Below are positions 1-64,000 of a DNA stretch of 64,000 nt, piece by piece. How positions within the stretch are numbered: position 1 is the stretch's first letter; each line of letters opens with the position of its first letter. The translations under genes and the position numbers were made by a program. Location of the stretch: the NCBI RefSeq assembly GCF_006912135.1, contig NZ_VIRS01000002.1:62001-126000 (forward strand), written 5' to 3'. The notes under the pieces were generated by a model. It did no database searches. It had not been told where the DNA came from and saw only the letters and a program-made list of their open reading frames with translations. The DNA comes from Cryptosporangium phraense (GTDB taxonomy: Bacteria; Actinomycetota; Actinomycetes; Mycobacteriales; Cryptosporangiaceae).

Positions 1-2336
1 AGGTCGGGCAACGGCGGGCGTTCCGCGGCCGAGGCCGCGTTGTCGTCGGTGACCGGCCCGGACAGCAACCGCAGCACCGACCGGACCTTCTCGGTCTCGG
101 TCCGCAGCTCGGTGTCCCCGGTCCGCTCCGACGCCGTCGCGGCCTCGTCCAGCAATTCGGACGCCCGGTTGAACTCGCCCCGCTCGACCAGCGCGGCCGC
201 GAACTGGGGGATCAGCCCGACGCGACCGGGGTGCTCGGCCGGCAGCAGCGCGGTGGCCCGGCCGAGCAGCGTGATCGCGGCGGGCATGTCCCGACGGGCG
301 AACGCTCGCCGGCCGGCCCGCCCGAGGTGCTCGGCGGCCCGGCGGGACAGCTCGAGCGTGTCGGCGTCGACCGGCCCGATGCCGGTCCGGAACCGGGCCG
401 CCTGCTCGAGGTGGAACCCGACGATCTCCTCCAGCTCGGGCAGCCGCCCGGCCAGTTTCTCTTCCATCCAGCGGCCGGCCCGCTCGTGCAGGTGGGCGCG
501 TTCCCGCTTCGACAGCGAGTTGTAGGCCGCGTCCCGGACCAGCTGGTGACGGAAACGCAGCGCGCTCTCGCCGTGCAGCACCGACCCTTCCGGCCGCAAC
601 AGCTCCTTGCGGACCAGCGACAGCAGCGCGCCGGTCACGTCCCGCCGTTGTTCCGGCGGCGTCAGCGCGATGACCCCGTTGCGGTAGAAGACGTCCCCGA
701 TGACGCCGGCCCGCTCCAGCACCCCGCGCTCGTCCTTCGGCAGCCCGTCGAGACGGGCGGCGAGGAGCGCGGCGACGCTCGGCGGCACCGCCAGGCGGTT
801 GATCTCCGACGTCAGCGTCCACTTCCCGTCGACGCGGTCGAGCAGGCCGTCGTCGAGCAACATGCCGACGAGTTCCTCGATGTAGAGCGGGTTGCCCTCG
901 GCCGCCTCGACGATCCGCGCCCGCACCTCCTCGGCCCCGTCGGCGCCGTCGAGCAGGTTGTCGAGCAGGGCGGCCGACTCGCCCGCGGCCAGCGGTTCGA
1001 GCGTCAGCATCCAGGTGTTCACGCCACCCCGGCCCCACTCCGGCCGGCTCTCCAGCAACTCCGGACGGGACAGGCAGCAGATCAGCACCGGGCTGTCGCG
1101 CAACCACTCGGAGATCTGGGCGATGAGGTCGAGCAACGCCGGTTCCGCCCAGTGCAGATCGTCCAGAACCAGGACGAGGGGACGCCGGGAGGCGAGCGTG
1201 TGGGCGAACCGGTACATCGCCTGGGGGAGGTCTTCGACGCTGCCGGCCGGGATGGCCGCGGAGTTCGGAGCGCCACCTGCGGCCACCGGGGCCGTCGGGT
1301 CACCGAGCAGGCCGGCCAGCGCGGCCACCGTGTGGTTGTCGCCGGGGAGCAGCGCGGACAGCTTGGCCCGCACGGCCGCGGTGTCTTCCTCCGGCCCGGC
1401 CCCGGCGGCCTGCCGGACGACCTCGGCCAGCGGCAGGTACGTCAGACCGTCGCCGTAGCTCAGACACTCGCCGTGCAGGACCGTCGCCTGGTCCTGGACG
1501 TGAGCCAGCAGCTCGTGCAGCAACCGGGACTTCCCGGCGCCGCCGGAACCGATCACGGTCACCGTGCGGGCCGCGCGCTCGGCGACCGCCCGGTCGAACA
1601 GCTGGCGCAGCAGCTGCAGCTCCCGGGTCCGGCCGACGATCGGTGCGTCCAGCCGTCGCGCGTGTCCGGAAGCGCCGGGTTTGACGGCCAGCAGCCGCCA
1701 GGCGTCCACCGGGACGCCCCGGCCGCGAACGGTCATCGGCGGCAGCATCTCCGCGGTCACCGCGTCCCGGGAGAGCCGGTAGGTCGAGTCTCCGATCAGG
1801 ACCGTGCCCGGCTCGGCCGCGGTCTCCAGCCGGGCCGCCACGTTGACGACGTCACCGAGCGTGATGTCCTGCCCGAGAAACGCCTGCCCGATGACGACCT
1901 CGCCGGTGTTGACGCCGGTCCGCAGGTTCAGCGTGACGCCCCAGTCGCGCTGGAGCGTCACGTTCAGGCCCTCCAACGACGCGTGCAACTCACCGGCCGC
2001 CCGGACCGCGCGCACCGCGTCGTCCTCGCGGGAGTTCGGCAGCCCGAACACCGCCATCACCGCGTCGCCGATGAACTTCTGCACCCGGCCGCCATGTTTC
2101 ACGTGGATCGCGGTCGCGTGCTCGTAGTAACGGGTCATCATCCGGCGCAGCACCTCGGGGTCGAGGCGTTCGCCCAGCGCGCTGGAACCGACGACGTCGG
2201 TGAAGACGACCGTGATCGTCTTGCGCAGCTCTCTGGTGTCCTCGGAGGTCAGTGCGTTTCCGCAGGAAAAGCAGAACCTGGCCTGCGGTGGGTTGTTTTC
2301 CTCACCGCAGTTCGAGCACCGGATCTCGGGTGGCAC
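1..2336 (-). CDS. Class III adenylate cyclase fused to an AAA/STAND-type ATPase (C-terminus beyond window)
   Basis: This cytosolic signalling protein should make cAMP and carries a large ATPase module. The chosen GTG start opens with a zinc ribbon (C7, C10, C22, C25). The cyclase domain spans about residues 40-215. It has both metal aspartates (D47 and D91), the adenine-specifying pair K87 and D162, and transition-state residues N165 and R169, so it looks active and ATP-specific. After a short linker comes a Walker A motif (GSGGAGKS, 263-270), a Walker B-like stretch (LVLVLDDLHWA, about 355) and a helical region reaching the window edge. At least 778 residues are present and the stop is off-window. 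It is the last visible gene of a minus-strand run with a CRP-like regulator and a Ser/Thr kinase, which suggests cAMP may feed that regulator (inference). An in-frame GTG 36 bases upstream is an alternative start. Confidence 0.9.
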   Translation of the reverse strand, partial: MPPEIRCSNCGEENNPPQARFCFSCGNALTSEDTRELRKTITVVFTDVVGSSALGERLDPEVLRRMMTRYYEHATAIHVKHGGRVQKFIGDAVMAVFGLPNSREDDAVRAVRAAGELHASLEGLNVTLQRDWGVTLNLRTGVNTGEVVIGQAFLGQDITLGDVVNVAARLETAAEPGTVLIGDSTYRLSRDAVTAEMLPPMTVRGRGVPVDAWRLLAVKPGASGHARRLDAPIVGRTRELQLLRQLFDRAVAERAARTVTVIGSGGAGKSRLLHELLAHVQDQATVLHGECLSYGDGLTYLPLAEVVRQAAGAGPEEDTAAVRAKLSALLPGDNHTVAALAGLLGDPTAPVAAGGAPNSAAIPAGSVEDLPQAMYRFAHTLASRRPLVLVLDDLHWAEPALLDLIAQISEWLRDSPVLICCLSRPELLESRPEWGRGGVNTWMLTLEPLAAGESAALLDNLLDGADGAEEVRARIVEAAEGNPLYIEELVGMLLDDGLLDRVDGKWTLTSEINRLAVPPSVAALLAARLDGLPKDERGVLERAGVIGDVFYRNGVIALTPPEQRRDVTGALLSLVRKELLRPEGSVLHGESALRFRHQLVRDAAYNSLSKRERAHLHERAGRWMEEKLAGRLPELEEIVGFHLEQAARFRTGIGPVDADTLELSRRAAEHLGRAGRRAFARRDMPAAITLLGRATALLPAEHPGRVGLIPQFAAALVERGEFNRASELLDEAATASERTGDTELRTETEKVRSVLRLLSGPVTDDNAASAAERPPLPD

Positions 2337-2440
2337 GGGGGTAGCGTAGGCGTCCCGCGCTCCCGAGCCCACCCGGACTGACGGAGACCTGACTTCGTGG
2401 TCTGGCTCACGCGGGGTAGGCGGGGTAGGCGGGGAAACAG

Positions 2441-3106
2441 TCACCGGGCCTTACGCACGAGCGCAGCCGGGTTGAGGATTTCGATCTTCGATCGTCCGAT
2501 CGCGATGATGCCCGCCTCCTCGACCGCGCGCAGCGCCTGGTTGGTCGTCGGCCGCGACGTCCCGGCCAGGCTGGCGATGACCTCCTGGGTCAGCGGCACC
2601 GCGACCGGACGGGTCTGGCCGTCGTCGTAGGCGCGGGCCAGGTTGGCCAGCCGGCGCAGCACGCGCTTGTCGGCGGGCAGGTAGAGGAACTCCAACAGCC
2701 GGCCGTTCAACCGGCGCACCTGGTTGGCCAGTAACTGGGCCAGCACGCGGTCCATCGGCGGGTACTGCTGACGCAGCGCGTCGAACCGGTCACGCTGCAG
2801 TGACAGCGTCTCGCAGCCCTCGAGCGCGGTCACGGTCGCCGACCGCACGGCCTTGCTCGGGTCGGCCTCGAGCAGCGCGAGCTCGCCGACGGTCTCGCCG
2901 GGGCCGGCGATCGCCAGCGTGACGCTGTCTCCCGCGTCGGTCGTGACCCGGACGCTGACATGACCGGACTCGATCAGGTGCAGGGAGTTCGCCGGGTCAC
3001 CCTCGTGGAACAGGACCTCGTTCCGGCGGAACTTCCGCCTGCGGGCGACGGCCAGCAGCTCGCGCCGCTCCTTGTCGCTGATCATGGACAGCGTTGACCA
3101 CTCCAT
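2441..3106 (-). CDS. CRP/FNR-family transcriptional regulator
   Basis: A 221-residue regulator with an N-terminal cyclic-nucleotide-binding beta-barrel (about 10-125), a long dimerisation helix (about 125-150) and a C-terminal winged helix (about 160-215). The barrel keeps a recognisable phosphate-binding cassette (GELALLEADPSKAVRSATV), although the usual R-[ST]-A element reads R-S-A in shifted spacing, so cAMP binding is likely but not certain. The recognition-helix region reads SLAGTSRPTTNQAL, typical of Crp proteins. The stop lies 104 bp before the cyclase-ATPase start and the start lies 16 bp after the kinase stop. The order suggests the regulator senses the product of the neighbouring cyclase or is phosphorylated by the kinase; both are inferences. 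Confidence 0.9.
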   Translation of the reverse strand: MEWSTLSMISDKERRELLAVARRRKFRRNEVLFHEGDPANSLHLIESGHVSVRVTTDAGDSVTLAIAGPGETVGELALLEADPSKAVRSATVTALEGCETLSLQRDRFDALRQQYPPMDRVLAQLLANQVRRLNGRLLEFLYLPADKRVLRRLANLARAYDDGQTRPVAVPLTQEVIASLAGTSRPTTNQALRAVEEAGIIAIGRSKIEILNPAALVRKAR

Positions 3107-3122
3107 CGACCGGGACTCTCCC

Positions 3123-5168
3123 TCAGGAACGGAACTTCACGGAATCGAGCAAGGTCTTGAACTTGCCCTCGTTCTTGTCCCAGGCGCTCTCGGACGCGAA
3201 GAACACCAGCACGACGGTCTGGGTGGACGTCGGGTCCTTGACGATGAAGCAGCGGATCCGCAGGTTGCCGTCGCCGCCCGACTCCTGCAGCGAGCCGTCG
3301 TGTCGGGTCGCGTCCCGCCCGTCGACGACCGTCGTCTGCTGGACGTTGAGCGTCACGGTGGCCGGCAGCTGGGTGGAGAGCGAGGCCTTGCGATCGTCCG
3401 GGTTGGCCGGGAAGTCCGTGGTCGACAGCGTCGTGTACACCCCGACCACCGAGTCGGGGTCCTTCTTCTCCACCCGGTCGAGGTCGCTCCAGACCGTGCT
3501 CGCGCCCGGCGTGCCGAACAGCGACAACGCCTCGCTCGCGTGCGGCGAGAACACCACGTTCGTGCCCGGACCGGCCTGTTTCCAGCTTGCCGGGTAGTCG
3601 AACGAGATCGGCACCGTCTCGTTGGCGGTGAAGTGCTTCGTGCCCTCCTGGAACGGTTTGAGGAGCGAGATCCCCACCAGCACGATCACGACGACGATCG
3701 CCGCGGCCAGCCCGCCGATCAGCAATTTCCGCCGCCCCGAGCCGGACGACGACGCCGAGCCCGCGGGCGGCCCGCTGACGCCGTGCGGCGGACCGCTCAC
3801 ACCGTGCGGAGGGCCACTCACGCCGTGCGGGGGCGACGAGTAGGGGTACGGCGGGGCGGACGCGGCCGGCGGGGCCGAGTACGGGTACGGCGGGGCCGAG
3901 CCGGGCTGCGGCGGGGCCGAGTACGGGTAGGGGACCCCGCTGTGCTGACTCGGCGGCGCCGAGTACGGAGCCATCCCCGGCGGCGGGGTCGAGTACTGCG
4001 GCGGCGCCGAGGCCGGTGGGGCCGAGTGGGGTGGCGCCGACTGGGGCGGGTAGGTGCCGGGCGGGAACTGGGTCGGCGAGTACTGGTGCGGGTACGGCGT
4101 CTGCGGTGAGTACTCCCCGCCCGGAATGTGCGTGGTCGGCAGCGGCGTAGTGCCCTGAGGCTGCGCCCCGGTTTGCGCCCCGGTCTGGGCGCCCGACTGC
4201 GGTCCGCCCGGGTACGTCGGGCTGCCCGGATACGTCGACGGGGGCGCGCTGCTCGGGCTGACCGCGGTGCCACCGGTCGCGCTGGCCGGAAGGTTCACCG
4301 GGTTGCCGCTGAAGGCGGCGCCCAACGCGCTGATGAACTCGCCGCAGGACGCGAACCGCCCCTCCGGGCCCTTCGCCATCGCGGTCTCGACGACCTTGTC
4401 GACCGCCGCCGGAATGTCCGGGCGCACCGAGCTGATCGGCGCAGGCATCTCCATCAGGTGCGCCCAGAGCAGGGCCGCGTCGTCGTCCCTGGTGAACGGC
4501 ACCTTGCCGGTCAGCGACTGGTAGACCACGCAGCCCAGCGCGTAGACGTCGGTGCGGGCGTCGACGGCCTTGCCGCCGATCTGCTCGGGTGCGACGTAGT
4601 CCATCGTCCCGACGACGATGCCGGTCGCGGTGACGCCGGTCAGCGACGACGCCCGCTTGGTGAGGCCGAAGTCGGACAGGTACACGTGGTCGCGGCCGCC
4701 CGGCGCGGTGGCCGCCGAGACCAGGATGTTCGCCGGCTTGACGTCCCGGTGGACCAGCCCGGCCTTGTGGGCGGCGTCCAGGGCCGCCCCGACCTGGCCG
4801 AAGACGCCCATCGCCTCGTCGACGGTGAGCGTCCCGCGCCGCTTGAGCACGACCTTGAGGTCGGCGCCCTCCACGAAGCGCATGGCCAGGTAGAGGTGGC
4901 CGTCGACCTCGCCGGCCTCGTAGATCGGGATGATGTTCGGATGGTCGAGTGACGCGGCCAGTCGCGACTCGCGAAGGAACCGCTGCCGGAACTCCTCGTT
5001 CTGGGCGAGTTCCGGCGCGAGCACCTTCACCGCGACGATGCGGCCGAGTCGGGTGTCTTCCGCGCGGTAGACGTAGGCCATCCCACCGCGCCCGATGAGC
5101 GACTGCATCTCGTAGCCCGCAGCGCGAAGCCCTTCGAGGCGCGCGGACTCGATCGAATCACCACTCAT
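3123..5168 (-). CDS. PknB-like transmembrane Ser/Thr protein kinase
   Basis: This 681-residue receptor-type kinase has an intact Hanks-type domain at about 19-290. Visible are the glycine loop GRGGMAYVY (26-34), K48, the catalytic loop HRDVKPAN (D142), DFG (D166) and APEQ. It is followed by about 190 residues of low-complexity Pro/Ser/Tyr-rich linker with tandem YSAPP and HGVSGPP units, one membrane helix (GGLAAAIVVVIVLVGI) and an extracellular domain of about 170 residues with no PASTA repeats. The outside domain is thus a different sensor from that of classical PknB. The gene starts 32 bp after the pseudoprotease stop and ends 16 bp before the CRP-like gene, so co-transcription is very likely. 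Substrates are unknown. Confidence 0.95.
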   Translation of the reverse strand: MSGDSIESARLEGLRAAGYEMQSLIGRGGMAYVYRAEDTRLGRIVAVKVLAPELAQNEEFRQRFLRESRLAASLDHPNIIPIYEAGEVDGHLYLAMRFVEGADLKVVLKRRGTLTVDEAMGVFGQVGAALDAAHKAGLVHRDVKPANILVSAATAPGGRDHVYLSDFGLTKRASSLTGVTATGIVVGTMDYVAPEQIGGKAVDARTDVYALGCVVYQSLTGKVPFTRDDDAALLWAHLMEMPAPISSVRPDIPAAVDKVVETAMAKGPEGRFASCGEFISALGAAFSGNPVNLPASATGGTAVSPSSAPPSTYPGSPTYPGGPQSGAQTGAQTGAQPQGTTPLPTTHIPGGEYSPQTPYPHQYSPTQFPPGTYPPQSAPPHSAPPASAPPQYSTPPPGMAPYSAPPSQHSGVPYPYSAPPQPGSAPPYPYSAPPAASAPPYPYSSPPHGVSGPPHGVSGPPHGVSGPPAGSASSSGSGRRKLLIGGLAAAIVVVIVLVGISLLKPFQEGTKHFTANETVPISFDYPASWKQAGPGTNVVFSPHASEALSLFGTPGASTVWSDLDRVEKKDPDSVVGVYTTLSTTDFPANPDDRKASLSTQLPATVTLNVQQTTVVDGRDATRHDGSLQESGGDGNLRIRCFIVKDPTSTQTVVLVFFASESAWDKNEGKFKTLLDSVKFRS

Positions 5169-5200
5169 CGCTGACCACCGGTTCGGTTCGACACGACGTC

Positions 5201-6961
5201 TCAGTGCACCCGGCTACCGCAGTAACCGCAGAACTGCTGCCCCGACTGGAGCGGCTGCCCACAATGGTCACAGCTTCCGGCCCCGTCGGCCGGCGCGTCA
5301 CCCGGACGGGCGGCAAGCAGGCTAGTGGGTGCCTCGCCGTCCGCGGCGACCACGGTAGCGCCGCTGGGCGAGCCCGCACCCGAGTTGCCCGGCGCGGCAC
5401 CGGGCAGAGCGGGCGCGTTGCCCGGAACACCCGGCACGTAGTGCAGAACGGTCTGCCCGTTCGGGTCGACGTACGGCACGCCCGACTGCGGCGCACCGGC
5501 CGGTGGCTCGGTGTACGCGGGCACGCCCGGGTACGGGTACGGGCCGCCGTAGGGACCACCGGGCTGGCGCGGATCGACCCAGCCGGGCGGCGGGGCAGCG
5601 CCGGGGTACGGCTGCCCGTAGCCCGGCATCATGTTCGGGTCCGGCGTCGGACCGGTGACGGTCTTGTTCTTGCCGCCCCGTCCGCGGAAGAGCACGAAGC
5701 CGAGCAGCAGCGCGAGGACGACGACGGCGGCCAGCCCACCCCAGAGCAGGATGTTCGGCGACGAACCGGAGTCACTCGAACTACCGTTGTCGGTCGAGCC
5801 GAAGCCCGACGTGTCGGTCGCGCCCTCGCTGCCCTTGTCGGCCGACGTGCCCTTGCGCTGGTTGGCGACCGCGAGCTTCTCGGTCGCGAGCGCGTGGCCG
5901 GGGTAGAGCTTGAGCACCTGGGCCAGGTTCGGCGCGGCCGCCGAGTAGAGGCCGTTGTTGTAGTTGTGCAGCGCGTTCTCGTAGACGAGGTCGGTCGGGC
6001 CGCGCTCGGGCGTGACGCCGACCGCGGACAGCGCGTCGGCGACCGCGTCCGGGCCGACCAGCTTGACCTGGCTGCCGGACTTCGTGAGGAAGCCGACCAC
6101 CTGGCCCTTCTCCGAGACGACCGGAGCGCCGTCCAGGCCGTTGGTGAAGCCGGCGTTCACCTCGGCCTGGTAGTCGTCGTTCGGCCGCTCGACCCCACTG
6201 CCCTTCTTGGTGAAGTGCGCCTGGACGATCTTGAGCGACTTCTCGTCGGTCGGCGTGTTCGTGAAGCCGAGCTCGGAGATCGCCTCGACGTCGGCGGACG
6301 AGCTGCCCAGCACGACCGACGGCATGCTGCTCGCGCCGACCTTCAGCACCGACACCGGCGCCTTCTTGCCGCCGGTCGGGTACACGACCTCGGCGGGCAG
6401 GTTGCCGAACTGCTTCTGGTCGGCGACGAACGGCTGCACGACGACGACGGCCTGGGTGAAGATCACGCAGCCACCGGTCTCGTCGGTGGTGTTGCCCTGG
6501 TAGCAGCGCTGCAGCCGGCGGCTGACGACGTCGGAGGTGTTGCCCGACGGCTTCGCCTTGCTGTACGGGTCGGCGGGCATCGGCGCGCCGTCGCCGTAGC
6601 GCTCGTTGAAGATCTTGTTGATCGCGAAGTTCGCGGCCCGGCTCAGGTCGACCCCGGTGACGGTCGGTGACGTCACGATCGTGCCGCTGGGGTTGACGAC
6701 CGCGCCGCTCCCGGTGGCCAGCAACGGCTCGTACGAGCGCTGGACCAGCGAGATGTCGTTACCGGTCGAGCCGCGGAAGTTGTGCTCGATCAGCGAGATG
6801 CTGACCTTGCCGTACGTCATGATCCGGACCACGGCGGGCGAGATGAGCTGGACCGGCGTGGGGTGCTTGTGGGCTTGGGCCGGCGAGGCGGTGCCGAGTA
6901 CGAAGGCCGAGACGCACACAGCGACTACTGCTGCGGTCAGCCGGAGACGAGGCAGACGCAT
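5201..6961 (-). CDS. Membrane-anchored trypsin-fold pseudoprotease with cytosolic zinc ribbon
   Basis: The 586-residue protein has a signal peptide (1-30, ending AQA), an exported trypsin/HtrA-like domain (about 35-320), a TPR-like helical segment (about 328-370), a Ser/Asp/Gly-rich linker, one membrane helix (about 405-427), a Pro/Gly/Tyr-rich cytosolic region and a C-terminal double-CxxC zinc ribbon. The fold is recognisable, but none of the triad residues is in place: the His position reads T100 (IVTSPTVT), the Asp position P202 (APVSVLKV), and the GDSGGP motif reads GLDGAP with D277 for Ser. It is therefore probably a binding sensor, not an enzyme. I chose the ATG at 6961 because GGAGGA sits about 7 bases upstream; a GTG 15 bases further up would overlap that site. 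It is the first gene of the kinase operon. Confidence 0.88.
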   Translation of the reverse strand: MRLPRLRLTAAVVAVCVSAFVLGTASPAQAHKHPTPVQLISPAVVRIMTYGKVSISLIEHNFRGSTGNDISLVQRSYEPLLATGSGAVVNPSGTIVTSPTVTGVDLSRAANFAINKIFNERYGDGAPMPADPYSKAKPSGNTSDVVSRRLQRCYQGNTTDETGGCVIFTQAVVVVQPFVADQKQFGNLPAEVVYPTGGKKAPVSVLKVGASSMPSVVLGSSSADVEAISELGFTNTPTDEKSLKIVQAHFTKKGSGVERPNDDYQAEVNAGFTNGLDGAPVVSEKGQVVGFLTKSGSQVKLVGPDAVADALSAVGVTPERGPTDLVYENALHNYNNGLYSAAAPNLAQVLKLYPGHALATEKLAVANQRKGTSADKGSEGATDTSGFGSTDNGSSSDSGSSPNILLWGGLAAVVVLALLLGFVLFRGRGGKNKTVTGPTPDPNMMPGYGQPYPGAAPPPGWVDPRQPGGPYGGPYPYPGVPAYTEPPAGAPQSGVPYVDPNGQTVLHYVPGVPGNAPALPGAAPGNSGAGSPSGATVVAADGEAPTSLLAARPGDAPADGAGSCDHCGQPLQSGQQFCGYCGSRVH

Positions 6962-7531
6962 GGGGAGTTCCTCCACTCGGAGGGATGGAGAGGAGCGTCG
7001 AACATCGGCGGTTGGCCGGCGCCTGTAGCTGGACCATGAATCCGGTGAAAGTTATCACGGGCCTAAGGGCGGCGTAACCGGACAAGTGACTGGTCCGGGT
7101 GTGGTAGTCGGAACCCCGACAATGCCCGGCCGGCCACGGTGTGAGCAGCACTGTCGCTTCGCGACAATCGCTCGCGCGCACGGGTGTGGCTGCTGTTAAA
7201 CGGACGTCGTGGTCATCGCCCCGGTCCTCTCCGATTTGTCGGAAGCATTCTCGTCGTCGGCACACGCGGCGGCGCGGCCCGTGTACAGGGTGCGGGCCGT
7301 CGGGTGGAACCGAGATCGTGGCGAGAACGCCCGGAACGTTCGCACCAGAACACTTCTCGGACTCAATCTGACGGTCGGGCCGGGGCCGCGTCACGCGATC
7401 CGGCGGACGTCCCGTGCTGGCCCGGTAGGGGTCTGCCGCTCCGGTCGGGTAGATGTGACTCTCCGGTCTGGACTGGATCCGCCGAACGGAGGGTCAGTTC
7501 GGGTTTTCGTCCGGCTGGCAGACTGAACGGC
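6962..7531. other. Divergent intergenic region, operon promoter and GntR gene leader
   Basis: This 570-bp gap lies between two divergent transcription units and must hold both promoters. No coding frame with convincing codon use is present. A short inverted repeat (TGTCGC-TTC-GCGACA, 7152-7166) is the only clear symmetry I see. I cannot assign a -35/-10 pair for either direction with confidence. Confidence 0.5.
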
Positions 7532-8203
7532 GTGGAGAACGTCGTCGCGCCATCCGAGACGGATGCGCTGGAAACCCCGAGCCTGGTCGACCTGGCGGTC
7601 GCCCGGCTCCGCGCGGACATCCTCAGCGGCGGCACCGAACCGGGCGAAAGACTCATCGAGGAACAGCTCACCCGCCGTTTCGGCATCAGCCGCGCCCCGC
7701 TCCGCGAGGCGCTCCGCCTGCTGGCCCAGCAGGGCCTGATCGACCACTTCCCGCGCCGGGGGGCTCGCGTCGCCACGCTCACGGACGCCGACCTGCAGCA
7801 GCTGTACGGGGTGCGGGACGTCCTGGAGCGGTACGCGGTCGAGCAGGCGTTCCCGATCGACGACCCCCGCCGGCTGGTCGCGCTGCACGCCGAGCTCGAC
7901 GCGATGCGGGTGGCCGACGACGTGGGCGACCGGTTCGCGATGGCCGAGGCGCACCGGCGGTTCCACATCGCGCTGGTCGGGCTGGCCGACAACCGCCAGC
8001 TGGCCTGGGTGCACGAGTCGGTGCTGGTGAAGACCCAGCTCTACATGGCGATCAACCTGCGCCGCGAGGCCGACACCGGGCACGGCGCCGACAACGTGGC
8101 CCGCCACCGGCGCCTCTTCGACGCGATCGCGGTCAGCGGAGCCGACGCCGACACGATCGTCGCCGAGCTCGCGTCGCACGGCGCCCGCCAGTACATCTCC
8201 TAG
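7532..8203 (+). CDS. GntR/FadR-family transcriptional regulator (FCD type)
   Basis: A 223-residue regulator with an N-terminal winged helix (about 10-80, containing GERLIEEQLTRRFGISRAPLREALR in segments typical of the family) and an all-helical FCD ligand-binding domain (about 90-215) with histidines spaced as in metal-binding FadR members. The GTG start at 7532 is preferred over upstream in-frame starts, which would add over 100 residues of non-family sequence. It stands immediately upstream of two cysteine hydrolases, a permease and an AtzH-like gene on the same strand and is the obvious candidate local regulator. A near-palindrome TGTATGCA overlaps the start codon of the next gene and could be part of its operator (inference). 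Confidence 0.9.
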   Translation: MENVVAPSETDALETPSLVDLAVARLRADILSGGTEPGERLIEEQLTRRFGISRAPLREALRLLAQQGLIDHFPRRGARVATLTDADLQQLYGVRDVLERYAVEQAFPIDDPRRLVALHAELDAMRVADDVGDRFAMAEAHRRFHIALVGLADNRQLAWVHESVLVKTQLYMAINLRREADTGHGADNVARHRRLFDAIAVSGADADTIVAELASHGARQYIS

Positions 8204-8264
8204 CGTCATCGATACGTAACGCGCAGGAGCGGTTTCTGAAAAGAGTCGCTCGACAATCGACTGT

Positions 8265-8966
8265 ATGCAATCCGAGGGAACGGCCCGGATCGGGCCGGTG
8301 AACGCGCAGCCCTACGCCTGGCCGTACGACGGCTCGGTACCCGCCGACAAAACTGCACTTCTCCTCATCGACTGGCAGACCGACTTCTGCGGCCCGGGTG
8401 GTTACGTCGACTCGATGGGCTACGACATCGAGCTCACCCGGGCCGGTCTCCCGACCACCGCCAAACTGCTGGAGCACGCCCGCTCGATCGGGATGCTCGT
8501 CATCCACACCCGCGAGGGTCACGACCGCGACCTCTCCGACCTCCCGCCGAACAAGCGCTGGCGGTCGGCGCAGATCGGCGCCGAGATCGGGGCGCCGGGC
8601 CCGTGCGGGCGCATCCTCGTCCGCGGCGAGCCGGGCTGGGAGATCGTCCCCGAGGTCGCGCCGGTGCCCGGCGAGGTCGTCGTCGACAAGCCGGGCAAGG
8701 GCGCGTTCTACGCCACGAACCTCGACCTCGTGCTCCGGACGCACGGCATCACGCACCTCATCCTCACCGGCATCACGACCGACGTGTGCGTCCACACGAC
8801 GATGCGCGAGGCCAACGACCGGGGCTACGAGTGCGTGATCCTGTCCGACTGCACCGGCGCGACCGATCCCGCCAACCACGCCGCAGCCCTGCACATGGTG
8901 ACGATGCAGGGCGGCGTCTTCGGCTGCGTCAGCACCTCCGACGACATCATCGCGGCCACGAACTGA
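8265..8966 (+). CDS. biuH: Biuret amidohydrolase-like cysteine hydrolase (isochorismatase fold)
   Basis: This 233-residue isochorismatase-superfamily enzyme is predicted to hydrolyse biuret to allophanate and ammonia. The triad is D36, K142 and C175, in [17 protein letters not shown] and TDVCVHTT. These numbers match those I recall for characterised Rhizobium BiuH, and the flanking motifs ([30 protein letters not shown]) also resemble BiuH closely from memory. RutB-type ureidoacrylate hydrolase is the main alternative. No strong Shine-Dalgarno is visible before the ATG; the residue numbering supports this start. It leads a five-gene tandem cluster. Allophanate hydrolase is not in the window, so the next step must be encoded elsewhere. 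Confidence 0.85.
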
Positions 8967-8978
8967 CCCGGGAGGCGC

Positions 8979-9656
8979 ATGCCGATGCCCACTCTCTCCG
9001 TCGACGCCCGTCCCTACCCGTTCACCTTCGACCCGGCGACGACCGCGCTCGTCGTCATCGACATGCAGCGCGACTTCATGGAACCTGGCGGCTTCGGCGA
9101 GACGCTCGGCAACGACGTCAGCCTGCTGCGGTCGACGATCGAACCGACCGCGGCGATCCTCACCGCGTTCCGGGCCGTCGGCATTCCGATCATCCACACC
9201 CGCGAGGGGCACCAGCCCGACCTCTCCGACCTCCCGGACGCCAAGCGCGACCGCGGCAACCCGACGCTTCGAATCGGCGACGAGGGTCCGAAAGGCCGGA
9301 TCCTCGTCGTCGGCGAAGAGGGGCAGGACATCGTCGACGAGCTCAAGCCGCTTCCCGGCGAGCCGGTCGTCGACAAGCCGGGCAAGGGCGCGTTCTACGC
9401 GACGTCGTTCGGCGATCTCCTGGCCGAAGCCGGCATCAAGAGCCTGATCGTCGCCGGCGTCACCACCGAGGTCTGCGTGCACACGACCGTGCGCGAGGCC
9501 AACGACCGGGGCTACGAGTGCCTGGTCCTCGAAGACTGCGTCGGCTCGTACTTCCCGGAGTTCCACCGCGTCGCCCTCGACATGATCGCCGCCCAGGGCG
9601 GGATCTTCGGCTGGGTGGCCCCGTCCGCGTCCGTGCTCGACGCCCTGGAGAGATGA
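8979..9656 (+). CDS. Second isochorismatase-family cysteine hydrolase (BiuH/TrtA/RutB-like)
   Basis: A 225-residue paralogue of the preceding gene with triad D28, K133 and C166 ([28 protein letters not shown]). It shares the HTREGH and ANDRGYEC blocks with its neighbour but differs around the substrate pocket: the NKRWRS block is replaced by AKRDRGN and the final motif reads QGGIFGW. This suggests a related amide substrate such as triuret, ureidoacrylate or another ureide; the sequence alone does not decide. It begins 12 bp after the first hydrolase stop and its stop overlaps the permease start, so the three genes are almost surely one transcript. Tandem duplication followed by divergence is the simplest origin. 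Confidence 0.85.
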
Positions 9657-11329
9657 CGATGATCAAGCTTTCCCGCTCGGACACCGCCCTGCCGTTCTGG
9701 GTCCGGGGCGACACCAACGCGTTCTTCGGCTTAGGCATCAACGTGCTGGTCAACGTCCTGACGTTGTCGAGCCTGTGCCTGTTCGTCGTGCACATCCCCA
9801 AGGACGACGTCTTCGGCTCGATCCTGCCCGCGCTGGGCATCGCGCTCGTCGTCGGCAACGCGTACTACACGTATCTCGCCCGTCGCCTGGCCGCGCGCGA
9901 GAACCGCACCGACGTCACCGCGATGCCGTACGGGCCGAGCGTCCCGCACATGTTCATCGTCGTATTCCTGATCATGCTGCCGATCTACCTGAAGACGAAG
10001 AACCCGGTGCAGGCCTGGCAGGCCGGTCTGGCCTGGGCGTTCATCATCGGCATCATCGTGCTGATCGGCGCGTTCGTCGGCCCGTACATCCGGCGCTGGA
10101 CGCCTCGGGCGGCGATGCTCGGCACCCTCGCGGGAATCAGCATCACGTTCATCTCGATGCGCCCGGCCGGGCAGATGTGGGCCCAGGCCTGGATCGCGCT
10201 GCCGGTGTTCGCGTTGCTCCTGGTCGGGCTGTTCACCGACCTCAAGCTGCCGGGCAACATCCCGATCGGCTTGGCCGCGCTGGTGCTCGGTACCGCGATC
10301 GGCTGGATCGGCGGGGCGATGTCGGTGCCCGACGTCAGCGCGGCGGCCAAGGACATCGCGTTCGCGATCCCGACCTTCCACTTCGGTGACCTGTTCGACG
10401 GGTTGAAAGAGGTCGGGCCGCTGCTCGCGACCGCGATCCCGCTCGGCGTCTACAACTTCACCGAGGGCATGACGAACGTCGAGAGCGCCGCGACTGCCGG
10501 CGACAGCTACAACCTGCGCAGCGTCCTGCTGGCCGACGGCGCCGGCGCGGTGATCGGGGCCGCGCTCGGCTCGCCGTTCCCGCCCGCGGTGTACGTCGGT
10601 CACCCGGGGTGGAAGGCGGCCGGCGGCCGGGCCGGGTACTCGCTGGCGACCGGGGTAGTGATCGCGATCCTCTGCTTCCTGGGCATGTTCTCGCTGTTGG
10701 GGGCCGTGCTCCCGACGGCCGCGATCGTCCCGATCCTGCTCTACATCGGGTTGCTGATCGGCGCCCAGGCGTTCCAGGCGACACCACGGGCCCACGCGGC
10801 CGCGGTCGTCGCGGCGCTGATCCCGAACATCGCGTCCTGGGCGGCCGGGCAGATGGACAACGCGCTGGCCGCCGCCGGTACCACGGCGGCCGCGGTCGGC
10901 GAGGACGCGCTGAACAACGCGGGTGTGGTGTACGGGGGGTTGAACACGCTGGGGCAGGGCGCGGTGCTCGCCGGGATGGTGCTCGGTGCTCTCGTCGTCT
11001 TCCTGATCGACAAGAAGTTCATCGGCGCGACGGTGGTGGCCGCGGTCGGTTCGGTGCTCTCGTTCATCGGGCTGATCCACGCGCCCGAGGTCGGCTGGAA
11101 CATGAACGGTCCGGTCTCGCTCGGCTACCTGTTCGTCGCGGTGGTCTGCGCCGCGTTCGCGGCGACGCGTCCGGCGCCCCGGGTCCCCGACGCCGAGGAG
11201 ATCGAACTCGACCGCCTGCACGGCGGGGGAGCGGTCGTGCAGCCCGGCGAGGAGCCGGCCGCGACGGTGGTGCCGGCCGCCGACGCCATGCCCGCCCCGC
11301 GGGCGGTGCCCGCCGAGGAGAAGATCTGA
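9653..11329 (+). CDS. NCS2/AzgA-like purine or ureide permease
   Basis: This 558-residue integral membrane protein has about 12 hydrophobic segments and the layout of nucleobase:cation symporters (opening [21 protein letters not shown], read in two parts; later [15 protein letters not shown] in the conserved helix 8-like region). The last 80 residues form a charged, Ala/Pro-rich cytosolic tail. It should import a purine, pyrimidine or ureide across the plasma membrane. The ATG at 9653 overlaps the hydrolase stop as ATGA; a second ATG at 9659 has better spacing from GGAGAG and may be the true start. Its stop overlaps the next start (11329). Position between cysteine hydrolases and an AtzH-like gene suggests it supplies their substrate. 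Confidence 0.88.
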
Positions 11330-11721
11330 TGGAGGTGGACCGGCCGGAGATCGTGGCTGAGGTCCGTGCAGCGTTCTCTTCCTATGAGGACGCTTTGCAG
11401 CGGGACGATCGGGCCACGATCCTCGGCTGGTTCTGGGACGCCCCGGAGACCGTGCGGTTCGGGATCGCCGATCGCCAGAACGGCGTCGAGGAGTTGCGGG
11501 CGTGGCGGGCGGCCCAGCCTCCGGTGCCGCTCGGCCGAACGCTCACCGAGACCCGGGTCACGACGTTCGGCGCCGATTACGCGGTCGTGACCACGCTGTT
11601 CACCTATCCGTCGGGCGAGGCGCTGGGGCGGCAGTCGCAGACGTGGGCGCGGTTCGGCGTCGGATGGCGCATCGTGAGCGCGCACGTGTCGGAGATTAGG
11701 CTCCCCTCATGGCTGTCGTGA
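11329..11721 (+). CDS. AtzH-like (DUF3225, NTF2-fold) small protein
   Basis: A 130-residue protein resembling the AtzH/DUF3225 family, small cone-shaped NTF2-like proteins repeatedly found with s-triazine, cyanuric acid and ureide catabolic genes. Family-like features are the acidic N-terminal helix with SYEDALQRDD, a WFWD-like aromatic cluster, the ELRAWRAAQ segment, and the ending SQTWARFGVGWRIVSAHVS. Its exact reaction is not established from sequence. Its start codon is fused to the permease stop (ATGA) and its last 13 bases overlap the mhuD gene, so translation is probably coupled on both sides. The family context is what turns this cluster from generic amidases into a likely ureide pathway. 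Confidence 0.82.
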   Translation: MEVDRPEIVAEVRAAFSSYEDALQRDDRATILGWFWDAPETVRFGIADRQNGVEELRAWRAAQPPVPLGRTLTETRVTTFGADYAVVTTLFTYPSGEALGRQSQTWARFGVGWRIVSAHVSEIRLPSWLS

Positions 11722-12017
11722 AGATCAATGCGATCGAGGTTCCTGAAGGTGCCGGGCCGGAGCTCGAGAAGCGGTTCGGTGCCCGGCACGGCGCGGTCGA
11801 GGGGTCGCCCGGGTTCCTCGGGTTCGAGCTGCTGCGTCCGGTGAAGGGGGAGACCCGCTACTTCGTGTACACGCGCTGGGAGAGCGAGGAGCACTTCCAG
11901 GCCTGGGTGAACGGCCCGGCCATGGAGGCCCACTCGGGCGAACGCGCCCGCCCGGTCGCGTCGGGTTCGACGCTGCTGGAGTTCGAAGTCATCCAGTCCG
12001 CGGACCCCAAGGCCTGA
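11709..12017 (+). CDS. mhuD: MhuD-type heme-degrading monooxygenase
   Basis: A 102-residue dimeric ferredoxin-like (ABM/IsdG) protein predicted to bind heme and cleave it to a mycobilin-type tetrapyrrole, releasing iron. It matches mycobacterial MhuD almost end to end from memory: the opening VVKINAIEVP, the centre GFELLRPVKGE, and the heme-site residues N7, W66 and H75 are all present in the right spacing. Its start lies 13 bp inside the AtzH-like gene. This overlap places an iron-acquisition gene in a putative nitrogen operon, which is unexpected. The C-terminus (LLEFEVIQSADPKA) lacks the longer mycobacterial tail. Confidence 0.93.
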   Translation: MAVVKINAIEVPEGAGPELEKRFGARHGAVEGSPGFLGFELLRPVKGETRYFVYTRWESEEHFQAWVNGPAMEAHSGERARPVASGSTLLEFEVIQSADPKA

Positions 12018-12088
12018 TCGAGGTTGCGGGCCGGGAGCGTGATGCTCCCGGCCCGAAGCTCTGGGGTGGCGCGGTCGACGTCGGATTT

Positions 12089-12526
12089 GTGTCGATTACT
12101 CCCTCCGCTCCGGACGACCTCTACGCGCTCATGCAGCTCCACGAGACGCGTCAGGCGCTAGCCGCCCGTGCCTCGTACAGCCTGCTGCGCATCACCGCCG
12201 CCGTCCCGCCCGAGAATCGCTCGGTGTCCGGCGCCGCGGACGCCGGCCAGCAGGCCAGTGCGTGGCTGGCCGGCTCGTCGACCAACCCCGGCCGCTGGAC
12301 GACCCGCCGGGTGCTGGTCGCCGAGCTCCACGAGCTCGATCTGTTGCTGGCCGATCTGCACGGCCACCTGGTCGCGACGGTCGACTGGCTGGCCGCGCAC
12401 CTGGGCTCCCAGGCCGGCGGCCGCTCCGGCCCCCAGCACACGATCCGAGTCCCCCGAACGCTGCTGGCCGAGTGCACGACGCTCATCCACGATCTGGAGG
12501 CCCTGGCCCCCGCCGTGGCCGCGTAG
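12089..12526 (+). CDS. Hypothetical helical protein
   Basis: A 145-residue frame with GTG start and consistent GC-rich third positions. I do not recognise a family. It is mostly helical, with no signal peptide or membrane segment, and has one conserved-looking aromatic/charged core (HELDLLLADLHGHLVATVDWLAAHL, split by heptad-like leucines) that could form a coiled coil. No clear ribosome site precedes the GTG, and an antisense frame is also open, so the call is tentative. It follows mhuD by 71 bp and may be the tail of that unit. Confidence 0.5.
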   Translation: MSITPSAPDDLYALMQLHETRQALAARASYSLLRITAAVPPENRSVSGAADAGQQASAWLAGSSTNPGRWTTRRVLVAELHELDLLLADLHGHLVATVDWLAAHLGSQAGGRSGPQHTIRVPRTLLAECTTLIHDLEALAPAVAA

Positions 12527-13759
12527 CCCCTGACGTCCTGCCCTACTGGCCGCGACCGGCGCCGGTAGCGGGGTGGGTGCCGGTCCGGGGCGGGTGCGGT
12601 GCCGGTCCGGGGGTTGCGGAGTCAGTGCCGGTGTGAATCCGGTGCCGGTGCCGGTGTCCGGCCGGTCCGAGACCGGTGCGGGGCGGGGCCGGTGGGGTTG
12701 GGCCGCGCCCGATGCCCCACGCTTCACGCCGCTGAGGTCCCGGCCGGACCGGTTCGACCCCGGCTCGCCACGCCCGACCAGCTCACCTCATCCACCAGCG
12801 ACCGACGCGTCAGCCGACTGCGAGCGATCCGGCGCGCCGGTCGAACAGCCGCCTGCCCGCAGCGACCAGACGCTGCGGCCCTCGGCGACCCGCCCCTAGC
12901 GCCGGAAACCCGCCGCGGCGACGGCCGGCTCCTGCGGCCGCAATATGTGAAGCCCGTAGCCGCGACGGCCCGGTGGCGCGCCCGCCCTGAGCCGTGGTCC
13001 TCAGTGCGCCTTTCTGACGCGCTGCCGAGCCGGCGACGGCAGGTGTCCGTACCTCGGGGCGGCCGTGACTTGCGCCTACGCCGAGCCTGCGGCCCTGACG
13101 ACCGTCGGCCCGCAGCCCGCGGCGGCCCCGCGCCCGCGCGCCCGCTCCCGAGCGCTCGGCCACCCAGCCTGCGGCGGCCCGGTGGCTTGCGCCCGTAGCT
13201 GTATCGGCCCCCGGGGCCGCGTCGGCAACCCGTCTTGGGCCGTCGGGCGCGCCCGTGGCTCGCGGTGGCTCCGAATCGCGGCCTGTGTCGCCTCCGGTCC
13301 GCAGCTCGCGTCGGCCTCTGGGCTGCGGCCTGCGTCGGATCCTGGGACAGCGGCCCGTGAGGGGTCAGCCGCCGGCCATTCGCGGGGCAGCGTCGGGGTC
13401 GTGGCCCGCGCGGTCCGGCGTGGCCGGCGGCCCCAGCGTGTGTCCCCGGCTCGGGCGGCTGCCGGCGGCGCGCTCGCCTCCGATGCCGGGGTGCGGTCAT
13501 CGCCCGCGCCGCCCACGCTGCGCCCGCGCCGCCTGCGCTGCGCGCGCCCGCGCCGCCCGCGCTGCCCGTGCTGCGTCCGCTCGTGCGGCCTGCGCTGCGC
13601 TCGCAACTTGCCTTCGTCCGCGTCGAATGACGACTTGTCGGGGTCATCGGCGCGGAAATTAGCGCGATAAGTCGGCAGAATCGGTCGGCTCCCGCGGAAC
13701 TGCGTCGGCGGGGGCTCTGGTGCGGGATGCTCACCGCTGGTCGGCAACTAAGGAGCCAG
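12527..13759. other. Long gene-free GC-rich island I
   Basis: This 1.2-kb stretch holds no gene I can support. Several frames stay open on both strands, but only because the sequence is poor in A and T; the translations are Arg/Ala/Pro-rich and lack domains, and no start has a ribosome site. The first 200 bases are built from degenerate GTGCCGGT and GGTCCGGGG units, and the rest repeats words such as GGCCTGCG and CGTCGGCC. AT content rises only at the end (about 13640-13680), where the thioesterase promoter presumably lies. Compare the islands at 29.7-31.4 and 45.8-46.8 kb. Confidence 0.7.
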
Positions 13760-14293
13760 ATGACCGACGAACGACTGATCTCCGATCGAGGCATCACGGC
13801 CGGCGAGCGGTTCGCCGACGTCGACGAGTGGGAGAACCGCCGCGGGGAAGGGCCGCACCTGTGGCGGACGCTCGGGTACCGCCGGGCCGGCTGGTCGCCG
13901 GGCGCCACCGCGGTCGAGTGGGACGCCACCGCCGACTACTGCTTCCCGTCGGCCGGCGGCCCGATCGTCCAGGGCGGCCTGGTCACCGCGCTCCTCGACG
14001 CGGCGATGGGCGGCGCCTGCTGGACCGTCCTCGATCGGGACCAGGCGTTCCTCACCGCTGACCTGCGGGTCGAGTTCCTGCGCAGCTCCCGGCCGGGCCT
14101 GCTCCGGGCGACCGGCGAGGTGATCCGCCGGACCCGCCGGGTGATCTTCTGCGCCGCCGACCTGTACGACGCCGACGGCGCCCAGCTCGCCAGCAGCCGC
14201 TGCACCCAGGTGGTACTCCCGGCCGACGGACACGCCGGCCGCTACGGCCCCCCGGAAGCCGACGGCGGCCCACCCCGCGACGCCCGCGGTTGA
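13760..14293 (+). CDS. PaaI-family hotdog thioesterase
   Basis: A 177-residue acyl-CoA thioesterase-like protein with a single hotdog domain (about 30-160). The conserved helix reads IVQGGLVTALLDAAMGG, as in PaaI-type enzymes, where the loop before it and the Asp in LLDAAMG shape the active site; the strand AFLTADLRVEFLR follows. It should hydrolyse an acyl- or aryl-CoA in the cytosol. The ATG at 13760 is chosen because AGGAG lies 4 bases upstream. The stop falls within a 21-bp tandem repeat. It stands alone between an intergenic island and a convergent TetR gene. Confidence 0.85.
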   Translation: MTDERLISDRGITAGERFADVDEWENRRGEGPHLWRTLGYRRAGWSPGATAVEWDATADYCFPSAGGPIVQGGLVTALLDAAMGGACWTVLDRDQAFLTADLRVEFLRSSRPGLLRATGEVIRRTRRVIFCAADLYDADGAQLASSRCTQVVLPADGHAGRYGPPEADGGPPRDARG

Positions 14294-14330
14294 TCCCGCG
14301 ACGCCCGCGGTTGATCCCGCGACGCCCGCG
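14276..14330. repeat. 21-bp tandem repeat at the thioesterase 3' end
   Basis: Two perfect 21-bp units (CGCGACGCCCGCGGTTGATCC) at 14276-14296 and 14297-14317 plus a 13-base partial third copy. The first unit contains the thioesterase stop codon, so unit gain or loss would not alter the protein. Confidence 0.9.
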
Positions 14331-14359
14331 ACGCCAACGGCCGACCCCCGAACAAAACC

Positions 14360-14980
14360 TCAGACCGCCCGGCGCACCCCGGCCAGAATCAGATCCACCA
14401 GCTCATCGAGATACTCGTCGCTCTGCTCCCGAGCAGCCTCGCGCAGCTCCACCGGCGTCACCGCGACGTGCATGATCGTCGCGCCGAGAATCGCGTCCAG
14501 CACCACCGCGGGCGACGTGCCGGGAGGCAGCTCACCTCGGGCGGCCGCGCGCCGGACGATCTGGCGGGCGGCCGCGATCGTCGGGTGGGTGAGCCGGTCG
14601 CGGTGCTCGGCGAACTCGCTGTGCACCGCACCCTCGACCACCAGGCGCATGTACGTGACCCCGCCGTCGTCCCAGAACATGCCCAGCAACTGGGACCCGA
14701 GGTGGCGCAGGTCGGACCGGATGTCGCCGGTGTCGATCGAGACGTCGATCGACGCCCTGGCTCCCAGCGCGTCGAACAGGAGTTGCTGTTTGCTGTTCCA
14801 GCGCAGGTAGAGCGATGCCTTCCCGACGCCGGCGGCCTTCGCGACCCCGTCGATCGTGAAGCCGGCCCAGCCCTTCTGGCCGAACAGCTCGATCGCGGCG
14901 CGGAAGACGCGGTCTTCCAGGGCCGGGTCCCGGGGTCTTCCTCGGGGCGCGGGTGTCCGGGCGGGCGAGGTGGTGGTCAC
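14360..14980 (-). CDS. TetR-family transcriptional regulator
   Basis: A 206-residue repressor-type protein. The N-terminal helix-turn-helix (about 18-65) contains GWAGFTIDGVAKAAGVGKAS and the family's LY.RW recognition-helix end (LYLRWNSKQQLL). The C-terminal ligand domain resembles the TetR_C_16-like group (VVEGAVHSEFAEHRDR). It is convergent with the thioesterase gene and divergent from the degenerate radical-SAM-like gene across a 269-bp gap, either of which could be its target. No clear palindrome of operator size was found in that gap. Confidence 0.88.
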   Translation of the reverse strand: MTTTSPARTPAPRGRPRDPALEDRVFRAAIELFGQKGWAGFTIDGVAKAAGVGKASLYLRWNSKQQLLFDALGARASIDVSIDTGDIRSDLRHLGSQLLGMFWDDGGVTYMRLVVEGAVHSEFAEHRDRLTHPTIAAARQIVRRAAARGELPPGTSPAVVLDAILGATIMHVAVTPVELREAAREQSDEYLDELVDLILAGVRRAV

Positions 14981-15249
14981 AGGCTGTCCCCCACAGCTTT
15001 GGGGTCGTGGGTCGGAGGCCGGTCGCGGCCAACGCAGGGACTGAACCTAAATGGTCTGGTTCGTGGCATGCAATTCGGACTGCGACACGAGTTTATTCCG
15101 GTTGTCATCGTCAGTTAATCCGCGACCTCTGGACTGGAAGCACGCACCGCGGATCGATCCAGGACCGATTGACCCACGTGGCATTCCGGGATGCCGCTGA
15201 ATCGGTTCATGCCGCACGGTCCGCGGGACCGACGTACAGGAGGAGCACC

Positions 15250-15975
15250 GTGTCCCGGAACGGTGGCAAGGACGGCGGATCCGTACTCCGCGTCCGCATT
15301 GCGCGCCCGGTCGACAGACCGGCCCCGGCCGACACCAGAGCGTCGGTCTGTCGCTTCTGCCCATCGGCCCTGACGTCGGCCGAATCGCAACCGCTCCCGG
15401 TCCGGAGCCCGGCCCAGCTGGTCCTGCTGGCCCGGGACGCGTGGGAGGACGGCCTGGCCCGGATGTGGCTGACCGCCGAGGTCCCGGACGACGTCCCGCA
15501 CTACGTGCGTGCGGTCCGGGACGACGTCCCCGGGATGCGCGTCGCGGTGGACTGCGGTCCGGCCGACGCGTGCGTGCTCCACCAGCTCCGGACGGCCGGC
15601 GTCACCGACGTCGGGATCCACATCGGTTCGCTGGACGACGACGTACGAGCCCGCGATTCCGACGCCGAAGCCGTGCCGCTGTCGGGCTACGAACGAGCCT
15701 GGGACGAAGCGGTCCGGGTGTTCGGCCGCTACCGGGTCACCACGTGCCTGGTCGTCGGCGCCGGGGAGAACCCCGGCGACCTGGTGTCCGGGGCCGCGCG
15801 GCTGATCGCCCGCGGTGTGCAGCCGGTCGTCGTCCCCTACCGGGCCGGCACCGACGCGCTGGTCCGCTGGGCCGGCCAGGCCGTCGCCGACATGCTCCGC
15901 ACGGTCGGAGCGGGCAACTCCTCAGGCGCGGGCAGCTCCTCAACCGCAACCGGGCCGCACCCGATCATCACCTGA
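15250..15975 (+). CDS. Degenerate radical-SAM-like protein (MSMEG_0568-type relative)
   Basis: A 241-residue protein starting at GTG with GGAGGAG upstream. It aligns by eye with the C-terminal two thirds of the MSMEG_0568-type radical SAM proteins known from nitrilase-linked clusters: ASVCRFC, RSPAQLVLLARDAW, VDCGPADACVLHQL, GVTDVGIHIGSLD, FGRYRVTTCLVVGAGENPGD and VQPVVVPYRAGTD fall in the same order. Only two cysteines of a cluster site remain (C34, C37). The third cysteine, the segment before it and the C-terminal cysteine cluster are missing, so it probably cannot hold a standard SAM-binding 4Fe-4S cluster. The next gene is a nitrilase-family protein, the usual partner, and is also altered. 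I infer a repurposed or decaying pair. Confidence 0.65.
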   Translation: MSRNGGKDGGSVLRVRIARPVDRPAPADTRASVCRFCPSALTSAESQPLPVRSPAQLVLLARDAWEDGLARMWLTAEVPDDVPHYVRAVRDDVPGMRVAVDCGPADACVLHQLRTAGVTDVGIHIGSLDDDVRARDSDAEAVPLSGYERAWDEAVRVFGRYRVTTCLVVGAGENPGDLVSGAARLIARGVQPVVVPYRAGTDALVRWAGQAVADMLRTVGAGNSSGAGSSSTATGPHPIIT

Positions 15976-16023
15976 ACCCCTGCGCACAGTGATTCCGGAC
16001 CCACGACTCCCCTGGGGGAATTC

Positions 16024-16806
16024 ATGAGGACGACAAGGGTGGCGGCGGTCGCGGCGCCGTTCGGACGCGATCTCGACGAGTGCTTCGCCCGCATCGAGCG
16101 CCTGGTCGCGCTGGCCCGGGCCCGGGGCGTCCAGCTGCTGGCGCTGCCCGAGGCCAGCCTCGGCGGGTACCGGGCTCCGGACGCCGACGAGCCGCCCGCG
16201 CTCGACCCGGACGGCCCGGAGCTCCGGCGGCTGGCCGCGATCGCCGGCGACATGGTGCTGTGCGCGGGCTACTACGAGCGGGCCGACGAGGGCGTCCGGT
16301 ACAACAGCGCGGTCTGCGTGACCGGCGACGGCGTGCTCGGACGTCACCGTCAGGCGCACCAGCCGGGCGCCTTCGACACTCCGGTCGGCCGGATCGGGCT
16401 GATGATCTGCTACGACAAGGCGTCCCCGGACGCGGCCCGGGCGCTGGCCGCGGACGGCGCGGCCATCGGCGTCTGCCTCTCGGCCTGGCCGGCCAGCCGC
16501 GCCAACGCGTCACCCGACCTCGGGCGCGACCGCTGGACCCGCCAGTTCGACCTGTTCGACCAGGCCCGGGCGGTCGAGAACCAGCTGCTCTGGCTGTCGG
16601 CCAACCAGTCCGGACGCTTCGGCGACCTGCGGTTCGTCGCCAGCGCCAAGGTCGTCGACCCGGGCGGTGACGTGCTGGCGACGACCGGCGTCGCGGCCGG
16701 TGCAGCGGTCGCCGACGTGGACGTCGCCGAGGCCGTCGACCTGGCCCGCCGGGCCGTGTCGGCGCGCTACGCGAGCAGCTCCCGCAGGGAAGCGCAGATG
16801 GTCTGA
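16024..16806 (+). CDS. Nitrilase-superfamily protein lacking the catalytic lysine
   Basis: A 260-residue carbon-nitrogen hydrolase fold protein that keeps the nucleophile C129 (MICYDKASPDAARAL) and the general base E43 (LALPEAS). The catalytic Lys position reads Q110 (GRHRQAHQP), and the loop that normally separates this segment from FDTPVGR by some 15 residues is reduced to three. Family members from the MSMEG_0568-linked clusters read HRKVHQP followed by that loop, from memory. The protein is otherwise full length (CLSAWPASRAN, ENQLLWLSANQSG, GPGGD-like end). A GGGGGAA ribosome site precedes the ATG. The last 40 bases overlap the convergent esterase gene. It is probably inactive as an amidase unless another residue substitutes. 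Confidence 0.8.
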   Translation: MRTTRVAAVAAPFGRDLDECFARIERLVALARARGVQLLALPEASLGGYRAPDADEPPALDPDGPELRRLAAIAGDMVLCAGYYERADEGVRYNSAVCVTGDGVLGRHRQAHQPGAFDTPVGRIGLMICYDKASPDAARALAADGAAIGVCLSAWPASRANASPDLGRDRWTRQFDLFDQARAVENQLLWLSANQSGRFGDLRFVASAKVVDPGGDVLATTGVAAGAAVADVDVAEAVDLARRAVSARYASSSRREAQMV

Positions 16807-17705
16807 ACGGCCTGCTCGGACGCCGGGGACACCGGGCCCATGCCGAAGAAGCCGTGGATCAGCCCGTCGAACCGGTGGGCGATCGTCCGCACGCCGGCCT
16901 CGTTCAACGCGGACGCGTAAGCGTCCCCGGCGTCGCGCAGTGGGTCGAAGCCCGCAGTGGCCACCACCGCGGGCGGCAGCCCGTCGAGCCGTCCGCGCAG
17001 CGGCGAGAGCCGGGGGTCGGCCGGGTCGGCGTCGCGCGGGACGTAGTGGGTGGTGAACCAGATCATGTCCGACCCGGTGAGGAAGTAGCCCTCGGCGTTC
17101 TCGACCATCGACGGGTAGTCCCCGGCGAAGTCGGCCGCCGGGTAGAGCAGCAGTTGCGCGGCGAGGGCGGGGCCGCCGGCGTCCCGGCAGTCCTGGGCGA
17201 CGACCGCGGCCAGGTTGCCGCCCGCGCTGTCCCCGGCGACGGCCAGCCGGTCCGGATCACCGCCGAGGCCGCTTATCCGGGCCGCCGCCCAGCGGACCGC
17301 GGCCAGCGCGTCGTCGGCCGGTCCGGGGAACGGCGACTCCGGCGCGAGCCGGTACCCGACGCTGACCACGACCGCGCCGACCTCCCGGCACAGCCATCGG
17401 CACTGGTCGTCGTGGGTGTCGATGTCGCCGAGCACGAACCCGCCGCCGTGGAAGAACACGATCGTCGGCGTCGGGCCGTCGACGTCCGGGCGGTAGATGC
17501 GGCCGGGCAGCGGCGTCCCGTTCGCGCCGTCGATCGTCACGTTCTCGATCGCGGCGACCGGCACCAGCGTGGCCGGGTCGCGCACGTCGACCGTGAACGC
17601 GCGGAAGTTCGCGCGGGCTTCGGTGGGCGTGCCCGTACCGAGCTTCGGTATCTGCGGCGAGTTGATCAGCGCGAGTAACGGCACGAGGGACTGGTCGACC
17701 GGCAT
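16767..17705 (-). CDS. Alpha/beta hydrolase of the HSL/LipN esterase family
   Basis: A 312-residue esterase/lipase-like enzyme with the oxyanion motif HGGG (VFFHGGGFVLGD), nucleophile elbow GDSAGG, the acid in AGFDPLRDAG and the histidine in DGLIHGFFGM, so the catalytic machinery is complete. It is cytosolic, without a signal peptide. The ATG at 17705 follows the SDR stop by 14 bp on the same strand, giving a two-gene operon that faces a TetR gene. Such TetR/SDR/esterase sets occur in mycobacterial lipid-modifying loci like the mymA region (family knowledge). Its 3' end overlaps the convergent nitrilase-like gene by 40 bp. Confidence 0.92.
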   Translation of the reverse strand: MPVDQSLVPLLALINSPQIPKLGTGTPTEARANFRAFTVDVRDPATLVPVAAIENVTIDGANGTPLPGRIYRPDVDGPTPTIVFFHGGGFVLGDIDTHDDQCRWLCREVGAVVVSVGYRLAPESPFPGPADDALAAVRWAAARISGLGGDPDRLAVAGDSAGGNLAAVVAQDCRDAGGPALAAQLLLYPAADFAGDYPSMVENAEGYFLTGSDMIWFTTHYVPRDADPADPRLSPLRGRLDGLPPAVVATAGFDPLRDAGDAYASALNEAGVRTIAHRFDGLIHGFFGMGPVSPASEQAVQTICASLRELLA

Positions 17706-17719
17706 CGTTGCCTCCGAAA

Positions 17720-18598
17720 TCAGAACTTGGCCGTGCTGTTCTTGCCGAAGAAGCGGCCGGTCGCGAGCACCTCCGCCTCGAACTGCGGCACGTGATTCTT
17801 TGCCTGGGCGATCATCGCGCGTTCGACGAGCGGCCCCAGGATTATCGTCCGCATTGCCGACAGGACGGCCACCGAACGCGGGACGTACACCTTCCGCGCG
17901 CGCCGGGCGATGCTGTCGAGCAGCGTGGAGGCGCAGTCCTCCACCGAGACGGTCGCGCCGAGGAACCCGGGCAGGCGGCGGGCGCTCTCGCGGGCCGCAC
18001 CGACGTCGTCGCGCAGGTCGCGGACCATGTCGGTGTCGATCCAGATCGGATGGGCCGAACCGACCGTCACGCCCTTGTGGGCGACCTCGAGCCGCAGACC
18101 GTTGGCGAACTGCTCGACGCCGGCCTTCGCCGCGCTGTAGGCGGTCATGCCGGGCAGGATCGTGAACGCGGCCGCGGAGGAGATCAGCAGGTAGTGGCCG
18201 CGCGCGGCGGTCACCGCGGGCAGCGTCGAGGTCACCGTGCGGACGACGCCGAGCAGGTTCACCTCGATCACCCTGGCCACCGCCTCGGGCGGGGAGACCG
18301 CGATCGTGCCGTGGTTGGCGATGCCCGCGTTGGCCACGACGATGTCGATCGCGCCGTGCGCGGCCAGCGTGCTCTCGACCGCGGCTTCCAGCGCGGCCTG
18401 GTCGGTGACGTCGCACTCGGCCCAGCTCGCGGTGGGTCCGAGCTCGTCGGCCAGCGCCGACAGCCGATCGGGCTCGAGCCCGACGAGGGCCACCCGGGCG
18501 CCCGCGGCCGTCGCCTGCCGGGCCAGTTCGGCGCCGATTCCGCGAGCTGCGCCGGTGATCAGGACGGTCTTTCCACGGGGGAATTTTCGCGTAGCCAT
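17720..18598 (-). CDS. Short-chain dehydrogenase/reductase
   Basis: A 292-residue classical-type SDR with the NAD(P) motif TGAARGIG, NNAG equivalent VANAG, catalytic serine in LISSAAA and YSAAKAG (Tyr-x3-Lys). The C-terminal 70 residues are longer than the core and hydrophobic, resembling mycobacterial SDRs acting on lipid alcohols or ketones. The ATG has GGAGAG five bases upstream. It is the first gene of a two-gene operon with the esterase and its promoter region contains a perfect palindrome next to the divergent TetR gene, so repression by that TetR protein is the simplest reading. Confidence 0.92.
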   Translation of the reverse strand: MATRKFPRGKTVLITGAARGIGAELARQATAAGARVALVGLEPDRLSALADELGPTASWAECDVTDQAALEAAVESTLAAHGAIDIVVANAGIANHGTIAVSPPEAVARVIEVNLLGVVRTVTSTLPAVTAARGHYLLISSAAAFTILPGMTAYSAAKAGVEQFANGLRLEVAHKGVTVGSAHPIWIDTDMVRDLRDDVGAARESARRLPGFLGATVSVEDCASTLLDSIARRARKVYVPRSVAVLSAMRTIILGPLVERAMIAQAKNHVPQFEAEVLATGRFFGKNSTAKF

Positions 18599-18619
18599 GA
18601 CATCTCTCCGGGGTCAGGC

Positions 18620-18643
18620 GTCTGGTACTGCGTAGTACCAGAC
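18620..18643. promoter_or_regulatory. TetR-type operator, perfect 10-bp arms
   Basis: GTCTGGTACT and AGTACCAGAC flank a 4-base spacer GCGT, giving a perfect inverted repeat in the 85-bp gap between the divergent SDR and TetR genes. A further GGTACC core at 18655-18660 may be a weaker second site. Size and position are typical of a TetR repressor site controlling both genes. Confidence 0.85.
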
Positions 18644-18683
18644 TGTCGGTGACGGTACCATTCGGGCGAGGAGGGGGACAGAG

Positions 18684-19331
18684 GTGACATCGTCCGCGAC
18701 GCGACATTCCGAGCAGGCTCGCCCCGCCGACCGCTCGGCCGAGAACGCGCGCGCGAACGGCCACCGCGTCCGACTGCTCGCGGGCATGGCCACCGCGCTG
18801 GTCGAGAAGGGCTACAGCGCGGTGACGATCGCCGACATCGCCCGCCACGCCCGGGTCTCCAAGCGGACGTTCTACGAGCACTTCGCCGACAAGCAGGAGT
18901 GCTTCCTCGCGGTCTACGCCTCGGCCAGCGACCGGCTGCTCCGGCTGGCCGACGAGGCCGCGCAGCCCGATCTGGGCTGGGTCGAGCAGGTGCGGGCCGC
19001 GGTGCACGCCTACCTGGCGGCGCTGCAGACCGAGCCGGCGCTCACCCGCACGATGCTGCTGGAGATCCAGTCGGCCGGTCCGGAGGCGCTGCGCCTGCGC
19101 CGGCGTGGGCAGCAGCGGTTCGCCACGCTGCTGCTGGAGCGGGCCGAAGAGGGAGCGCGAGCGCGCCCCGGGGCCCGGCCGATCTCGGCCGCGATGGCCA
19201 CCGCGGTGATCGGCGGGCTGAACGAGCTGGTGCTGGAGGCGGTCGAAGACGGCCGCGCGGACCGGCTCACCGAGCTGGACGCGGTCGCCACCGAGTTCGT
19301 CCGCGCGGTGCTGGTGGCGCCCGGGGAGTAG
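18684..19331 (+). CDS. TetR-family transcriptional regulator, divergent from SDR-esterase operon
   Basis: A 215-residue TetR protein with an N-terminal DNA-binding domain (about 25-75) containing GYSAVTIADIARHARVSKRTFYEHF in pieces, ending in the classic TFYEHFADKQ, and a TetR_C-type helical ligand domain. A GAGGAGGGGG ribosome site precedes the GTG. Divergent orientation across a perfect palindrome strongly suggests that it represses itself and the SDR-esterase genes. The ligand is unknown; a fatty or lipophilic compound would suit the target enzymes (inference). Confidence 0.92.
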   Translation: MTSSATRHSEQARPADRSAENARANGHRVRLLAGMATALVEKGYSAVTIADIARHARVSKRTFYEHFADKQECFLAVYASASDRLLRLADEAAQPDLGWVEQVRAAVHAYLAALQTEPALTRTMLLEIQSAGPEALRLRRRGQQRFATLLLERAEEGARARPGARPISAAMATAVIGGLNELVLEAVEDGRADRLTELDAVATEFVRAVLVAPGE

Positions 19332-19350
19332 CCCCCGGGCGCTCACCCGG

Positions 19351-19722
19351 TCAGACTTCGAGGTCGTTCTCGACCCGGGACAGCTGGTGACGCGCCATCG
19401 CCAGGTTCGCCCGCTGGCGGTCCAGCGCCAGGTAGATGAACAACCCCTTGCCCGACCGCGACTGCACCGGCCGAATGATGTGGTACTGGTGCCGCAGCGT
19501 GATCAGGATGTCGTCGATGTCGGCACCCAGGTTGAGCATCTCCATCGTGCGCATCTTGGCCCGGACGACGTCGGTGTTGCCCGCGGCGGCGACGTTCAGG
19601 TCGAAGTCCTTGGTGCCGCCGAGCGTGCCCAGCGCCATCCCGCTGTTGTAGTCGACGAGCGCCACACCGATCGCTCCTTCGATCGTCATGGCCTCTTTGA
19701 GGGCGGTGTCGACGTTTGCCAT
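19351..19722 (-). CDS. Roadblock/LC7-domain protein A
   Basis: A 123-residue single-domain Roadblock/LC7 protein (GAIGVALVDYNSGMALGTLGG, broken across strand and helix). Such proteins dimerise and serve as regulators or scaffolds for MglA/Rab-like small GTPases. AAAGGAGAG precedes the ATG. It is the last of four minus-strand genes, 22 bp after the preceding Roadblock gene. No GTPase, histidine kinase or DUF742 partner of the classical conservon lies in the window, so its partner must be elsewhere or the module is of another type. Confidence 0.9.
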   Translation of the reverse strand: MANVDTALKEAMTIEGAIGVALVDYNSGMALGTLGGTKDFDLNVAAAGNTDVVRAKMRTMEMLNLGADIDDILITLRHQYHIIRPVQSRSGKGLFIYLALDRQRANLAMARHQLSRVENDLEV

Positions 19723-19744
19723 GTTCTCTCCTTTGTAGAGGGTG

Positions 19745-20257
19745 TTACCGGTTCGACGTTGCTTCCTCGAGCAGGGCGGCCAGGCGGTTCGCGACCTGCC
19801 GCGCCTCCAGGTGGAGCCGGCCGATGTTCGTCTCCTCGCCGGTGAGGACGGTGAGGACGGCCCGCGGGCCGGCGGCGTACGTCGCCACGTAGCCGCGGGT
19901 GCCCCGGGTGACGGTCTCGGCGAACTGGCCGGGGCCCACGCTCTCGATCACCCGCTGGCTGAGCCCGAGCACGGCCGCCGACATCGCGGCCATCCCGTCC
20001 GGTTCGATGCCGTGGGTGTCGTGCGCGACCAGCCGCCCGTCCACGCTCGCGACCAGGCTCCCGGCCACGTGGCGGACCCGATCGCGCAGCCCCCGGATCT
20101 GGGCCAGCACCTCCGCCTCGTTCTCGCGCTCCACCACACTCCCTTCGTCGGTTCGGAGCTCCTTCAGCCGGGCCGGGCGTCGCGGCACCAGTGGGCCGAC
20201 CCGCTGCGTCGGCAGCGCGACGGCTCGCCAGGATCCGAGCGGCCAGCGAGCGCTCAT
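19745..20257 (-). CDS. Roadblock/LC7-domain protein B
   Basis: A 170-residue protein with a Roadblock domain in its last 120 residues (VAGSLVASVDGRLVAHDTHG, then GLSQRVIESVG and GYVATYAAGPRAVLTVLTG). The ATG at 20257 overlaps the stop of the DUF4388-like gene as ATGA and gives a 40-residue basic N-terminal extension. A GTG near 20136 preceded by AAGGGAG would give a domain-only protein and could be the real or a second start. It is the third gene of the four-gene module. Confidence 0.82.
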   Translation of the reverse strand: MSARWPLGSWRAVALPTQRVGPLVPRRPARLKELRTDEGSVVERENEAEVLAQIRGLRDRVRHVAGSLVASVDGRLVAHDTHGIEPDGMAAMSAAVLGLSQRVIESVGPGQFAETVTRGTRGYVATYAAGPRAVLTVLTGEETNIGRLHLEARQVANRLAALLEEATSNR

Positions 20258-21363
20258 CGGAGGCCCTCCAGCGCGTTGCGGACCCGGGAGAGCAGTCCGG
20301 TGTCCGGTTCCGGTACGTCGAGCACCGACCCGGATGGAACGCCCGGCTGCGGCCCGACCGGGACGACCCCGCGTAGGGCGGCCCCCGGCTGCCGCCGGGG
20401 AAGCGGCGCCGAGTGCGCCGGCCGCCGTACGGGCAACGGCCGCGTGGCCTCGGCCGGCCCGTCGGCCGAGGGTGATCCGGACGACGATGATCCGGACGAC
20501 GATGGTCCGGACGATTGGGACGCTTCCGGTGGCGGCGAGATCGCGGGCGGCGACGAGGTGGCGGCGGCCGGCGGCCCGGGGTCGACGGGCAGGGCCGGCA
20601 CGTACGGCGGCGCAGCGTACGGCGGGACGGCCCGCGAGGGAGCCGCGTGCGCCGGGGGCAGGTTGAGCGGGGGAGCGGCGACGACCCGGATCAGGCCGGC
20701 GGTGATCAGGCGGCGGGTCTCGAGCACGGCGCTGAACGCCGAGCGCCCGAGCAGCCGGGCCAGCTCCCGTGGGGTCCGCCGGCCGTCCGCGTGGACGACC
20801 AGCTCCCACTGCAGATCGGTCAGGACGACGTGGTGGCGCCCGAGACGCCCGGCGGCGACCACCGGCTGGTCGTCGGCGTCACCGGGAGGCGTCCGCTCGA
20901 GTAATCGGCGTCGTTTGCGGACCTGGGCCTCCAGGGCGGCCGGAGCGACCCGGCGGAGCGCGCCCCACCAGTGCCCCTCGCCCGGCGCGAACCGGACCTC
21001 GCCCGGAGGGGCCATGAACAGCGCGAACGCCCCGTCGGCGATCGCCGTCGCGGTGCACAGCTCGGCCTCGCCCCGGCTGAGCGCACCGGACTTGACCAGC
21101 ACCTCGCCGACCTGACCGGCGGCGGCCCCGGCCGTCCAAGCGGTCTGGAACACCGACGGCGGCACGGTGCCGGACGCCTGTAACAGGCAGTCGACCCCGG
21201 GCGCGGCCGGCGTCTGCACGTAGTAGATCTCGCCGTCGAGCAGGTAGATCGATCCCCCCTCGACGTGAACCGCGCCGGTGGCCCGGCCCGCGGTCAACTC
21301 GTCCAGAGCCTCGGGAACACCTCCCCAACGGCGGGGAGCCACCTCGGCCGAGACGCCGGACAT
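20254..21363 (-). CDS. DUF4388-like / winged-helix protein with Pro-rich tail
   Basis: A 369-residue protein. Residues about 10-140 resemble DUF4388/PatA-type domains (TGAVHVEGGSIYLLDGEIYYV in pieces, then QVGEVLVKSGALS), which are often encoded beside Roadblock and MglA genes in other bacteria. A helical winged-helix-like segment follows (LTDLQWELVVHADGRRTP, RRLITAGLIRVV). The last 140 residues are a low-complexity Pro/Ser/Ala linker ending in a short amphipathic helix (LLSRVRNALEGLR). Start and stop overlap the flanking Roadblock genes (1 and 4 bases), so the three products are probably made in fixed ratio. DNA binding is possible but unproven. Confidence 0.72.
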   Translation of the reverse strand: MSGVSAEVAPRRWGGVPEALDELTAGRATGAVHVEGGSIYLLDGEIYYVQTPAAPGVDCLLQASGTVPPSVFQTAWTAGAAAGQVGEVLVKSGALSRGEAELCTATAIADGAFALFMAPPGEVRFAPGEGHWWGALRRVAPAALEAQVRKRRRLLERTPPGDADDQPVVAAGRLGRHHVVLTDLQWELVVHADGRRTPRELARLLGRSAFSAVLETRRLITAGLIRVVAAPPLNLPPAHAAPSRAVPPYAAPPYVPALPVDPGPPAAATSSPPAISPPPEASQSSGPSSSGSSSSGSPSADGPAEATRPLPVRRPAHSAPLPRRQPGAALRGVVPVGPQPGVPSGSVLDVPEPDTGLLSRVRNALEGLR

Positions 21364-21740
21364 CAGCCCAGCACCAGGTCGGACGCGAGCCCGGCGAGCC
21401 GGTGGCGGGCCATCGCCAGGTTCGCGTGCTCCCGGTCGAGCCAGAGGTAGAGGAAGAGCCGGCTGTCCAATCTGGCGTTCAGGAACCGCAGCACGTGATA
21501 GCGGGCGACCGAGGCCACCACGATGTCCTCGACGATGTCGCCCTCGGCCGAGACCGCGAACGTGGCGTTCTCCAGCGCGGCCCGGGCGACCTCGGTGGCC
21601 CCGGCGGCCGCGGGCTCCTCGCCGCAGGGCCAGTCACCGGCGCTGCCGACGGCCAGGCCGGAGGCGTAGTCGACCAGCCCGGCGCCGAGGACGCCGGGAA
21701 TGGACATAGCGGTGCGGAGGCTCTCGTCGATCCCGGGCAC
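21363..21740 (-). CDS. Roadblock/LC7-domain protein C
   Basis: A 125-residue Roadblock/LC7 protein (VLGAGLVDYASGLAVGSAGD) clearly paralogous to Roadblock protein A: both end with the same helix pattern (HANLAMARHRL against RANLAMARHQL). It is the first gene of the module and its stop shares one base with the next start. A 286-bp gap separates it from the divergent PAS-GGDEF-EAL gene; that gap must hold both promoters, and I see no clear symmetric operator. Confidence 0.9.
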   Translation of the reverse strand: MPGIDESLRTAMSIPGVLGAGLVDYASGLAVGSAGDWPCGEEPAAAGATEVARAALENATFAVSAEGDIVEDIVVASVARYHVLRFLNARLDSRLFLYLWLDREHANLAMARHRLAGLASDLVLG

Positions 21741-22026
21741 ACGTCACCTCTCCGCTGGTGCGACCGGCTCGCGCGGTACTGGTGAGCAGCCAGTGCCGGG
21801 CGGGGCCGGTCGGTCGTGCGCCCCAGCAGGGATCTTACGACTACAGATCGCGCTGGTGTGAGCGCTGTGCGTATTCTGTGTGGCTCGGGTTCATACCTGC
21901 ATGTATCGATTTGCGGGCAGCGCGATCGCGGCCGGACGACCGAGGCCGGACCGGTCGTCCGGTACCGGTGGATCGATACCGCCCGTATGCTCAGCGCTCG
22001 TCGGAATCAGGAGCGGAGGCTTACGC

Positions 22027-24225
22027 GTGGCGGTCCACGCCGGGAGCACCGGGGTCGTAGTGCCCTCGGCTGTCGTCGACGCGGTGGCCCACCGCTGGTG
22101 GGAGATCGCGCGCGAGACGTGCTTCGTGCCGATGAGCTCGGCCGACACCGAGGCCGAATTCCGCTCCCACACCTCCCGGTTGCTGCGGGCGCTGTTCGCC
22201 GACCCGTTCTCGGCCGAGCCTGGCCGGGAAGTCGGGGCGGCGCTGGTGGCCCGGCGTTTCGCCGCGCCGGAGTTTCTCGGCCGCACGACCGCGCTGTTCG
22301 ACGACGCCGTCCTGGCGCCGCTCGGCGTTCCGGGCGCGTCCGGCGGGCAGCTCGCCGACCTGCGGTCCGCGCTGGTGACCGGCTACACCGAAGCGATCCG
22401 CGACCAGACGCTGGCCCAGCAGGAGGAGTTGCGCCGGGCCGACCTGGCCGCCCGGGCCGAATCCGACGCGGTCTCCCGCGCGCACGCGGCCCGGTTCCGG
22501 GCGGTCTTCGAGAACGCCGCCGTCGGGATCGCGATCAGCGAGTGGGACGGCACGATCCTCGAGGCCAACCCGGCCCTGCAGAGGATGCTCGGCTACACGC
22601 TCAAGCAGCTGCGCGAACGTGGGCTCGACGATCTCGTCCACCGCGACGGCGCGTTCGCCGGGCCGACCGAGGTGGGGCTGCGCAGCGACAGCGCGGGGCC
22701 CATCTCGGGCGAGCGCCCGCTCGTCGTCAACGGCGGCGGCGTGATCTGGGCCCAGCTCACGACGTCGATCATCTCGCCGGAAGAGGCGACGTTCGGAAAC
22801 CAGGACGCGGAGCGGTACCAGCTCACGGTCGTGGAAGACGTCACCGACCGGCGGCGGATGCGGGCCCGGCTCGTGCACCAGGCGCTGCACGACCCGCTGA
22901 CCAGCCTGCCCAACCGGGCCCTGTTCTTCGACCGGCTGCGCGAGGTGCTCGTGCGCACCGGGCCGCGCGACCCGGTCGGCATCCTGGTGATCGACATCGA
23001 CGGGCTGGCCGCGGTGAACGACAGCCTCGGGCACGAGGCCGGCGACCAGATCCTGGCCTCGGTCGCCGACCGGCTCACCGAGGAGATCTCCCGGGCCGGT
23101 CACCTGGTCGCCCGGATCGACGGCGACGACTTCGCGATCCTGGTCGGCCCGGGCGGCTACCGGGGCGCGGCCGAGGCGCTGGCCCGGCGGGTGCTCGCGG
23201 TGCTGGGCCGCCCGTTCGGCGTCGGCGCGCACGCGATCCCGGTCACCGTGACGATCGGGGTGGCCGAGGTCGACGCGGCCGGCACCGACGCGTCCGGGCT
23301 GCTGCGGGCGGCGCAGACCGCGCTGGAGTGGGCCAAGGGCGATCCGACCCGGTCCTGGGCCGTCTTCGAGCCCGGCCGCGGCGAGCGCGAGGCGGCCCGC
23401 CGCCGGCTGGCCGCGGCGATGCCCGCCGCGCTCGAGAGCGGCGCGTTCCAGCTCGACTTCCAGCCGATCGTCGGGCTCTCCGACGGTGCGGTCTACGCGG
23501 CCGAGGCGCTGGTCCGGTGGAACCACCCGCGGTTCGGCGTCCTCGACCCGGCGCAGTTCATCCCGCTGGCCGAGGAGACCGGCTTCATCGTCCCGCTGGG
23601 ACGGTGGGTGCTGGCCGAAGCCTGCCGGCAGGCCTCCCGCTGGCGGACGTCCGGCCCGCGGCCGCCGCTGGTCAGCGTGAACATCGCGGCCCGCCAGGTC
23701 AGCGACCCGTCGCTGCTCAACGACGTCGCGGTCGTGCTCGACCGCACCGGGCTACCGCCCGAGGGGCTGCAGCTCGAGATCACCGAGAGCGCGATCGTCG
23801 GCAGTGCCGAGGCGCCGACCGAGGTGCTGCAGGCGCTGGCCGGCGAAGGCATCCGGATCGTCATCGACGACTTCGGCACCGGCTACTCGAACCTCTCGAC
23901 GCTGCGCCATCTGCCGATCCGCGAGCTGAAGCTGGCCGGGCCGTTCCTGCAGGGCGTCGCGTCCGAGCAGCCGGCCGCGCTGCCGGGGCCGGTCGGCACC
24001 GCGCTCGAGCGACGCCCGCCGGACCGGGTGCCGGGCGCCGACATGGACGTCGTCGGGGCGCTGGTCGGGCTCGCGCACACGCTCGGCCTGAGCGTCACCG
24101 CGGAGGGCGTCGAGACCGCCGGTCAGGCCGATCGGCTGCGCGAGCTGGGCTGCGACGCGGGGCAGGGCTGGTATTTCGCCAGCCCGATGCCCCCGGACGA
24201 GTTCGCCGCCTCGCTCACTCGGTGA
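22027..24225 (+). CDS. PAS-GGDEF-EAL protein with degenerate GGDEF motif
   Basis: A 732-residue cytosolic c-di-GMP enzyme. Residues 1-150 are a helical sensor region, PAS spans about 155-270, GGDEF about 280-440 and EAL about 450-730. The cyclase signature reads DGDDF (365-369) instead of GGDEF, so diguanylate cyclase activity is doubtful. The phosphodiesterase half keeps EAL (493-495), the Asn in VSVNIA, E in EITES, the DDFGTGY aspartates, the Lys in LKLAG and E in AEGVE, so it is probably active; the usual KID aspartate is Ala. GGAGG lies 7 bases before the GTG chosen. It is divergent from the Roadblock module and its 3' end overlaps the ANTAR gene by 11 bp. Confidence 0.92.
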   Translation: MAVHAGSTGVVVPSAVVDAVAHRWWEIARETCFVPMSSADTEAEFRSHTSRLLRALFADPFSAEPGREVGAALVARRFAAPEFLGRTTALFDDAVLAPLGVPGASGGQLADLRSALVTGYTEAIRDQTLAQQEELRRADLAARAESDAVSRAHAARFRAVFENAAVGIAISEWDGTILEANPALQRMLGYTLKQLRERGLDDLVHRDGAFAGPTEVGLRSDSAGPISGERPLVVNGGGVIWAQLTTSIISPEEATFGNQDAERYQLTVVEDVTDRRRMRARLVHQALHDPLTSLPNRALFFDRLREVLVRTGPRDPVGILVIDIDGLAAVNDSLGHEAGDQILASVADRLTEEISRAGHLVARIDGDDFAILVGPGGYRGAAEALARRVLAVLGRPFGVGAHAIPVTVTIGVAEVDAAGTDASGLLRAAQTALEWAKGDPTRSWAVFEPGRGEREAARRRLAAAMPAALESGAFQLDFQPIVGLSDGAVYAAEALVRWNHPRFGVLDPAQFIPLAEETGFIVPLGRWVLAEACRQASRWRTSGPRPPLVSVNIAARQVSDPSLLNDVAVVLDRTGLPPEGLQLEITESAIVGSAEAPTEVLQALAGEGIRIVIDDFGTGYSNLSTLRHLPIRELKLAGPFLQGVASEQPAALPGPVGTALERRPPDRVPGADMDVVGALVGLAHTLGLSVTAEGVETAGQADRLRELGCDAGQGWYFASPMPPDEFAASLTR

Positions 24226-24880
24226 CCCGGCCGCTGAGTACCTGCCAGGTCACCAGGACGACCGTGCTGACCCGGGCCGCGTGCACCCGCACCGGACGCC
24301 GCTGATCGGCGTCGGCCTGGGTCTCGTCGTCGGCCACCGGCCAGGGCGCGCCGACCAGCGTGCCGGTCGCCAACGCCCGACGGCAGACGTTGATCAGGAC
24401 ACTCGCCTTCGCCGAGGGATAGATCGACGCGGTCGTCGCGCGGAGCATCCGATCGCGCGGACGTCCGATCCACCGGACCGCGGCCCGGTTGACGTGGTCG
24501 ATCTGGAAATCGGCGACCGAACCGCGCTCGGTCGGGATCGGGCTGACCACGACCGCCGGCTCACCGAACGCGTCGAGGGCCCGGTCGATCCAGTTGCTCC
24601 GCCCGTTCTCGGCCCCGGTGGCCCCGCCCGACCGGGCCACCACGTCGGTGGCGATCTGGACGAGCTTGACATTCGTGCTCTGCGACAGCGCGACCAGGCG
24701 CGCGAACGCACCCTCTTCGCCGACGCCGTAGCGCTCCATGAACACGCCCTTGGCCTGTTCGATCACCGCCCGACGACTCATCGCCTCGCGGAGACCGTCG
24801 AGCTCCGTCCGTGCCGACAACAGCTCGTCGCGTAGCAACGCGACGTCGCTCGGGATCGCGGCGTCACCCGCTGCAACCAC
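24215..24880 (-). CDS. ANTAR-PAS protein (inverted domain order)
   Basis: A 221-residue protein with an N-terminal ANTAR domain (about 28-85; AMSRRAVIEQAKGVFMERYGV is the diagnostic block, followed by the aromatic-poor FARLVALSQSTN) and a C-terminal PAS-like domain (about 95-190, with NWIDRALDAFGEPAVVV). ANTAR domains bind dual-hairpin RNA antiterminators and usually sit at the C-terminus after a sensor; here the order is reversed. GTG start with GGGAGGGG about 10 bases upstream. It is convergent with the PAS-GGDEF-EAL gene. Its RNA targets are unknown. Confidence 0.85.
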   Translation of the reverse strand: MVAAGDAAIPSDVALLRDELLSARTELDGLREAMSRRAVIEQAKGVFMERYGVGEEGAFARLVALSQSTNVKLVQIATDVVARSGGATGAENGRSNWIDRALDAFGEPAVVVSPIPTERGSVADFQIDHVNRAAVRWIGRPRDRMLRATTASIYPSAKASVLINVCRRALATGTLVGAPWPVADDETQADADQRRPVRVHAARVSTVVLVTWQVLSGRVTE

Positions 24881-25017
24881 TACCCAGCCACCCCTCCCAA
24901 TTGGGCGGCTGGCTGCTCAACCGTGTTCCCGAAGATGTGCGGGTGCCATTATGCCGATCGACCGCGACCGGTGCTGCGCAAGGCTCCCCCCTCGGTACCG
25001 TCCGTGTCGAACGCACC

Positions 25018-25728
25018 TCAGGTCAGGAGCCAGCGAACCCCAAGCAGTAGGCAAGTAATGGCCACAAACGCAAACAAAGCGACCCAGAGCAAGGGGTGCA
25101 GGCCGGTGAGACGCGCGAGCTGATCGGCGTCCGAATGAGGAGCTTGACCACGACGGCGGAGCCGTTGCAGCTCGACCACCGGGCGGGCGCCGCCGACGAG
25201 CAGGAACCAGGTGAACGCGTAGGCGAACCCGGCCTGCAGGGTCGGGGTGCCGAACCAGGAGACGACGAACACCGCACCGCCGGTGACCGCCACCGACAGC
25301 ACGCCGTAGAAGTTGCGGATCATCACCAGCAGCGCGGCCAGGCCGACGATCGCCAGCCAGAGCAGCGCGGTGATCTTCCCGGCGGTGAGCAGGGCCGCGC
25401 CGAGCAGGCCGAGCAGCGACGGGGTGATGTACCCGGCGACGCCGGTCGCGACCATGCCCGGCCCGTAGGGCTTGCCCTTGGAGACCGTGACGCCGGACGT
25501 GTCGGAGTGCAGGCGGATGCCGGTGAGCCGGCGGCCGCTGAGCACGGCCGCGGCCGCGTGGCCGCCCTCGTGGGCGATCGTGACGACGTTCCGGGAGATC
25601 CGCCAGAGCGCGTGCGGGACGATCACCACCAGCGCGAGCGCGGCGGCCGTGAAGATCAGCCATCGGGGTGGGTCGGGCTGCGTGCCCAGAACGTTGGTCC
25701 AGACCTCGCTCAGGCTCCGCTCGTCCAC
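25018..25728 (-). CDS. M50-family membrane metallopeptidase
   Basis: A 236-residue integral membrane protein with the zinc motif HEGGH (H53, E54, H57) in the first hydrophobic block and four or five further membrane segments. It matches the compact M50B (PF13398-like) group rather than site-2 proteases with PDZ domains. It would cleave or process membrane substrates; none is identifiable here. The GTG at 25728 is preferred because AAGGA lies at good distance; an ATG 45 bases upstream gives only extra basic residues. The third metal ligand is not certain by eye. Confidence 0.85.
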   Translation of the reverse strand: MDERSLSEVWTNVLGTQPDPPRWLIFTAAALALVVIVPHALWRISRNVVTIAHEGGHAAAAVLSGRRLTGIRLHSDTSGVTVSKGKPYGPGMVATGVAGYITPSLLGLLGAALLTAGKITALLWLAIVGLAALLVMIRNFYGVLSVAVTGGAVFVVSWFGTPTLQAGFAYAFTWFLLVGGARPVVELQRLRRRGQAPHSDADQLARLTGLHPLLWVALFAFVAITCLLLGVRWLLT

Positions 25729-25901
25729 CCGGTTCCTTCTGATCGTCGCTCGCGTTCGCGGGCAGGGTCGCACACCGGGGCCAGGGTGGCGCGATCAGGC
25801 TGCTTTCTGGAGTAGGACATCTGTGACCTGAGCGTGAGATACTCCATTATTGGGATGATTGTGACCTGTCGGGGTAAGAGTTGGTCTTTAAGGGGAGAAC
25901 G

Positions 25902-26180
25902 ATGCGGGGACGAACAGCGGGCGGAGTGGGAGCCGTCCTGGGGCTGGCCATCGCCCTGGCCGGCGGACTGTTCGGTGGGCCGGGCGCGGAGGCGCTGTCG
26001 GTGTCGTTCGCGGGCAACGACGGGGGTACCGGCGGGATGGTGCAGACCTCGGTGCTGGCGCCGGAGGGAAGCAGCTGGACCGAGTTCCCGCTCTCGACCA
26101 AGGTGGAAGTTGCAGTCGAGCCTCTTCCCAGGTCCGGAACGGTGGACACCCCCCTCCCCCCTGGGTCCAGCCCGAACTGA
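25902..26180 (+). CDS. Small secreted protein
   Basis: A 92-residue frame with a good ribosome site (AGGGGAGAA) and a textbook signal peptide (about 1-36: twin basic N-terminus, hydrophobic core AVLGLAIALAGGLFG, cleavage near AEA). The mature part is 55 residues, Gly/Ser/Pro-rich, without cysteines; I recognise no family. It ends in a low-complexity segment (PLPPGSSPN), so it could be the remnant of a longer secreted protein. It lies 108 bp upstream of the membrane GGDEF-EAL gene on the same strand. Confidence 0.65.
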   Translation: MRGRTAGGVGAVLGLAIALAGGLFGGPGAEALSVSFAGNDGGTGGMVQTSVLAPEGSSWTEFPLSTKVEVAVEPLPRSGTVDTPLPPGSSPN

Positions 26181-26288
26181 CCGTTGCGCTGAAACTGTGC
26201 CCCTTTCCCGGGAGGTCGTCGTACGGGTCCTGCATGATGTGATCGCCCCAGCTGGGCCGATCGACCGGAAATCACCGGGGAGGTGCGC

Positions 26289-28841
26289 GTGGCCGACGTG
26301 ATGAGGCGGCGCATCGCCGGGGTTCCCACCCGGCTCTGGCCACTCGTCCTCGTCACGGCCGCCGTCGGCGTCGCCGGTACCGAGGCCGCGATCAGCGTCA
26401 CCGGCGCGACGCTGGCCCCGGGCTGGCTGATCCCCGTCTTCATCGGGTTGTTCCTGGTCGGCGAGGCCACGCAGTTGCACGTCCAGCTGCGGCGCGAGAC
26501 GCACTCGTTCTCGATCTCCGAGATTCCGCTGGTGCTGGGGCTGTTCTGGCTCTCGCCGCTGGCGCTGGTGATCAGCCGGTTGACCGCGGTGATCCTGGTC
26601 AACGCGGTCCGGCGCACGACCCCGCACAAGTTCGTGACGAACACCACGGTGGCCGCGGCCGAGACCGGCGTCGCGGTGGCGGTCTACGCCTACATGGGGC
26701 CTCTCGACACCACGAAGCCGCTCCTCTGGGTCGCGGTCCTGCTCGCCGTCGGGCTGGCCGACCTGGTCAGCTTCACCGGCATCCTGGCCGCGATCACGCT
26801 GTACGAGGGTCGTCCGGCGCCGGTCGCGGTGACCCGGCTGGTGATCGCCTCGATCTCGGTCGGCGTGCTGAACACCACCGTCGGCCTGGTCGTGCTGATC
26901 GTCCTCCAGGTCAACATGCTCGCGCTGGCGTTGCTGCTGGTGCTGGCCGTCGTGCTGGTGGCCGGCTACCGCGCCTACGCGCAGTTCCTGGCCCAGCACA
27001 AGAGCCTGGGGGAGCTGTACGCGTTCACCCGGGCCGTGTCGACCGCCCGGCAGGAGAACAGCCTGGCCGACACGATGCTCACCCGGGTGCGTGAGCTGCT
27101 GTCGGCCGAGTCCGCGACGCTGTGGATGCCCGCGCTGGGCCGGCACCCGGAGACCGCGCTGGTCGCGCGCGTCGACCAGGCCGGGTTGATCGACGAGCAG
27201 CTGGGGGAAGACCCGATCCGCCGCCGGGTGCTCGACACCGGCGTCACCGTGCACCTCGGCCCTCGCGGCGCCAACGCCGACCTGCGGCTCCGGCGCGCGC
27301 TGCGCGGCCGCGAGGTCAAGGACCTCATCGTCGTCCCGCTGCGGTCGGGCACCGCCGTCGTCGGCTGCCTCGAGGTGGCTGATCGCCTGCACGACCTGGC
27401 GACGTTCGGCAGCGCGGACGTCCGTCTGCTGGAGACGCTGGCCGCGCACGCCGCCGTCGCGGTGGAGAACTCGAGGCTGGTCGAGCGGCTGCGCTACGAC
27501 GCCTACCACGACACGACGACGGGGCTGCCGAACCGGCGCCGGCTGGTCGAGGCGGTGGAGGCGGCGATCGCCGTCGACCCGGTGCCCGACGAGGTCGTCG
27601 CGCTGCTCGAGTTCGACATCGACGCCTTGCGCGGTGTGAACGAGACGCTGGGCCACAAAGCGGGCGACCAGCTACTGGCCGAGGTGGGCCGGCGCCTGCG
27701 CGAGTACGCGCCCGACGGCGCGCTGGTCGCCCGGCTGGGCGGCGACGAGTTCGCGGTGCTGCTGCGGGCGTCCGGGGTCGACTGCGTGGTCGCGCTGGCG
27801 GCCGAGCTGCGCCGGACCGCGATCGAGCCGTTCCCGCTGGAGAACTTCACGATCGAGGTCGGTGCGGCGGTCGGCGTGGCGCTGTTCCCCGATCACGCGA
27901 CCGACAGCGAGTCGCTGTTCCGCCGGGTCGACGCGGCCACCGATGCGGCCAAGGCCCAGCCCCGGGGCGTCGCGGTCTACATCCCGGCGATGGAGTCGCA
28001 CAGCGTCCACCGGTTGGGGCTGGTGCCCGAGCTGCGCCGGGCGATCGAGCACGACCAGCTGACCGTCCACTACCAGCCCAAGGTCTCGCTGGCCGACCGC
28101 CGCCTGATCGGCGTCGAGGCGCTGGTGCGGTGGGAGCATCCCGAGCAGGGCCTGCTGATGCCGGGCGACTTCGTGCCGGTGGCCGAACACACCGGGCTCA
28201 TCGGGCCGCTGACCCGCTGGGTTCTGCGCGAGTCGCTGGCCGAGGCCCGCCGGTGGCAGGACCGCGGCCGCCCGCTCGGGGTGTCGGTGAACCTGTCGGC
28301 CCGGACGCTGCAGGATCCGGACTTCCCGGCCGAGCTGGACGCGCTGCTGGCCGAAGCCGGCGTGCCGCCGGGGCAGCTCACCCTGGAGATCATCGAGGGC
28401 GGGGCGCTGACCGACGCCGAACGCCCGCTGGCGACGCTGCAGGCGCTGGCCGAGCGCGGGGTGCGGCTGTCGCTGGACGACTTCGGCGTCGGCACGTCGG
28501 CGTTCAGCTACCTGCGCACGATTCCGGTGCACGAGATCAAGATCGACCGGTCGTTCGTGCTCGGGATGAACACGGACGCGGCGGATTTGGGGATCGTGCG
28601 CTCGATCGTGGGGTTGGGGCAGCACCTGGGGCTGTCGGTGGTGGCCGAGGGTGTGGAGAGCGAGCGGGCGCTGGCGCATCTGGAGGAGATGGGCTGCGAC
28701 GTGGCGCAGGGGTTCTTGTTCGCGAGGCCGTTGCCGATGGAGCGCCTGGAGGCCTGGGTGACGGCGCGGACGTCGTCGGCGGCGGACGAGTCGTCGGACG
28801 AGGCGACGCGGCGCTTGCGGGTCGTGGGGCAGCACGGCTGA
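26289..28841 (+). CDS. Membrane GAF-GGDEF-EAL c-di-GMP enzyme
   Basis: An 850-residue protein with about seven N-terminal membrane helices (15-225, resembling bacterial membrane sensor regions), a GAF domain (about 245-395), GGDEF (about 405-565) and EAL (about 575-830). The cyclase motif is canonical (RLGGDEF, 484-488). The phosphodiesterase motifs are also largely intact: EAL at 610-612, VSVNLSA, EIIEG, LDDFGVG, EIKIDRSF and AEGVES. It could thus make or break c-di-GMP depending on signals, like Streptomyces RmdA/RmdB-type enzymes. The GTG at 26289 is preferred since GGGGAGG lies 5 bases upstream; the GTG at 26283 would overlap that site. Confidence 0.93.
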   Translation: MADVMRRRIAGVPTRLWPLVLVTAAVGVAGTEAAISVTGATLAPGWLIPVFIGLFLVGEATQLHVQLRRETHSFSISEIPLVLGLFWLSPLALVISRLTAVILVNAVRRTTPHKFVTNTTVAAAETGVAVAVYAYMGPLDTTKPLLWVAVLLAVGLADLVSFTGILAAITLYEGRPAPVAVTRLVIASISVGVLNTTVGLVVLIVLQVNMLALALLLVLAVVLVAGYRAYAQFLAQHKSLGELYAFTRAVSTARQENSLADTMLTRVRELLSAESATLWMPALGRHPETALVARVDQAGLIDEQLGEDPIRRRVLDTGVTVHLGPRGANADLRLRRALRGREVKDLIVVPLRSGTAVVGCLEVADRLHDLATFGSADVRLLETLAAHAAVAVENSRLVERLRYDAYHDTTTGLPNRRRLVEAVEAAIAVDPVPDEVVALLEFDIDALRGVNETLGHKAGDQLLAEVGRRLREYAPDGALVARLGGDEFAVLLRASGVDCVVALAAELRRTAIEPFPLENFTIEVGAAVGVALFPDHATDSESLFRRVDAATDAAKAQPRGVAVYIPAMESHSVHRLGLVPELRRAIEHDQLTVHYQPKVSLADRRLIGVEALVRWEHPEQGLLMPGDFVPVAEHTGLIGPLTRWVLRESLAEARRWQDRGRPLGVSVNLSARTLQDPDFPAELDALLAEAGVPPGQLTLEIIEGGALTDAERPLATLQALAERGVRLSLDDFGVGTSAFSYLRTIPVHEIKIDRSFVLGMNTDAADLGIVRSIVGLGQHLGLSVVAEGVESERALAHLEEMGCDVAQGFLFARPLPMERLEAWVTARTSSAADESSDEATRRLRVVGQHG

Positions 28842-28879
28842 GTTTTGGATTTTAGTTTTTGGGTTTTGAGGGCCGACGT

Positions 28880-29135
28880 TCGGAGGGTGCGGCGCGTGGG
28901 GTGGCCTGGCGGGGCGGGCGCCGGCGCGGCGCGCGCGTAGCGCGCGGGGTGCCGGGGGCTGGCGGGGTGCGGCGCGCGGGGTGCGCGGGGCTGGCGGGGT
29001 ACGCGGGGCTGGCGGGGTGCGCGGGGCTGGCGGGGTGCGCGGGGCTGGCGCGCGCGTAGCGCGCGGGAGTCGGGGCTGGCGGGGTGCGCGGGAGGTTGGC
29101 GCGGGCCGGCGGGGCGCGCGGGGTACCGATTTCGC
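28880..29135. repeat. Degenerate tandem GGGGTGCGCGGGGCTGGC repeats
   Basis: Between the GGDEF-EAL stop and the tRNA genes, 250 bases consist of imperfect 18-base-like units (GGGGTGCGCGGGGCTGGC) with at least five recognisable copies near 28970-29045 and scattered GCGCGCG runs. No gene is present. A putative -10 (TAACCT, 29155-29160) follows just before tRNA-Thr. Confidence 0.75.
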
Positions 29136-29177
29136 ATTGGGAGGGCGGGCCGTGTAACCTTTGCAGCGGCTCGCAAG

Positions 29178-29250
29178 GCCCCCTTAGCTCAGTCGGCAGA
29201 GCGTCTCCATGGTAAGGAGAAGGTCTACGGTTCGATTCCGTAAGGGGGCT
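29178..29250 (+). tRNA. tRNA-Thr (anticodon GGT)
   Basis: A 73-nt cloverleaf: acceptor GCCCCCT/AGGGGGC, discriminator T, anticodon stem TCTCC/GGAGA with loop ATGGTAA, T-arm with GGTTCGATTCC. The anticodon GGT reads Thr ACC/ACU. No CCA is encoded. Confidence 0.97.
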
Positions 29251-29280
29251 CCGAATCCGGCTGTTCGGCCGGGTGCCGAT

Positions 29281-29353
29281 GGCGGTGTAGCTCAGATGGC
29301 AGAGCAAGCGGCTCATAATCGCTGTGTCGCCGGTTCAAGTCCGGCCACCGCTA
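29281..29353 (+). tRNA. tRNA-Met (elongator, anticodon CAT)
   Basis: A 73-nt cloverleaf 30 nt after tRNA-Thr. Acceptor GGCGGTG pairs with CACCGCT (first pair G-U), anticodon loop CTCATAA, T-arm CCGGTTCAAGTCCGG. The acceptor lacks the C1-A72 mismatch of initiator tRNA, so it is the elongator form. An 8-bp hairpin (GGTTGGTC/GACCAACC, 29370-29388) follows before rpmG. Confidence 0.95.
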
Positions 29354-29414
29354 CCGTGCCAGGTAAGCTGGTTGGTCGAGGACCAACCCCAATCACGTAG
29401 AAAGAGGCACTTCC

Positions 29415-29579
29415 GTGGCCGCCACCGACGTCCGACCGAAGATCACGATGGCTTGCGTGGAGTGCAAGAACCGGAACTACATCACGAAGAAGAACCGTCG
29501 GAACGACCCCGACCGGCTCGAAGTGAAGAAGTTCTGCCCGAACTGCGGCAAGCACCAGCCCCACCGCGAGACCCGCTGA
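29415..29579 (+). CDS. rpmG: 50S ribosomal protein L33
   Basis: A 54-residue protein of the zinc-binding L33 type (CVEC and CPNC pairs), with [18 protein letters not shown] typical of the family. AAAGAGG precedes the GTG. It sits directly after tRNA-Thr and tRNA-Met and upstream of hadA-hadB, an arrangement shared by many actinobacteria. A zinc-free paralogue for zinc limitation would be elsewhere. Confidence 0.97.
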
Positions 29580-29615
29580 GGTTTCGCTTTCCGCCTCCTG
29601 GGCGGGAGGGTCGCG

Positions 29616-29655
29616 AACGGCGTCGTCCCCGAGTGGGGGTGGCGCCGTTTTGTTG
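29616..29655 (+). terminator. Intrinsic terminator of the tRNA-rpmG unit
   Basis: A two-part hairpin: AACGGCG (29616-29622) pairs with CGCCGTT (29643-29649), enclosing a CCCC/GGGG inner stem with loop GAGT, followed by the T-rich TTGTTGT. It lies 37 bp after the L33 stop. Confidence 0.85.
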
Positions 29656-29833
29656 TGTCTGGCGGGTTGGCGGGTGCGCGCCTGTGGGCTTCGCTGGCTG
29701 AGGTGGGCAGCTGGCAGCGTGGGCTGAGTCGGGCGCGTTGCCCACCGGTACCGCTGGCGCCTTATCGGCGGGGCCTTGCGTCGCCGTCCGGCGGCGCGCC
29801 GCGTCCGGCTGGATCCTGTGGCGCTGCGCCTGG

Positions 29834-29885
29834 CTGCGGTGCCTGGTTGCGGTGCCTGGTTGCGGTGCCTGGCTGCGGTGCCTGG
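29834..29885. repeat. 13-bp tandem repeat, four copies
   Basis: Four consecutive units of YTGCGGTGCCTGG (29834, 29847, 29860, 29873), with the first base alternating C/T. A partial related unit precedes them. The 13-base period excludes a conserved coding role. Confidence 0.95.
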
Positions 29886-30879
29886 CCGTGCGCTGTGATC
29901 TGCGCCCGGCAGCGCGCTGCACTGGGCCGGGGTGATGCGTCTCGCCTGCCGGTGCTCCAGTCCCGCGGACCGACGGGTAGTGGCCCTGCGCGTCCGAGCG
30001 CTTTGAGTGTCTGTCCGCAGCCACCGCCTGTGCCCGAGGGCCGCCGCCTACTTCGCTGGTGGCGGGCGCCTCGCGCAAGGTTGCCCACTCCGCTCCCGCC
30101 TCCCGATCCCCGCGCTGCCGCGTGCCGCTCATCGCCCTGTCGCGCATCGGCTCCACCCGCTTGCGGGCGTCTCGCGCTCGTGCGCCGCCGTGGCTCTTGA
30201 CGCATGCCGGCCCGCTACCGGCTGCGAGTTGGCGTCCTACGCAGGCGCGGCTCCTGACCTCACCGTCGCGTCCCTGCGTGCCCGAGACTGATCCATCGGC
30301 GGCCCTGCTGCCGGAGCGCCCTAGGTCCCCGCTCTGCCGCGCGCCGTGTTCACTCTGGCGTGCCCGCTTCGCACGCCGTTTCCGTTCCGTGGGCACTGCG
30401 CTGAGGGCTTGCGCCCCGTGCGCCCATTCCCTACGCCCTGCGTTCCGTGCGACCCGGTCTGCGCCAGCGCTCCGAGTCCGCGCTCGAGCTCCGCGCTTTG
30501 CGATGCTGGCTCTGCGCTGCGGCCCCCCGGGCCCTGAGCTCCGGTACATGCACGGGGTCCGCGCACCCGGGTTGCGCTCTGGGCCCGCGACTCGCGCCCG
30601 CGCTCCGGGCCTCGTACCTCCGGCCCTGTGCCCCGCCCTTTCGTGTTCCGAGCTGCGGATCCCGCGCCGCGGGGCGCCCTGATCTCGTGCTCGGTGTGCC
30701 CCGGGCCCGGCGCCCGCCCTTCGAGTTCAGTGATGCGGTCCGCGCAGCACGCGTTCCGCCACCGTGTCCGCGCTTCGTGCTACGACCTGCGGATCCCGTG
30801 CCGCAGGGCTCGCGCTCTGTGGCACGATCCTGTACTTCGCTCCGTGGCCTCGGGCCCCACTCGCACCACCGCGCCCGCG

Positions 30880-31122
30880 TTCCGCGGTCCCCGCGTTCCG
30901 CGCTCCCCGCGCTCCGCGCTCCTGCGCTCCCCGCGCTCCCGCGGTCCCCGCGCTCCGCGCTCGGCGCTCCCGCGGTCCCCGCGCTCCGCGCTCCCGCGGT
31001 CCCCGCGCTCCGCGCTCCCGCGGTCCCCGCGCTCCGCGCTCGGCGCTCCCGCGGTCCCCGCGCTCCGCGCTCGGCGCTCCCGCGGTCCCCGCGATGCCGC
31101 GGTCCCGCGATTCCCGCGCCTG
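30880..31122. repeat. 24/30-bp GC-rich tandem array
   Basis: Repeated blocks built from CCCGCGGTCCCCGCG followed by one or two CTCCGCG/CTCGGCG spacers, giving 24- or 30-bp periods, with at least five main copies. The core CCGCGG is palindromic and could form short hairpins in single strands. Confidence 0.9.
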
Positions 31123-31462
31123 TGTCCAGCGTTGCGGGCCCTGCCCGCCGTGCGTCCGGACCCTGCCTTCCGTGCGAGGCGGCCTCCTCTCTGTGCGTTC
31201 CGGTGCCGCGCCTGCCCTTCGCGTCCGCGGTGCCAGCGCTCCGCGGCTCGCGCGATATTGGGTCTCGTCTTACGAGGTGCCGGTTCTGGTGCGGGTGATC
31301 GGGCTGAGCGGGTTCAGGCGGGCTGGGGCCTGCTTGACTTGGCCGGTTGGGTGGAACTCGCGCATTCGTGAAGATGTGGGGTGCGCCTCCGTTCGGGTGT
31401 GGGCGGGGGGTGGGACGCTCGGGTTACCGGTAGGTTGCGGAGGACTCGACTAAGGAGGCTCC

Positions 31463-31486
31463 GTGACCGGAGTGGGGAACCGATGA
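31463..31486 (+). promoter_or_regulatory. Seven-codon leader mini-ORF overlapping hadA start
   Basis: A GTG at 31463 has the strongest ribosome site of the locus (AAGGAGG, 31452-31458, 4 bases away). It encodes only seven residues (VTGVGNR) and its TGA overlaps the hadA ATG as ATGA. hadA itself has only a weak GGGGAA before its ATG, so translation is probably coupled to the leader. Confidence 0.6.
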
Positions 31487-31935
31487 GCGCGGCCGACGCG
31501 GTCGGGCGGACGTATCCGAAGACCGCTCCGTACGAGGTCGGGCGCGAGAAGATCCGGGAGTTCGCCGAGGCCATCGGCGACCTGAACCCGGCCTACCTCG
31601 ACCCGGCCGCCGCGCAGAAGCTGGGCCACCCGGACGTCATCGCGCCGCCGACGTTCCCGATCATCTTCACGATGCGCTCGACCGGCGCCGCCGTCTTCGA
31701 TCCCGACCTGGAGATGGACTACGCCCGCGTCGTGCACGGGGAGCAGCGCTTCGTGTACGAGCGTCCGGTCCGTGCGGGGGACCGGCTGGTCTGCGCGACC
31801 GAGATCGAGGACGTGAAGGTCCGGGCCGGCAGCATCTTCCTGTCGATGCGTACCGACGTCACCACCGAGGACGGCGAGCCGGTGCTCGCCGCCTACGCGC
31901 TGATCGTGTCCCGCGCCGCGGACGAGGAGAGCTGA
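31483..31935 (+). CDS. hadA: HadA-like FAS1-type dehydratase subunit
   Basis: A 150-residue MaoC-like protein of the N-terminal dehydratase type (PF13452): PYEVGREKIREFAEAIGD then HPDVIAPPTFP and a hotdog core. In mycobacteria the HadA-HadB heterodimer dehydrates 3-hydroxyacyl-ACP in type II fatty acid synthesis, HadA stabilising and binding the acyl chain. Its stop shares a base with the hadB start. No hadC follows. Mycolates are not implied; the pair may act in another acyl-chain pathway. The ATG at 31483 is chosen from family length and from the leader overlap. Confidence 0.92.
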   Translation: MSAADAVGRTYPKTAPYEVGREKIREFAEAIGDLNPAYLDPAAAQKLGHPDVIAPPTFPIIFTMRSTGAAVFDPDLEMDYARVVHGEQRFVYERPVRAGDRLVCATEIEDVKVRAGSIFLSMRTDVTTEDGEPVLAAYALIVSRAADEES

Positions 31936-32363
31936 TGACCGCCACCGTCTCTTACGACGACGTCGAGGTCGGTACCGAGCTGCCTTCGAAGACGTTCCCG
32001 ATCCAGCGCTCGAACCTGGTGCAGTACGCGGGCGCGTCCGGCGACTTCAACGTGATCCATTGGAACGAGCGGGTCGCCAAGTCCGTCGGGTTGCCCAATG
32101 TCATCGCGCACGGGATGTTCACGATGGCCGAGGCCAGCCGGGTGCTCACCGAGTGGGTCGGGGATCCTGGAGCGGTCGTGGACTACGGGGTCCGGTTCAC
32201 GAAGCCGGTCGTGGTTCCGGACGACGATGCCGGGGCCAGCCTGGAGGTCTCCGGCAAGGTCACGGAGAAGTTGGACGCCCGCCGGGTCGCGGTCGAGCTC
32301 ACGGCCCGTTCCGGTGACGACAAGGTCCTCGGCCGCGCCAAGGCAGTCCTCCAACTCGCCTGA
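31935..32363 (+). CDS. hadB: HadB-like MaoC dehydratase, catalytic subunit
   Basis: A 142-residue hotdog enzyme with the hydratase-2 dyad D37 and H42 (GASGDFNVIHWNE), N39 between them, and the following AHGMFTMAEASRVL segment. With HadA it should form a (3R)-hydroxyacyl-ACP or -CoA dehydratase. Translation is coupled to hadA by a one-base TGATG overlap. Downstream lies a repeat-rich gap and a convergent secreted-protein gene, so this two-gene unit ends here, whereas mycobacteria continue with hadC and then secE. Confidence 0.95.
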   Translation: MTATVSYDDVEVGTELPSKTFPIQRSNLVQYAGASGDFNVIHWNERVAKSVGLPNVIAHGMFTMAEASRVLTEWVGDPGAVVDYGVRFTKPVVVPDDDAGASLEVSGKVTEKLDARRVAVELTARSGDDKVLGRAKAVLQLA

Positions 32364-32660
32364 CCGCCAGCCGGCCAGACGGCCCGCCCGGCCACCTCGC
32401 CCGATGGCCGGCCACGGCCAGCTCCGGCTACCGCGCCCAACCGCTAGCCGGCCTGACGGCCGGCCACGGCCACCCCGCCTGGCGGCCCGCCCCGCCACCT
32501 CGCCCGACGGCCGCCCACGGCCAGCTCCGGCCACCGCGCCCAACCGCCAGCCCGGCCTGACGGCCGGTCACGGCCGCCTCGCCTGATGGCCGGTCACGGC
32601 CACCTCGTCCCACCGCCGGCTCGCCCGGCGATGCCCGCCGGCCCCACCCCGACCGCAGGG
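32364..32660. repeat. Degenerate GGCCGGCCACGGCCA repeat block
   Basis: About 300 bases of imperfect repeats around the words CTGACGGCCGGCCACGGCCA and CCACCTCGCCYGATGGCC, at least five copies, between hadB and the convergent secreted-protein gene. No gene or T-rich terminator is visible; the GGCC-rich units could form hairpins and may end transcription. Confidence 0.8.
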
Positions 32661-32677
32661 TGAGGCCGGCGCGCGCG

Positions 32678-32977
32678 TCAGAAGCGTCCTCGGCCGGACG
32701 ACCGGCGCGGGAAACCATGCCTAGACCTCGGCCCCTCCGGTGCCTGGTCCGTCGCCGGAGGCTTCGTCTCGGTCGACGTCCCCGAGCCTCCGTTCCGGTA
32801 CGGGTTGTCCGGGTCGTCGCACGGGTCGCGGAAGTAGTACCGGCCGTCCCACACCGCGTTCGGGCCGCAGAGCGACTCCCAGTCCGTGTCCGGCGCCGCC
32901 GCCGCCGGGGCCCCGCCCACGGCCAGCACCCCGCCCGCCGCCACCGCACACGCCAACACCACGAGCCTTGCCTTCAT
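32678..32977 (-). CDS. Small secreted protein
   Basis: A 99-residue protein with a signal peptide (about 1-28; VVLACAVAAGGVLAVGG, cleavage after AAA). The mature part has a compact block with two cysteines that could pair (CGPNAVWDGRYYFRDPC), followed by a polar, basic low-complexity tail. I recognise no family. It stands alone, convergent with hadB and divergent from a TetR gene. Confidence 0.75.
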   Translation of the reverse strand: MKARLVVLACAVAAGGVLAVGGAPAAAAPDTDWESLCGPNAVWDGRYYFRDPCDDPDNPYRNGGSGTSTETKPPATDQAPEGPRSRHGFPRRSSGRGRF

Positions 32978-33056
32978 CTCGTCCCTTTCACCGGATTCGC
33001 CAGGTTCAGCCAGATTTCGCCGTGCTCAACGGAAAGCCCCCGCTCAGCGATACCGG

Positions 33057-33092
33057 TTGACAAGCTAGTGATTGGTCAATAACTTAGACCGC
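33057..33092 (+). promoter_or_regulatory. Promoter with embedded operator for the TetR gene (leaderless start)
   Basis: TTGACA (33057-33062), a 17-bp spacer and TAACTT (33080-33085) place the start point at or beside the GTG at 33093, so the mRNA is probably leaderless. The spacer contains TAGTGA-TTGG-TCAATA (33066-33081), nearly the same as the perfect palindrome upstream of the MFS gene. Confidence 0.75.
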
Positions 33093-33659
33093 GTGAGCCC
33101 AGCAACCCGCCTCAGCGCCGACGAACGCCGCCGGATGGTTCTGCGGGCCGCCGTGGTCGAGTTCGCCCGGGGCGGTCTCGACGGCACCAGCACCGAGACG
33201 ATCGCCCAGCGCGCCGGCATCAGCCAGCCCTACCTGTTCCGTCTCTTCCCCAACAAGAAGGCCCTCTTCGTCGCCGCCGTCGAACGGTGCTTCCAGCAGG
33301 TGCTCGAGACGTTCGAGGAGGCGGCCGAGGGGCTCGCCGGCGAGGACGCGATGGTCGCCATCGCCAACGCCTACGGCAAGCTCATCACCGACGACCGTGA
33401 TCTGCTCATGCTCCAGCTCCAGGCCTACGCGGCCGGCAACGACGTCGACGTCCGGGCCGCCACCCGCACCGGCTACGGCCACCTCTGGCAGGCCGTCCAG
33501 CGCATCAGCGGCGTCGACGACGACGCCATCCGTCAGTTCTTCGCCTACGGCATGCTCTGGAACACCGTGGCCGCGATGAACCTCGACGAGTACGACGCCC
33601 CGTGGGCGCAGATGTGCCTCCCAGACGACATGCGCGGCAAGTACCAGCCGAAGAACTGA
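33093..33659 (+). CDS. TetR-family repressor of the MFS efflux gene
   Basis: A 188-residue TetR protein with an N-terminal DNA-binding domain (GGLDGTSTETIAQRAGIS, then QPYLFRLFPNKKALF) and an all-helical ligand domain. No Shine-Dalgarno precedes the GTG, in keeping with a leaderless mRNA. Related operators lie in its own promoter and before the MFS gene 85 bp downstream, so it probably represses both and is released by an efflux substrate. Confidence 0.92.
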   Translation: MSPATRLSADERRRMVLRAAVVEFARGGLDGTSTETIAQRAGISQPYLFRLFPNKKALFVAAVERCFQQVLETFEEAAEGLAGEDAMVAIANAYGKLITDDRDLLMLQLQAYAAGNDVDVRAATRTGYGHLWQAVQRISGVDDDAIRQFFAYGMLWNTVAAMNLDEYDAPWAQMCLPDDMRGKYQPKN

Positions 33660-33713
33660 CCAGCCGAAGAACTAGAAGGCCGCACCCGAGCCTTTTTCCA
33701 TGCCCGTAGAAGT

Positions 33714-33729
33714 TAGTGACCACTCACTA
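33714..33729. promoter_or_regulatory. Operator upstream of the MFS gene
   Basis: Perfect inverted repeat TAGTGA-CCAC-TCACTA, 15 bp before the MFS start codon and overlapping the region just upstream of its ribosome site. It differs by one arm base from the site in the TetR promoter (33066-33081). Confidence 0.85.
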
Positions 33730-33744
33730 CTTAGGAGAAAGACC

Positions 33745-35163
33745 ATGTCCCCACAGACCACCAGGTGGACGTTCTTCGTCACCACGCTGGCGGCATTCAT
33801 GGTGTCGCTCGACAACCTCGTCGTCACCACCGCTCTGCCGGAGATCCGCACCTCGCTCGGCGCGGGCATCTCCGACCTGGAGTGGACGGTCAACGCCTAC
33901 ACGCTGACGTTCGGCGTCCTGCTGCTCACCGGCGCCGCGCTGGGCGAACGCTTCGGACGCCGACGCATCCTCGGCCTCGGCATCGCGCTGTTCACCGTGT
34001 CGTCGGCGCTGGCCGCGCTGGCCCCGAACATCGAGACGCTGATCGCCGCCCGCGCGGTGCAGGGCGTCGGCGGCGCGATGATCCTGCCGCTCACGCTCAC
34101 GCTGCTCTCGTCCGCGGTGGCGCCGGAGCGGCGCGGGGCCGCGCTCGGCATCTGGGGCGCGGTCTCCGGGCTCGGGGTCGCGTTCGGCCCTCTGATCGGC
34201 GGCGCGGTCGTCGACGGGTGGGCCTGGCAGTGGATCTTCTGGATCAACGTCCCGGTCGGCATCCTGCTGGCGCCGCTGGCGCTCACCCGCCTCTCGCCGG
34301 AAAAGGGCACCCCACAAAAACTCGACCTGCCCGGCCTCGGCCTGATCACCGCCGGGCTGTTCGGCATCGTCTGGGGTCTCGTGCGCGGCAACACCGCCGG
34401 CTGGGGCAGCCTCGAGGTCGTCGGTTCGCTGATCGCCGGCGCCGGCGTCACCGCGCTGTTCGTGGCCTGGGAGGCGCGTACCGACACCCCCATGCTCCCG
34501 CTGCGCCTGTTCCGCAGCCGCGGCTTCGCGGCCAGCAACGTCTCCGCGATGCTGTTCAGCTTCGGAATGTTCGGGTCGATCTTCCTGCTCGCGCAGTTCC
34601 TGCAGACCGTCCAGGGCTCCGGCCCGTTCGAGGCCGGCCTGAAGATGCTGCCCTGGACCGCGATGCCGATGCTCGTTGCCCCGCTGGCCGGTCCGCTCTC
34701 CGACCGCATCGGTGGACGTCCGCTGCTGGTCGTCGGGCTGTTGCTGCAGGCGGCCGGGCTGGGGTGGCTCGCGCTGAACATGTCGCCGGACACCGCCTAC
34801 TCGACGCAGTGGCCCGCGTTCGTGATCTCCGGCATCGGCATGGCGCTGTTCTTCGTCCCGATCGCGAACGTGGTGCTCGGGTCCGTGCCGGCCGGGGACA
34901 CCGGGGTCGCGTCCGGCGCCAACAACGCGATTCGCGAGATCGGCGGGGTGTTCGGGGTCGCGGTGCTGGCCGCCGTGTTCTCCCACTCCGGTAGCTACGC
35001 GAGCGCCCAGGACTACTCCGACGGCACCAGCGTCGCGGTCTGGGTCGGGGCCGGGGTGGTGCTGGCCGCCGCGATCGCGGCCGCGTTCGTCCCCGGCCTC
35101 CGCAAGCGCGCTCCCGAGGCCGGCTCGGTGGTCGTCCGCGAGCCGGAGCCGGTCCCGGCCTGA
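33745..35163 (+). CDS. MFS drug exporter, DHA2 (14-helix) family
   Basis: A 472-residue transporter with 14 hydrophobic segments. It has the DHA2 motif in helix 1 (SLDNLVVTTALP), motif A after helix 2 (GERFGRRR) and motif C in helix 5 (GAVSGLGVAFGPLIGG), all typical of proton-driven EmrB/QacA-type exporters. AGGAG lies 7 bases before the ATG. The adjacent TetR gene and shared operators suggest ligand-induced expression. A 12-bp terminator hairpin follows. Substrate is unknown. Confidence 0.93.
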   Translation: MSPQTTRWTFFVTTLAAFMVSLDNLVVTTALPEIRTSLGAGISDLEWTVNAYTLTFGVLLLTGAALGERFGRRRILGLGIALFTVSSALAALAPNIETLIAARAVQGVGGAMILPLTLTLLSSAVAPERRGAALGIWGAVSGLGVAFGPLIGGAVVDGWAWQWIFWINVPVGILLAPLALTRLSPEKGTPQKLDLPGLGLITAGLFGIVWGLVRGNTAGWGSLEVVGSLIAGAGVTALFVAWEARTDTPMLPLRLFRSRGFAASNVSAMLFSFGMFGSIFLLAQFLQTVQGSGPFEAGLKMLPWTAMPMLVAPLAGPLSDRIGGRPLLVVGLLLQAAGLGWLALNMSPDTAYSTQWPAFVISGIGMALFFVPIANVVLGSVPAGDTGVASGANNAIREIGGVFGVAVLAAVFSHSGSYASAQDYSDGTSVAVWVGAGVVLAAAIAAAFVPGLRKRAPEAGSVVVREPEPVPA

Positions 35164-35175
35164 CCCGCTGACGAC

Positions 35176-35205
35176 AGTGGCCCCGCCCAATTCGGCGGGG
35201 CCACT
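35176..35205. terminator. Bidirectional terminator between MFS and aminotransferase genes
   Basis: A perfect 12-bp stem AGTGGCCCCGCC/GGCGGGGCCACT with loop CAATTC, between convergent genes. There is no long T-run on either side, as is usual in high-GC actinobacteria. Confidence 0.9.
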
Positions 35206-35266
35206 TCGGCACGTGCGGTGGTCAATCTCCGGCGGTGGTTCGCCGCATAGCGTAAAAAAGGACGGG

Positions 35267-36490
35267 TCAGTGAGCCTCGGCGAGAAGCTTCTGCAGACGG
35301 CCGACGCCCTCGACGATGTCCTCGTCGGAGAGCGCGTACGAGAGCCGCAGGTAACCGGGCGTGCCGAAGGCCTCGCCCGGCACGACCGCGACCTCGGCCT
35401 CGTCGAGCACGACGGAGGCGAGCTGGGCCGACGACTCGATCGTGACGCCGCGCAGCTGCTTACCGATCAGACCCTTCACCGACGGGTAGGCGTAGAACGC
35501 GCCCTTGGGCTCCGGGCAGAAGACGCCGTCGATCTCGTTGAGCATCCGGACGATCGTCTGACGGCGCCGGTCGAACGCGACCTTCATCTCGTCGACGGCC
35601 GACAGGTCTCCGGAGACGGCGGCCAAGGCCGCCCGCTGGGCCACGTTGCAGACGTTCGACGTCGCGTGCGACTGCAGGTTCGAGGCCGCCTTGACGACGT
35701 CGGCCGGGCCGATCAGCCAGCCGACGCGCCAGCCGGTCATCGCGTAGGTCTTGGCGACGCCGTTGAGGATGACGGTCGTGTCGGCGAGCTCGGGCACGGC
35801 CTTGACGATCGAGACGAACTCGGTGTCGCCGTACACGAGGTGCTCGTAGATCTCGTCGGTGATCACCCAGATGCCGTGCTCGAGGGCCCAGCGGCCGATC
35901 TCCTCGACCTGCGCGCCGGTGTAGACGGAGCCGGTCGGGTTGGACGGCGAGCAGAACAGCAGTGCCTTGGTCTTCTCGGTGCGCGCCGCCTCGAGCTGCT
36001 CGACCGTGACCAGGTAGTCCTGGGTCTCGTCGGCGATCACGTCGACCGGGACGCCGCCGGCCAGGCGGATCGCCTCCGGGTAGGTGGTCCAGTACGGGGC
36101 CGGGAGGATGACCTCGTCGCCGTCGTCGATCAGCGTCGCGAAGGCTTCGTAGACGGCCTGCTTGCCGCCGTTGGTGACCAGGACCTGGCTCGCGGCGACC
36201 TCGACGCCGGTGTCGCGCAGGGTCTTGGCGGCGATCGCCTTCTTGAGGTCGGGCAGGCCGGCGGCCGGGGTGTAGCGGTGGTTCGCCGGGTCGCTGCAGG
36301 CCGCGATCGCGGCCTGGACGACGTAGTCGGGGGTGGGAAAGTCGGGCTCGCCCGCGCCGAAGCCGATCACCGGACGCCCGGCCGCCTTCAACGCCTTGGC
36401 CTTGGCGTCGACGGCGAGGGTGGCGGATTCGGCAATGGCGCCCACCTTGGCCGAGATGCGGCGAGCGGGGGTCGTGTGTGCTGCGGTCAT
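35267..36490 (-). CDS. aspC: PLP-dependent aspartate aminotransferase (class I)
   Basis: A 407-residue fold-type I aminotransferase predicted to interconvert aspartate/oxoglutarate and oxaloacetate/glutamate. It has the cofactor-site blocks [39 protein letters not shown] and the Schiff-base lysine in [14 protein letters not shown]. The active-site arginine is in LRLSYALS. The ATG at 36490 gives the family-standard N-terminus; an ATG 9 bases upstream is possible. Aminotransferases of this type are the usual neighbour of tRNA-Trp-secE-nusG in actinobacteria. Confidence 0.95.
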
Positions 36491-36536
36491 GGTTCCCATG
36501 CTGGCAGATGTGTCATGCGCATTGCGGGGCACCGGT

Positions 36537-36566
36537 TTGGGTTATCAGCGACGCACCACGTACACT
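36537..36566 (+). promoter_or_regulatory. Putative promoter of the tRNA-Trp-secE-nusG unit
   Basis: TTGGGT (36537-36542), 18-bp spacer and TACACT (36561-36566), placing the start near 36573. The site is divergent from the aminotransferase gene. Confidence 0.55.
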
Positions 36567-36702
36567 CATCGCTCTGAGGCGTGCCGACGCCTGACCCGCC
36601 ACCCCCTGGTAGGACGGCGGGTTGTCGTTGCGCTCGAACTCAGGCAAGGATGTACCCGTGTCGCTCCGGCGACACACTGTGTGACACTTTTGTGGAGCAC
36701 AA

Positions 36703-36775
<73 letters not shown>

Positions 36776-36873
36776 CGCCGACCTGAACGCGGCAGGGCGG
36801 TCCGCGAAACTCAACGGGCCCCTCTGTCGTTGAACCCGAGGACCAACGACCGACGAGGGAAGAAGGCAGACCG

Positions 36874-37251
36874 GTGGCCGAGTCGAAGGGCGGCAGCGCC
36901 CAAGCCGCGGAGCGGTCTTCTGCATCGTCTGCGCGCGTCGCGGCCAAGACCGACGGTTCGCCCAAGCTCCCGAAGTCGAAGTCGTCCGACAAGGGCAAGG
37001 GCCCGGTCGACAAGGGACCGCGCAAGGGCACCAAGGAGCGTCGCCCGAACCCGATCTCCCGGTTGATCCGCTTCATCCGCGAGGTCGTGGCCGAGCTCCG
37101 CAAGGTGATCTGGCCCACTCGCAAGGAGCTCATCACCTACACGTCGGTCGTGATCGTGTTCGTGACGATCATGGTCGCGATCGTGTGGGGCCTCGACGCC
37201 GGCGTCGCGAAGATCGTGATGTGGGCCTTCGGGGGCAAAACCAACTCTTGA
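36874..37251 (+). CDS. secE: Preprotein translocase subunit SecE
   Basis: A 125-residue single-spanning protein of the SecYEG channel. The first 60 residues are a Lys/Ser-rich extension common in actinobacteria. The conserved amphipathic helix and membrane segment follow (FIREVVAELRKVIWPTRKEL, then VVIVFVTIMVAIVWGLD). GAAGG precedes the GTG. It is upstream of nusG with a strong hairpin between them. Confidence 0.97.
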   Translation: MAESKGGSAQAAERSSASSARVAAKTDGSPKLPKSKSSDKGKGPVDKGPRKGTKERRPNPISRLIRFIREVVAELRKVIWPTRKELITYTSVVIVFVTIMVAIVWGLDAGVAKIVMWAFGGKTNS

Positions 37252-37256
37252 GTCAC

Positions 37257-37288
37257 CGCGGCTGACCCGCCTGAGCGGGTTGGCCGCG
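37257..37288 (+). terminator. Hairpin in the secE-nusG gap
   Basis: CGCGGC-TG-ACCCGC pairs with GCGGGT-TG-GCCGCG through a CTGA loop, a 14-bp stem with two G-T pairs, starting 6 bases after the secE stop. Without a T-run it may attenuate rather than end transcription, or mark the mRNA 3' end of secE. Confidence 0.7.
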
Positions 37289-37346
37289 CGTTGCGTTCCG
37301 CATGCGGGACAATGAAGTAAATCCACAGACAGAGAAGAGCCATCGC

Positions 37347-38063
37347 GTGCCCGAGTACGACGAGGAATACCGCCTTCCCGAGGGAGGCGAGACCGCCGCC
37401 CTGACCGATGACGCCGAGGCGCCGGCCGACGTCGCGGCGCTCGACGAGGCTCCGGCCGTGGCCACCGAGGTCGCCGAGGACGAGGACCCGGTCGAGGAGT
37501 TGCGCCGCGCGCTGCGGATGGCTCCCGGCGAGTGGTACGTCGTGCACTCCTACGCCGGCTACGAGAACAAGGTGAAGACCAACCTCGAGAGCCGCATCAA
37601 CTCGCTCAACGTCGAGGACTTCATCTTCCAGATCGAGGTGCCGACGCAGGAAGTCACCGAGGTCAAGAACGGCAAGCGGCAGCAGGTCCAGTCGAAGGTC
37701 TTCCCCGGCTACCTGCTGGTCCGGATGGAGCTGACGCCGGAGTCCTGGTCCGCGGTGCGGAACACGCCCGGGGTCACCGGCTTCGTCGGGGCCACCTCGC
37801 GCGCCGACCGGCCGAGCCCGCTGAGCCTCGAAGAGGTCGTGAAGATCCTGGCGCCGACCGTCCAGAAGGAGGTCAAGGCGCCGGTGAAGGTCGTCGACTT
37901 CGAGGTCGGCGATTCGGTCACGGTCACCGAGGGTGCGTTCGCGACGCTGCCCGCGTCCATCAGCGAAATTAATCCGGACGCTCAGAAGTTGAAGGTTCTG
38001 GTTTCGATCTTCGGTCGTGAGACCCCGGTCGAGCTGAACTTCAACCAGGTCTCGAAGATCTAG
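37347..38063 (+). CDS. nusG: Transcription termination/antitermination factor NusG
   Basis: A 238-residue NusG with an acidic N-terminal extension of about 55 residues (usual in actinobacteria), the NGN domain ([19 protein letters not shown], then [11 protein letters not shown]) and a C-terminal KOW domain ([21 protein letters not shown]). It binds the RNA polymerase clamp and links to Rho or ribosomes. The GTG at 37347 is chosen since GAAGAG lies upstream; an ATG at 37302 lacks a ribosome site. Confidence 0.96.
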
Positions 38064-38116
38064 GTTTCCCCCGGAGATACCGGGGGTCTGCAGTAAAGCC
38101 CAGGAAGCCCAGGAAG

Positions 38117-38551
38117 ATGCCTCCCAAGAAGAAGAAGCTCTCAGCGATCATCAAGCTCCAGATCAAGGCCGGCGCCGCGACGCCTGCCCCGCCGGTCGGC
38201 CCCGCGCTGGGTCAGCACGGCGTGAACATCATGGAGTTCTGCAAGGCCTACAACGCGGCCACCGAGTCGCAGCGTGGTGACATCGTCCCGGTCGAGATCT
38301 CGGTGTACGAGGACCGCTCGTTCTCGTTCGTCACCAAGACCCCGCCGGCTGCGCGTCTGCTGCTCAAGGCCGCCGGTGTGGCCAAGGGTTCGGGCGAGCC
38401 GCACAAGACGAAGGTCGCCACGGTCACCCGTGACCAGGTCCGCGAGATCGCCACGACCAAGATGGTCGACCTGAACGCGATCGACCTCGACCAGGCCGAG
38501 AAGATCATCGCCGGCACGGCGCGCAGCATGGGCATCACCGTTCAGGACTGA
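38117..38551 (+). CDS. rplK: 50S ribosomal protein L11
   Basis: A 144-residue L11 with the N-terminal Pro-rich block ([21 protein letters not shown] in pieces) and the C-terminal rRNA-binding domain ([26 protein letters not shown]). It organises the GTPase-associated centre and is needed for the stringent response through RelA. It follows nusG by 53 bp; a CCCAGGAAG-type ribosome region precedes the ATG. Confidence 0.98.
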
Positions 38552-38749
38552 CGTCCTTCTCGGTGCTGACCATGCTGGGGCCGCATCGCCCGGCCCAGCT
38601 TCCCGCTCGCGGCGTTCTCGCCCACTCGATTGCAAAGCAATCGTCGCAGGCTGCGGCCTTGCGAGCGGAAACCAGTCGCAGAACTGAAGTCGTGGGAGAG
38701 CCCGGCGCGGCTCACTAACCACGGACTCCACGAAACACAGGAGAAGACA
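38552..38749 (+). other. Structured rplK-rplA gap
   Basis: A 198-base gap, long for this operon. It contains a perfect 7-bp hairpin CGATTGC-AAA-GCAATCG (38627-38643) and an imperfect CGCAGGC/GGCCTTGCG hairpin (38646-38664). One may be the L1-binding translational operator, since L1 commonly represses its own mRNA; no clear match to the rRNA site is proven by eye. Confidence 0.5.
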
Positions 38750-39469
38750 ATGCAGCGCAGCAAGGCGTACCGCGCAGCCGCGGAGACGATCGACAAGACC
38801 AAGCTGTACAGCCCGCTCGAGGCGGCTCGGCTGGCCAAGACCACCAGCACCACCAAGTACGACGCGACCGTCGAGGTCGCGATCCGGCTCGGCGTCGACC
38901 CCCGTAAGGCCGACCAGATGGTGCGCGGCACCGTCAACCTGCCGCACGGCACGGGCAAGACCGCCCGCGTGATCGTGTTCGCGGTCGGCGACAAGGCCAC
39001 GCAGGCCGAGGCGGCCGGCGCGGACGCGGTGGGCTCGGACGACCTGATCGAGCGGATCCAGGGCGGGTGGCTCGACTTCGACGCCGCCATCGCGACCCCG
39101 GACCAGATGTCCAAGGTCGGCAAGATCGCGCGGATCCTGGGCCCGCGCGGCCTCATGCCGAACCCGAAGACCGGCACGGTCACCCCGGACGTGACCAAGG
39201 CGGTCGCCGACATCAAGGGCGGAAAGATCAACTTCCGCGTCGACAAGCAGGCCAACCTGCACCTCGTCATCGGCAAGGCGAGCTTCGACGACACGAAGCT
39301 GGTCGAGAACTACGCGGCCGCGCTCGACGAGATCAACCGGGCGAAGCCGAGCGCCGCGAAGGGCAAGTTCCTCAAGAAGGTCACGTTCACGACCACGATG
39401 GGCCCGGGCATCCCGGTCGACCCGAACCGGTCGCGCAACCTGACCGAGGACGACGCTCCGGCGGTCTGA
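38750..39469 (+). CDS. rplA: 50S ribosomal protein L1
   Basis: A 239-residue L1 with both domains recognisable: [19 protein letters not shown], then [15 protein letters not shown] and [20 protein letters not shown]. It forms the L1 stalk that moves deacylated tRNA out of the E site. AGGAGA lies 5 bases before the ATG. A terminator follows 15 bp after the stop. Confidence 0.98.
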
Positions 39470-39483
39470 GTTCCACTCGAGAA

Positions 39484-39517
39484 AGAGGCGGCCTCCGAAA
39501 AGGGGGTCGCCTTTTTC
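39484..39517 (+). terminator. Intrinsic terminator after rplA
   Basis: AGGCGGCCTCC pairs (with two G-T pairs) with GGGGGTCGCCT across GAAAA and is followed by TTTTT. It separates the rplKA and rplJL units. Confidence 0.92.
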
Positions 39518-39685
39518 GTGTCCCCTTACGGGACGGTTCATGTCTGTATGGCCGACGAATGGGGGCAACCTCGCGCGAGGGATCCCTCCGACGCTCGAAC
39601 CGCTGCTAACTTTTTCGATGCAGGGTGGGCCGAGCCAGTGGTTCGCTCCGCGCCCGGTCCAGGGCGCGGAGCGGCCCCGGCCGAA

Positions 39686-39715
39686 TTGGGCACCTCGCGC
39701 GACGCCCTGTATGCT
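39686..39715 (+). promoter_or_regulatory. Promoter of rplJ-rplL
   Basis: TTGGGC (39686-39691), 18-bp spacer, TATGCT (39710-39715), predicting a start near 39722, just where the structured leader begins. Confidence 0.7.
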
Positions 39716-39721
39716 TGGTAG

Positions 39722-39919
39722 CGACATTCCACCGAAGACCGCTGGTCGCTGAGTCGCACGACTCGGCCGAAGGTCCCGCGCAAACGCGGGCGACCCGCGC
39801 AGGCCGGACGGTCGCCCGTAGGAATCAATCCTGCTGTGCAGCCCCGTGCGCCCTGCGCCGGGGCGTCTCTCGTTTCCGGGCCGAATGACTACCAGCCCGA
39901 GTTACGAGAGAGGAGGCCC
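39722..39919 (+). promoter_or_regulatory. L10 leader with attenuator-like hairpin
   Basis: About 200 nt of structured 5' UTR. Visible elements: a closing GCGAC/GTCGC pair (39721-39749) around a CCGAAGACC purine-rich turn, CCCGCG-CAAA-CGCGGG (about 39776-39790), and GCCCCG (39841-39846) pairing with CGGGGC (39859-39864) followed by the T-rich GTCTCTCGTTT. The position fits the L10(L12)4-binding autoregulatory leader. Confidence 0.75.
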
Positions 39920-40513
39920 ATGGCTGACACGCAGGTTCGCCCCGACAAGGCAGCCGCGGTGGCTGAGCTCACCAGCGGTTTCCGTGACTCGTCCGCGGCG
40001 GTGCTCACCGAGTACCGCGGACTGACGATGGCGCAGATCACCGAGCTGCGCCGTTCGCTCGGTCGCGAGACGACCTACGCGGTTACCAAGAACACGCTGG
40101 CCAAGATTGCCGCGCGCGACGCCGGCATCGCCGACCTCGACGAGCTGCTGAGCGGTCCCACCGCGATCGCGTTCGTCAAGGGCGACGCGGTCGAGGCCGC
40201 CAAGGGCCTGCGGGACTTCGCGAAAGCGAACCCGCTGCTGATCGTCAAGGGTGGTGTGCTCGACGGCAAGAAGCTGTCCGCCGAGGAGATCACCAAGCTG
40301 GCCGACCTCGAGTCGCGCGAGGTTCTGCTCGCGAAGCTCGCCGGCGGCATGAAGGCGAAGATGGCGCAGGCTGCGGCGACGTTCAACGCGCTGCCGACCC
40401 AGCTCGCCCGGCTCGCCCAGGCGCTGCAGGAGAAGAAGGCCGCCGAGGGTGGTGCCTCCGCCGAGGCGCCGGCCGACGCCGCTCCGGCCGAGGACGCTCC
40501 GGCCGAGGCCTGA
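39920..40513 (+). CDS. rplJ: 50S ribosomal protein L10
   Basis: A 197-residue L10 that anchors L7/L12 dimers on the stalk. The N-terminal domain reads [18 protein letters not shown] and [15 protein letters not shown]; the C-terminal helix that binds L12 dimers is [19 protein letters not shown], followed by an Ala/Glu/Pro tail. AGGAGG lies 5 bases before the ATG. Confidence 0.98.
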
Positions 40514-40583
40514 TCCTCGCCACCACAAACCACCGCTGGGGTGACCAATCCCCGGCACCCCAACTCGAAAGGAACCGCCGAAC

Positions 40584-40973
40584 ATGGCGAAGATCGCTAC
40601 CGAAGACCTGCTCGAGGCCTTCAAGGAAATGACGCTGATCGAGCTCTCCGAGTTCGTGAAGCTGTTCGAGGACACCTTCGACGTGAAGGCCGCCGCTCCG
40701 GCTGCCGTCGCCGTTGCCGGCCCGGCCGGCCCCGGTGCCGCCGCTGAGGCCCCCGAGGAGAAGGACGAGTTCGACGTCATCCTCGAGGCCGCCGGCGACA
40801 AGAAGATCCAGGTCATCAAGGAGGTGCGTGCCCTCACCAGCCTCGGCCTGAAGGAGGCCAAGGACCTGGTCGACGGCGCGCCGAAGCCCGTCCTGGAGAA
40901 GGCCAACAAGGAGACCGCCGACAAGGCCAAGGCCCAGCTCGAGGCCGCCGGCGCGACGGTGTCGGTCAAGTAG
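40584..40973 (+). CDS. rplL: 50S ribosomal protein L7/L12
   Basis: A 129-residue L12: N-terminal dimerisation helices ([17 protein letters not shown]), an Ala/Pro/Gly hinge, and the factor-binding C-terminal domain ([20 protein letters not shown], then [16 protein letters not shown]). GAAAGGA precedes the ATG. A strong terminator follows; rpoB is 13 kb downstream. Confidence 0.98.
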
Positions 40974-40981
40974 TTCAACGC

Positions 40982-41014
40982 AGAGCGCCCGCCCCGGAAC
41001 GGGGCGGGCGCTCT
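40982..41014. terminator. Terminator after rplL, shared with convergent gene
   Basis: A perfect 14-bp stem AGAGCGCCCGCCCC/GGGGCGGGCGCTCT with loop GGAAC, 9 bp after the rplL stop and 6 bp from the convergent glycosyltransferase stop, so it likely serves both. Confidence 0.95.
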
Positions 41015-41019
41015 CGTAT

Positions 41020-41784
41020 TCAGACGCTCTTGCGCCAGCGGTCGGTCAACGCCCCGTAGACGAAGACCGGGTTGCCGACCAGGTAGCGCTTCCAGAGGCG
41101 GCGGGGCTCGGTAGCCAGCCGGTAGGCCCACTCCAGGCCGTGCCGCTGCAGGAACTCCGGCGCGCTCGGCTTGTTGCCGGCGTGGAAGTCGAACGCCGCT
41201 CCCACCGGCACCACCGTGCAGTTCAGCCGGGCCGTGTACTCGGCCACGAACTCGTCCTGCCGGGGCGTCCCCAGGCCCACCCAGAAGACGTCCGGCTTGG
41301 CCTCGGCCACCCGAGCCACCAGGTCGTCCGCCTCTTCGGGCGTGAGGGCCCGGAACGGCGGGGACTCGACCCCGACGAACTCCGCGCCCGGGAACCGCTC
41401 CGAGAGCGCCTCGGCCAGCTTCGCCACCGTCGAGGGCGACGCGCCGTACAGATAGTGCTTCAACCCGCGAGCTCGGCCCTGGTCGATCGCGTCGGCCATC
41501 AGGTCGGGGCCGTACGTCCGGGCCGACATGTCGGGGTACCCGCGCTTGCGGCCGACCATGGCCACGTAGTGCCCGTCCGCGAAGTTGACGTCGGCGGAGT
41601 TCAGCAGCGCCCGGAACTGAGGATCACGAACCGCCAGCGACAACGTGTACGCGTTGCACAGGTGCGTGCTGCGCGGCTGCCCCCACTGCGAGGCGACGAT
41701 CAGCTCCGCCGCCGGCTGCCGGGTGACCGCTTCGATATGGACGCCGCAGCACACGAACGTGCCCGGCCGCGTAGACGTCGTCAT
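41020..41784 (-). CDS. WecG/TagA/CpsF-family glycosyltransferase
   Basis: A 254-residue GT26-type enzyme. Typical blocks are THLCNAYTLSLA, VNFADGHYVAM, LYGASPSTV, GVESPPF, VFWVGLGTPRQDEFV and VPVGAAFDFHAGNKPSAPEFLQRHGLEW. It transfers a hexosaminuronic acid or ManNAc-like sugar to a lipid-linked intermediate at the inner membrane face. First gene of the glycan locus, on the strand opposite rplL. Confidence 0.93.
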   Translation of the reverse strand: MTTSTRPGTFVCCGVHIEAVTRQPAAELIVASQWGQPRSTHLCNAYTLSLAVRDPQFRALLNSADVNFADGHYVAMVGRKRGYPDMSARTYGPDLMADAIDQGRARGLKHYLYGASPSTVAKLAEALSERFPGAEFVGVESPPFRALTPEEADDLVARVAEAKPDVFWVGLGTPRQDEFVAEYTARLNCTVVPVGAAFDFHAGNKPSAPEFLQRHGLEWAYRLATEPRRLWKRYLVGNPVFVYGALTDRWRKSV

Positions 41785-41955
41785 AGCCCAGAGAGCTTAG
41801 TTGCCCGAGCGTCAGCGACGAAAAGCGCTGCACACCCCCCGAAACCGGAGGGTGGGCGGGCCACCACGCACGGGCCGGCGGGACGGCCCGGCGGACCGAG
41901 CCGCGCGCCGGCCGCGGAAGCGACCGGCCCGCGCCCGGCAGGCGTAATCAAAAAC

Positions 41956-42906
41956 TCACCGACGGAAAGTCGCCTGGTGCTCGAGGAACCACTCGTAGAC
42001 GGAGGCGATGCCGTCGCGCAGCGACACCGTCGGCTCCCAGCCGAGGGCCTTGATCCGGTCGACGTTCAACACCTTTCGAGGCGTTCCGTCAGGCTTCGAG
42101 GTGTCGTGCTCGAACGAACCCTCGTAGCCGACGACCTCGGCGATCATCGCGACGAGCTCGTCGATCGTCACGTCCTCGCCGACGCCGATGTTGATCGGGG
42201 CCGGGTCGTCGTAGCGCTCGAGCAGCACCAGGCAGGCGCGGGCGAGGTCGTCGGTGTGCAGGAACTCGCGCTTCGGGGTGCCGGAGCCGTAGATCGTGAA
42301 GGTCTTCCCGTTCAGGGATTCGTGCATGCGCCGCATCACCATCGGCATCACGTGTGCGCCCGGAATTTCGAAATTGTCGCCGGGTCCGTAGAGGTTCGTC
42401 GGCATCGCCGAGATGTAGCTGCGGCCGTACTGGCGGCGGATGGCCTGGACCTGCATCACGCCGGCGATCTTGGCGATCGCGTAGGCGTCGTTGGTCTCCT
42501 CGAGCGGGCCGGTGAGCAGCGAATCCTCCCGGATCGGCTGCGGTGCGAACTTCGGGTAGATGCACGAGGAGCCGAGGAACAGGAAGCGCTCGACGCCGAA
42601 TTCGTGGGCCGAGTCGAGCAGGTTCGTCTGGATCCGCAGATTGTCGGAGAGGAATTCGGCCGGGTAGGTCGAGTTCGCGAAGATTCCACCCACCTTGGCC
42701 GCCGCGTCGATCACGTACTGCGGGCGGGCCTCGTCGAAGAACGCCCGCACCGACTCACGGTCGCGCAGGTCGAGCTCCTTCGACCGGCGCCCGACCAGGT
42801 TCGTGAAGCCCACCGACTCGAAGTACCGCCAGAGCGCGGATCCGACGAGCCCGCCGTGGCCGGCGATGTAGACGCGCGCGTCGCGAGGGACCGGGTGGTG
42901 GAACAA
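41956..42906 (-). CDS. fcl: GDP-L-fucose synthase
   Basis: A 316-residue NADP-dependent epimerase-reductase that converts GDP-4-keto-6-deoxymannose to GDP-L-fucose. It has the nucleotide motif GHGGLVGSA, the catalytic region GSSCIYPKFAPQPI, YAIAKIAG (Tyr-x3-Lys), and NLYGPGDNF and THREF-like KREFLHTDDLA. The TTG start at 42906 is chosen because GGAGAGGA lies 6 bases upstream and no other start gives the full Rossmann strand. Its partner gmd is about 4 kb downstream in the same locus. Divergent from the glycosyltransferase with a 63-bp gap. Confidence 0.93.
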   Translation of the reverse strand: MFHHPVPRDARVYIAGHGGLVGSALWRYFESVGFTNLVGRRSKELDLRDRESVRAFFDEARPQYVIDAAAKVGGIFANSTYPAEFLSDNLRIQTNLLDSAHEFGVERFLFLGSSCIYPKFAPQPIREDSLLTGPLEETNDAYAIAKIAGVMQVQAIRRQYGRSYISAMPTNLYGPGDNFEIPGAHVMPMVMRRMHESLNGKTFTIYGSGTPKREFLHTDDLARACLVLLERYDDPAPINIGVGEDVTIDELVAMIAEVVGYEGSFEHDTSKPDGTPRKVLNVDRIKALGWEPTVSLRDGIASVYEWFLEHQATFRR

Positions 42907-42969
42907 GGGGTGTCCTCTCCGGGGAGTAACGTCTGCCGCCAGCGTATCCACCCTCTGGAGAAGCCCGAC

Positions 42970-44136
42970 GTGAAGATCGTGATAGCGCACAACCGCTACG
43001 TCTCGGCGAATCCGTCGGGGGAGAACACGGTCGTCGATCTGGAATCGCGCCTGCTGGAAGAGGCCGGCGTCACCGTGGTGCCGTTCCAGCGCAGCTCCGA
43101 CGAGATCGGGTCGTTCTCGGCGGCACAGAAGGCGCTGCTGCCTCTCTCGCCGATCTATGCGCGGCAGCGAGACCTCTCCGAGTTGCTGGCACGGGAAAAA
43201 CCCGACGTGCTGCATCTCCACAACCCCTACCCCCTGCTTTCGCCCTGGGTAGTGCGAACCGCCCACAAACACGGCGTTCCGGTCGTCCATACCGTGCACA
43301 ACTTCCGGCAGGTGTGTGCGAACGGCCTGTATTTCCGGGATGGTCACTCCTGTCACGACTGCCTGGGCAAGGCCTTCCCGTACCCGGCCGTGCAGCACTC
43401 CTGCTACCGCGGGTCGAAGGCCCAGAGTGCGCTGATGGCCACCACGCTCACCGTGCACCGCGGCACCTGGCGGTCGGTCGACCGCTACCTGGCCCTCACC
43501 CCGGCGATCGCCGATCATCTGCGGTCGTTCGGCATCCCCGACTCCCACATCACCGTCAAGCCGAACGGCGTCCCCGACCCGGGGCCGCACTCCGAGGTGG
43601 GGAAGGGGTTGCTGTTCGTGGGCCGCTTCTCCGAGGAGAAGGGTCTCGGTCTTTTGATCGACGCGTGGCGGCGGCACCCCGATGGGACATTGGGAACTCT
43701 GCGTCTGATCGGGGACGGACCGTTGATGGCCGAGGTGACCGCGGCCGCGGCCGGCCGGAGCGACATCTCGATTTTGGGCCGGCGGTCGCACGGGGAGGTG
43801 CAGGAGGCGATGCGCTCGTCGGCCGCGCTGGTGACGCCGTCGACCTGGGACGAGGTGTGTCCCATGGTGGTCGTGGAGTCGCTGGCGAACGCGCGGCCGG
43901 TGCTGGCCACCGCCCTCGGGGGGCTGCCGTTCCTGGTGGGTTCCGACGGGGGATGGGCGGTGGCGCCGGACGTGGACGCGTTGGCGGCGATGTTGCCCCG
44001 GGTGGTCGCGGAGGCCGGCGGGCTGGCGGCGTCGGCCCGGCGGCGGTACGAGGAGCTGTTCTCGACGCAGGTCACGACGGCTGCACTGATCGGCGTTTAC
44101 GAGGAGCTGGCGTTTCAGTCGGTGAACCGGGGATAG
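42970..44136 (+). CDS. Group 1 (GT4) glycosyltransferase
   Basis: A 388-residue GT-B enzyme. The N-domain opens KIVIAHNRYV and has VLHLHNPYPLLSPWV and TVHNFRQVCANGLYFRDG; a CxxC pair in GHSCHDCLGKAF suggests a structural metal or disulphide. The C-domain holds LLFVGRFSEEKGL and the donor-site EVCPMVVVESLANARPV. GGAGAAG precedes the GTG. Donor could be GDP-fucose given the neighbours (inference). Confidence 0.92.
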   Translation: MKIVIAHNRYVSANPSGENTVVDLESRLLEEAGVTVVPFQRSSDEIGSFSAAQKALLPLSPIYARQRDLSELLAREKPDVLHLHNPYPLLSPWVVRTAHKHGVPVVHTVHNFRQVCANGLYFRDGHSCHDCLGKAFPYPAVQHSCYRGSKAQSALMATTLTVHRGTWRSVDRYLALTPAIADHLRSFGIPDSHITVKPNGVPDPGPHSEVGKGLLFVGRFSEEKGLGLLIDAWRRHPDGTLGTLRLIGDGPLMAEVTAAAAGRSDISILGRRSHGEVQEAMRSSAALVTPSTWDEVCPMVVVESLANARPVLATALGGLPFLVGSDGGWAVAPDVDALAAMLPRVVAEAGGLAASARRRYEELFSTQVTTAALIGVYEELAFQSVNRG

Positions 44137-44215
44137 ACGGTAGGTGCCGTCCGTGGTTCCTTGGCGTGAATGCGAGAATCGGGGGCGGACATCGACCGGA
44201 GGACACAGCAGAGCC

Positions 44216-45826
44216 GTGGCGATCGACAAACGCGTCAGTCTCTTTCCGCTACTCGACCCTGAGCGGTGGACACCGCGCCACCAACGGTTCCTGATCGCCG
44301 GGGCGGTCGTGGTCGCGGTGGCCTGGCTGGTCGAGGCGGCGCAGACCAATGCCGCCAACGGCACCCGGGCCGCGATCGGTGCGGCGCTGGCCGTCGCGGT
44401 CGCGGGGTTCGCGCTGACGCTGCGCGGGGTCACCTGGTCGGGGCTGGCCGTCGGCGGTTTCGTCGTGTTCTGCGGCATCATGTCGTGGACCTGGACGACG
44501 ACCCGCGCGGTGACCTGGTCGGTGTACGCGGTCGGCGGGCTGTTGCTGCTCCTGTGGACGTTCCCGTGGGTGCGGGACGCGTTGCGGCTGCCCCGGCTGG
44601 GCGCGGCCTGGCTCGGGCTGGCGTACTGGCCGCTGGGCATCGTCTCGGCCGTGCTGACCGCGCACTGGGCCGTCGGTGGGCAGCGGATCGCCTACTTCGG
44701 GGTATCGGCCCTGGCTGCGCTGGGCGTGCTGGTGGCGCTGCGGCGGACGGGGCGAGACCCGTCGGTCGGCGTGGTGGCCGCGTTCCTGTTCGCGGTGGCT
44801 GCCCTGTTCCTGGTCGGCTCCGGGAACATCCTGGACGACGTCCACGCGGTGCCGGACGGGCCGTGGGGCCGGAGCATGACCGGGCGTTTCTGGGGCGGCC
44901 CCGGGCTGCTGTACCACCCGAACTCGCTGGCGCTGATCGGGGTGCTGATCACGCTGCGGATCGCGCCCGACCGGTCGTTCCGGGGCTGGCAGCGGTGCGC
45001 CGCTCTCGGGCTGACCAGCCTGGTGATCGTGCTGACGAACTCGCGTACCGCCTGGGGATTCCTGGTCTGCGCGGCGATCGTGCACCTGTTGGTGCTGGTG
45101 AGGCGTCAGTGGTGGGGCCGGGGTGGGCGTCCGGTGCCCGACGACGGGTTGCCGGTGTACGCGGGCTGGCGTCGGATGGCGGTGGCGGCGATCGTGCCGT
45201 TCCTGGTCTTCGGCGCCGTGTTCATCGGGATGGGCGGGGTGTCCTCGCTGTTCCAGAGCCGGTACCAGAACACCGTGACGACGCCGGTGACCGATCAGTC
45301 GGACACGCTGGACGTGACGAGCGGGCGGCTCGACACCTGGCGACAGGTTTTCGACGATTTCTCGGCCGACGGCGTCGTCGCGAAGGTGTTCGGCAACAAC
45401 GACGACCCGCGCGGTGCGGTGGTGCGCGAGTCGACCGGGAAGGTCGGGGAGCGTCCGGAGCTCACGACCGACAACTCGGCGATCGGTGCGCTGCGCCGGG
45501 CCGGGGTGCTGGGGTGTGTGGCGTTCGTCGTGGGGCTGGGCCTGATGATCTGGCGGTCGCTGCGCCGGGGGGCGCCGGCCTGGTTCACGATCGCGGCGAT
45601 CTCGTCGCTGGCGACGATTCCGTGGGCGGATTGGTTGTTGGGGGGGCTCGGGGGGACGTTCTGGATCTTCTTGCTGGCGGCGGAGGCGTGGGTGGTTTTC
45701 CGCCCGGTCGATGTTGTCGGGGGGAGGGGTTTGTCGTCGGGTGGAGAGGGCGCGCCGGCGGCGCGATCGGCGGGTCACGCGGATACGGCGGCCGGGCCGG
45801 TCAGCGCGCCAGTGATGGGGGCTTAG
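44216..45826 (+). CDS. O-antigen ligase/polymerase-like membrane protein
   Basis: A 536-residue protein with about 12 membrane segments and a large extracytoplasmic loop (about 325-415) before the last helices, the layout of the WaaL/Wzy-like family. The block LTNSRTAWGFLVC matches the conserved ligase region. It would polymerise or transfer lipid-linked glycan outside the membrane. The GTG at 44216 has GGAGG 13 bases away, so a start some codons later cannot be excluded. It follows the GT4 gene by 79 bp. Confidence 0.85.
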   Translation: MAIDKRVSLFPLLDPERWTPRHQRFLIAGAVVVAVAWLVEAAQTNAANGTRAAIGAALAVAVAGFALTLRGVTWSGLAVGGFVVFCGIMSWTWTTTRAVTWSVYAVGGLLLLLWTFPWVRDALRLPRLGAAWLGLAYWPLGIVSAVLTAHWAVGGQRIAYFGVSALAALGVLVALRRTGRDPSVGVVAAFLFAVAALFLVGSGNILDDVHAVPDGPWGRSMTGRFWGGPGLLYHPNSLALIGVLITLRIAPDRSFRGWQRCAALGLTSLVIVLTNSRTAWGFLVCAAIVHLLVLVRRQWWGRGGRPVPDDGLPVYAGWRRMAVAAIVPFLVFGAVFIGMGGVSSLFQSRYQNTVTTPVTDQSDTLDVTSGRLDTWRQVFDDFSADGVVAKVFGNNDDPRGAVVRESTGKVGERPELTTDNSAIGALRRAGVLGCVAFVVGLGLMIWRSLRRGAPAWFTIAAISSLATIPWADWLLGGLGGTFWIFLLAAEAWVVFRPVDVVGGRGLSSGGEGAPAARSAGHADTAAGPVSAPVMGA

Positions 45827-46224
45827 TTCGGGCGGGGTACCGGTTAATTGGCTTCTGCGCGTAGGGCTGGCTTCTGCGCGCCGCGCTTCCGGGTCGGCGT
45901 TCGGGGGCGTTGCCCATAGCGGGCGGTTCACTGGCTTCTGGGCGCCTCAGCGCTTCGACCTATTTGATGCGCCTGCGGTCCGGCGCGGTGCGCCTATCCG
46001 TACCTGAGCCGCGGCCCCCGCGTGAGCCTCGGCGGCGCGCATCGATGCGGCCGGGCCCCGACATGGCTTCCGCACCGACGGCCAGCACCGCAACCCCCGT
46101 GCCCCGGACTCAAGTGCCTGGTCGTGAGCGCAGTGCCTCCCCACCGCCGCGCGGTACCTCACCGCCGTCGCCCCGCTCCGCGGTCGATCCGCCCTACAGC
46201 CGGCACCCCCCGCGATCGGTGCGC

Positions 46225-46352
46225 CGCGATCGGGGTGCTGCGCGGTGGGGGTGCTGCGCGATCGAGGCGCCCCGCGGTGGGGGTGCTGCGCGGTCGGGGT
46301 GCTGCGCGATCGGGGTGCTGCGTGGTCGAGGCGCCCCGCGATCGGCGCACTC
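46225..46352. repeat. 16-bp tandem array, eight phase-perfect units
   Basis: Eight consecutive 16-mers without indel, starting 46225. Main forms are CGCGATCGGGGTGCTG, CGCGGTGGGGGTGCTG and CGCGATCGAGGCGCCC; the third type recurs as unit 7 (with CGTGG). The 16-base period cannot encode a constant repeat in one frame. Confidence 0.95.
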
Positions 46353-46382
46353 CGCGTGCGCCTGGCCGGTCCGCGGCGACGC

Positions 46383-46478
46383 GGTCGCGCACCCGCGCGG
46401 TTCGGTCGCGCACCCGCGCGGTTCGGTCGCGCGCGAGCGCGGGGCGGTCGCGCGCCAGCGTGGTGTGGTCGCGCCGAG
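46383..46478. repeat. 21-bp tandem array, four units plus partial
   Basis: Units of GGTCGCGCACCCGCGCGGTTC at 46383 and 46404 are identical; units at 46425 and 46446 are diverged; a partial fifth starts at 46467. All keep the GGTCGCGC head. Confidence 0.95.
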
Positions 46479-46848
46479 GGGCGTTTGCCATCGTCGAGCG
46501 CTACCGCCCACGCTCAACCCATTCCGCGCGCTTCGTTGCGGCCCGCCGCGCTCCGCGGATCGAAGTTGCCGCGCCGGTGTCACCGCGGCGCGCCGCGCGT
46601 ATCAGAACCCAGCGTTTCCGTCCGTCGGAACGGGCCGGTTCCGGGTGGCGACACGCGGCGGTTCCGCGCACCCGTACGCGGCGATTCCGCCCGCATAGGC
46701 CACCGCGCACCCCCATGCGGCACAAGCGCTGAGGCGCTGCCTCCGGCTCGCGCGTGACGACGGCCAGCGCCGCGCCGGACGGCTAGCGCCGCGCCGGACG
46801 GCCAGCGCCGGACGGCTGCGGGCACAGCCACGGCCGCGAACAGGGATG

Positions 46849-46864
46849 CCCGCGAGACCGCGGG
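46849..46864 (-). terminator. Short hairpin after gmd
   Basis: CCCGCG-AGAC-CGCGGG, 6-bp stem, 5 bp beyond the gmd stop on the minus strand. Short but well placed. Confidence 0.55.
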
Positions 46865-46869
46865 AAACG

Positions 46870-47901
46870 CTAGCGGTCGTCGAGGCGGATGCTGCGGCCG
46901 CTCAGCTGGTCATCCAGCTGCTGGATATCAGCGTCCACCATGATCTGAGCCAACCGCCGCCAGTCGGTACCCGTCTTCCACCCGAGCTGGCGCTCGGCCT
47001 TACCCGGGTCACCGATCAACGCATCGACCTCAGCCGGCCGCTCGTACCGCGAATCGTGCTTGACGTACTTCTCCCAGTCCAGCCCCGCGTGACTGAACGC
47101 CGCCGACACGAAGTCCCGCACGGTCGCCGGCACACCCGTCGCCAGAACGTAGTCGTCGGGCTCGTCCTGCTGGAGGATGCGCCACATACCCTCGACGAAC
47201 TCGGGGGCGTAGCCCCAGTCGCGGACCGCGTCGAGGTTGCCGAGGAACAGGTCCTCCTGCAGGCCGGCCGCGATCCGGGCCACGGCCCGGGTGATCTTCC
47301 GGGTCACGAACGTCTCGCCGCGCCGCGGGGACTCGTGGTTGAACAGGATGCCGTTCGACGCGTGCAGCCCGTACGACTCGCGGTAGTTCACGGTCATCCA
47401 GTACGAGTACATCTTCGCGACGCCGTAGGGGCTGCGCGGGTGGAACGGCGTCGTCTCGCTCTGCGGCGGCGGCGTCGACCCGTAGAGCTCCGACGTCGAC
47501 GCCTGGTAGTAGCGCGTCTCGATCTTCGCGGCCCGGATGGCCTCGAGGAGACGGACCGTCCCCAGGCCGGTCGTGTCGCCGGTGTACTCCGGGATGTCGA
47601 AGCTGACCCGGACGTGGCTCTGCGCGGCCAGGTGGTACACCTCGGTCGGCTGGATGTCGCGGATCGCGTTCACCAGGCCGCTGGCGTCGGTGACGTCGCC
47701 GTAGTGCAGGAACAGCCGACGGTGGGTCTCGTGCGGGTCCTGGTAGATCGCGTCCAGCCGCTCGGTGTTGAACATCGACGCCCGGCGGATGATGCCGTGG
47801 ACCTCGTACCCCTTCGCGAGTAGCAGCTCAGCCAGGTAGGAGCCGTCCTGCCCGGTGATGCCGGTCACGAAAGCCACTCGACGGGGGGTGGGGTCGGTCA
47901 C
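46870..47901 (-). CDS. gmd: GDP-mannose 4,6-dehydratase
   Basis: A 343-residue extended SDR making GDP-4-keto-6-deoxymannose, the precursor for GDP-L-fucose. It has [29 protein letters not shown], the catalytic STSELYGS region, [12 protein letters not shown] (Tyr-x3-Lys) and [16 protein letters not shown], all diagnostic. With fcl it completes the GDP-fucose pathway in this locus. It follows the flippase gene by 33 bp. Confidence 0.97.
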
Positions 47902-47934
47902 TGCACATCCTTTGTCTCGGGCGACGGTCGCCGG

Positions 47935-49260
47935 TCATCGTACGGGCGTGGGTCCGGCGGTCTCGTCGGCAACCGTCGTCGGAGTGATCGCCTCCGGAGC
48001 CTCGGGCTCCGCCGCACCGGTCTCGGCCAGCCGACGCAGGGCCTTCCGGTAGAGGACGATCATCACCACCAGGCCGACCGCGGACCCGAACGCCATGCCC
48101 GCGGCTGCGCCGCGGAGGTCGAACCACAGCGTTCCGAGCACCAGGCCCGTGCACTGGGCCACGCAGAACACCGCGTACTGCACGAACAGACTGCGGACGC
48201 GTTGCATGCCGCGAAGTGCGGCGGTGAACGGAACCTGGACGAGGTAAATCAGAGCCTGCAGCGCGACCGGGAACGCGATAGTGCCGGCGTCGGCGTACTT
48301 GGGCAGGATCGCGTCCAGCAGCGGACCGGCCAGCGGCGACAGCGCGACCGGCACCAGGCCGCAGAGCACGGTCGCGCTCAGGGCCTTGCGGACGAGGCGG
48401 CTGACACCGGCCACGTCGCCCGCACCGGCCAGCCGGGACATCCGAGGCACCAGAAGGCTCGACACGGCCATCTGGAGGTTCTGAGCGGGCATCAGCAGCC
48501 CGTACTGCGCCGCCCGGAGCATCGCCAGCGCGGCCGGCGCGAGTAGCCCGGTGACCAACGTGTACACGAGCTGCACCTGCGCCTGGCCGAGCAGCGCGGT
48601 GGCCGTCATCCAGCCGGACAGGTGCCGGGTCTCGCGGATCCAGCCCCGCAGGTTGCCGCCGAAGATGTTGAAGACGTTGATCCGGGCCCGGATCAGGAAC
48701 GAGAACGCGCCCGCGACCCCGCCGGCGCCCCAGGCGCAGAGGAACACCGCGCCGTCGCGGAACCCGGCGCCGAGCAGCACGGCCAGCAGCACGGCCTGGA
48801 CGCCGATGTACGTCAGGTCGGAGATCAGCGCCCGCTCCGGACGTCGCGCCGAGAGGAACGCGTACCGACCGGCGTCGTGCACGAGGACGAACGGTAGGAA
48901 CGGCGCGAGCCAGATCAACTCGCTCAGGAAGCTCGGCCCGCTGGCCCAGGCGACGACCGCGAGCACCGACGCGATCAGCCCGAACGCGCCGGCGGTCTTC
49001 GTCGCGTCGGTGGCCTGGCGGGCCCGCTCGGAGTCGCCGTAGCGGGCCGAGTACGTCAGTAACACGTCACCGACCAGGGCCCGGGCGATGCCGATCGCGA
49101 AGTAGCCGACGCCGATCGCGAACAGCACCGCGCCGGCGTGGGCGGGGGTGAGGAACGGCAGGACGAGCAGGCCGGTCGCGGCGTTGGCCCCGGCGCTGAC
49201 CAGCTGATCAGCGAGCCCGGCGGTGGTGTTCCCGCGGAGCCTCCGCACTACCGACCTCAT
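47935..49260 (-). CDS. Polysaccharide flippase-like membrane protein (Wzx/MurJ superfamily)
   Basis: A 441-residue protein with 12 or more membrane helices and no soluble domain. Length, basic N-terminus (MRSVVRRLRGNTTAGLADQL) and helix pattern fit the MOP-type lipid-linked-oligosaccharide flippases. It would move a glycan carrier across the membrane for the ligase-like protein. The gene ends 33 bp before gmd and starts 8 bp after the CDP-alcohol transferase stop, so it belongs to one minus-strand operon from 50743 down to 46870. Confidence 0.85.
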   Translation of the reverse strand: MRSVVRRLRGNTTAGLADQLVSAGANAATGLLVLPFLTPAHAGAVLFAIGVGYFAIGIARALVGDVLLTYSARYGDSERARQATDATKTAGAFGLIASVLAVVAWASGPSFLSELIWLAPFLPFVLVHDAGRYAFLSARRPERALISDLTYIGVQAVLLAVLLGAGFRDGAVFLCAWGAGGVAGAFSFLIRARINVFNIFGGNLRGWIRETRHLSGWMTATALLGQAQVQLVYTLVTGLLAPAALAMLRAAQYGLLMPAQNLQMAVSSLLVPRMSRLAGAGDVAGVSRLVRKALSATVLCGLVPVALSPLAGPLLDAILPKYADAGTIAFPVALQALIYLVQVPFTAALRGMQRVRSLFVQYAVFCVAQCTGLVLGTLWFDLRGAAAGMAFGSAVGLVVMIVLYRKALRRLAETGAAEPEAPEAITPTTVADETAGPTPVR

Positions 49261-49268
49261 GGGTGACG

Positions 49269-50039
49269 TCAGGCCTCGGTGTCGTTAGGGGCCACCAGCC
49301 CGGCCGTGCGCGCCGACTGCCCGATGCTGGCGAGGAGGAAGAGCCCGTTCACGACGGAGAACGCGGCCATCAGCCAGGGCGTCCAGCCCGGCAGGAACGC
49401 GATCACCACACCGCATACGGTCACCACCGCACCGTAGTCCCGCACGAGTTTGATGATGCGGACGGGCAGGGATTTCGACGTCATGAGGCTCGCGGACGCG
49501 GTGTCCGTCGAGGCCAGAACCGAGGTCACGAGGTTGATCATCCAGGTGCCGGCAAACACCGCGACCAGCCACGCCGGTACGTCGGGCGTGTGCGCGACCG
49601 CGGTCGCCGAGATCGCCGCGACCAGCGAGATCTGCACGGCGACGTCGCACAGGATGTCGACCCGGGCGCCGGCCGGGCCGGCCCGGCCGGTGACGCGGGC
49701 CAGCTGACCGTCGGAGCAGTCGAGGCTGTAGGCGAGGTGCCAGGCGAGCAGCGCGGCGACGCCGAGCAACCACGACGAGACGTCGCCGCGGGCCGCGGCG
49801 GGCGCGAGCCCGACGACGGCGGCCGAGGCGCCCAGGCCGAGTGCGAGGTTGATCAGCGTGAGCGCGGACGGAGCCAGCCGCAGCCGGTAGGCGACGACGG
49901 CGAGGACCGCGCCGATGCGCTGGTTGATCGTCTCGGTGAACAGCCCGCCGCCGCGGTTGCGGGCCAGGAAGTCGGCCGCGGTCGGCCGGGTCTTCTCGGG
50001 TGCGCCGCTTCCGGCTTCGTGGGTTACCGGGGGCGTCAT
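49269..50039 (-). CDS. CDP-alcohol phosphatidyltransferase-family enzyme
   Basis: A 256-residue membrane enzyme with the complete CDP-AP motif: D107, D110-G111, A114-R115, G124, D128 and D132. It should transfer a phospho-alcohol from a CDP-linked donor to an acceptor alcohol. Its start overlaps the nucleotidyltransferase stop (ATGA), and such fused or paired genes make and use a CDP-polyol, as in di-myo-inositol phosphate synthesis (family knowledge). The exact alcohol is not deducible; in this locus it may decorate a glycan or lipid. Confidence 0.9.
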   Translation of the reverse strand: MTPPVTHEAGSGAPEKTRPTAADFLARNRGGGLFTETINQRIGAVLAVVAYRLRLAPSALTLINLALGLGASAAVVGLAPAAARGDVSSWLLGVAALLAWHLAYSLDCSDGQLARVTGRAGPAGARVDILCDVAVQISLVAAISATAVAHTPDVPAWLVAVFAGTWMINLVTSVLASTDTASASLMTSKSLPVRIIKLVRDYGAVVTVCGVVIAFLPGWTPWLMAAFSVVNGLFLLASIGQSARTAGLVAPNDTEA

Positions 50040-50743
50040 CGGGTCTCGACTTCCAGTTCGTTGGCTCGGGCGAGGTCGGCGTCGAAGTCGACTTCGACGA
50101 CGCCGAAGCGGGAGATGTCCACGGCGCGGTACCTGCTCCCGGCGTCGGCGATCGCGGTTTCCACACCACGCTCGAAGTAGTCCTGATCATCGCAGGATTC
50201 GAGGTGGGTCACGAGCGTCGCCTTGTCGTCGGCGGAGACGTAGTTGATGCCGACGGCCTCGCCGAGCGCACCCTCGCGGACCTGCTTGGAGAGGTCTTTG
50301 ACGTACCCGTCGCCGTCGAGCGTGTACTTGACCTCCTCGTCGGCCACCGACTCGGTGTTGACGCAGATGAAGCTCTCTTTTTTCTCCACCTCGGCGGCGA
50401 CGGCCTCCAGCAGCCCGTCGACGAAGACGACGTCGCCGTTGAGCCAGAGCACGCCGCCGGGCGAGGAGAGCCGGAGTGCCTTCAGCAGGCTCTTGCAGGT
50501 GTTCGTCTGGTCGTAGACCTCGTTGTAGACGTATTTGACGTCCGGCGCGGCCTCCATGATCAGGTCCATCTTGAAGCCGACGACGATCGTGACCCGGGCC
50601 TGACCGCCGAACGCCGCGTCGATGCGGTCGAGCTGGTGACGCAGGATGCTCTTTCCGTCGCGCAGCGGCGTCAGGGTCTTGGGGTGCGGACGTCCGAGCC
50701 GCGTGCCCAGCCCGGCCGCGAGGATCACCACCTGCGGCGCCAT
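50036..50743 (-). CDS. Sugar/polyol-phosphate nucleotidyltransferase
   Basis: A 235-residue enzyme with the pyrophosphorylase signature VVILAAGLGTRLGRPHPKTLTP and Mg-binding region WLNGDVVFVDG. Similar to LicC- or inositol-phosphate cytidylyltransferase-type proteins in length and in the block NEVYDQTNTCKSLLKAL. It probably makes the CDP-activated substrate for the adjacent CDP-alcohol transferase, to which it is translationally coupled. CTP specificity is inferred from the neighbour. Confidence 0.9.
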   Translation of the reverse strand: MAPQVVILAAGLGTRLGRPHPKTLTPLRDGKSILRHQLDRIDAAFGGQARVTIVVGFKMDLIMEAAPDVKYVYNEVYDQTNTCKSLLKALRLSSPGGVLWLNGDVVFVDGLLEAVAAEVEKKESFICVNTESVADEEVKYTLDGDGYVKDLSKQVREGALGEAVGINYVSADDKATLVTHLESCDDQDYFERGVETAIADAGSRYRAVDISRFGVVEVDFDADLARANELEVETR

Positions 50744-50927
50744 GAATTCATCAGCTCCTCATCGTCCGGCCACCTCGCGGGAGAGGGTAGCGCTTCGGGG
50801 TCGGTCCACCGGCGGTCGGGAAGGGGCCTGTGGACACTCTGTGGTTACCCCGCTGACAGGTGTCGATCATTCCGACTTCCGGTCGCGGACACCTGATGTT
50901 CCCGAAGCTGGGTCGAACGGTGGCCGT

Positions 50928-50958
50928 CCGGAGGATCACCGGGGCGGTGATCCTCCGG
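50928..50958 (-). terminator. Terminator after the PRC-barrel gene
   Basis: A perfect 13-bp stem CCGGAGGATCACC/GGTGATCCTCCGG with loop GGGGC, 8 bp past the PRC-barrel stop on the minus strand. Confidence 0.9.
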
Positions 50959-50965
50959 TAGGGGC

Positions 50966-53410
50966 TCAGCGCTTGGGGGAGCGGTGGCGGCCGACGTGGT
51001 CGGCCGGGGGCTCGGTTGTTGCTGGGGTGTCGTCGGCCTCGGGCGGGAGGGTCACCGGTCGGAAGTCGAGGGAGACCGGGCCCGGTCCGAACGGACCGGA
51101 GTCCGTGCCGGGTGCTTCGTCCGTCGGGCTCTTTTTCGACGGAGGGGAGGGCTGAGTTCTGGTGGCCGGCCGGTCGGTCGGCGCTGGGGTTTTCTGGTCG
51201 ACGGGTGGCCGGGAGGTGTCGCCGGCGGTAGCGCGGGTTGCGTCGGCGGGCGGGGGGGTGTTCGGGGTCGGTCTGTTGACGTGGAAGCCGCTGGCGATGG
51301 GGCCGGTGCCTCGGGTGGAGGAGTGGGTGGTTTCGGCTTCGTGGGGGGTGTTCGGCGAGGGGGCGGGTGAGCGGTTGATCTCGCGGGCGCCCGTGGAGGC
51401 GCCGCTCGCGCCGGGCGCGTTGCGCTGAGGAGCGCTGGGCGCGTTGCGTGGGGGAGTGCCGGGCTCGTTGCGCGGGGGAGTGCCGGGTGTGCCGCGGGAG
51501 GGTGCGCCGAGCGTCTGTGTACTGGCCGGTGGCGCGCCAATTGAGGACGCGCCGATCTGAGACGCGCCGATCTGAGACGTACCGATCTGAGACGCACCGA
51601 TCTGAGATGCGCCGATTGGGGGTGCGCCGGTCGGGGATGCACCGGTCGGGGGTGCACCGACGGGGGGCGCGCCGAGCGGGGGTGCGCCCACTGGGGGTGC
51701 GCCTAGTGGGGGGCCGGCTAGCGGCGGGGCGCCGAAGGGGGATGGGCCCGGGCGGGATGCGCCGGGTGGGGGTGTGTCTAGCTGAGATCCGGTGGGCGGG
51801 ATCGGATCGCGGAGGAAGTCGCGCGGGGCCTGGGCGCGTGGGCCGGTGGGTGGAGCGTCACCCGAGGGCGGGCGGTCCCAGTGGGAACGGTCCGGCGCGT
51901 GGAGATCCGGCGCATTGGGCTCGGCACCCCGGCCGCCTCGGCCAGGGCCTTCCGAGGCCCGGCCGCTCCGAGTGGAACCGTCTGAGGCCTGGCCGCTTCG
52001 AGTGGGACCGTCTGAGACGCGGCCGGGCCGAGCGGGACCTTCCGGTGCGCGGACGCTCCCGTCGGGGCCTTCGGAGGCGCGAGTGCCTCGGCCGGGCCCG
52101 TCCAGCCCCGGTGCAGGCCGGAAGCCGGAGTCGCCACGGTAAGCGGATCCACCCTGACCAGCTAAGCCATCACGGTCGTCGCGGAAAGCGGAGCGGTCGC
52201 GGCCGCCGCCCTCGCGGAAATCCGAGCCGTCGCGGCCACCCGGGCCGTCGGAGAAAGCGGAGCCGCCTCGGCCAACAGACCCGTCCCGCCCGCTGGACCC
52301 GTCCCGCCCGCTGGACCCGTCCCGCCCGCGGTACCCGTCCCGCCCACCGGAGCCGTCCCGCCCATCGCTGCCATCCCCCCCACCGGAACTGTCACGGAAA
52401 GCGGAGCCGTCCCCCTCACCCGAGCCGTCACGGAAAGCGGAACCGTCTCGGAAAGCTGAGCCATCTCGGAAAGCGGAGCCAACTCGGAAAGCTGAGCCGT
52501 CGCGGGGCGCGTCCTCGTCTCGGAGCGAGGAGCCCCTCCGGAACGACCCGTCGGCCCGGTCCGGCGCCTCCTCGCGGGAGCGCACGTCGCCCTCCGCCGC
52601 GGAGTCAGCGCGGAACGGCCCGTCCGACCGTGGCCCGGAGCCACCCCGGGCGGCCGGCCCGGCCCACGGAGGAAGCCCCTCGTCGTGGGCGCGCGTCTCC
52701 CCAGCGCTCTCCGAGCGCCCGGAACCGCCCCACGAAGCACCGCCATCCGGTCGGAACCCGTCCTCAGTGCGACCGCGGTCGTCCCGATCCCACGACCGAC
52801 CCTCGTCGCCCCCCGACTCGACCCCGCGCGACCGCTCCCCTGACCGAGGCTCATCCGAATCCCCCTCGTCGGCAGCCTGCGACGGAAGATCCAGAATCTC
52901 GAAACTCCCCGTGAACGGGTCGTCCTCCGGCAACTCCGCCCGCACCGGACGCGGAACGTCCGCGACCCCCTCCTCCCCGTGCGGCACGTCGTCCGCCAGC
53001 CCGTCCAGCGCCGTAGCCCCTCCGAACGCGCTGATCCGCCCGGTCGTCTCCGGGTCGTCCTCGGCCACCACCGGCGCGGCCGCCGCCGGCGCCTCGACCC
53101 CGTAGTGCCGGTACAGCCCGAGCTCCTGCTCCGGGGTCAGGCCGCCGAACGGGCCGCCCGGCTCCAGCTCCGGCGCGCTCTTGACGAGGGCCTTGTCGAA
53201 CGGCAGCTGCAGGCGCTCGCCGTCCAGCGTCGCCGACGCGACCGGGACGAAGCTCTCCTTGTTGCCGAACAGCCCCGTGTGCACGGTCACCCACTGGGGT
53301 GCCTGGGTCCGGTTGTCGAGGTAGACCTGACCGATCTTCCCGAGCTTGCTGCCTGTCGCGTCATACGCCGTCGCATGCACGAGCGCCTGCGCATGCTCCT
53401 GTGTCAACAC
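50966..53410 (-). CDS. PRC-barrel protein with long low-complexity repeat region
   Basis: An 814-residue protein. Residues about 1-85 form a PRC-barrel-like domain (GSKLGKIGQVYLDNRTQAPQ, WVTVHTGLFGNKESFVPV), followed by a helix with LTPEQELGLYRHYGVEAP. The remaining 700 residues are disordered: acidic stretches, tandem DGSAFR/DGSSGR repeats (about 310-400), GAPPLGAPPVGAPP repeats (about 560-600), SQIGASQIGTS repeats, and Pro/Thr-rich tail. No signal peptide or membrane helix is visible. PRC barrels bind RNA-processing or photosystem partners in other families; here the role is unknown. Divergent from rpoB across a 0.7-kb gap. Confidence 0.85.
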   Translation of the reverse strand: MLTQEHAQALVHATAYDATGSKLGKIGQVYLDNRTQAPQWVTVHTGLFGNKESFVPVASATLDGERLQLPFDKALVKSAPELEPGGPFGGLTPEQELGLYRHYGVEAPAAAAPVVAEDDPETTGRISAFGGATALDGLADDVPHGEEGVADVPRPVRAELPEDDPFTGSFEILDLPSQAADEGDSDEPRSGERSRGVESGGDEGRSWDRDDRGRTEDGFRPDGGASWGGSGRSESAGETRAHDEGLPPWAGPAARGGSGPRSDGPFRADSAAEGDVRSREEAPDRADGSFRRGSSLRDEDAPRDGSAFRVGSAFRDGSAFRDGSAFRDGSGEGDGSAFRDSSGGGDGSDGRDGSGGRDGYRGRDGSSGRDGSSGRDGSVGRGGSAFSDGPGGRDGSDFREGGGRDRSAFRDDRDGLAGQGGSAYRGDSGFRPAPGLDGPGRGTRASEGPDGSVRAPEGPARPGRVSDGPTRSGQASDGSTRSGRASEGPGRGGRGAEPNAPDLHAPDRSHWDRPPSGDAPPTGPRAQAPRDFLRDPIPPTGSQLDTPPPGASRPGPSPFGAPPLAGPPLGAPPVGAPPLGAPPVGAPPTGASPTGAPPIGASQIGASQIGTSQIGASQIGASSIGAPPASTQTLGAPSRGTPGTPPRNEPGTPPRNAPSAPQRNAPGASGASTGAREINRSPAPSPNTPHEAETTHSSTRGTGPIASGFHVNRPTPNTPPPADATRATAGDTSRPPVDQKTPAPTDRPATRTQPSPPSKKSPTDEAPGTDSGPFGPGPVSLDFRPVTLPPEADDTPATTEPPADHVGRHRSPKR

Positions 53411-54108
53411 GGTTGTTGCCTCCGCGGTCTACGTCGATCGACCGTCTACGTCGACCAACCGGCCAAGGTACCCATCCTCGGAAAGCCCTAACTCGTCGCC
53501 AGGTGTGAGGTGAAACGCTCACGGAGGGCGTCGAGTTCGGCCAGGGGACGATATCCGTCGCTCCGCGTCAGGAGTCGACCTGAGTCACACCCGACGCAAC
53601 CGTCGCGAAGTGGTGCATCGACTACTTCCGGCACGTCACTCGCGGGAGCCGATCCGCGCCTCTCCAGCGCATCATCCGGGTGGCCAGGTGGGGTCTCAGC
53701 CGGTGAGGTATCCCCCCACCTGGGGCGCGCCTCTTGACGTGGCGGACCGGCACAGGCACGCTCTTCTCGTAGCGCGCAGCTAGTGCACACGCTTCGTGGC
53801 TGTGCGTGACGGGCAAGAGAAAGTACGGGCCTGTAATTTCGGTCCGGTAGGTCGGGCCGGCTCCCGTCGTCCCCCCGATGTTTCGCCGCAGGCTCGCCGC
53901 GGGGAACACGGTTCAACCGGGAGTGTGGTTCGAGCGGTTGACAAACGGGGTGTCATGCCGCCTGCCTGGGGATTCGACAGTAGTGTGCCTTGCGGCTACA
54001 CTGCTAGTTTGCGCTGCCTTCTGCCTTTCGCACCTCCATTTGCTGGGGGTCGATAGGAGTGCGCGCACGACGACCGTTCGGATCCGCAGGTCCTCGGAAG
54101 GACGCATC
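53411..54108. other. Divergent PRC-barrel/rpoB intergenic region
   Basis: A 0.7-kb gap without a supportable gene. It must hold promoters for the PRC-barrel gene and rpoB. The right part is AT-richer and includes TTGACA at 53938-53943 without a matching -10 at 17 bp, and a better pair listed separately. Some short frames are open, but none has a ribosome site with family-like sequence. Confidence 0.6.
53973..54002 (+). promoter_or_regulatory. Putative rpoB promoter
   Basis: TTCGAC (53973-53978), 18-bp spacer, TACACT (53997-54002), giving a start near 54009 and a leader of about 100 nt before the TTG. Confidence 0.6.
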
Positions 54109-57540
<3,432 letters not shown>

Positions 57541-57631
57541 TGGTCGCGGGGAGGTGGCGACAGCAGCCGCCGCCTCCCCGCAATGAGGGTCAGAGCTTTA
57601 CCAAAAACCTCTAGCAGAGGGACTGAAACAC

Positions 57632-61528
<3,897 letters not shown>

Positions 61529-61541
61529 TCCTCTGATCAGC

Positions 61542-61580
61542 GCCGCGGGCCGCTCGGGGTACTCCCGGGCGGCCCGCGGC
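61542..61580 (+). terminator. Terminator after rpoC
   Basis: GCCGCGGGCC (61542-61551) pairs with GGCCCGCGGC (61571-61580), enclosing a further CGGG/CCCG stem; 13 bp after the stop, without a T-run. Confidence 0.85.
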
Positions 61581-61640
61581 CGTTGAGAACAGGGATCATG
61601 GCACCATGTTGTGTCCGGTGTTCAGCGCAGGGAGGTGACG

Positions 61641-62138
61641 ATGGCCGAGGTTTCCCCCTCGCCGTGGGCCCGGCCCGCGCCGGGTCAGGCTCCGGCCGAG
61701 ATCGCCTTGACCGTGCCGGGCACGCCGGAGATCCTGCAGTCCCCGTCGGCTCCGCCTCCGGTCGTTCCGGCGACGTTGCTGCCGCCGCCTCGTCCGAGCG
61801 AGCAGATTCCGACGGGGGAGCGGCACCCGCAGGATCCGGACGAGGCGCCGTCGAGCAAAGCGACCGCGGTGCTGGCGCTGGGCATCGTCGGGGTGCTGCT
61901 GATGTTCTGCGGCGGTGGCCTGATCCCGGGGCTGGCCGGGCTGCTGATGGTCCGGTCGGCGCGCACCGAGATCGCCGCCGCGGCGGGCTTCCTGACCGGC
62001 GGCCGGGCGTTGCGGGCCGGGGAGATCCTGAGCTGGATAGCGGTGGCGGTGAGCGCGGTCGTGATCGTGGCCGTGGTGATCGGTCTGTTGATCGGGTCCG
62101 TGGGCAACGGGCCGCAGTACGACGAGAACGTCAATTGA
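61641..62138 (+). CDS. Small two-helix membrane protein (DUF4190-like)
   Basis: A 165-residue protein: a Pro-rich, probably cytosolic N-terminus of about 75 residues and two membrane helices (TAVLALGIVGVLLMFCGGGLIPG and AVAVSAVVIVAVVIGLLIG, read as segments) joined by a short charged loop. The pattern fits DUF4190-type proteins; function is unknown. GGGAGG lies 5-7 bases before the ATG. It precedes a second protein with the same C-terminal topology by 54 bp. Confidence 0.8.
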   Translation: MAEVSPSPWARPAPGQAPAEIALTVPGTPEILQSPSAPPPVVPATLLPPPRPSEQIPTGERHPQDPDEAPSSKATAVLALGIVGVLLMFCGGGLIPGLAGLLMVRSARTEIAAAAGFLTGGRALRAGEILSWIAVAVSAVVIVAVVIGLLIGSVGNGPQYDENVN

Positions 62139-62192
62139 TGGCGGGCCCGTGGCAAGGCGCGAGCGATCGAGCCGCGTCGAACGAGGAGAGAC

Positions 62193-63266
62193 ATGACTGA
62201 GCCGAACCAGCCCTACGATCCGCGGGATCCGCGCAATCAGGGGCGCCCTGGGGAGGAGTCGCAGCCGCCGAGCGGGTTCAGCTTCCCCGACTACAACAAC
62301 CCCTCCGCGCCGCCTGCCCCGCAGGCCCCCAACTTCAGCGTTCCCGACTACGGCCAGGCCCCCGACAGCCCGTACGGGCAGCCGGCGACCCCGCCGCCCT
62401 CGTACGGCGACCCGAACCAGAACCAGTACGGCGGCGGCCAGTACGGCAGCGGCGGCACCCAGTACGGGGGCGCCCAATATGGGGGCACCCAGTACGGCAG
62501 CAGCACCGGCGGTCAGTACGGCAACGAGGGCAACCAGTACGGCAGCAACCCGCCGTCGTACGGCCAGCAGCCGCCGCCGTCCGCGCCGACGTCCGGCTAC
62601 GGCTCGCCCTGGGGCGCGGGCGCCGACCAGACCCCGGGCTACGACCCGAACAACCCGGCCGCTCCGACGTCGGGCTACGGCTCCGGCTACGGCTCCACGC
62701 CGGCCGACCCGACGTCCGGGTACGGCGCCGGTCCGGCCGCACCGACGTCCGGCTACGGCGCGGCGCCGACGTCGGGCTACGGCGCCAACCCCACGTCGGG
62801 CTACGGCGCGGGTTCCCCGTCGTACGGGTACGACCCCAACAACCCGGCCGCTCCGACGTCCGGGTACGGCGCCGGTCCGGCCGCACCGACCTCGGGCTAC
62901 GGCGCACCGGGCTACCCCTCGCAGCCCGGCTACCCGACCTCGGGGGCGTACGGGGCACCCGGCGGTGGCTACGGGACGCCCGGCCCGCAGAAGGAGCAGC
63001 TGGCGCTCCCGGCGATGATCGCGGGCATCGTGTCCGCGGTGCTCTCGCTCGCGAGCTGCTGCACGTTCTTCATCGGGTTCCTGCCGATCATCGCCGGCAT
63101 CGTGGCGGTCGTGCTCGGTTACATGAGCCAGAAGAAGATCAACGAGTCCGGCGGCACGCTGGGCGGCCGCCAGCAGGCTCTGACCGGCATGATCGCCGGC
63201 GGCGTCGGCGTCGGCCTGTCGATCATCTTCATCATCGTGAACATCGTGTTCATCGCGAGCAACTGA
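62193..63266 (+). CDS. DUF4190 membrane protein with PTSGYGA repeats
   Basis: A 357-residue protein. Residues about 1-265 are low-complexity Gly/Tyr/Pro/Gln sequence with QYGG units followed by about ten PTSGYGA-type repeats, one longer block (YDPNNPAAPTSGYG) occurring twice. Two membrane helices close the protein (LPAMIAGIVSAVLSLASCC and GFLPIIAGIVAVVLGYM, then GMIAGGVGVGLSIIFIIVN as a third). The Tyr-rich tail is probably cytosolic and may mediate phase separation or SH3-like binding (inference). GAGGAGAGA precedes the ATG. Confidence 0.85.
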   Translation: MTEPNQPYDPRDPRNQGRPGEESQPPSGFSFPDYNNPSAPPAPQAPNFSVPDYGQAPDSPYGQPATPPPSYGDPNQNQYGGGQYGSGGTQYGGAQYGGTQYGSSTGGQYGNEGNQYGSNPPSYGQQPPPSAPTSGYGSPWGAGADQTPGYDPNNPAAPTSGYGSGYGSTPADPTSGYGAGPAAPTSGYGAAPTSGYGANPTSGYGAGSPSYGYDPNNPAAPTSGYGAGPAAPTSGYGAPGYPSQPGYPTSGAYGAPGGGYGTPGPQKEQLALPAMIAGIVSAVLSLASCCTFFIGFLPIIAGIVAVVLGYMSQKKINESGGTLGGRQQALTGMIAGGVGVGLSIIFIIVNIVFIASN

Positions 63267-63274
63267 CGCCGTAA

Positions 63275-63310
63275 CACCGAACCGCCCGGCGAAGGCCGGG
63301 CGGTTCGGTG
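63275..63310 (+). terminator. Terminator after the DUF4190 gene
   Basis: A perfect 16-bp stem CACCGAACCGCCCGGC/GCCGGGCGGTTCGGTG with loop GAAG, 8 bp after the stop. Confidence 0.95.
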
Positions 63311-63751
63311 TGTCCGGGAATGCCAACGCACCATGGCGGGTTGTGGCAGGTCGGGGAAGCCCGAGGTAATGTTATTCGCGGTGCCTACTCGTAGTGCGAG
63401 CTACGAACGGTGACCAGGTCAGGAACGTCGGAAGGGTCGGTTCGCCGTCACTCCGGTGAACGAGACACACGACCGGCTGTAACACGCACTACCGGAGCCC
63501 GGCAAGAGGGCTGTGGTAGCCGTTTTGACCTGTGGTCGAGCCGTGGGTAGTCTTGGTTTTCGTGCCTGGGTGCTGCCTGGGCATGCACGTGCGCCCTCTG
63601 CCGGGTGCACGGCCTCCCTGGGGGTCTGCTCGCAGACTCTGGGCCTGCGGCCGGCGCGACACGCCCGACCGCGGGGGTCGGAGGAGCCGGACATCTGGCG
63701 CAACACGACAGCATTAAGCAGGGCAACAGACGAGAAGAAAGCGGAGACCCC
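63311..63751. other. Intergenic region upstream of the str operon
   Basis: A 0.44-kb gap with no supportable gene. It carries the rpsL promoter listed separately and a leader of about 190 nt. Weak -10-like words (TAATGT at 63367) may mark a second start. Confidence 0.6.
63525..63553 (+). promoter_or_regulatory. rpsL promoter
   Basis: TTGACC (63525-63530), 17-bp spacer, TAGTCT (63548-63553): a near-consensus vegetative actinobacterial promoter, start near 63560. Confidence 0.8.
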
Positions 63752-64000
63752 GTGCCCACGATCCAGCAGTTGGTCCGCAAGGGCCGGCAGGACAAGGTCG
63801 AGAAGACCAAGACTCCTGCGCTCAAGGGCAGCCCGCAGCGCCGTGGCGTGTGCACGCGCGTTTACACCACCACGCCCAAGAAGCCGAACTCGGCTCTGCG
63901 CAAGGTGGCGCGTGTCAAGTTGAGCAGTGGCGTCGAGGTCACCGCGTACATCCCGGGCGTTGGTCACAACCTCCAGGAGCACTCGATCGTGCTCGTCCGT
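63752..64000 (+). CDS. rpsL: 30S ribosomal protein S12 (N-terminal part)
   Basis: The first 83 residues of S12, cut by the window end. The opening [11 protein letters not shown] and the decoding-centre loop [16 protein letters not shown] are intact, with the wild-type lysine at the streptomycin-determining position (K42 in E. coli numbering). The second loop containing K87 lies just beyond the edge. A GCGGAGA ribosome site precedes the GTG. It begins the str operon. Confidence 0.98.

Follow-up and report, generated by a model that had tools for sequence, protein, structure and literature searches.

Evidence for a genus-wide nitrilase-fold pseudoenzyme beside a radical-SAM remnant in Cryptosporangium phraense

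Organization of the locus

We analyzed a stretch of 64,000 nucleotides (the window) on contig C2 of the Cryptosporangium phraense genome, which totals 8.46 Mb. Comparisons within the genus covered four genomes, namely that of the window species and those of three relatives (G001, G002, and G003). A divergent TetR-type regulator gene (14360 to 14980, minus strand) carries the Pfam domains TetR_N and TetR_C_11, and its orthologues in the three relatives are syntenic with 87–90% identity. It is followed by two ORFs on the plus strand. The first (15250 to 15975) encodes a 241-residue, eroded relative of the MSMEG_0568-type radical-SAM protein, and the second (16024 to 16806) encodes a putative nitrilase-fold pseudoenzyme of 260 residues. 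Translation would start at GTG 15250, preceded by AGGAGG, and at ATG 16024, preceded by GGGGGA. An earlier sequence-only reading had described both frames as open with sound ribosome-binding sites, and we found the same. It had also advised a search for a full-length copy of the cluster elsewhere in the genome; such a copy is present on contig C25.

A leader or promoter block occupies the gap between the TetR gene and the operon (15082 to 15135, plus strand) and is kept in the relatives, with an identity of 94% over 54 bp in G001, 83% over 65 bp in G003, and 82% over 57 bp in G002. It precedes the nitrilase-like gene in the three relatives and the radical-SAM ORF in the window. The block contains two similar words, GAGTTTATTC and AGTTAATC, which are possible half-sites for a regulator.

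The intact cluster on contig C25

The C25 cluster comprises an MSMEG_0569-type flavoprotein, a 0572-type protein, a radical-SAM protein, a 0567-type GNAT/AIR-synthase protein, and a 0565-type glycosyltransferase, each scoring above its family cut-off. It also encodes two C-N hydrolases, a-type and b-type, both below every NCBIfam cut-off among the matches listed. The Nit1C cluster is known and has been linked to cyanide assimilation in Pseudomonas (PMC11049912). Its full gene set (the MSMEG_0568 set) was found on C25, with the a-type and b-type hydrolases replacing Nit6803, and not in the window. In the MSMEG_0568-type or Nit1C cluster (PMC1199592, PMC11049912), radical-SAM and nitrilase-family genes lie close together on one strand, as they do in the window; in contrast, the window has two eroded members only, and the other genes are on C25. 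The C25 a-type protein differs from the nitrilase of Nit1C in not belonging to the Nit6803 family (TIGR04048, 43 bits vs. 503).

An intact cluster was also found in G001. In G002 and G003, which are draft genomes of 98 and 99% completeness, neither a further nitrilase relative (threshold 1e-30) nor a radical-SAM relative (1e-10) was detected, and TIGR04044 had no match at 0.001.

The nitrilase-like protein lacks the catalytic lysine

The product of 16024 to 16806 belongs to the C-N hydrolase fold, matching Pfam PF00795 (CN_hydrolase) with 114.7 bits (cut-off 23.2; 6.1e-33). A single-chain AlphaFold2 (AF2) model, built from an alignment that contained 35 of the 80 a-type homologues from named genomes, reached a pLDDT of 91.4 and a pTM of 0.90. 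The best Foldseek match of this model was among C-N hydrolases (7.2e-20, TM 0.80). The protein shares 71% identity with the C25 a-type hydrolase, 53% with the C25 b-type, and 67–72% with the 35 named a-type sequences aligned.

Glu43 (codon 16150 to 16152) and Cys129 (codon 16408 to 16410) are present. The position of the catalytic Lys is occupied by Gln110 (codon 16351 to 16353), and the loop that follows the Lys is deleted. In contrast, E-K-E-C is found in each of the 80 a-type proteins drawn from named genomes (the best 80 of 240). Alignment to the a-type sequences bears out the earlier claim of a Gln for the catalytic Lys and a deleted loop, and a different placement of the Lys, which would have undone that claim, is ruled out, as HRQAHQP of the window protein stands opposite HRKVHQP. 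Of the 94 columns that are invariant across the 35 a-type sequences, 82 are kept in the window protein. The 12 lost columns include the Lys, the residue next to it, and four loop positions that are gapped, 6 in all.

The enzymes of the nitrilase superfamily have a Glu-Lys-Cys catalytic triad (PMC1199592). The window protein does not have this triad, as the Lys is replaced by Gln and the loop is deleted. Judged by the triad of the superfamily, the protein is probably inactive as a nitrilase (PMC1199592). Some residual chemistry may persist, because Glu43 and Cys129 are kept in two of the four genomes.

The pseudoenzyme is conserved in the genus

Orthologues of the nitrilase-like gene were found in all three relatives (88, 86, and 78% identity). 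They are syntenic, adjoining the TetR, thioesterase, and SDR orthologues in each case. The positions of Glu, Lys, and Cys read E/E/G/D, Q/Q/N/T, and C/C/S/G in the four proteins. Glu is kept in the window species and G003 and replaced by Gly in G002 and Asp in G001, and Cys is kept in the same two and replaced by Ser in G002 and Gly in G001. The Lys is thus absent and the loop behind it shortened in all four genomes, and Glu and Cys are also gone in two. The loop of the window copy is shorter still than that of G003, and its C-terminal tail differs from the relatives. Across the four proteins, 189 of the 248 ungapped columns (76%) are invariant, and chance variation at all three catalytic positions would have a probability of 0.0135.

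Pairwise NG86 dN/dS values of the nitrilase-like gene among the four genomes were 0.12–0.19. The corresponding values were 0.10–0.17 for the TetR gene, 0.12–0.20 for the thioesterase gene, 0.20–0.39 for the SDR gene, and 0.20 for the intact a-type nitrilase gene. On the branch of the window copy alone, calculated by hand with G002 and G003, dN was about 0.05 and dS about 0.38; the resulting ratio of about 0.14 is a branch average and would also fit a function that this species lost only very recently. The situation that would have spoken for pseudogenes, that is, orthologues with intact motifs and a relaxed rate here, was not what we observed. Shared catalytic loss combined with purifying selection was found for the nitrilase-like gene only, in all four genomes. 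Since the catalytic loss is common to the four genomes and the dN/dS values resemble those of the neighbouring genes, the data support a pseudoenzyme retained at the genus level and argue against recent decay. Given its preservation, the protein probably serves a new purpose that involves no cleavage.

In a class sample of 394 genomes that excluded G001 to G003, the window copy scored 528 bits, followed by the C25 a-type protein at 369 bits. No further pseudoenzyme of this type stood out among the best candidates per genome scored in that sample. In the order sample (397 genomes), the best match outside the genus scored 339 bits.

The radical-SAM ORF is strongly diverged

The three-cysteine motif of radical-SAM proteins serves their [4Fe-4S] cluster. 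The C25 protein contains it as C-x8-C-x2-C, and the window protein has CRFC only (C34, codon 15349 to 15351, and C37, codon 15358 to 15360), the first motif Cys being absent. Like the MSMEG_0568 radical-SAM protein (TIGR04043), the window protein has a homologous core with CRFC; the differences are an N-terminus shorter by about 80 residues and the loss of the first Cys of the motif and of the cysteines at the C-terminus. It scored 110.3 bits with TIGR04043, below the cut-off of 303.7, and matched profile positions 120–316 of 354, whereas the intact C25 protein scored 484 bits. The C-terminus is not a mere truncation: in the family alignment, which is weak in this region, CAACGAC of the C25 protein is opposite SSSTAT and a gap, and the C-terminal part has no Cys where the majority of homologues have a Cys segment. 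The motif, the TIGR04043 span, and the alignment therefore agree with the earlier description of a relative that keeps only C34 and C37 and has lost both terminal cysteine regions.

The span of the ORF, counted with the N-terminus that it lacks, takes in 168 family-invariant positions. It retains 72 of these, while 37 fall in gaps and 59, including the first Cys of the motif, are changed. Over residues 33–211, the ORF product and the C25 protein share 47% identity. Core identity to C25 was 46%, against 74–91% for 29 family members that were fetched, and the branch of the ORF in the tree was saturated. Compared with C25, the window ORF differed at 35, 32, and 46% of first, second, and third codon positions, and six homologues at 9–16, 7–15, and 32–43%. 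At the first two positions, the window values exceed those of the homologues by a factor of 2.1 to 4.5, which suggests much relaxation.

The coding pattern is nevertheless not that of plain neutral decay. GC by codon position in the core was 0.80/0.53/0.92; the six aligned blocks share one open frame, and the gaps are in-frame. We simulated neutral decay without indels from 13 homologue starts to a target identity of 0.50 (observed, 0.46) at assumed equilibrium GC values of 0.62, 0.70, and 0.78. Absence of a stop codon together with a GC3 of at least 0.92 occurred in 0, 3, and 9 of 400 runs; absence of a stop alone occurred in 58, 69, and 119 of 400 and is not rare. The frame, GC3, codon pattern, and in-frame gaps speak against plain neutral decay but are no proof of function.

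A single-chain AF2 prediction, for which 37 of 71 homologues, all intact, were in the alignment, gave a pLDDT of 79.4 and a partial barrel with six main strands. The best PDB match of the model was human LIAS (2.9e-07, TM 0.57), and the intact homologues in the alignment favour such a fold. No orthologue of this ORF was found in G001, G002, or G003, the sole match in G001 being its intact cluster, and no radical-SAM match was found beside the nitrilase-like genes of these relatives.

Neighbouring genes in the relatives

In all three relatives, the stop codon of the nitrilase-like gene overlaps the longest frame of a flavoprotein gene by 10 bases, a value that refers to this longest frame. The flavoprotein is genus-specific, about 500 residues long, and has weak NCBIfam matches only (L017:11413-12921, L018:6649-8250, L019:7890-9389). 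At 1e-60, with the five best candidates per genome scored, it was found in 3 of 298 genomes of the order, all in the genus, and no match was obtained in the window genome. Remnants of the PucR, flavoprotein, and AMP-binding genes gave no convincing tblastn match in 8001 to 22000 of the window. The PucR-type regulator gene of the relatives was not found in the window, where 12527 to 13727 has no coding pattern.

Origin of the two ORFs

Nitrilase trees were built, with and without the distant nitrilase L004, from 3 of 17 b-type sequences and every third named a-type sequence (26 of 80). In the free tree, the pseudoenzymes joined a 14-row group that includes Modestobacter and Klenkia (support 40/41); they were placed elsewhere in the tree that included L004. 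The approximately unbiased (AU) test gave p = 0.21 for the nitrilase and p = 0.33 for the radical-SAM ORF under a duplication of the C25 cluster within the genus. In the gene tree of the pseudoenzymes, the other three genomes group to the exclusion of G001, with modest support. The radical-SAM ORF would therefore require one gain in the window species or two losses elsewhere.

Possible roles of the two proteins

The reading to which we give about an even chance is a genus-level pseudoenzyme kept for its fold and used in binding or scaffolding, in the genus most likely with a flavoprotein as partner, control by TetR, and an old radical-SAM remnant in the window species. An a-type nitrilase of the MSMEG_0568 cluster would have been placed, by duplication or transfer, behind the leader shared with the divergent TetR gene. 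It would then have lost the Lys and the active-site loop, and afterwards have been retained for its fold. The gene arrangement and co-occurrence suggest that TetR controls the operon and that the pseudo-nitrilase acts as a non-hydrolytic partner of the flavoprotein, possibly as a subunit, a scaffold, or a ligand-holding chaperone; the two may be co-produced through translational coupling. In the window species, where the flavoprotein is absent from the matches, the shared leader would instead be read into an old, fast-diverging radical-SAM remnant. This remnant, of the same cluster kind, could hardly hold a normal [4Fe-4S] cluster and would be at most a fold or binding partner. The proposed partnership fails to explain the window species, because the flavoprotein was not found there, yet the pseudo-nitrilase looks constrained.

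Slow decay, in which the nitrilase-like gene had a role in the genus but the operon is collapsing in the window species, leaving the radical-SAM ORF as a relic that stays open by chance in G+C-rich DNA, appears rather unlikely to us. It would account for the flavoprotein and PucR-type genes, which stand beside the locus in all three relatives and were not found here, for the divergent C-terminal tail of the window nitrilase, for the low share of invariant positions kept in the radical-SAM ORF, and for the many neutral runs that ended without a stop. It conflicts with the own-branch dN/dS of the nitrilase-like gene and, in the radical-SAM core, with the frame and GC3. The sequence-only reading had preferred a non-catalytic role to recent decay. 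For the nitrilase half, this held up, with the catalytic loss in four of four genomes and a low dN/dS; for the radical-SAM half, it is no more than possible: no orthologue was found in three relatives and the sequence is extremely diverged, but the frame, GC3, and in-frame gaps oppose plain decay.

Distinctly less probable is a new non-catalytic complex formed by both gene products as a dead radical-SAM/nitrilase pair. The adjacency of the genes on one strand, both open with ribosome sites, their order (radical-SAM before nitrilase, as in the intact cluster), and the six main strands of the barrel predicted for the radical-SAM core would fit such a complex. On the other hand, the radical-SAM ORF is extremely diverged and missing in every relative that keeps the nitrilase-like gene, so the nitrilase-like protein works without it there. 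The view that the two were altered in parallel, as a joint event, is not supported, because the Lys loss is common to four genomes and the radical-SAM ORF occurs in one. A related idea, that chemistry-stripped C-N hydrolase and radical-SAM folds form a non-catalytic pair under TetR and that the dead nitrilase swaps partners across the genus, taking the flavoprotein in three species and the dead radical-SAM protein in the window species, seems similarly doubtful. We think it very unlikely that the nitrilase-like protein helps the catalytic C25 cluster, for instance by forming mixed oligomers with the a-type nitrilase. The window genome and G001 do have an intact cluster, and in the canonical cluster an intact nitrilase already stands beside one changed from Cys to Asp, but the pseudoenzyme is kept in G002 and G003. 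It is thus not simply a helper of a catalytic nitrilase, because these two genomes show no intact cluster.

Because these two genomes retain the pseudoenzyme, a function independent of the cluster can be tested directly. Glu, Lys, and Cys all vary among four genomes in which 76% of the columns are fixed, which provides a natural experiment on the retention of the nitrilase fold. Our search of the literature on nitrilase or radical-SAM pseudoenzymes found no paper evidently on either. It has been proposed that nitrilases lost their association with the cluster and possibly took on new functions (PMC1199592). The Nit1C cluster itself is already known; what is new is the genus-wide nitrilase pseudoenzyme beside a radical-SAM remnant.

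The b-type hydrolase of the intact cluster

The b-type hydrolase (L010:4960-5880, minus strand; genes in L076-L155) has Asp in place of the catalytic Cys in all 79 sequences from named genomes, 79 of 81 matches having passed the length filter. Asp also replaces Glu in 78 of these 79, and both changes occur in 17 of 17 order-level sequences. The order-level and named counts are not independent, because the sets overlap with identical rows; the order-level a-type set (29 rows) includes the distant nitrilase L004. Nitrilase rows of genomes of the order are identical to rows from named Modestobacter, Klenkia, and Saccharothrix, in keeping with an actinobacterial host of the window. Like the window protein, the b-type is seemingly dead; it differs in keeping the Lys, and the window protein is nearer to the a-type. 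The b-type is a conserved paralogue adjoining a live a-type in the intact actinobacterial cluster. A seemingly dead paralogue is therefore already normal in this cluster, since the b-type lacks the catalytic Cys.
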